A stretch of 27,699 bases of DNA from a virus. The notes under the pieces were generated by a model that was given only the letters and a program-made list of their open reading frames with translations, ran no database searches and had not been told where the DNA came from. Below are positions 1 to 27,699 of this stretch, in pieces (positions within the stretch are counted from its first letter, which is position 1; every line of letters begins with the position of its first letter). Where the stretch lies: the IMG/VR virus record IMGVR_UViG_3300006737_000145, positions 1 through 27,699 of that record, one strand, 5' to 3'. The position numbers and the translations under genes were made by a program.

Positions 1-393
1 AACACAAGGTTCCTGGGGATTATATCCCCCCGCTGGATTCCAAGTCCATCCAATATCACAGAAATATTTTCCTGTTGGGCAAATTGGAGTCTGACTATTA
101 GAACCTACTGGACTGACTGGTCTTCCTGCCACATCAACAGGCGTTTTTTCTGTAGGAGTATTGTCAGCATATTTTCCTGGTCTAGGTTTTCCTGGATTAT
201 CATTTGTACATTTCTTACCACACGATTTTGTAGTTGGTGGAGACCCTGGATTAATAACCATTTTTTTACACTCCGATCCATCACAATAACACCCTGAAGG
301 GCATTTTGAAGTTAAAGGAACATTTTCATTTAGAATTCTTTTATTTAATTCTTTTATATTATCGTATTTTGATTTTCTAATTCTATTACTCAT
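1..393 (-). CDS. Cys-rich virion-like protein, 3' end beyond window
   Basis: This reading frame starts at the ATG at 391-393 and stays open to the left edge, giving 131 visible codons. I do not recognise a family. The visible part has a basic, helical N-terminus (MSNRIRKSKYDNIKELNKRI) followed by LNE at residues 21-23. After that it is rich in Cys, Pro and Gly, with CPSGCYCDGSECKK and CGKKC clusters. The short helical leader ending in LNE, then Cys-rich sequence, is the plan of the two large Cys-rich proteins further right (1698-3392 and 3400-5049). The three are probably a family of virion surface or internal proteins. It starts 3 nt after the stop of the prohead protease, so the two are probably co-transcribed. 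The virion role is inference from context. Confidence 0.7.
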   Translation of the reverse strand, partial: MSNRIRKSKYDNIKELNKRILNENVPLTSKCPSGCYCDGSECKKMVINPGSPPTTKSCGKKCTNDNPGKPRPGKYADNTPTEKTPVDVAGRPVSPVGSNSQTPICPTGKYFCDIGWTWNPAGGYNPQEPCV

Positions 394-396
394 TTT

Positions 397-1086
397 TTAA
401 TCTTTTAGGAAATTTTTAATTGTATTATCTATTTTCGACTCCATAATTTTTTTTGGTTTTGTTGATTCCACATAAGGTTTAGCCTCCTCTACTTGATTAA
501 ATAAATAAGCTCCCGGAGTGGATGGAGATGAAACTAAGTCAAAACAAATTAATTCAAAATCATCTTGTACTTGATTTTGACCATTTACTTGTTGTAACGA
601 ACCTACACCTCTAGATGAAATTCCTAACTGTACACCGTGTCTTAATAGGTTTGCCGCTAAGTCTCCTGGAGTTGTTGCGGTTCCATTATTTTCATAAGCC
701 GGAGATGTAATTAATGTTAACTTACCCATTAGAGTATTTCCATCCCACCAAGTCTCATCAAGTTTATGTGATGTTCTTTCAAGGTCAATTATAGATGAAT
801 CTGGATGATTAAGTTCTGAAATAGCCCTACCATTTTTAATTACTTCTTGATGTTTATCAACCTCTTTTCTTAAAATGTTTTCTGGGTAAACTCTTCCATT
901 CCTATTTTGAACTCCACATTTCTGTAAAACAGCAACCATCTGTATAGGACCATAACTAGTCCCTACTTCATTCATCTCTTTTATAATTTTTTTATTTTCT
1001 GTAGTTTGCGGTGAGATATAACCAGAATCTTTTTCCACTAATAAACCGTAACCTGTCTCGCCTTCCTTTAATAATTTAAGTTCCAT
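397..1086 (-). CDS. 21: T4 gp21-like prohead core protease
   Basis: A 229-aa protein resembling the T4 gp21 prohead protease family (serine protease with assemblin-like fold), which degrades the scaffold and trims head proteins after L/I-x-E. Likely active-site segments are His94 in ISELNHPDSS and Ser157/Ser158 in GVQLGISSRGVGS. They follow the NGRVYPENIL segment (63-72) usual in these proteases. The length suits the family (T4 gp21 is about 212 aa). I chose the ATG at 1086 over the in-frame ATG at 1140. The extra 18 residues would run through a terminator hairpin (1131-1150) and the promoter-like motifs, and they lack family character. There is no Shine-Dalgarno sequence. LKE at residues 6-8 could be a self-cleavage site. 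The family call is firm; the exact catalytic residues are inferred. Confidence 0.85.
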   Translation of the reverse strand: MELKLLKEGETGYGLLVEKDSGYISPQTTENKKIIKEMNEVGTSYGPIQMVAVLQKCGVQNRNGRVYPENILRKEVDKHQEVIKNGRAISELNHPDSSIIDLERTSHKLDETWWDGNTLMGKLTLITSPAYENNGTATTPGDLAANLLRHGVQLGISSRGVGSLQQVNGQNQVQDDFELICFDLVSSPSTPGAYLFNQVEEAKPYVESTKPKKIMESKIDNTIKNFLKD

Positions 1087-1090
1087 ATTA

Positions 1091-1114
1091 ATAAATATTA
1101 TTTTATAATAAATA
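1091..1114 (-). promoter_or_regulatory. Two TATTTAT motifs, putative late promoter of the protease gene
   Basis: On the coding strand TATTTAT occurs at 1114-1108 and again at 1097-1091, that is 21 and 4 nt before the protease ATG. The upstream copy fits the spacing seen before other head genes. It lies just downstream of the preceding gene's terminator, where a fresh promoter is needed. Confidence 0.45.
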
Positions 1115-1121
1115 TGAGTGG

Positions 1122-1150
1122 GAAAAATAAAACCCATCAAACGATGGGTT
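1122..1150 (-). terminator. Rho-independent terminator after the 142-aa gene
   Basis: An 8-bp perfect stem, AACCCATC (1131-1138) with GATGGGTT (1143-1150), has a 4-nt loop. On the minus strand it is followed by TTTTATTTTT. It lies 26 nt past the stop of the upstream gene (1177-1605). The plus strand also has a T run, so it may work in both directions. Confidence 0.8.
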
Positions 1151-1176
1151 TTTTAATAGAGAAAAGATAGATTACC

Positions 1177-1605
1177 TTATTTATTTAGATTATAGTTGAA
1201 TCCTCCATCTACTTCAAATACATCGCTAATTAGTTTATTGGATAACCATTGTAATTCCATTATAACTGAAGGATTATTAATTTTTCTTAATTCTTTTTGG
1301 AATAAAGTTATTTCACAAGACATAAAAGATTTCTTTTTTGTGCTTATTCCTGAGGATCTTAAATCAAAATCCACTATTATTCTTTTATTATTAAAACTCT
1401 CTGAAGGGATTGTTTCACTTAAAAATCTTTTGATGTTTTTGGTTATTTTATTTAATTTTGGTTGGTAGTTTTCTGATTCGTATAATGGCTCTACCCAACT
1501 GGATAAAACCACGTATAGTGTTCTAGGTTGTTTATTGTTTACAGTTCCTATGTGTATTTTGAATGGTTTTTCCGTATTCAGTGATAATTCTTTCCCTAAT
1601 TTCAT
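1177..1605 (-). CDS. Unknown 142-aa phage protein
   Basis: I do not recognise this protein. It is basic, soluble and probably mixed alpha/beta, with no signal peptide, membrane segment or known motif. It lies in the head-gene block and is isolated transcriptionally. One terminator (1667-1690) lies upstream of its start and another (1122-1150) just after its stop, so it is probably a single-gene unit. Its leader is AT-rich (AAGAAAAGAACATGAAAA before the ATG) and lacks TATTTAT. A TATATTTCG sequence about 40 nt upstream could be the -10 element. The ATG at 1605 is the first in this frame. A structural or assembly role is possible from position only. Confidence 0.7.
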   Translation of the reverse strand: MKLGKELSLNTEKPFKIHIGTVNNKQPRTLYVVLSSWVEPLYESENYQPKLNKITKNIKRFLSETIPSESFNNKRIIVDFDLRSSGISTKKKSFMSCEITLFQKELRKINNPSVIMELQWLSNKLISDVFEVDGGFNYNLNK

Positions 1606-1666
1606 TTTTCATGTTCTTTTCTTCAAGTGTTATTAATAGTTAATATTACGAAATATAATTAAATAA

Positions 1667-1690
1667 AAAAACCCCGATTAAGGGGTTTTT
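1667..1690 (-). terminator. Rho-independent terminator after the 564-aa Cys-rich gene
   Basis: AAAAACCCC (1667-1675) pairs with GGGGTTTTT (1682-1690) around a 6-nt loop. On the minus strand the stem runs into TTTTTTTATTT. It lies 8 nt past the stop of the 1698-3392 gene, closing the unit that holds the two large Cys-rich genes. Confidence 0.85.
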
Positions 1691-1697
1691 ATGATTT

Positions 1698-3392
1698 CTA
1701 GATTTTATATTTCCACAAACTCTTCATTCTTGTAAACTCTTCAGTAATTGGTACATCAGGTCCATAGTTACCAGGATTAGCACCTCCTGGTCTACCAGTA
1801 GGGTTATATACGTTACCTCCTGAATTATTAATTGGGTTTCCTGCGTTTGATGATGAGTTATAATTATTAAAGGAACCACATGGACCACCACCAAATGGAC
1901 TATTACCCGGTCCTGTATAAGTAAATGTTGGTGAAATAGCACTTCCATTAACGTAGTTATTAAAACAAGATTGACAATTAAATTGTTCACATTCTTCTAA
2001 ACATACACCAGAAGGTTGATTACAGTATTCTGGTTCTTCTGCCACACACTCACCTTCACTATTCAAAATACCATTATATTCTTCTAAACCTCCTCCAGGT
2101 ACATAACTCCATTCCCAACCAACTACACATGGATCTCCTGGTGAAATACAACTACCATCATCTGTAGTAGCGCCCTCGTCATAATTAAAAGATTCTGGAT
2201 TTGTACACCCTTGGTCACTACCAGATATAGGTATAAGTTCTTCATCTCCAGGTCTAGATGGTTTATCTAATCCTGTAGGTCTAACATAACCTGGTTTTTT
2301 ATCTAATGGTTTATCTGTAATATAATCTGGAACAGGACTAACATCTGGTTTTACAGGATCTCTGCCGGGAGTAAATGGTCCAACAGGATTAGGATCTACG
2401 CCTATATCTACACCACCAGGTCCATAATCAGGATCGGTTGAGGGTGAATATGGGCCTTGCCAGTCAGTAACGTTAGGGTCAAATTCACATTTAACCGCTT
2501 CTCCTTCAAATTCACCACCAAGATAAACATTAGTTGTTGCTTGTGGGTTATAATTAGTTGCGTTTTCATTTTGACAACCAACACAACTTTCATACTCACA
2601 TAAATCATTATTAACATAACTAACTGTACCGTCATAATTACAAGCTTGGTAATCTATACAACCAACACAATCCAATTCTCCGGTACAACTACCACACAAA
2701 TTAGGTGGTATACATGAACCGTCATCCGAACCTGCTTCCGAATCATAATTACAAGAATCCTGATCCATACATCCTTCAATAATATCAGTCCAGACACAAT
2801 TACACATATTAACTGTAATTGGTGCAAATGTAAAACCAACATCTATTGTTTGATTGGCATTAAGTTCTTGGAGTGCCGTAATAAATTCTTGAAAATTAGT
2901 AATATCATCAAGACTTCCACCACCTATTCCAAATAAGGTAGAACCCCAAGTTGATGATTGTACTTGTTCAATTAATCCTGGAAAATTAAAAAAACTAAAG
3001 GGGTAATCTTGACCATTAACATCAATTATCATTGTAATACTACTCACATAACCATAGGGACACATAGGACTAGGTAATCCCTGTTCTATGTCTGATGGAA
3101 TAGAATTTACAACTGAAAAATAAAAACTACTAAAATTAGAAGTACCTGGGATATCGGGACTCATCATGTAATTTACTGCCAAAGATGACGCTGTTTGATC
3201 AGTTACTGTAAAGGTTGGGTTATCAGGAACTTCACTTAGTGTCTGTGCCCAAGTTCCCCAATCTGGTACTACTAGGTCTTGTACACCAGGAAATAATGAA
3301 AATATTTCCTTGTTCTGACAAGGTCCAACAATATCTTTATCAGTGAATTGTTCGTTAAGTAACCTACTATACCTATTGATTAAGTCTCTCAT
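1698..3392 (-). CDS. Large Cys-rich repeat protein, probable virion component
   Basis: A 564-aa acidic protein with no catalytic motif. Residues 1-16 form a short leader (MRDLINRYSRLLNEQF) with LNE at 12-14. Residues 20-200 look like a beta-rich globular domain. Residues 207-302 hold three degenerate Cys repeats (GCMDQDSCNYD at 207, GCIDYQACNYD at 244, GCQNENATNYN at 272), and a fourth (GCTNPESFNYD) lies at 395-415. Similar repeats are common in secreted proteins of marine Bacteroidota. A Pro/Asp-rich linker fills 310-390, and the C-terminus is Asn/Gly-rich with a final EEFTRMKSLWKYKI. That tail resembles the last residues of the upstream neighbour (EEINRMKKLWDHK). The gene starts 7 nt after that neighbour's stop. 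Function is unknown; a capsid-associated or host-binding protein is my inference. Confidence 0.8.
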   Translation of the reverse strand: MRDLINRYSRLLNEQFTDKDIVGPCQNKEIFSLFPGVQDLVVPDWGTWAQTLSEVPDNPTFTVTDQTASSLAVNYMMSPDIPGTSNFSSFYFSVVNSIPSDIEQGLPSPMCPYGYVSSITMIIDVNGQDYPFSFFNFPGLIEQVQSSTWGSTLFGIGGGSLDDITNFQEFITALQELNANQTIDVGFTFAPITVNMCNCVWTDIIEGCMDQDSCNYDSEAGSDDGSCIPPNLCGSCTGELDCVGCIDYQACNYDGTVSYVNNDLCEYESCVGCQNENATNYNPQATTNVYLGGEFEGEAVKCEFDPNVTDWQGPYSPSTDPDYGPGGVDIGVDPNPVGPFTPGRDPVKPDVSPVPDYITDKPLDKKPGYVRPTGLDKPSRPGDEELIPISGSDQGCTNPESFNYDEGATTDDGSCISPGDPCVVGWEWSYVPGGGLEEYNGILNSEGECVAEEPEYCNQPSGVCLEECEQFNCQSCFNNYVNGSAISPTFTYTGPGNSPFGGGPCGSFNNYNSSSNAGNPINNSGGNVYNPTGRPGGANPGNYGPDVPITEEFTRMKSLWKYKI

Positions 3393-3399
3393 AATATTA

Positions 3400-5049
3400 T
3401 TATTTATGATCCCAAAGTTTTTTCATTCTATTTATTTCCTCATTAAGTTTAGACTTATCTTTAGGTTTGTCTTTAGGTTTGTCTCCTTTTGGTGGTGGAG
3501 TTGGTCCTCCTGTTTGTGGTTTATCAGCATCTTTTGGTCTACCTTTTCCACAGTAAGAAAACTCCATACATTCTTCCATTGTATCATAAGGACGTAATCC
3601 ATATTGTATAACTAATGGAAGTCTTTGTTGCGTTATTTCGAGACATTTATATTCTTGACTAAACTCTCCTTCTGGATATGGTTTAGATGGGTCAGCTTTA
3701 CAAGCGTAACACCCAACTTCTGGTTTACCAGTTTCTCTACATCTAGTTTTTGGTTTTTCTCTAACTGGGTCCTCAATAGAATCATCTCCTGTTGTAGGGT
3801 CTGGACAACATCTTCCATAATTTGTCCAACTAGCTAAATTAGGATCATCATTAGGGTCAGATAATGCAAAGAAAGCCTCACAAGTCATTTTTTGTGTGGC
3901 TGGATCTAATCCTGCAAATTTTTCACAAGGGTCTGGGTCAATTGGGTTGTTATTACCGCCCGTACAGTTACTATTACAATCAGCCTCTGAAACATAAGGT
4001 CCTGTAAAATATGATTGGGGTTGATTTGGTGATTGAACACAATTACCTCCATTAGGATTAACATATTGACCTGTTGGATCACACCACCAGTCTCCTGTCG
4101 CTCCAGTTGTTGTTAATGGTGGAACATTAAGTGGTGGACAATTACATTCTGCGGCCATACACTGAACCCAGTTTCTTTTTTCTGTTTTTCTAGCAATTGC
4201 TATTGGTGTTAGTGGAGCCCCAGCATTTGGTTGATTAGGTCCCACAACTCCACCATTTAATTGGTTTGTTAACCAGTTAACTGCGCTTTGTAGGTGTTGA
4301 CACCCTGCTTGGTTAAATCCTTGTTCTCTTAAACTTAACCACTGTGTCCAACTATTTTGTGCCCCAGTCTGTAAATGTGTTTGTGCACAAGAACCAGAAA
4401 ATGAGAAATCACAAGTAGTCGTAGAACCAGTTGGTGTTGGTCCTCCTGTAGTACCTGTAAGAACTGGATTATTAGAACCACCACATCCCACTATATCTGG
4501 ATGTGTTTGAGAATCGTACATTGTAACTCCATTTATAGTTCCACACACTCCATTTATATTAGAATTACTAAATCCTGAATCTGTTATTATTTGACCATTT
4601 TCACAACCATAACATGTCATTGGTAGAGGATTTGTAGTTCCTGTTTGTGTTCCTGGTCCTAGACATTGAGTTGATGTTGTATCGCTAATCCACGCAGTAG
4701 GACCTAAACTTAGGTAACTCATTTGCATTGGTACTACGGTCTGTACAATGAATCTTGTTGTATTAGGAGCCCCAAATGAATTTTGAATAGTCGTATTTAC
4801 CGATGATTGATCTGGTAACTGTCCGTCTATAAGTACACAAGGATAGGTCCAAGTTGTTGGATTTGGGTCATTAGCTTCCTCACACTTAATTGCGGTAAGT
4901 CGCATACATTGATCAGCACCAGTAGCGACCCCGAAATATTGTCCCGCACTACCGTATTGCTCACTTAATAAACTTCTTTTATTTCTATTTTCAAAAAGTT
5001 TATTGGACTCCTCAATATGATTTCTTTTATTGTATTTTGCTCTTCCCAT
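3400..5049 (-). CDS. Large Cys-rich protein, relative of its downstream neighbour
   Basis: A 549-aa protein of unknown function. The leader is basic and helical and ends in RSLLSEQYGS, with LSE at 28-30. The body is rich in Cys, Gly, Asn, Pro and Thr with many CxxC or CxC pairs, for example CYGC, CCPDP and CYACKADP. The Pro/Lys-rich tail near residues 510-535 (PPPKGDKPKDKPKDKSK) precedes LNEEINRMKKLWDHK. Leader and tail both match the 564-aa neighbour in design, so the two probably arose by duplication or share a targeting system. No signal peptide or membrane helix is visible. The ATG at 5049 is preceded by an A-rich leader without a Shine-Dalgarno sequence. A virion role is inferred from its place between holin-like and protease genes. 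Confidence 0.8.
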   Translation of the reverse strand: MGRAKYNKRNHIEESNKLFENRNKRSLLSEQYGSAGQYFGVATGADQCMRLTAIKCEEANDPNPTTWTYPCVLIDGQLPDQSSVNTTIQNSFGAPNTTRFIVQTVVPMQMSYLSLGPTAWISDTTSTQCLGPGTQTGTTNPLPMTCYGCENGQIITDSGFSNSNINGVCGTINGVTMYDSQTHPDIVGCGGSNNPVLTGTTGGPTPTGSTTTCDFSFSGSCAQTHLQTGAQNSWTQWLSLREQGFNQAGCQHLQSAVNWLTNQLNGGVVGPNQPNAGAPLTPIAIARKTEKRNWVQCMAAECNCPPLNVPPLTTTGATGDWWCDPTGQYVNPNGGNCVQSPNQPQSYFTGPYVSEADCNSNCTGGNNNPIDPDPCEKFAGLDPATQKMTCEAFFALSDPNDDPNLASWTNYGRCCPDPTTGDDSIEDPVREKPKTRCRETGKPEVGCYACKADPSKPYPEGEFSQEYKCLEITQQRLPLVIQYGLRPYDTMEECMEFSYCGKGRPKDADKPQTGGPTPPPKGDKPKDKPKDKSKLNEEINRMKKLWDHK

Positions 5050-5072
5050 AGTTTTTTTTTCTAAAAAATGTA

Positions 5073-5354
5073 TTATATATCTTCACTATGATCATATTCA
5101 TGAGTCACAGTTGTTTTAGTTGGTTCCGGTTCCTCTACTGGAGCCGCACCTGGAGAAAAGCCTTCAGCTGCAGTAAAACCAAGTCCCGCCATTACAATCC
5201 ATTGTAATGAGTTAAAAATGTTTTCGTCAATTGTAAAGTCCCAAAATAAGTTTGCAACATACCCAATTAACATAAATAATAAACAAAGAAAAGTAACAAA
5301 TCTTTTGCTTGATACTTTACTTCCTCCACTTAACATATTTGTAAAAAAATTCAT
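5073..5354 (-). CDS. Holin-like small membrane protein
   Basis: This 93-aa protein has two predicted membrane segments, about residues 19-39 (FVTFLCLLFMLIGYVANLFW) and 47-66 (FNSLQWIVMAGLGFTAAEGF). A basic N-terminus and an acidic, soluble C-terminal tail (PVEEPEPTKTTVTHEYDHSE) flank them. The SSKRF start and the GLGFTAAEGF end of the second helix resemble phage holin-like proteins, which form pores in the inner membrane at lysis. It is followed closely by head genes and preceded by a coiled-coil/TM protein. The pair could therefore be a lysis module, although no endolysin lies next to them; the M23 peptidase at 20062 is far away. Holin is a plausible but unproven call. Confidence 0.6.
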   Translation of the reverse strand: MNFFTNMLSGGSKVSSKRFVTFLCLLFMLIGYVANLFWDFTIDENIFNSLQWIVMAGLGFTAAEGFSPGAAPVEEPEPTKTTVTHEYDHSEDI

Positions 5355-5384
5355 AATTTTTAATTTTTAATTTTTAATTTTTAA
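5355..5384 (-). repeat. Tandem A-rich 7-nt repeat in the leader of the holin-like gene
   Basis: The heptamer TTAAAAA on the coding strand is repeated four times without interruption and fills the 30-nt gap between two genes, ending at the ATG of the holin-like gene. It may be an A-rich translation enhancer or a slippage-prone tract that tunes expression. Confidence 0.75.
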
Positions 5385-5639
5385 CTAATCCCAGAACATC
5401 ATTTTACCGACGATACCTAAAAGTACGACCCAAATAGACCATAGTACCTTTTGAGTTTTATTTCTGAAATCAGTGTTTTTATTTATTCTTGCAATAGCAC
5501 CGTCATCCGGTCCTAATAACTGCTTTTTTATCATAGTTAAATCTTCTTGAATTTGTGACTGTCCATCTTTAAGATGTGCCATATCATTTTTCACTATTTT
5601 GATTTCACTATGTAAATGTTCGTTTGTTAGTCTAGCCAT
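5385..5639 (-). CDS. Coiled-coil protein with C-terminal membrane anchor (XhlA-like architecture)
   Basis: An 84-aa protein. Residues 1-45 have a heptad pattern typical of a coiled coil (HSEIKIVKNDMAHLKDGQ). A GPDDGAIARINKNTDFRNK stretch follows, then one hydrophobic segment at about 66-81 (VLWSIWVVLLGIVGKMMFW). This order (coiled coil, GxxGxxxRI-type linker, C-terminal helix) is that of XhlA/haemolysin-type phage accessory lysis proteins, which sit beside holins. Here the next gene downstream is indeed the holin-like protein. It starts right after the stop of the 251-aa gene (a 1-nt gap), so the two are translated together. A spanin-like or structural role cannot be excluded. Confidence 0.65.
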   Translation of the reverse strand: MARLTNEHLHSEIKIVKNDMAHLKDGQSQIQEDLTMIKKQLLGPDDGAIARINKNTDFRNKTQKVLWSIWVVLLGIVGKMMFWD

Positions 5640-5640
5640 T

Positions 5641-6396
5641 TTACTTTAACCCTTCTATTAAATAGTGTAGTTTACTAATATCATTTACCACACTTTCATT
5701 GATGAACTCCATTTCTTTAACTTTTTTGTAACTCTTTTTTAAGTTTGTATGTAAATTAGGGTCATCGTTTTCTACTATATTAACCGAAAGTAGTTTTGTT
5801 GCTTTATCTTTATATTCGTTAAAAAGTTTTTCCTTTGTTTCCTTATATTCTAAAATTACCTTTAGTAGTTTTTTATCTGATTCAGTTAAATCACTGTATT
5901 TTTGGTTATATTTTTTACTAACCATTTTACTTACTAAAGCGATAGGCACTGAAGGTAAATCTTTATTTTCCTTAGTTTTATTTTTACTTAAATTTTCTTT
6001 AACTATTTGTCTTGACTCATATAAAGAGTTAACATTTTTAGCAGTATTCATTAAAAAACATAAGTTAGAAATTGATTCGTTGATACTATTCTTTTTTAAC
6101 TCTCCTCCTATTTTTTCTAGTAAATTACCTAATTTTTTATTGGATTCAAAAATTTCACTAGGTTTATACTTTTTTAGTGCCTGAATATTATAATTAATGT
6201 ATTCATTAATTTCTTTTTCAGCTAAAACTGATTCTTTAAGATTATTGAATATTGTGAATTGATCTGATAGGATATTATCAGTTTTGATTATTTTGATACA
6301 CTCTTTTAGAATTGTACCACAATTTTTTTTATCACGAGAATATTTTTTAGATGCCACGAAATATATGGAATCAAGTAAATCACCAAAATTTTTCAT
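5641..6396 (-). CDS. Unknown helical protein downstream of portal
   Basis: A 251-aa Lys/Glu/Asn-rich protein, almost entirely alpha-helical by composition, with no membrane segment, Cys motif or recognisable domain. In T4 the genes just after the portal encode small prohead-core proteins (gp67, gp68), so a core or scaffold role is possible by synteny. The protein is longer than those and I see no sequence match. LxE triplets that could be protease targets occur (for example LKE near 49). A TATTTAT motif 17 nt before the ATG suggests its own late promoter, and the two downstream genes (coiled-coil and holin-like) probably share the transcript. Confidence 0.65.
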   Translation of the reverse strand: MKNFGDLLDSIYFVASKKYSRDKKNCGTILKECIKIIKTDNILSDQFTIFNNLKESVLAEKEINEYINYNIQALKKYKPSEIFESNKKLGNLLEKIGGELKKNSINESISNLCFLMNTAKNVNSLYESRQIVKENLSKNKTKENKDLPSVPIALVSKMVSKKYNQKYSDLTESDKKLLKVILEYKETKEKLFNEYKDKATKLLSVNIVENDDPNLHTNLKKSYKKVKEMEFINESVVNDISKLHYLIEGLK

Positions 6397-6413
6397 ACAG
6401 TATGTTTTATATA

Positions 6414-6420
6414 ATAAATA
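6414..6420 (-). promoter_or_regulatory. TATTTAT motif before the 251-aa gene
   Basis: Coding-strand TATATTTATTATATAA holds TATTTAT 17 nt upstream of the ATG at 6396, matching the spacing before other head genes. It lies in the 29-nt gap after the portal stop. Confidence 0.45.
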
Positions 6421-6425
6421 TAAAA

Positions 6426-8252
6426 CTATTCCAAAAGTTTATCTAAATTCTCTTTTAGTGACTCTAGTTCTTCTTTAATTAAGTTACTTTTTGTGAAGGA
6501 TGGTTTTTTTAGAGTGTCCACATCAACACTATTCACTAGTTTTTCATAATTTGTACCATCTTCCATTAATTCATCTGGAACTTCATCATCACCCCCTGTT
6601 GCTGGCGGAGTCGATGGTGGGGTTGTCATCATATCGTCTCCACCTGTTTCTTCATCTGACTCTCCATCAGGTAAATCTTCTCCATCTGCGGCAACACCAT
6701 AAAGTTTATCCACTTTGTCAAAAACTCCGGTACTCTTTATTATTTCAGAAGTGTTTTCCATTTCTGCCGCTGCAGCTTTTTCCATTCTCTGTCTTTCTAG
6801 GTCTAAAAGAATATCATCGTCACTAAAACCTAAGATATTTTTCTTAGCCCAAGTCATAGAAGTTGCACCAAATCCATTTCCAGCGTCTGAAACTGAATCT
6901 CTATATAAAGCCACTTTTGATTGGAATTGTTCTATTTTTAACATTTCCGCCTGAGTAGAAGGATTATTTAATCTTAGAGTAAAATTCTCCAACTCATCTT
7001 CAAAACCTAAAATATAGAGATGTATTATTGCAATTTTATTTAATTCTTGGACCATAGATTGTTGAACTCTGTTAATTGTTCTAGCAAATCTAATATCTTG
7101 TAGTGCTAAATTTTTTCCTTCCCCTGCTGGTTCGTCAAATCCTAAAAATGGTTTAGGGATTCTTAATGCGGATAACATTTTTTTCTGTATATATTCTATG
7201 TCAGCGATTTGGTCTAAATTACCAGCTCCTGGTAACGTTTCAATTGGATTCGCTGCACCATCATTACGTACTGGAACAAAAAAGTCTTGGTCAACCGCTA
7301 AGGCGTTATACCTTAAATCTACCTGACCTGTGCTATTATCAACCGCATGAGTCCTCTTAAAATTATTAGCTATTTTTTGTACATATGCCTGTACGTCCTG
7401 ATCATCAATATTACCAACGTTAATCTTAAATACTCTTCTTTCTGGTGCCCTTGTTACACGATAAATCATCATCGCATCTTCTGATAATAATAATTGCTTC
7501 CAAATCCTACGTACTTTTTCTAATAAAGAAGTACCATAAGGTAATCTTCTATCATCTCCTAATAACCTAAAGTGAGCAACCTCCCAAGCGTTAAATGATA
7601 TTGATTTGTTTCTCCACTCAAACTTAATATTTTTATCTTTTTCTTCTTCTCCCTCAACACCATAAGTACCAGCTTTACGAGAAGTTAAATAACTACTTTC
7701 ATCCTTTCTCTCTATCTCAATATTGGGTAATTGTGAAGCCCCAATAATTCCTTGTTTAGGGTCTATTTTAAGATATACAAAATTATCACCATACTTACAT
7801 GTATTTCTAGTCCATGCTGGTAATACAGCATGTAAGTCCAAAATCTTGTGAAAAAGATTATCTAAAATATCTTTTATTCTACTAGAGTCGGATTCTACTG
7901 TTAAAAGTGTACCGCTCTCATCTGGAGTACAACTTTCTTCGGCGTAGATATCTAAAGCCGCGGCAATTTCCGGAGTAAACTCCATAGACTCGAAATCATA
8001 AAACGAGGCTAGACGAGTAGTTTCATAATATATTGCTTGGTTATAAAGTTCACTATCTACTTTATTCCATTGATTTTTTAGAAAAGCTGTTTGTTGTGCT
8101 TGAAGTTTTTCTTGGTCAAATTCAGCTTTAGATGGTGTTTTTAATATTATTTTACTAGGATCAACATTGTAGGTTGGTACATCTCTTCTCATAGCACCCG
8201 CACCAAATACTTGTTGTAATCTCTGATATATTGTTAAATTTTTATCGGCCAT
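6426..8252 (-). CDS. 20: Portal vertex protein, T4 gp20 family
   Basis: The 608-aa product matches the T4 gp20 portal family. This dodecameric ring sits at one vertex of the prohead, nucleates assembly, and is the channel and docking site for terminase. Family-like segments include AAALDIYAEE (98-107), NTCKYGDNFVYL (150-161), RVTRAPERRVFKINVGN (265-281) and YIQKKMLSALRIPKPFLGFD (354-373). It is longer than T4 gp20 (524 aa) because of an acidic, low-complexity C-terminus (about 515-608, rich in D, E, G and P). That tail ends in a charged helix with IKEELESLKENLDKLLE. It follows terminase directly. In T4 the tail genes 18 and 19 lie between them, so the tail genes are elsewhere in this genome. 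Confidence 0.93.
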   Translation of the reverse strand: MADKNLTIYQRLQQVFGAGAMRRDVPTYNVDPSKIILKTPSKAEFDQEKLQAQQTAFLKNQWNKVDSELYNQAIYYETTRLASFYDFESMEFTPEIAAALDIYAEESCTPDESGTLLTVESDSSRIKDILDNLFHKILDLHAVLPAWTRNTCKYGDNFVYLKIDPKQGIIGASQLPNIEIERKDESSYLTSRKAGTYGVEGEEEKDKNIKFEWRNKSISFNAWEVAHFRLLGDDRRLPYGTSLLEKVRRIWKQLLLSEDAMMIYRVTRAPERRVFKINVGNIDDQDVQAYVQKIANNFKRTHAVDNSTGQVDLRYNALAVDQDFFVPVRNDGAANPIETLPGAGNLDQIADIEYIQKKMLSALRIPKPFLGFDEPAGEGKNLALQDIRFARTINRVQQSMVQELNKIAIIHLYILGFEDELENFTLRLNNPSTQAEMLKIEQFQSKVALYRDSVSDAGNGFGATSMTWAKKNILGFSDDDILLDLERQRMEKAAAAEMENTSEIIKSTGVFDKVDKLYGVAADGEDLPDGESDEETGGDDMMTTPPSTPPATGGDDEVPDELMEDGTNYEKLVNSVDVDTLKKPSFTKSNLIKEELESLKENLDKLLE

Positions 8253-8271
8253 TAATTTATCTTATTTTAAT

Positions 8272-8278
8272 ATAAATA
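8272..8278 (-). promoter_or_regulatory. TATTTAT motif before the portal gene
   Basis: Coding-strand ACTATTTATATTAAAA places TATTTAT 19 nt upstream of the portal ATG, inside the 67-nt gap after terminase. Confidence 0.45.
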
Positions 8279-8319
8279 GTTATAGATAATGATAAACTAA
8301 AAAGTTCATAAGATAAACC

Positions 8320-10080
8320 CTAATTACGTCTTCTTCCCATCATACCACCAAATAACCACCCATGTTCTCTATAAAGTTGTCCAGGATTGGGGTTCATCGG
8401 ACCAAAAGGATTCATAGGGTCTGGTATATTTCTCCTAGGAGTGTTTGGATTTGGATTATTAAATGATTGAGTCATTGACTGTTTTTCTTGTGCTGGTTTG
8501 ATTGAATTTATGTGTGGATTCTCTTTTTCTGAGGTCATCCAACTGTCTATCATCGCAGCGGTATGATTCCTATTTTTTTCAATTTCCTTAAATGTGGTAT
8601 TAGCCACATATAATCCCATACCTAACGCCCACAAAAGATCATCGTGATAACCTACCATATGGTCAGGTCTTCCATTTCTAAAAACAAAGGTTGTCATTTC
8701 GGCAATTGTTCTTTCAGATCTTATTTTTACTCTATTTGTCCTAACCGACTCTTCTAATTCACTAACAACTATCCTTCTATTAGAGTCAATATTAAAACCT
8801 GGGTTTTTATTTTTATCACCATTTGGATAATGAAGTTGCGAATAACCCATTTCCTTTAACTTTAAGGATGTCGGTAATCCTACCCCTCCTGTTATATCTA
8901 TTACAACATAAGCGTTATAACGATTACCTACTTGCCAAACATAATTCGCCAATTCGTCAGGTGGCATCTTTCCATAATATTCAGCAACTTGTTCCTCCCC
9001 CTCATCACTATCTAAACAAATAATACTAAAAGCACTGAAGTCGTCAGACTGTCCAGTAGACACATCAACTCCCATTACATACTTTTTACCGGGTTCAGGA
9101 TCTTTCCATATCCATAATTCTCTCTGGAATCCCTCTTTTCTTACTGGTTCTCTTTTATTTTCTTTTTCTTGTAGAGTTATCCACTCTTTATCAATAACAG
9201 TTTCACCTGAACCTAGAAAATCACAATTTATTTCTTGATTTACTAGTCGCATATTTCCGTTCATTTGTCTTATCATCTCCAAATACCACGGTGCTGTTGG
9301 GTTAAATCCATTTCTTACATATTCTGCATACTTTTCAAAATTTTGACTTTCATCATGTATGGTTTCCTCACCTTCTTTTTCCCATTTCAAATCCTTGTTA
9401 AACCTAGGGTCTTCATACCAACGCATTTCTACAATCTTAAAATCATTTTCTGCTTTTTTAGCACCATCATATGTAGTGTGATATATAGGATCGTACCCAT
9501 TTGGTGTGGATACTAAAATTGCGTCCCCACCTGTTGATAGTGAAGCTTGGCAAGCCGCCCAAACATCTTGTCCTCCTTCAATAAAGGCAGCCTCATCTAA
9601 AATTAATAAAGAAGGTGTATAACCCCTTAAAGCATCGGCAGAAGTTGCTACAGCTTTAATTTCACAACCATTAGTAAATCTTACGTGTTGTTTGGAATTA
9701 GTATCCCCAATATCAACAGAAACCCATTTAGGCAACTGAGAGTGAAATACCTTAGCCTTGTTTAAGAATTCCATTGCTGTTTCTCTTTTATTGGCTAATA
9801 TTAGAACCTTTTCTGGATTATCTGCGTGTGCAAAAGTCACTAACCAAGTAATATAAGCCGCCGTTAATGTAGATATACCAGCTTGTCTATATTTTAATAC
9901 TATGTTATAACGATTTTCCTTAAATGATTTTATTGCCTCTAATTGTTTAGGAAACGGCTCAAACTTTACGTAAGTTTGTTTTGTTTTGTCAAAAGTTTCT
10001 AGATAATTAGCAATGAAATATGCGGGGTCTGATTTACACTTAGCCCATAGCATTAAAGTCTCTAATTTCTTATTTTTCAT
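8320..10080 (-). CDS. 17: Terminase large subunit, T4 gp17 family
   Basis: This is the ATP-driven DNA packaging motor and headful nuclease. Counting from an ATG at 10092, the ATPase shows a deviant Walker A (KYRQAGIST, 67-75), Walker B with catalytic Glu (LLILDE, 162-167) and coupling motif VSTPNG (194-199). The RNase H-like nuclease has Asp343 (VMGVDVSTG), Asp399 (VVIDITGG) and Asp484/Asp485 (GYHDDLLWAL). The length, 586-590 aa, is close to T4 gp17 (610 aa). The C-terminus is Pro/Asn/Gly/Met-rich. I prefer the second Met (10080). It is preceded by GGGAG with 5-nt spacing, the only clear ribosome site in the window, and it lies 17 nt after the TATTTAT motif, as in other genes. The first Met would leave only 5 nt. 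No small terminase gene (gp16) is visible next to it. Confidence 0.95.
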   Translation of the reverse strand: MKNKKLETLMLWAKCKSDPAYFIANYLETFDKTKQTYVKFEPFPKQLEAIKSFKENRYNIVLKYRQAGISTLTAAYITWLVTFAHADNPEKVLILANKRETAMEFLNKAKVFHSQLPKWVSVDIGDTNSKQHVRFTNGCEIKAVATSADALRGYTPSLLILDEAAFIEGGQDVWAACQASLSTGGDAILVSTPNGYDPIYHTTYDGAKKAENDFKIVEMRWYEDPRFNKDLKWEKEGEETIHDESQNFEKYAEYVRNGFNPTAPWYLEMIRQMNGNMRLVNQEINCDFLGSGETVIDKEWITLQEKENKREPVRKEGFQRELWIWKDPEPGKKYVMGVDVSTGQSDDFSAFSIICLDSDEGEEQVAEYYGKMPPDELANYVWQVGNRYNAYVVIDITGGVGLPTSLKLKEMGYSQLHYPNGDKNKNPGFNIDSNRRIVVSELEESVRTNRVKIRSERTIAEMTTFVFRNGRPDHMVGYHDDLLWALGMGLYVANTTFKEIEKNRNHTAAMIDSWMTSEKENPHINSIKPAQEKQSMTQSFNNPNPNTPRRNIPDPMNPFGPMNPNPGQLYREHGWLFGGMMGRRRN

Positions 10081-10097
10081 CTTTTCTCCCATATACT

Positions 10098-10104
10098 ATA
10101 AATA
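10098..10104 (-). promoter_or_regulatory. TATTTAT motif before the terminase gene
   Basis: Coding-strand TTTATATTTATAGTATATGG holds TATTTAT 17 nt before the preferred ATG (10080) and 5 nt before the alternative ATG (10092). This helps choose the start. Confidence 0.45.
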
Positions 10105-10132
10105 TAAAGGACTTAATAACACTTATAAAGAT

Positions 10133-12832
10133 TTATGATTGGTCTTTTAGGAACTGTAATTCTTCTGGTGTTAAAGACTCCATACCACCATCTGATATTT
10201 TATCTAAAAGTGTATCTATATCCATTTCTTGTTCTATTGGTTCACTTCCAGCTGGGAATAAATCATCAATATCAATTTCTTCAGACCGACTCGGTAACGT
10301 TCCAACTTCTTCATCATCTCCATATTCACCTGTTGCCTCTTCATAATCATCTTGTTGAATTTCATCCCTAATTTTTTTGGCTAGATTTACCATCATTTGT
10401 TTTCCTTTTTCACTTCCAGATTGTACTTCTTTCATAAACGATAAAAATTCTTTTGCTGGCATTTGAATTATCTCGGTATAAAGGTGATTTTTAACATCAA
10501 AGTCGTCCGCACCGATTGCATCAATAAATCTTTCCCATAAACCAGGTCCTAATCTTAAGTCCCACATTTCGTCTTCTAAAAAGTCAGCCTTATCCATAAC
10601 TTTTTGTCTTAATTCTTTATCACCAGGTAAACCATGTAAAGAAAGATATTCCATAACACCTTTATGTAATTCATGAACTAAAACAGGAAAGGTCATTCCT
10701 TTAGCCACTACTGTTGGTGGTGTAGTAGAAAGGTCTATTTTTTCTTTTCCGAACACTGGAGCACCTTCTCCTCCACCTGCACCCATCATATCTGGCATAA
10801 TCCAATACATTAAATCATTTGCTGAAATTACAACACCATAAAGATTCATTAAAGTTGGGTCTATTTCATTTAGTTCATCGCTAACCATGTGGTATAGATA
10901 TAAAGATTTTTTAGCCGAACCTTGCATCATTGAATTTATGAATCTTCTTTTAGCCACCTCTAAATCTAATTCCTCCATGTGTTCTAGAGTTTGTTCTTCT
11001 TGTTCCAAATTCTGTTCTTGATTCTGAGGTTTTTTTCTCATATCGTCTTTACTAAGTTTTTTCATACCTGTAATTTCGGCATCAAATTGTAATGAACCCT
11101 CAGGTACATTCAAATCTTTAGTAACTATTTCTATTGCTAAGTCTTCTAATCTTTGTTTATTACTCGCCTCAATTCTTAAAGTATTTTGTAATGACTGCAT
11201 CATCATACCTTGTAACTGCATTAAATTTTGCATATCGGTAGCGTTACCTTCAATACCCGTATATCTCTTAAAATTATCAACAACCGTTTTGAATCTATTA
11301 GTTGCTATTAACTCCTCATAGTTATTAACTACGTCATCATCATCGACTTTTGGAAAACCTGGGAAATCTTTACCGAATGCTGTGTCCTGAGTTGATAATT
11401 TTCTTTCAATATCAGGATTTATCCTTTCTGGTCTATCACCATAGTCAATAGGAGCTTCAGTAATATATGGTGCAGAAGATTTGGTTAAATCTTTTTTCTT
11501 ATATATTTTTCCGTTTGCACCTCCTCTGGTAGTTAACTCTGAAAGATACTCCAATAATTTTCCTTTTTTCATTTTAGGGTTTATATTTTCCATAGGTCCT
11601 ATATTTGTTGGGTTAAAGCTTTTACTTTGGAAATCTGTCATACTATCTCTTGGTATTTGACCTAATCCAAATCCTGGATTAGAATTTACTCCCCACACTT
11701 GTATTTCTTTAACTTTCTTCTTTTTATTCTTTTTCTTTTTTTCCGGTAATTTACTAAAATCTTTAGTATCGTCCCCAAACTCTTTTGCCCATTTTTTCCA
11801 TTTTTTACCTTCTTTTCCTTTTTCATTTGCCTTTGCGTGAAAATATCTTGCCTGCGCTTTGGATTTGAATTCCTCTTCCATGTTTTGAGATGGGGTTTTT
11901 TGAGTTTTTGGGTCGTCGTATCTTGAACATTTCTTCTTACATTTTTTCATACTTTTGAAACATGGGTCTATACACTCGGATGATCGTTGTTGCATATGCA
12001 TACAGCGTGACTTATTAAACGCATTACCTCCCTCCCAAACATCATACTCAAAACAACAATAACATGAAGCCCATTCCTTCTCTAACAACAAATTATTTGC
12101 CTCTTCTCCTTCTGTAATCTCCTCAACCCCTAAATCATCAATATCATACATATGTTTTTCTTCGTCATCACCTCCTGTTGATGTTGGCTTTGCATGAACA
12201 ACATTTGGGTCTTGGGGTCCAAAATCACCAATTACCTCACAATCCCATCCCATCCCATTGTGTCCAATGGGTGATCTACAATAACATCCGTGTGGAAAAA
12301 CATTCCCCCAATACTCACACCAAACCTGTCCTGACGCACAAGATGTTCCTTTAGTATGAGGGTAACAATTCTGAATTTCTTTTAATAAACGAGGAGAGGT
12401 ACCCTCTTTAATTGTGTTACTATAATTTACTTGGTATCTTTCTTCGCCTAAAGTTTCCGGATCTTCTCCTAATTCTGGTCCACCACTATCAAAGTCAAAG
12501 GCTCCCCAATGAGAATCTGAATCTCCATAAAAAGTATCAAATCCTTCATCATCTAATTGTGGTTGCGAACCTAGAGGTCCTTTACTTTGGAAGGTATACC
12601 CACTACTATCACCATCTTCTACATCAGGATAACCTCCTTGTAATCCACTCATGACATCCTCAGCAATTTGTTGGGCCGATTGTAACCTAGCTAATTTTGT
12701 TGACCAGTTTTGTACCTCTCTAGTTTTACTTTCAATACGTTTTTGCCAAATAGCCTTTTCCTTCTCAATTTCTGGATTAGGTGGTGGAGTCCCTTGTGGT
12801 GGTTGTGTATTTTGTCTATTCTGTTCCTTCAT
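10133..12832 (-). CDS. 899-aa Cys- and Lys-rich probable virion protein
   Basis: I do not recognise this family. Residues 1-20 are Gln/Pro-rich. Residues 21-62 form a coiled coil containing IWQKRIESKTREVQNW. Residues 70-145 are acidic and glycine-rich. Residues 156-303 hold about 17 Cys in clusters (CEYWGNVFPHGCYC, CYCCF, CKKKC), which could bind metal or form disulphides. A strongly basic stretch near 360-375 (KKKKNKKKKVK) follows. The last third is helical and acidic. VLVHELHKGVMEYL (around residue 710) looks at first like a zinc protease motif but lacks the second His of HExxH. The gene lies between the coiled-coil 72-aa gene (3-nt gap) and terminase. In T4-like order this is near gene 16, but nothing suggests a small terminase. 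A large internal or capsid-associated protein is likely. Confidence 0.75.
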   Translation of the reverse strand: MKEQNRQNTQPPQGTPPPNPEIEKEKAIWQKRIESKTREVQNWSTKLARLQSAQQIAEDVMSGLQGGYPDVEDGDSSGYTFQSKGPLGSQPQLDDEGFDTFYGDSDSHWGAFDFDSGGPELGEDPETLGEERYQVNYSNTIKEGTSPRLLKEIQNCYPHTKGTSCASGQVWCEYWGNVFPHGCYCRSPIGHNGMGWDCEVIGDFGPQDPNVVHAKPTSTGGDDEEKHMYDIDDLGVEEITEGEEANNLLLEKEWASCYCCFEYDVWEGGNAFNKSRCMHMQQRSSECIDPCFKSMKKCKKKCSRYDDPKTQKTPSQNMEEEFKSKAQARYFHAKANEKGKEGKKWKKWAKEFGDDTKDFSKLPEKKKKNKKKKVKEIQVWGVNSNPGFGLGQIPRDSMTDFQSKSFNPTNIGPMENINPKMKKGKLLEYLSELTTRGGANGKIYKKKDLTKSSAPYITEAPIDYGDRPERINPDIERKLSTQDTAFGKDFPGFPKVDDDDVVNNYEELIATNRFKTVVDNFKRYTGIEGNATDMQNLMQLQGMMMQSLQNTLRIEASNKQRLEDLAIEIVTKDLNVPEGSLQFDAEITGMKKLSKDDMRKKPQNQEQNLEQEEQTLEHMEELDLEVAKRRFINSMMQGSAKKSLYLYHMVSDELNEIDPTLMNLYGVVISANDLMYWIMPDMMGAGGGEGAPVFGKEKIDLSTTPPTVVAKGMTFPVLVHELHKGVMEYLSLHGLPGDKELRQKVMDKADFLEDEMWDLRLGPGLWERFIDAIGADDFDVKNHLYTEIIQMPAKEFLSFMKEVQSGSEKGKQMMVNLAKKIRDEIQQDDYEEATGEYGDDEEVGTLPSRSEEIDIDDLFPAGSEPIEQEMDIDTLLDKISDGGMESLTPEELQFLKDQS

Positions 12833-12835
12833 GTT

Positions 12836-13054
12836 TTATGACTCTGCTGTTAAATCTGCTAATGCATTATTTAATGTTTCTATTTCTTTAGTTTTAGCTG
12901 CTATCTTATCATTCCAACTTTTACTCTCTAAAGCATTTTGGTACTGTTTCTTAATACCATCCAATTGTTTAATTAATTCTTGATATTGTTGTTTTAATGG
13001 AGCAATTGGATCGTCCTGCTCATTAATCATAATATTTAACTTACGTAATCCCAT
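12836..13054 (-). CDS. Small coiled-coil protein, paralogous to the N-terminus of its neighbour
   Basis: A 72-aa protein predicted to be one long coiled coil. Its last 30 residues (SWNDKIAAKTKEIETLNN...LADL) align with residues 28-51 of the 899-aa protein encoded next (IWQKRIESKTREVQNW...LARL). The shared pattern is W..(K/R)I..KT(K/R)E(I/V), with LA.L further on. The ATG abuts the stop of the upstream 142-aa gene (TAAATG), and its own stop is 3 nt from the next ATG, so the three genes are translated as one unit. An alternative Met at residue 9 (MINEQ) is possible. Function is unknown; hetero-oligomerisation with the 899-aa protein is inference from the shared coil. Confidence 0.7.
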   Translation of the reverse strand: MGLRKLNIMINEQDDPIAPLKQQYQELIKQLDGIKKQYQNALESKSWNDKIAAKTKEIETLNNALADLTAES

Positions 13055-13453
13055 TTAGTTATTAATGTCTAGTTTAATTTCGTTAATATTATTCAGTACA
13101 ATATCTCTACTATATAATTTATCTTCTACTGATTTTCTTGATTCTCCATAATGAAAAGAAAGTCTTTTAATATTTTCCATTCCCTCAAAATCATCTTCTA
13201 ATTTTTCCCAACCTAAAGCAATTATATTATCAACAGCGTCATAAACTCCAAAATAGTTAGACTCTTGAATTACTTCTAATGTTATTTCTTTTGTGGTTAA
13301 AGACCCAACTGATTTTACATATTGTGAGTCCGGTGGTGAAGGATGTCCATCTGATGGAGTCTTATCCCAAGACTCACCATCTACTAAACTTAAATTACCT
13401 TTACTAGTAAAAATAAATTCATATAAATTTTCTCCCTTGTAGTTGACACCCAT
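13055..13453 (-). CDS. Unknown 132-aa phage protein
   Basis: Not recognised. The frame is open from an ATG at 13483, but I prefer the Met at 13453, where the sequence becomes soluble and ordered (MGVNYKGENLYEFIFTSKGN). The extra ten residues (MEFFLCYINK) are hydrophobic and look like read-through leader. The protein is acidic and probably alpha/beta, with aromatic residues spread through a compact domain. A short loop (WDKTPSDGHPSPPDS) lies near residues 30-44. No motif or membrane segment is present. It sits between the Pro-rich acidic protein and the coiled-coil 72-aa gene in the head block, so an assembly or virion role is likely but unproven. Confidence 0.7.
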   Translation of the reverse strand: MGVNYKGENLYEFIFTSKGNLSLVDGESWDKTPSDGHPSPPDSQYVKSVGSLTTKEITLEVIQESNYFGVYDAVDNIIALGWEKLEDDFEGMENIKRLSFHYGESRKSVEDKLYSRDIVLNNINEIKLDINN

Positions 13454-13494
13454 TTTATTTATATAACAAAGAAAAAACTCCATATTTAAGTTTT

Positions 13495-14688
13495 TTAATT
13501 TTGTCGTGTATCAATATAAGAATCTACCGTATTTTGTACAAATTGCCTAAGAGAGTTAACTATACCTTCGTCATTACTCCCACCAGCTTCACCATCTCCG
13601 TATAACATATCTTCTTCCATCTGGTCAAATTCTTCAAAATCATCAAGATCTAATTCTTCGTCTCCCATTCCAGTATCTAAACCATCTATTTCCATTTCAG
13701 TATCTTCTTCTTCTTCAGGACCACCTACTGGTAGTTCTGGAATATCAGGTGTTCCTGGTTCTTCTTCACCAGTACCAGCATTTTTAACTTTTTTAATAAT
13801 TTCTAATTTATCTTCGTTATTTAGTTCTCCTAAATTTAATGCCGAAAATACTGAGTTTACAACATATTTCGTTAATTCAGTATCAACTACTTGTTCCGCT
13901 TCTCCTTGACGTAAAGCTTGTCCTAACTTACCTGTTAAAGATTGTATTTCTTTTTCCGGTGATTCTTCACCTCCACCTAATTCTCTTTCTATCGACGCAA
14001 CTTCAGCATCAAAATCCATTTCTCCCGAAGGAGGTGCTGTTACATCATCAGTACTAGTTGGTCCAGGTCTTGGACTTGGCATTGGTCTATCCATTGGTTC
14101 TGGTGTCGGTGTTGGCATTGGTCTATCCATTGGTTCTGGTGCTGGTGTTGGTTCTGGTGTTGGCATTGGGCTTGATTTAGCCGGTGGTGGTGGAGGAATT
14201 TCTCCGGTTCCTGGTGCCGCCCCAATGTCTCCAGTTGGCATTCCTGGTTTACCTTCCGGGGCCGCTGGAACATCAATAGTATTATCAATATCTATTTCAT
14301 CTTCTATGTCTAGACCTTCTTGTTCATTTTGACGTTGTTTTAATTTTAGTACAAATCTTTTTTCCTCAAATAAATCCATACCTTGTTTGTAATTTGTTGC
14401 CTCATTTAATGAACCAAACATTAAATTCATTTGTTTTAATGCTTCTGAATATGAATTATACCTAAAATCAGTTTTATTAGCCAAACCATTTATATATTCG
14501 TATCCCCCTCCTTTTTGTTCTTTAATAATATAATGAGCGTTTTCTTTTATCACACCATATATTTTTCCGTTAGATGCAAATGCTTCTTTAAGAATTTTAG
14601 GGTTTTTTGTTTGTTTAGAAGAACCCATAGCATTCATTAATTCATGCATTCTTGATATTTGTGATTTTCCTTCTAATTTACTGTTCAT
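13495..14688 (-). CDS. Pro-rich, acidic scaffold- or virion-like protein
   Basis: A 397-aa protein. Residues 1-22 contain QISRMHELMNAMG, similar to the RMKxLW tails of the Cys-rich proteins. Residues 33-97 form a small domain (KIYGVIKENAHYIIKEQ, then YINGLANKTDFRYNSYSEAL, ending FGSLNEA). Residues 148-215 are a Pro-rich linker with tandem PEPMDRPMP units. Residues 225-300 are helical, 300-375 are very acidic, and the C-terminus (QFVQNTVDSYIDTRQN) is helical. Low complexity, high acidity and several LxE sites (LKEA at 33, LNEA at 94) would suit a prohead core protein cleaved by gp21. Its position upstream of terminase rather than after gp21 argues against simple gp22 equivalence. An internal capsid protein is the alternative. 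Function is unproven. Confidence 0.75.
   Translation of the reverse strand: MNSKLEGKSQISRMHELMNAMGSSKQTKNPKILKEAFASNGKIYGVIKENAHYIIKEQKGGGYEYINGLANKTDFRYNSYSEALKQMNLMFGSLNEATNYKQGMDLFEEKRFVLKLKQRQNEQEGLDIEDEIDIDNTIDVPAAPEGKPGMPTGDIGAAPGTGEIPPPPPAKSSPMPTPEPTPAPEPMDRPMPTPTPEPMDRPMPSPRPGPTSTDDVTAPPSGEMDFDAEVASIERELGGGEESPEKEIQSLTGKLGQALRQGEAEQVVDTELTKYVVNSVFSALNLGELNNEDKLEIIKKVKNAGTGEEEPGTPDIPELPVGGPEEEEDTEMEIDGLDTGMGDEELDLDDFEEFDQMEEDMLYGDGEAGGSNDEGIVNSLRQFVQNTVDSYIDTRQN
14076..14165 (-). repeat. 36-bp tandem repeat coding for a Pro-rich linker
   Basis: A unit beginning TTGGCATTGGTCTATCCATT (plus strand) occurs at 14076 and again at 14112, a 36-bp period equal to 12 codons. A partial third copy follows toward 14165. 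It encodes PEPMDRPMP-type repeats in the 397-aa protein and could expand or contract by slippage. Confidence 0.85.
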
Positions 14689-14712
14689 TGTCTGTCTTTT
14701 TTTGCTTTATTT

Positions 14713-15153
14713 TTATACTGGTAATCTATTCGCCCCTCTTGCTGGGATAACTACGTTTTGGAACGCTGGTGACCCTAGCACTTCTATTTTATTTTGAGTA
14801 CCTGTCCATATTGTATTACCTGACCCACTACCACAAGGATTACAATCGTAACACATTGCCATTACAGCTCCACCATTCCACCCTATAATGTCATAACCGG
14901 TAAAAGAGAAATCAAGAGTATCACCTATAGCGTTACCTACTGGTAGAACTACATTAGCACCACCTGTATCTTCTTGTTTTAATGTAACTGTTGCACTTGC
15001 CACTCTAGCGACTAATTTAGTACATGTCCACGCACTAAACGATCGTTGTGAGGTAGTACCGTTAACAGTAGACCCTGTTGTTAAAGCAACCAATTCTCCA
15101 ACTGGTATAGCTGTAGTTGGTATTCCTGAATTATAATTTGTTATTCCCGCCAT
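14713..15153 (-). CDS. Small Gly/Thr/Ala-rich beta protein, possible capsid decoration
   Basis: A 146-aa protein with the composition of an all-beta virion protein: rich in Gly, Thr, Ala, Val and Ser and almost without charge. Alternating hydrophobic strands such as KLVARVASATVTLKQ and NVVLPVGNAIG are visible. CYDCNPCGSGSG near residues 101-112 holds a CxxCxxC cluster on a flexible loop. It is preceded by TATTTAT 16 nt before the ATG, so it should be a late gene, and its upstream neighbour is the nucleotidyltransferase-like gene. I cannot assign a family; head decoration or a fibre-tip protein would fit the size and composition. Confidence 0.7.
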   Translation of the reverse strand: MAGITNYNSGIPTTAIPVGELVALTTGSTVNGTTSQRSFSAWTCTKLVARVASATVTLKQEDTGGANVVLPVGNAIGDTLDFSFTGYDIIGWNGGAVMAMCYDCNPCGSGSGNTIWTGTQNKIEVLGSPAFQNVVIPARGANRLPV

Positions 15154-15169
15154 TTTAATTGTTTATTAT

Positions 15170-15176
15170 ATAAATA
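15170..15176 (-). promoter_or_regulatory. TATTTAT motif before the 146-aa gene
   Basis: Coding-strand ATATTTATATAATAAAC holds TATTTAT exactly 16 nt before the ATG at 15153. Confidence 0.45.
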
Positions 15177-15179
15177 TGT

Positions 15180-15935
15180 TTATTTCTTGTTATATTCTTT
15201 TATTGTCATCTTTTCATCATATGAATCTTCTTTCATATCATTTAACCTTCCAATATAACCACTTCTTCTTAGAACTTTGAACACCAAATTCTCGATAGCA
15301 TACTCACCACCTTCTTCCAAACCAATACCTCTATACTTCTTTAGTTTTTCCTTAAGTTTGTCTACCATCTTAATAACTTTTTCATATTTAGATTTTTTAT
15401 ATAACTTTTCAATATTATCAATTTGTTTTGCCCAAGACTTTGATTTTTTATAAACCTCATTCTTATCAACATTTGCTTCTATTTGTTCAGGTTTGACTAT
15501 CCATTCGTCATTCATCACTGAATAAACTCCTGTCGATAAATGAGTTTCTCCTGCGTCTTGTGCATAAACTTCAACCTCATAATCCTTTATTGTAATATCG
15601 TGTCTGTTATTCCATATAGTTTTTTTCATACTAAAAAAATCTTCAACCAATTCATGATCGGCATCGATATCATCATAGTTAACAATTAAATGTAAATCGA
15701 AGTCAGAATATTTAGAATAATTGTAGTTTGAGAGACTACCCGTTAAAGTAACGTCTAGTAATGGGATATCTACTTTTATGAATTCAAAAAAATCTTCAGC
15801 GATTTCCATTAATCTTTCGCGTATTTCCGATTTCATAGTATAATTTTCACCATCTTTTTCCCAAACTTCTGGTGAAAGAGTATTACTAGTAATTGCGGTA
15901 CTTGAGGCCGCCTTCGTTAAATCTGTATTTTCCAT
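15180..15935 (-). CDS. Nucleotidyltransferase-fold protein (pol-beta superfamily)
   Basis: A 251-aa protein with the core signature of the DNA polymerase beta-like nucleotidyltransferase superfamily. Gly66-Ser67 (LTGSLSNYNYS) precedes SDFDLHL, with Asp78 and Asp80 as metal ligands. A likely third acidic residue is Glu122 on the EVEVYAQD strand. Residues 155-205 are Lys-rich and helical and may bind nucleic acid; the C-terminal helices end in TIKEYNKK. The superfamily transfers nucleotides to RNA, proteins or small molecules; the substrate here cannot be told. All three acidic positions are kept, so it is probably active. Two TATTTAT motifs precede it, and it lies among head genes, so expression late in infection is expected. 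Possible roles include RNA end repair or modification of a host target. Confidence 0.75.
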   Translation of the reverse strand: MENTDLTKAASSTAITSNTLSPEVWEKDGENYTMKSEIRERLMEIAEDFFEFIKVDIPLLDVTLTGSLSNYNYSKYSDFDLHLIVNYDDIDADHELVEDFFSMKKTIWNNRHDITIKDYEVEVYAQDAGETHLSTGVYSVMNDEWIVKPEQIEANVDKNEVYKKSKSWAKQIDNIEKLYKKSKYEKVIKMVDKLKEKLKKYRGIGLEEGGEYAIENLVFKVLRRSGYIGRLNDMKEDSYDEKMTIKEYNKK

Positions 15936-15940
15936 ATTAT

Positions 15941-15958
15941 ATAAATATTAAATAAATA
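15941..15958 (-). promoter_or_regulatory. Two TATTTAT motifs before the nucleotidyltransferase gene
   Basis: On the coding strand TATTTATTTAATATTTAT contains the motif at 15958-15952 (16 nt before the ATG) and at 15947-15941 (5 nt before it). The 16-nt copy has the common spacing. Confidence 0.45.
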
Positions 15959-15981
15959 CTTTAACAACTAGGTGGGGGTAA

Positions 15982-16326
15982 TTATTTAGGATTTGGATTT
16001 TCGGAATCTATTATACCATCAATTTTACTGTTTCTTTGCATCATTCTGTTTATAGACTCAACTAGTTTTTGAGTATCAACATCGGCAACTTTATTAGTTG
16101 TGAATTTATTCCTTATATGTCTATTAAGAAACTTACCTTGACTTTGGTCACGTTCAAATTGTTCAAAAATCTTTAGTGGGACATCTACATATCTGTAAAC
16201 TGCCCCTCGGTTAAAAACAATATCTAAATCTTTGGTTTTAACATGATAAATAGATTTGAGAATATTGGAGGACTTAAAATATGATTCTATTATATCTTTT
16301 TTATCTTTTACTTTTTTAATTAACAT
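15982..16326 (-). CDS. KTSC-domain protein
   Basis: A 114-aa protein whose residues 19-76 match the KTSC domain family (PF13619). The segments are SSNILKSIYHVKTKDLDIVF, NRGAVYRYVDVPLKIFEQF and SQGKFLNRHIRNKF. The family is small, widespread in phages and bacteria, and named for a Lys-Thr-Ser-Cys-like pattern; no biochemical role is settled, though nucleic-acid binding has been suggested. The N-terminus is basic (MLIKKVKDKKD), and the tail (LVESINRMMQRNSK) resembles the SRMHELM and TRMKSLW segments of other proteins here. It starts 3 nt after the 75-aa gene's stop, so the two are translated together. Confidence 0.75.
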   Translation of the reverse strand: MLIKKVKDKKDIIESYFKSSNILKSIYHVKTKDLDIVFNRGAVYRYVDVPLKIFEQFERDQSQGKFLNRHIRNKFTTNKVADVDTQKLVESINRMMQRNSKIDGIIDSENPNPK

Positions 16327-16329
16327 AGT

Positions 16330-16557
16330 TTATATTTTTTCTAAATTTGTTCGATAAGATTTTATCTTGTCTAAGTTATAAATGTCTCCTTCTTGATGTC
16401 CTTCTTTAAGTGATATTATAATTATAAAATTTCCCGATATTAACATAGCAGAATTTTCATAAGTTACTTTATGTTGACTTTGGGTCTCTGGAGATTTAAC
16501 AATCAACTCGATTTGTTTATATATTTTACTTTTATCTTTTGTAATAGGGTCTATCAT
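16330..16557 (-). CDS. Unknown 75-aa protein, first gene of the left minus-strand block
   Basis: Not recognised. It is a small protein with a strongly hydrophobic beta strand (MLISGNFIIIISLKEG) in the middle and basic ends. It lacks a clear membrane helix because the hydrophobic run is short and beta-branched. It is followed directly by the KTSC gene. Its ATG faces the ClpC-like gene across a 89-nt AT-only divergent region, so it probably opens the minus-strand transcript. A coding-strand TATTTAT (16604-16598) lies 40 nt upstream, farther than usual. Confidence 0.55.
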   Translation of the reverse strand: MIDPITKDKSKIYKQIELIVKSPETQSQHKVTYENSAMLISGNFIIIISLKEGHQEGDIYNLDKIKSYRTNLEKI

Positions 16558-16587
16558 GATTAAATATTTATTTAATAAAAAATAATA

Positions 16588-16621
16588 AAATTCTTTAATA
16601 AATAAATTCTTTATAAAGAAT
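16588..16621 (+). promoter_or_regulatory. Direct repeat plus 16-bp palindrome, candidate operator for clpC
   Basis: The divergent region holds AAATTCTTTA at 16588-16597 and again at 16604-16613. The second copy runs into a perfect 16-bp palindrome, ATTCTTTATAAAGAAT (16606-16621), ending 25 nt before the ClpC-like ATG. A dyad overlapping a direct repeat in a divergent promoter region is what a dimeric repressor or activator site looks like. No known regulator is recognised. Confidence 0.4.
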
Positions 16622-16646
16622 AGTTTTTTTAGTATATTTTAACCAT

Positions 16647-19100
16647 ATGAAAGAATTACACCCAATAAAAGAGATTATTAAGATAGGTTTAGACTCAGCC
16701 GCGAATTATAAGGCCGATTTTATTAGACCCATTCATCTTTTTGTCGGTCTTTTGAAACACCAAAGAAATGAAGCCTGTGAAGTTTTATTAAATATAGGTG
16801 TTGATCTAGATAGTGTGGGTAATCTTTTAGATGAGTTATTAACTATCGATGAGAATGAACGTACTCTTTCATATGTTATCCCCTTTACGACTGAGGCACA
16901 GTCTATATTAGATAGGGTGAATGATGAAAGAAAATTGTTAAAAGATAACAAAATAAACTCTCATCACCTCATGTTATCAATTTTATCCCAAAAAAGCTCG
17001 GGTATTTCACGTTTTTTGCTTAAATTTGGGGTTGAATATAAAACGTATAAAAAAGAACTATTAAGTATGAGTATGATGTATAATGAAGAGCCGTTTGGCC
17101 AAGAGGAACAATCCTCTCCAAAAAAGACTATAAAAGAATCAAGTAATACCCCTATATTAGATGCATTTAGTATTGATGTAACAGAAGAGGCCAAAAATGG
17201 TACTTTAGATAAAGTGATAGGTAGAGAAAAAGAAGTTGACCGTATCGCACAAATATTAAGTCGGAGAAAGAAAAACAATCCAGTATTAATAGGTGAACCT
17301 GGAGTTGGTAAGTCATCTATCGTTGATGGGTTAGCCACAAAAATTATTACAAAAAAATGCCCTAGACCATTAATGGGTAAAAGAGTAGTGGCTTTAGATT
17401 TAACATCTTTGGTAGCTGGTACTAAATATAGAGGACAGTTTGAGGAAAGAATTAAAGGTCTTTTGGATGAGGTAAGAGGAGATAAAGACATTATAATGTT
17501 TATTGATGAACTTCACACTATGGTGGGTGCGGGTAACTCTTCGGGTTCTATGGACGCTGCAAATATTTTGAAACCGGCACTCTCTAGAGGACAAATACAA
17601 TGTATTGGTGCCACAACTCTAGATGAATATAGAGAGCACATTGAAAAAGATGGAGCTTTAGAAAGAAGATTTCAAAAAGTAATGGTAGAACCACCTTCAA
17701 AAGAAGAAACCCTTACTATATTACATAATATAAAAAATACATATGAAGATTATCACAAAGTATCTTACACCGATGAGGCAATAAAAAAATGTGTTGAGTT
17801 ATCTGAAAGATATATTACTGATAGAAATTTTCCTGATAAAGCGATTGATGTATTGGATGAAGCTGGTGCTTGTGTCGCCGTAAACGCAAGACCTCCTAAA
17901 AAAATAGAGGTCACCGAAAAAAAATTAGGAAGTATAAAAGAAGAGAAGAATAGAGTAGTGATTTCCCAACAATATGAAAAAGCAGCTAATCTTAGAGATA
18001 AAGAAAAAAACCTAAAAACAGAATTAAAAAAATTAATTAAAGAGTGGGAAGTACAATTACAAAAAAATAGGTCTATTGTGGGTGAAGAAGAAATATTAGA
18101 TATAATTGCAACTTCCACAAACATACCAGTAACAAAACTTAATGAAGATGAATCAAAGAAATTATTAGAAATTGATTCTACACTACAAAGTGCTATAATT
18201 GGACAAGATCGAGCGATTACTAAAGTATGTAAAGCCCTTAGAAGAAATCGTGTTGGTATTAAAAATCCTAACAAACCTATAGGTAGTTTTATGTTTTTAG
18301 GACCAACTGGGGTTGGTAAAACTGAATTAGCTAAACAATTAGCAATGGAAGTTTTTGGTACCGAGGATAGTTTAATACGTGTAGACATGTCAGAATACGC
18401 TGAAAAATTTGCGGCAACTAAAATGATTGGTTCACCTCCAGGTTATGTTGGTTATAATGAAGGGGGACAGTTAACAGAAAAAGTAAGACGTAAACCATAT
18501 TCTTTAGTCCTTTTTGATGAGGTTGAAAAAGCCCATCCTGATATCTTTCACTCTTTACTACAACTACTAGATGAAGGTTTTATGACTGATGGTATGGGAA
18601 GAAAAGTAAATTTTAGAAATTGTCTAATTGTCATGACTTCAAATATTGGTATGAGAGAGGTTGAGGAATTTGGTGAAGGGGTTGGTTTTAGAACTTCCAA
18701 CACTAACGATGATTATGAGGAAAGAGTACAATCAATAATCGATAAAAACTTAAAAAAGAAATTTAATCCAGAATTTATTAATCGTCTTGATGATATTGTT
18801 ATCTTTAATAAACTAACTAAAAATAATATTGGTAATATTCTTGAGGTTCATTTAGGATTACTTAAAGATAGAATGGACGAAATGGGTTATAGTATAAAAG
18901 TTAACAAGAGCGCTAAAGATTTATTGGTTGAAAAAGGTTATAGTGAAAAGTATGGAGCTCGCCCTATGACTCGAGCAATTTCAAACTATCTAGAAGATGC
19001 AATAGCAGAAGAAATGTTAAAATCTAAAGTAAAAAAAGGTTCAAATCTTTCAATCAGCTATGATAAAAAAACAAATAAAATTAAAGTTAAAGTAAGTTAA
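16647..19100 (+). CDS. clpC: ClpC-like AAA+ unfoldase
   Basis: An 817-aa, full-length Clp ATPase. Order of parts: Clp N-domain repeats (about 1-140); AAA-1 with Walker A GEPGVGKS (216-223), Walker B IMFIDE (283-288) and arginine finger region LERRFQ (338-343); a short UVR-like middle helix pair (about 438-463, QQYEKAANLRDKEKNLK); AAA-2 with GPTGVGKT (552-559) and LVLFDE (620-625). Sensor TSNIG is at 664-668, and GARPM (770-774) lies in the C-terminal D2-small domain. The short middle domain makes it ClpC, not ClpB. Residues 679-681, VGF in EFGEGVGF, correspond to the loop that docks on ClpP, so it should feed substrates to host ClpP. Likely source is a Bacteroidota host. It is the only large plus-strand gene here. 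No ClpP gene is seen in the window. Confidence 0.95.
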   Translation: MKELHPIKEIIKIGLDSAANYKADFIRPIHLFVGLLKHQRNEACEVLLNIGVDLDSVGNLLDELLTIDENERTLSYVIPFTTEAQSILDRVNDERKLLKDNKINSHHLMLSILSQKSSGISRFLLKFGVEYKTYKKELLSMSMMYNEEPFGQEEQSSPKKTIKESSNTPILDAFSIDVTEEAKNGTLDKVIGREKEVDRIAQILSRRKKNNPVLIGEPGVGKSSIVDGLATKIITKKCPRPLMGKRVVALDLTSLVAGTKYRGQFEERIKGLLDEVRGDKDIIMFIDELHTMVGAGNSSGSMDAANILKPALSRGQIQCIGATTLDEYREHIEKDGALERRFQKVMVEPPSKEETLTILHNIKNTYEDYHKVSYTDEAIKKCVELSERYITDRNFPDKAIDVLDEAGACVAVNARPPKKIEVTEKKLGSIKEEKNRVVISQQYEKAANLRDKEKNLKTELKKLIKEWEVQLQKNRSIVGEEEILDIIATSTNIPVTKLNEDESKKLLEIDSTLQSAIIGQDRAITKVCKALRRNRVGIKNPNKPIGSFMFLGPTGVGKTELAKQLAMEVFGTEDSLIRVDMSEYAEKFAATKMIGSPPGYVGYNEGGQLTEKVRRKPYSLVLFDEVEKAHPDIFHSLLQLLDEGFMTDGMGRKVNFRNCLIVMTSNIGMREVEEFGEGVGFRTSNTNDDYEERVQSIIDKNLKKKFNPEFINRLDDIVIFNKLTKNNIGNILEVHLGLLKDRMDEMGYSIKVNKSAKDLLVEKGYSEKYGARPMTRAISNYLEDAIAEEMLKSKVKKGSNLSISYDKKTNKIKVKVS

Positions 19101-19123
19101 ACGAATATTCTTACTTTTTGCAA

Positions 19124-19130
19124 TATTTAT
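19124..19130 (+). promoter_or_regulatory. TATTTAT motif before the tagged small gene
   Basis: CAATATTTATTAATAAAATA places TATTTAT exactly 16 nt before the ATG at 19147. This is the plus-strand example of the motif, which shows that its orientation follows the gene rather than the genome. Confidence 0.45.
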
Positions 19131-19146
19131 TAATAAAATATAAAAC

Positions 19147-19692
19147 ATGGCTAAAACTATCGTAAAAAAGAAAGACCTTCAAAAATTAATCTCAGAATCC
19201 ATTAAAAAAGGTGCTAGATTAACAAAAAAGGTCCCTGCAATTAATACTGTGTATTTGAATGAAGAGATTAATAAAGTACATAATAAAATAAGAATTGCAA
19301 TTGTTAAAGAAGGTATAAGAAATCTAGATATAAGATCATATAAACCGGTTCTTTCTGAATCTTTTTACGGTACAGGTAGTAACCGTCATCACCCAGGAGA
19401 ATCTGCAGCGGCTGGATTAGAAGAAATTATAAAAGGACTTAAAAAAGCTTATGAAATGGTGAAAGATAACCAAACTGGTAAAATGATTGCTAATAGTATA
19501 GTTAGATTAAGTAACACCATGTCAGTTATCGGAACTTATATGGGATCAGGAAAATCTCAAAGAGGTGTAGATGATTAATGTTTATATAGTCAATTAAGTG
19601 ACATTCCTTATCCTGATGTTGAGGCGGCTGAAGAGGGAGATGAAAAAGCAGTAGAAAGAATGCAAAAATCATTCTTAAAAGGAATGGAATAA
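19147..19692 (+). pseudogene. Small tagged protein with an in-frame TAA (nonsense or read-through)
   Basis: The first 143 codons (19147-19578) encode a basic helical protein of unknown family. It starts with MAKTIVKKKDLQKLISESIK, a leader with ISE at 15-17, and has a second LSE near residue 71 and a GSNRHHPGESAAAGLEEI segment. A TAA stops it at 19576-19578 after GKSQRGVDD. The same frame then runs on for 37 codons with protein-like sequence (LYSQLSDIPYPDVEAAEEGD, then KAVERMQKSFLKGME) to a TAA at 19690-19692. The terminator begins only 20 nt later. No ATG opens this tail early enough to make it a separate gene. Either the gene carries a recent nonsense mutation or sequencing error, or the TAA is read through to make a longer form. 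If the stop is real the product is the 143-aa form. Confidence 0.65.
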
Positions 19693-19711
19693 ATAAAAAT
19701 ATTATTAAAAT

Positions 19712-19738
19712 AAAAAAACCCCTTTTGGGGTTTTTTTT
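19712..19738. terminator. Bidirectional Rho-independent terminator
   Basis: A7 and CCCC (19712-19722) pair with GGGG and T8 (19727-19738) around a TTTT loop. T runs lie on both strands, between the plus-strand cassette and the convergent membrane protein gene, whose stop codon overlaps the T run. Confidence 0.88.
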
Positions 19739-19994
19739 ATGCTTCGTCTCTATCTTCTTCGGTAATCTCTCCACCACCACCTAAGAAAATATTTATTAGG
19801 ATTAAAGGTGTTAAGAATGGTGACTTTAAGTAGTGAACGAAAATATAAAAATTGAACCATCCGTTACTCGGAGTATTTCCTCTCTTCTCTTCAAATCTTA
19901 AGTAATTATCGTATAACATTTCTTCATTAACTTGGATAAAGTAAGTCATTACAAGTGCTGAGATTAAAAGATAGTAAAGGATGTATTCAAACAT
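19737..19994 (-). CDS. Small membrane protein, unknown function
   Basis: An 85-aa protein with two hydrophobic segments, about 4-20 (YILYYLLISALVMTYFI) and 48-70 (FYIFVHYLKSPFLTPLILIN). A charged middle (NEEMLYDNYLRFEEKRG) lies between them, and a GGGG hinge leads to an acidic tail (EITEEDRDEA). I chose the Met at 19994; an in-frame ATG at 20036 would add 14 unlikely residues that reach into the divergent promoter region. It could be a lysis, superinfection-exclusion or accessory protein, but nothing in the sequence decides. It is convergent with the plus cassette, sharing its terminator, and divergent from the M23 peptidase gene. Confidence 0.6.
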   Translation of the reverse strand: MFEYILYYLLISALVMTYFIQVNEEMLYDNYLRFEEKRGNTPSNGWFNFYIFVHYLKSPFLTPLILINIFLGGGGEITEEDRDEA

Positions 19995-20061
19995 AGTATT
20001 TATTTTTATATTGTTAATATTAGAGTAAAGATACAATAATTATTTGATAATACCAAATTAA

Positions 20062-20688
20062 ATGGATAAAAAGACTTTTAGAATAATACTATCACTTTCA
20101 TTATTGGGGTGTCTGTTATATTATACGATGACTCTTTCACAAAAGTTTCAATCAAAAGTAGAAAATTTAAGAGAAGATTTAGAAAACACAAAACAAGAAT
20201 TCTATTGTACGATAGATAGTATAAATCAGATATACCAAAGTGCTTTAGATTCTCTACCTCTGGGTTCCCCTCTCGACACAATTTTAATTTCTTCTAATTA
20301 TGGAATTAGGAAAGGTCCTTTAGGTGGGGGATGGAGAATGCATTCTGGTATTGATCTAAAAGGAACGATGTGGGACACAGTCTACGCAACAGGGAGTGGA
20401 TTTATAAGTATGGCTGGGTGGAACGCTGGATATGGTAACTGTGTAAAAATTGACCATATAGAAGGGTATTCGAGTAAGTACGCTCACCTATCTAGAATGT
20501 TTGTAAAAAAAGGAGATTTTGTAATTAAAGGATCCCCTTTAGGGAAATGTGGGAGTACGGGTGCGAGTACAGGTCAACACCTACACTATGAAATAAATAT
20601 TAATGGAAAAACTGTCGATCCCTATCTATTCTTGCTCTTTGATTCTATTCTTAAGGACAGCAATAATACCTTGTTGGAAATTCAATAA
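20062..20688 (+). CDS. Membrane-anchored M23 (LytM-type) peptidase
   Basis: A 208-aa protein. Residues 7-24 form an N-terminal membrane anchor (RIILSLSLLGCLLYYTM), 25-62 a coiled coil, and about 70-190 an M23 zinc endopeptidase domain. All metal and catalytic residues are visible: His94 and Asp98 (RMHSGIDLKG), His142 (YAHLSRMF), and His173 and His175 (GQHLHYEI). The family cuts peptide cross-links in peptidoglycan. With the anchor in the inner membrane, the domain would lie in the periplasm, so a role in lysis or in remodelling the wall is expected. This layout is closer to host cell-division or lysis peptidases than to tail lysozymes. Its last 63 nt overlap the 3' end of the convergent DHH gene. 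Flavobacterial proteins of similar plan are common. Confidence 0.88.
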   Translation: MDKKTFRIILSLSLLGCLLYYTMTLSQKFQSKVENLREDLENTKQEFYCTIDSINQIYQSALDSLPLGSPLDTILISSNYGIRKGPLGGGWRMHSGIDLKGTMWDTVYATGSGFISMAGWNAGYGNCVKIDHIEGYSSKYAHLSRMFVKKGDFVIKGSPLGKCGSTGASTGQHLHYEININGKTVDPYLFLLFDSILKDSNNTLLEIQ

Positions 20689-22029
20689 CATTTCTTTTCT
20701 CATTTCTTTAGGTAAGTACATAATTCCACTAATGTTAGTTATACATTTATGACCTCCCGAATTTGCTTGTATAATGTCCCAAGCAGAAACCCAACCTGAT
20801 TTTAATATTTTTTGTTGTTTATCAGAAAGTTTATTCTGAGGTTTATCCATTATATCCTTAAATAGATTAGCATAACTAGAGTCTTGGTTTAGATTTATTC
20901 CTCTTACCTTATCACCATAAAAAGCCTTTAGGTCAGCCAAACCAAATCCAGCACTAAATTCTTGTGTTTTACGTTCACTTGTCCATTTAATCCTATCTAC
21001 TGTTATTTTTTCATTTTCTAAAACAGTTTTATATTTGTTTAACACCTCTTGAGCTATCTCACCTAAATTAATACCTTTTAGACTCCTCTCTTCCTTAAAT
21101 GGATTACATGAAGCTTGCACTAAACCCATGGGCCACGCAATTACAAAAAAGTTAGCATCGGGATGGTTCTTAAATGGTACGTAACGATCATAAGACCCCG
21201 GTTTCATTAAATAACCACCACCATACTGTGAAATAATACCATCTTCATATTTAACTTTTTCACTATCTTTTTGTCTTTCTATATAATCTGTTTGGTTTTG
21301 TAACATCTCTTCTGGTGTCGCATAACCTTTTTCGGCCGCTATTTTTTTAATATTAATTAATATGTTTAGAAGTGATGGTGAAGAATTCATAACTAAACTT
21401 TCTAAAAAATCAGGTTTATTCTTATAAGCCAATAATAATTTATTAGTTAATAAACCTATCATTTTTTTATTTTCTGTAGAAGATTTTTGTTTATCGATGT
21501 TTAACATAAAATTCATAACATCTTCTGGTTTAATTCCATGTTTAACAAAATCTGCCGAATCAACAGCCGAAATCATTGCGATATCTTCATTAGGGAAAAT
21601 ATCTTGAGGACTAACTACTTGTGAAATTGTCTCCACATTAGAACGAGCCCCTCTAAATTGTGTAGAGGTATCCTTCTCCACACCAGATTGAGAATCGTGA
21701 TGATCCGTATGAATTGTAAATTGTGGTTTACCGTGGGCGAAATCAACAAGAACTGGCATAATATCTCCTGTCGCATCAGGTTTTTTAACTTGGAATTCTT
21801 TTTCTCCATATTGTATCACATGGGAGTCAACGGTCTCAATTCCGTTATTTTTTAGGTATTCCCTCATTGCAATCGCCGTTGCGACCCCATCAGTATCTTG
21901 GTGAAAATATATTTCAGCTTTCGGATATCTTTTAGATAATTTTTTGATATCTCTAATTCCGGTTTCTTTTAATAAAACCCTATCGATTAAGGAGTCAATT
22001 TCCGATTCTGTTAGTTTTAGTCGTTTCAT
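20626..22029 (-). CDS. DHH/DHHA1-family phosphoesterase
   Basis: A 467-aa protein of the DHH superfamily, which includes RecJ nuclease and NrnA/GdpP-type oligonucleotide or cyclic dinucleotide phosphodiesterases. Metal-binding motifs are present: FHQDTDGVATA with Asp45 and Asp47 (motif I), VDFAHG with Asp96, TDHHDS with Asp109-His110-His111 (motif III), and SAVDSADF with Asp157. The DHHA1 substrate motif SGGHKC is at 424-429. All parts are intact, so it should be active on a small phosphodiester substrate such as nanoRNA or a cyclic dinucleotide; which one is unknown. Residues 1-24 (MKRLKLTESEIDSLIDRVLL then KE) form a leader like those of the virion proteins, ending in LKE. It follows glutamine synthetase after a 28-nt gap that holds a hairpin, and its 3' end overlaps the M23 gene. 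Confidence 0.85.
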   Translation of the reverse strand: MKRLKLTESEIDSLIDRVLLKETGIRDIKKLSKRYPKAEIYFHQDTDGVATAIAMREYLKNNGIETVDSHVIQYGEKEFQVKKPDATGDIMPVLVDFAHGKPQFTIHTDHHDSQSGVEKDTSTQFRGARSNVETISQVVSPQDIFPNEDIAMISAVDSADFVKHGIKPEDVMNFMLNIDKQKSSTENKKMIGLLTNKLLLAYKNKPDFLESLVMNSSPSLLNILINIKKIAAEKGYATPEEMLQNQTDYIERQKDSEKVKYEDGIISQYGGGYLMKPGSYDRYVPFKNHPDANFFVIAWPMGLVQASCNPFKEERSLKGINLGEIAQEVLNKYKTVLENEKITVDRIKWTSERKTQEFSAGFGLADLKAFYGDKVRGINLNQDSSYANLFKDIMDKPQNKLSDKQQKILKSGWVSAWDIIQANSGGHKCITNISGIMYLPKEMRKEMLLNFQQGIIAVLKNRIKEQE

Positions 22030-22061
22030 ATAAAGATAAATATCTCATACTTTATCTTTAT
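22030..22061 (-). promoter_or_regulatory. 11-bp AT-only inverted repeat at the DHH start, with TATTTAT motif
   Basis: ATAAAGATAAA (22030-22040) is the exact inverse of TTTATCTTTAT (22051-22061), with a 10-nt loop. The left arm ends right before the DHH ATG, the right arm covers the glutamine synthetase stop codon, and TATTTAT (22042-22036) lies inside, 6 nt before the ATG. A T run follows on the plus strand. It could be an operator, a translation-blocking hairpin or a weak plus-strand terminator facing the M23 transcript. Confidence 0.5.
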
Positions 22062-23128
22062 TTTTTAAGCTCTAAACATTCTTGTTTTTTCTTAGTAGTT
22101 AAAGCTGAAGAAACGTTTGAGACTAACTTTTCTAAAATTAAATATGGGTCTCCATTACTAGCCGGTCTTCTATCTTCTAAATAACCTCTCCAGTTATTTT
22201 TTACTGTTGAAATTGGAATCCTTATACTGGACCCTCTATCACTCACTCCATAACTAAACTTATCTATGGATTGTGTTTCGTGTAATCCGGTTAACCTTTT
22301 TTCATTATCATTACCATAAACCTCGATATGTTCTTGGTGATAAAATCCTAAAGTGTCACAGATTGAGTTAAACATTTCTTCACCTCCTTTATCTCTAGTT
22401 TCTTTAGTTGAAAAATTAACATGCATTCCCGATCCGTTCCAATCTCCTTCTATTGGTTTCGGTTTTATATCAACAACTACCTGATATCTTTCCATTGTTT
22501 TAGTTAAAATATATCTAGAGAGTATTAAATCATCGGCAGCTTTAAGTGAGTCCTTTCCCATTAGTTGGTATTCCCATTGTCCTATCATAACTTCCGCATT
22601 TATTCCCGTAATATCTAATCCGGCATCTAAACATAGGTCTAAGTGTTCTTCAACCACATCCCTACCTTCTATATTTTGTGAACCAATCCCACAGTAGAAT
22701 TCTCCTTGAGGTTTTGGGTAACCTAGTGTTGGAAATCCTAAAGGTTTACCTTGAATATTTGTTAATACGTATTCCTGCTCAAAACCAAACCAGAATTGGT
22801 GTTTTTTAGATAACTTACTTAATTCTCTTAATTTATGTCTAGTGTTACTTTCATGGGGAGTCCAGTCTGGGTTAAGTACCTCACATAAAACTAGGTATCC
22901 TTCTGGTCTAGTTGGATCTTTAATCATATACACTGGTTGTAGTAAACAATCCGAATTATCTCCTGTTGCTTGTTTTGTAGAGCTACCATCAAAGGACCAA
23001 ACTGGTAAATTCTCAACCTTTAACCCATCCTCCAACTCCTTACTGTCTAAAATTTTCGTTTTACTTCTTATGTTTTGTTCTGGGTTATAACCATCCAACC
23101 AAATATACTCTAGTTTAATTTTACTCAT
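22058..23128 (-). CDS. glnII: Glutamine synthetase type II
   Basis: A 356-aa enzyme making glutamine from glutamate, ammonia and ATP in the cytosol. It is type II (eukaryote-like, about 340-370 aa) rather than type I (about 470 aa). The beta-grasp domain covers about 1-100 and carries WSFDGSSTKQATGDNSD (44-60). The catalytic domain has FGFEQEYVL (114-122, with Glu117 and Glu119), INAEVMIGQWEYQ (176-188), DWNGSGMHVNF (229-239), RLTGLHETQSIDKFSYGVSD (278-297) with RGSSIRIP following, and EDRRPASNGDPY (318-329). No core motif is broken, so it should be active. It is a host-derived auxiliary metabolic gene, probably from a Bacteroidota cell, supplying nitrogen for nucleotide synthesis. It lies between phage genes on one strand and has a sigma70-like promoter. 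Confidence 0.95.
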   Translation of the reverse strand: MSKIKLEYIWLDGYNPEQNIRSKTKILDSKELEDGLKVENLPVWSFDGSSTKQATGDNSDCLLQPVYMIKDPTRPEGYLVLCEVLNPDWTPHESNTRHKLRELSKLSKKHQFWFGFEQEYVLTNIQGKPLGFPTLGYPKPQGEFYCGIGSQNIEGRDVVEEHLDLCLDAGLDITGINAEVMIGQWEYQLMGKDSLKAADDLILSRYILTKTMERYQVVVDIKPKPIEGDWNGSGMHVNFSTKETRDKGGEEMFNSICDTLGFYHQEHIEVYGNDNEKRLTGLHETQSIDKFSYGVSDRGSSIRIPISTVKNNWRGYLEDRRPASNGDPYLILEKLVSNVSSALTTKKKQECLELKK

Positions 23129-23166
23129 CTTTTTATTTTTGTTTTAATATTTTATTAATTACAATA

Positions 23167-23195
23167 ATAATAAGGTATAAAAACTAACTAGTCAA
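23167..23195 (-). promoter_or_regulatory. Sigma70-like promoter before glutamine synthetase
   Basis: The coding strand reads TTGACT (23195-23190), a 17-nt spacer and TATTAT (23172-23167), 5 of 6 matches to each E. coli consensus box, 38 nt before the ATG at 23128. The TATTTAT late-type motif is absent. Bacteroidota promoters usually differ from this consensus, so the match is suggestive only. Confidence 0.4.
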
Positions 23196-23202
23196 TAAAC
23201 TG

Positions 23203-24177
23203 TTATTTGAATTTGCCTTCTACTTCTATTTCCATTCTTTTTTCGTCAGCAAAATCATGAAAATCTTTTAGGGTGTACTCACCGAACTCTTCAAAAGGGA
23301 TGTCGTTACTAGAAGCACTTGCGTTGGTGTCAATACGGGCGACTTTACCTAAAGGACTTACCCAAATTAAATAAATTTTTGTAGTGTTACCCCACCCTCC
23401 AGGTTTTGTTAACCTAATCTTATTAAACATTTTTTTGAATTTTTCAAACATTTCGTCTGGGAAACTCCTATTTCTTTTTGAAGTTCCACCTACAAAATGT
23501 TCTCTTAAAAATTCTTCTTCTAAAGGACTATTTTTTTTGAATCTAGATTTTAACTTTTCGAGGATGTTTGCAAAAGTTTCACCTACTGTTATAGTGGCTA
23601 AATAAGCCAACATTCTAGTAACTATATCTTCTACTTGGTCGATAGAACCTCCCATGTTTAACATTATTTCTGAAAGTGTAGATATAACAGGTACGATAAA
23701 AGCAAAACCCATAATTTTCGACAAACCTCTTACTGACATTCCTGCCGTACCAAGGACATTTTCGGCCAAACTTTCAAAACTACTAACAAAAGAAAGTACT
23801 TTGCTAAGTGCTTTACCTAAACCTTCATCTTTAAGAGTTTTCACTAATTTTTTTATCCCTTCCTTATTACCAAAAACTATCACACCTACAGCCGCTATTG
23901 TAAGTGCTACTATTTGAATTTCGTTTAGATTTGGAAACTCTCCCGCTATTAACTCTGAGGTAGGACCTACAAGTGCCGTAATCCCAGCGCCGTATGTAAA
24001 CATAAAAGATAAATCTATTCCAAATTGGTCACCAACTCTTTTAATTAAATTTTTAGCCTCGTCCGGATCTTTTTTCATGAATTCGTGTAGATACTCCTCA
24101 TGAAGAGATTTTATTAATCTTTCATTAGTGCCATTTAATAACCTAAGTTGTTCTTCTGTAATTACTATTTTACCCAT
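23203..24177 (-). CDS. Multi-pass membrane protein with virion-type leader
   Basis: A 324-aa protein, family not recognised. Residues 1-30 (MGKIVITEEQLRLLNGTNER, then LIKSLHEEYL) are a leader like those of other proteins here, with LHE at 25-27. Four hydrophobic segments follow at about 54-71, 86-103, 155-172 and 184-202. After about 210 the protein is soluble and basic, with a compact C-terminal domain (KIYLIWVSPLGKVARID, then EFGEYTLKDFHDFADEK). Its ATG overlaps the stop of the upstream giant gene by one base (TAATG), so translation is coupled. An internal virion protein that inserts in the host membrane during DNA entry is one possibility; a membrane-bound host-takeover factor is another. 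Confidence 0.65.
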   Translation of the reverse strand: MGKIVITEEQLRLLNGTNERLIKSLHEEYLHEFMKKDPDEAKNLIKRVGDQFGIDLSFMFTYGAGITALVGPTSELIAGEFPNLNEIQIVALTIAAVGVIVFGNKEGIKKLVKTLKDEGLGKALSKVLSFVSSFESLAENVLGTAGMSVRGLSKIMGFAFIVPVISTLSEIMLNMGGSIDQVEDIVTRMLAYLATITVGETFANILEKLKSRFKKNSPLEEEFLREHFVGGTSKRNRSFPDEMFEKFKKMFNKIRLTKPGGWGNTTKIYLIWVSPLGKVARIDTNASASSNDIPFEEFGEYTLKDFHDFADEKRMEIEVEGKFK

Positions 24178-27100
24178 TATACGTCTACCAATTCTATTTT
24201 ATCACCTATACTTATATTATAATTATCAACACCACCACTAATCAGTTCAATAACTTGATTTGCATTAACATCTCCATAACTTTCACATTCTTGTTTTTCA
24301 CAAGGTTGTACGTCTTTATCATAATCAACAACTTCCCCATCTACCATATAAACTATATCTAGCGGTAGAAAAGTATTTTTCATCCACATCGATATTGGTA
24401 CAATATCGTCCCATAAGAACAACATCCCTCTGTTTCTAGGATAAGAAGTCTTATACATCATTCCTTTTTGTTTTAAGAATTCTGTATCTGCAACATCTAA
24501 TTGTATTTCTCTTCCATTTACTATTGCTTTTGGGTCACTATACGGTTTTTCGAATTGTTCGTTTAGAGTATCTTTCTTTTTAGGAAAACGATAAATATCC
24601 GCATCTGGAAGTAGTGCCATAGGTGTCATACTTTCTGGTCCCATAATCCAGTTTACTAAAATCTTATATGCAAAATCTCCAGGTTTACCTTCAAAACCCA
24701 TTACCACTCCTTTTGTTTTAACTGGAATACTGTAAGGGTCATCCATGTAGAGTAATTCAATAACATCTCCTTCAACTACATCTGGATTAAGGTCTGGATT
24801 ATTTTCTACATTATCAAATCCTTGGTGTTCATTCATTTTAACTTTTATATTAAATGGTCCTTTATCTAATCTTGGTTTAAGTATAGTTTTTTTAATTTTT
24901 TTGGATCCTTGTGGTATTGCTGTTTCACTTTCTTCTGGTGAAATATCAGACAAGTGAACATTACCTCTGTGTTGGTGGATAATGTCAAAACCATCATCTT
25001 TATATAAATCTGAATTACCTAAATTATCACTTCCGTCTAGGGTGAAGAATCCTCCTTGTTCTCCTGTATGTTTTTTCTGGTCGTCCCCAACACCTTCTGA
25101 TATTGTAGGTATATCTGGTATTTGCTCCTTTTCATTTGCATCTTGGATGTTTGTTTCGTATGCTTCATAATCTCCCCAATCATAAGTTTCCAGATCTCCA
25201 CCCCAATCATGAAATTCGCTATGACCTTTTTCTTCGGCATCCTCATTATCAAATGCAAGTATTTCTGCACTACCGGACTTGTACTCAACCTGTGACCCTG
25301 TCTCATCCACATCCACGTCATAGTACTTAATCATATTTCTTTCAGGATCTTCCATAGTATAATCTCCTTCTTCGTTCCAATTATCTAAAGCATATTTTGC
25401 GTATTGAGTTGATATCGCCACTTGTTCCATTGAGCTAGTCGGTATCCCAAACATTTTCATAAGTTTGAACCATTTTCTAGATACATCTCCGTATTGTGGT
25501 GTTTCATCTGTTAACCTTTTAAGTTCTTTTTTAGTGAAATTTTTATGTACATGTTTTAATACTAAAAGTTCTCCTTTATCAAATTCTCTATTAATGAAAA
25601 ATCCATAGTCTTCATTAATCGTTCTATCTTCGGTTGGTTTCAAATCCTCTACCTCGATACCCCTTTTTGGTTGTAAAGGTGGTTCTAATAAAAACTTTTG
25701 GTTTAGGTAATCCCTTAATAAATTCTCAACAAACCAATCTGGAACTGGTTCATTATCTGGTCGTGTTGCCGCAACATCTGCAACATATCTAGCAAACTTT
25801 AATTTATACTTATCCTTAATCATCTGAAGTAGTCCGTCAGATACAAAAAATACTTTTCCTAATGGGTCATCCCCTAAAGCAACGTCTGGTATATAATCAC
25901 CCTCTGCTATGTCCATGGCTTTAAGTACTACCTTACCCCACCATGATTTATAACCTCTGGTGTCTTTAAGTGCTGGTGTAACCATTTTATTAATTGCTCT
26001 AGTTGCGGTAACACCAACGGCTGCTAATAATATTTGTGGTATAAAAAATGGTATGATTCTCCACAGTGTCTTGAAAGCACCTCGTCCCATGTCTGCTGCA
26101 ATTCTTTTTTTAGTTGCCGTTTCAACTAAAGCCTTAAGTTGTCCAAAGGTTATTGGTCCTTGTTCTTGACAGAAACCTTCCACTGTACAGATATTATCTG
26201 TAACTTCTTTAGAAGGGGCAACAAAACCTTTAGCTGGATCCGTTTCACCACCAGTATAAACATATTCATCTTCTTCTTTCTCTTCAGGTTCGTTTAGTTT
26301 CATTAACTCTTCCCATTCTTCATCACTTCCTTCAAATTCCTCAGGTTCGATAGGATCCATTAAACCTTGTCCAAAAATATCAGTTTCCTCATCAATTTGT
26401 TCCTTTTCTTCATATGGAGTTACATCAAATTCATATTGTAACTCATGTAATCTATCATTAAGTGATTCATTAATATCATAGTTAGGATAATAGTAGTTAC
26501 TAAAAAACTGTGTGTTAGGTTCTAGTAAATCTCCTTTTTTACCATAATCATAATCTTCAAAGGTAAATTCTTCTAACATAAACGCTTGGAATATCGCTTG
26601 AGGTAGATTAGTTTGTCCTCCCGTCTCATTCATTAACCAATCTTCAAAAGTTGTATCTTTGTAATCTGGATGAAATTCAAACACATCAATATTATCCCAC
26701 ATATCACCTTCTAACCAATTTAATAAATTATCTTTAATCGTCCAACTCCATTTACCATTGTCCTCTCTTTCTAATTTACCATGTCCGTCAAAATGTTCTT
26801 CCAGTTTATCTATAACATCATCAGACATATCTTTTTTGGTTGCCCATTCTGCCTCATCATTATGGGACCACATTATACGAGATCGGATTTCACTAATTAT
26901 TTCTTCTTTTTCTTCCGCTATTATGTCTTCCTCCTCTGTTTGTGGTCTTAAATTAATTAAGTTTTCAGCAACATCTTTATCCTTAACACCTAGAATGTGC
27001 GTTATTAGTTTCCAATTTTTATCATCCAAATCATCAGACATTCCATCATACCAATCAGTATCATACCAATTATCATAGTCCTGCCATTCATAATCACCAC

Positions 27101-27699
27101 ATAAAAATTGGTTTATATAATCTACACTATAATCTCTAGCGTCTTTAATAAACATATTCGCTAGGTCTTCACAATCAAAACTATAAGAAACTGGAATCGG
27201 TTTCATTGTATTTTTAAGATATCTTTTTAATAACATCACTCTAATGGTTTCATGGTTTGGTGGAATTCCTAGTAATTTCAAATCATCAAAATTTATACCA
27301 GCTTTGTCCCATTTTTTGAATAAGTATGTAACCGCTTCGTCTGATACTTGTTCTTTAACCCAGTCTACTGTATCTTGTTCATCACCTGCAATAATCTCCC
27401 CGTTCTCTTGTTCAAAATCTTCATACCCAACAGGAAATTCAAATTCTCCAATCGGTGTTGGTAAATCTAATTCCAATTGTTCTTGTTCATTTAATTCAAT
27501 TGTTTGTCCAGTATCTATACCGCCCGTTGTTTCTCCCAAATCAACTAGTGCCAATTTTCCATTTTTCATTCCTAAATTATCTATACCAATATCACTCCAA
27601 CTAATACCATGTTGTGTTAATTCTTGTCTAATCATTAATAGATTTTTGTGTAATTTTTCACATTCTTCTTTTCCATTAACAGGGGGGTTAATAATCGCT
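24177..27699 (-). CDS. Giant multidomain protein: kinase-like fragment, membrane helix, SH3-like region and DUF192 (5' end beyond window)
   Basis: The frame is open from the right edge; the first in-window Met lies at 27635, but the 21 codons before it (AIINPPVNGKEECEKLHKN and on) read as protein, so the real start is outside. Counting from that Met, residues 9-34 (HGISWSDIGIDNLGMKNG, then KLALVDLG) look like a protein-kinase-fold catalytic loop with Asp15, Asn20 and a DLG motif. About 60-500 are acidic and rich in Trp and Asp, about 520-555 hold a hydrophobic helix (IIPFFIPQILLAAVG), and about 950-1015 look like an SH3-type barrel. The last 120 residues are a DUF192 domain (RGMLFLWDD, ISMWMKNTFLPLDIVYM, IELISGG). 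An LNEQF site (about 1026-1030) precedes DUF192. I infer a large virion or ejected protein; no single function is assignable. Confidence 0.75.
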   Translation of the reverse strand, partial: AIINPPVNGKEECEKLHKNLLMIRQELTQHGISWSDIGIDNLGMKNGKLALVDLGETTGGIDTGQTIELNEQEQLELDLPTPIGEFEFPVGYEDFEQENGEIIAGDEQDTVDWVKEQVSDEAVTYLFKKWDKAGINFDDLKLLGIPPNHETIRVMLLKRYLKNTMKPIPVSYSFDCEDLANMFIKDARDYSVDYINQFLCGDYEWQDYDNWYDTDWYDGMSDDLDDKNWKLITHILGVKDKDVAENLINLRPQTEEEDIIAEEKEEIISEIRSRIMWSHNDEAEWATKKDMSDDVIDKLEEHFDGHGKLEREDNGKWSWTIKDNLLNWLEGDMWDNIDVFEFHPDYKDTTFEDWLMNETGGQTNLPQAIFQAFMLEEFTFEDYDYGKKGDLLEPNTQFFSNYYYPNYDINESLNDRLHELQYEFDVTPYEEKEQIDEETDIFGQGLMDPIEPEEFEGSDEEWEELMKLNEPEEKEEDEYVYTGGETDPAKGFVAPSKEVTDNICTVEGFCQEQGPITFGQLKALVETATKKRIAADMGRGAFKTLWRIIPFFIPQILLAAVGVTATRAINKMVTPALKDTRGYKSWWGKVVLKAMDIAEGDYIPDVALGDDPLGKVFFVSDGLLQMIKDKYKLKFARYVADVAATRPDNEPVPDWFVENLLRDYLNQKFLLEPPLQPKRGIEVEDLKPTEDRTINEDYGFFINREFDKGELLVLKHVHKNFTKKELKRLTDETPQYGDVSRKWFKLMKMFGIPTSSMEQVAISTQYAKYALDNWNEEGDYTMEDPERNMIKYYDVDVDETGSQVEYKSGSAEILAFDNEDAEEKGHSEFHDWGGDLETYDWGDYEAYETNIQDANEKEQIPDIPTISEGVGDDQKKHTGEQGGFFTLDGSDNLGNSDLYKDDGFDIIHQHRGNVHLSDISPEESETAIPQGSKKIKKTILKPRLDKGPFNIKVKMNEHQGFDNVENNPDLNPDVVEGDVIELLYMDDPYSIPVKTKGVVMGFEGKPGDFAYKILVNWIMGPESMTPMALLPDADIYRFPKKKDTLNEQFEKPYSDPKAIVNGREIQLDVADTEFLKQKGMMYKTSYPRNRGMLFLWDDIVPISMWMKNTFLPLDIVYMVDGEVVDYDKDVQPCEKQECESYGDVNANQVIELISGGVDNYNISIGDKIELVDV

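Follow-up and report, generated by a model that had tools for sequence, protein, structure and literature searches.

The window, the whole 27.7-kb stretch (27,699 nt) of DNA analysed here, is a piece of a larger genome and represents a fragment of a T4-like phage, with a T4-type portal (6426..8252, minus strand; PF07230, E 5e-77), a terminase large subunit (8320..10092, minus strand; PF03237, PHROG 2) and an S77 prohead protease. On the plus strand, an ORF at 16647..19100 begins with ATG, is uninterrupted by stops and encodes an 817-aa double-ring AAA+ unfoldase, identified as ClpC by sequence, tree and fold matches. The Pfam models Clp_N, AAA, AAA_lid_9, UVR, AAA_2 and ClpB_D2-small all match this protein. 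Its N-domain (residues 1-145; 16647..17081) consists of two Clp_N repeats (PF02861, with support from the alignment and from dN) and is followed by the D1 AAA+ ring and lid (17148..17876), in which Pfam and a motif check identified Walker A GEPGVGKS, pore loop KYRGQF, Walker B FIDE and the arginine finger ALERRF. A ClpC-type M-domain with a UVR motif (17916..18020; PF02151, E 1e-4, and linker length) precedes the D2 AAA+ ring (18144..18797; Pfam and motif check), which includes Walker A GPTGVGKT, pore loop GYVGY, Walker B FDE and FINRLD. The tripeptide VGF (residues 679-681; 18681..18689), recognised by its motif and by the conservation of [VILM]G[FY], occupies the ClpP-docking position, and the D2 small domain (18813..19052; PF10431) carries sensor 2, YGARP, at 18951-18965. 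All these features lie on the plus strand. Both rings thus retain Walker A/B, arginine fingers, pore loops and sensor 2, and the proposal of the sequence-only reading that this is a full ClpC with a ClpP-docking loop is borne out.

The assignment to ClpC rather than to a related unfoldase relies on several characters. The D1-D2 linker is 91 aa long, compared with 92-93 aa in ClpC and 153-156 aa in ClpB, and the protein combines an N-domain, two AAA+ rings and a short M-domain with a UVR motif, as expected of ClpC. It also groups with ClpC and not with ClpB in the tree. The top solved-structure match by sequence is ClpC (E 7e-226), from S. aureus and B. subtilis, and by fold, too, the best matches of the predicted structure are ClpC entries. 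Linker length, tree and docking loop together rule out a ClpB or ClpA identity; a ClpB disaggregase in particular would be expected to have an M-domain of about 120 aa and no docking loop. Confidence in the predicted structure is moderate (pLDDT 78.8, pTM 0.53) and the docking loop (678-683) is unreliable (pLDDT <50), so that the model says nothing on docking. Bacterial ClpCs of Bacteroidota, S. aureus and B. subtilis (PDB 9rai, 6em8, 3j3r) share its domain order, rings, M-domain length, docking loop and fold. The window protein differs from them in its separate viral clade, its 49-52% identity, its faster N-domain and its phage neighbourhood. The product is best explained as a functional ClpC unfoldase, with predicted adaptor control and ATP-driven unfolding.

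The genomic place of clpC is conserved. A KTSC-domain gene (15982..16326, minus strand; PF13619) is its divergent neighbour in most phage clpC loci (66 hits), and a nucleotidyltransferase-like gene (15180..15935, minus strand; weak PF22600, PHROG 36119) is kept nearby (48 hits); this clpC-KTSC-nucleotidyltransferase arrangement recurs across phage loci, many of which have portal and terminase within about 10 kb of clpC. Directly downstream on the same strand, neighbourhood comparison identified a 143-aa ORF without family match (19147..19578, plus strand). It is 58-59% identical in relatives, adjoins clpC only in the window clade and is possibly a co-transcribed partner of clpC. In locus L003 (7340-9220, compared with window 14713-16647), proteins are 99-100% identical through the gene ending at 15153, and identity then falls to 57-81% over the nucleotidyltransferase, KTSC, clpC and 19147 genes, a drop that could reflect either a recombined clpC block or an assembly chimera. 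Further along, an M23 peptidase gene (20062-20688, plus strand), co-oriented with clpC, has a probable N-terminal membrane helix. A GlnII-type glutamine synthetase (22058-23128, minus strand), which matches NF041605 with an E of 1e-122, below that model's cut-off, is likely an auxiliary metabolic gene.

The sequence TATTTAT is enriched 10-30 bp upstream of genes in the window and its 231-kb relative G001 taken together (54 occurrences versus 11.6 in shuffles). It precedes the portal, the terminase and ORF 19147, lies 82 bp before clpC and is possibly a phage promoter element; matches to the T4 late promoter TATAAATA were tested in the same way and were not enriched. Shine-Dalgarno sites at translation starts are few (4 versus 9 in shuffles), and positions -11 to -13 are A-rich. 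Such Shine-Dalgarno-poor, A-rich starts fit a Bacteroidota host.

In a maximum likelihood tree of the AAA region, the window protein falls within a phage-only clade of 28 rows (support 99/98). This clade adjoins Bacteroidota ClpC and is separated from Bacillota, cyanobacterial and actinobacterial ClpC (100/100), the ClpCs outside Bacteroidota being thinly sampled with five rows. Some phage ClpCs lacking the N-domain, among them those of two published huge phages, branch closer to Bacteroidota, and a topology uniting the window clade with Bacteroidota without other phages was rejected by the AU test. A search of genome contigs with the window ClpC alone gave no match; an alignment query recovered bacterial ClpCs, of which the nearest are all from Bacteroidota and only 49-52% identical. 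Pairwise dN/dS within the window clade is 0.03-0.09, with dS near saturation, indicating strong purifying selection. On this comparative evidence clpC has long been a viral gene, with an ancestry of the Bacteroidota type, and is no fresh host gain, because of the phage-only clade, the AU rejection, the low identity to bacterial proteins, the conserved place and the low dN/dS. The Bacteroidota-type ancestry suggested from sequence alone is therefore confirmed, since the phage clade roots with Bacteroidota ClpC, while a recent gain from the host is contradicted. The tree returned an ancient viral clade, as the sequence-only reading had envisaged as a result against host gain, but not one unrelated to host ClpC.

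The same reading had reported that no ClpP gene is seen. This is true of the 27.7-kb window. The absence is probably a matter of the fragment's limits: gene order in the window matches that of the 42.5-68 kb region of G001 (most proteins are 66-94% identical, ClpC 85%), and G001 encodes two ClpP-fold proteins, at 5.5 kb and 228 kb, with clpC and clpP unlinked. The observation thus holds for the fragment and not for the lineage, as relatives encode one or two ClpPs. Both proteins of G001 have intact Ser-His-Asp triads. ClpP-A is canonical (best NCBIfam model PRK14514); ClpP-B is divergent, with the model for ClpP-related head maturation protease as its best match. In other phages its gene closely follows that of ClpP-A at nine loci, with no gene in between at eight of them. 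The resemblance of ClpP-B (L007:1321-1920) to head maturation proteases is found in a phage that already has an S77 prohead protease. In G001 the end of ClpP-A is overlapped by another gene (L006:2040-2525), whose product we take to be a cyclophilin-type peptidyl-prolyl isomerase; in seven other phages this gene follows ClpP-A at a distance of a few genes.

Co-occurrence of the two components extends beyond these relatives. Scans with ClpP-A and ClpP-B found relatives in 582 and 61 viral contigs, respectively, and 41 large contigs were chosen through ClpP, 22 with canonical ClpP and 19 with divergent ClpP only. A ClpC-type AAA_2 unfoldase is encoded by 19 of the 22 and by none of the 19 (Fisher p 8e-9, a value inflated because the contigs are related). 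Contigs picked through ClpC or portal were added to lessen the bias of ClpP-based picking. Among the 14 of at least 200 kb, canonical ClpP is present in 11 (G046, G048, G049, G050, G056, G057, G061, G086, W01, W02 and W04), divergent ClpP alone in two and neither in one (G055); clpC occurs in 12/18 contigs picked by portal alone, most of them short fragments. The contigs compared are mostly incomplete metagenomic assemblies. ClpP was not found in three sizeable and possibly incomplete clpC contigs, G055 (385 kb), G052 (165 kb) and G054 (156 kb), nor was clpC found in the ClpP-bearing contigs G007, G008 and G016.

The docking interface is conserved on the ClpC side and altered on the ClpP side. 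The motif [VILM]G[FY] is retained in nearly all of 71 phage ClpCs, with or without an N-domain, and is lost in ClpB; the VGF of the window protein is the tripeptide of most Bacteroidota ClpCs. In phage ClpP-A, the pocket positions L48 and Y62 are changed to M and H, respectively, each in 30/36 sequences, whereas Bacteroidota ClpP has L48 in 20/20 and Y62 in 19/20 sequences. Pocket positions are numbered on what we take to be the E. coli ClpP sequence, and Y62 presumably corresponds to Y63 of S. aureus ClpP. The Y63A variant of the latter is constitutively active (PMC9035409). In ClpP-B, pocket positions 82 and 92 hold polar residues, a sign in this low-identity alignment that the protein may be unable to dock the VGF loop.

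The N-domain of the window clade outpaces the AAA part in its rate of change by a factor of two to three (dN 0.18-0.32 versus 0.09-0.10 between the window and its relatives). It is kept in this clade and lost in many phage cousins, and its H30 is invariant in the alignment. An unusual N-domain had been proposed earlier with ADFIRPIHLFVG as an example. The faster change agrees with that proposal. ADFIRPIHLFVG itself is the Clp_N repeat motif, with IGTEHLLLG as its bacterial counterpart, and the 'RP' at this place is shared with some other phage ClpCs. Rapid divergence of this domain would agree with a changed choice of substrate or adaptor. Genes for the ClpS adaptor were noted in phages W01, G057, G051 and G055 (L440, L441, L442 and L443) and in W02. 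These ClpS proteins keep the NDD and VHF/VHY pocket residues, and the ClpCs of the same phages lack the N-domain, the usual ClpS docking site. No ClpS was found in G001, so that a ClpS-driven N-end-rule pathway is unsupported for the window clade.

Taken together, these data point most probably to a functional ClpC, long inherited in a group of large T4-like phages probably infecting Bacteroidota, that docks a ClpP of the same phage to form a viral ClpCP. The VGF loop would contact ClpP-A, the closest relatives of the window phage having ClpP-B as a second paralog, and the missing part of the window phage genome would carry clpP. The phage would then probably bring a whole protease and not just borrow host ClpP. 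Such a viral ClpCP could unfold and then degrade chosen proteins in the infected cell. Candidate targets are host regulators, defence proteins and misfolded virion proteins, and recycling of amino acids is a further possible role. The redirection of host ClpP to phage-chosen substrates, favoured by the sequence-only reading, is no longer the leading interpretation because relatives encode their own ClpP. In favour of docking on the host enzyme, VGF is shared with most Bacteroidota ClpCs, the normal pocket of Bacteroidota ClpP would be able to pair with it, and SPO1 Gp53 offers a precedent for phage reprogramming of host ClpCP (PMC6873191). Against this, canonical phage ClpP co-occurs with phage ClpC, and the L48 to M and Y62 to H changes in ClpP-A would be expected if a viral pair had co-adapted; we regard host docking as unlikely.

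Somewhat less probable still is a role for ClpC without a peptidase, in which it would unfold or disaggregate proteins during virion assembly and the docking loop would be a relic. This was the other use proposed from sequence alone, and it draws on the proximity of clpC to portal and terminase, on the clpC contigs without ClpP and on the assembly roles proposed for phage ClpA/ClpX in a review of jumbo phages (PMC7824862). It is weakened by the near-universal [VILM]G[FY] in phage ClpCs: a tripeptide known for ClpP binding has been kept across deep divergence, the M-domain is ClpC-like and not ClpB-like, and ClpP co-occurs. Recent acquisition of clpC from a host is rejected by the tree and the AU test. 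Its arrival by transduction as a possibly dispensable host gene, to which the exclusively Bacteroidota identity of the closest bacterial ClpCs might lend some colour, is accordingly very hard to credit given also the 49-52% maximum identity to the bacterial ClpCs found, the conserved genomic place and the low dN/dS. The preferred reading, a viral ClpCP, could be carried further, and here we are tentative: a host-orthogonal enzyme in large Bacteroidota phages might pair viral ClpC with pocket-altered ClpP-A and be used in host takeover or anti-defence. In some lineages it might include ClpP-B in a mixed two-subunit peptidase of which only the A ring docks ClpC, or a viral ClpS.

Clp components in phages are of a known kind, given several precedents. 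Moraphages, large aquatic phages with predicted Bacteroidota hosts, have a 'Clp protease ATP-binding subunit ClpA' as a core gene (Arch Virol 2025, PMC12619734). Compared by description, they resemble the window in portal, prohead protease and, in some, glutamine synthetase; their gene is labelled ClpA, and the accessible part of that article gave no ClpP partner, docking loop or phylogeny. The Agrobacterium jumbo phage Atu_ph07 encodes ClpX, ClpA, ClpB, ClpP and ClpS (PMC6102473) and, like the window lineage, combines an unfoldase with ClpP, although it belongs to another phage lineage and its unfoldase is ClpA-type. The SPO1 protein Gp53 exemplifies phage control of ClpCP proteolysis, as proposed here, but is an adaptor for host ClpCP and no unfoldase (PMC6873191). 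The jumbo-phage review names ClpP, ClpS and ClpA separately (PMC7824862), Clp is absent from the main text of a paper on huge phages (PMC7162821), and we found no paper on ClpC in phages with auxiliary metabolic genes. Scattered phage Clp genes and phage hijacking of host ClpCP were therefore already known; the present analysis adds the identification as ClpC, its pairing with canonical ClpP, its conserved genomic place and a comparison of the interface. The two enzymes, unfoldase and peptidase, appear to form a linked viral trait of long standing whose docking interface is conserved, and a virus-run regulated protease, and what it destroys, become testable questions. Vibrio phage 2.275.O (MG592671), with Vibrio cyclitrophicus as recorded host, is a possible laboratory model. 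It encodes a ClpA-like unfoldase, Clp protease genes and ClpS. Unlike the window protein, its unfoldase is ClpA-like (34% identical) and its host gammaproteobacterial; as in the window, the unfoldase gene is opposite in strand to its late-gene neighbours.
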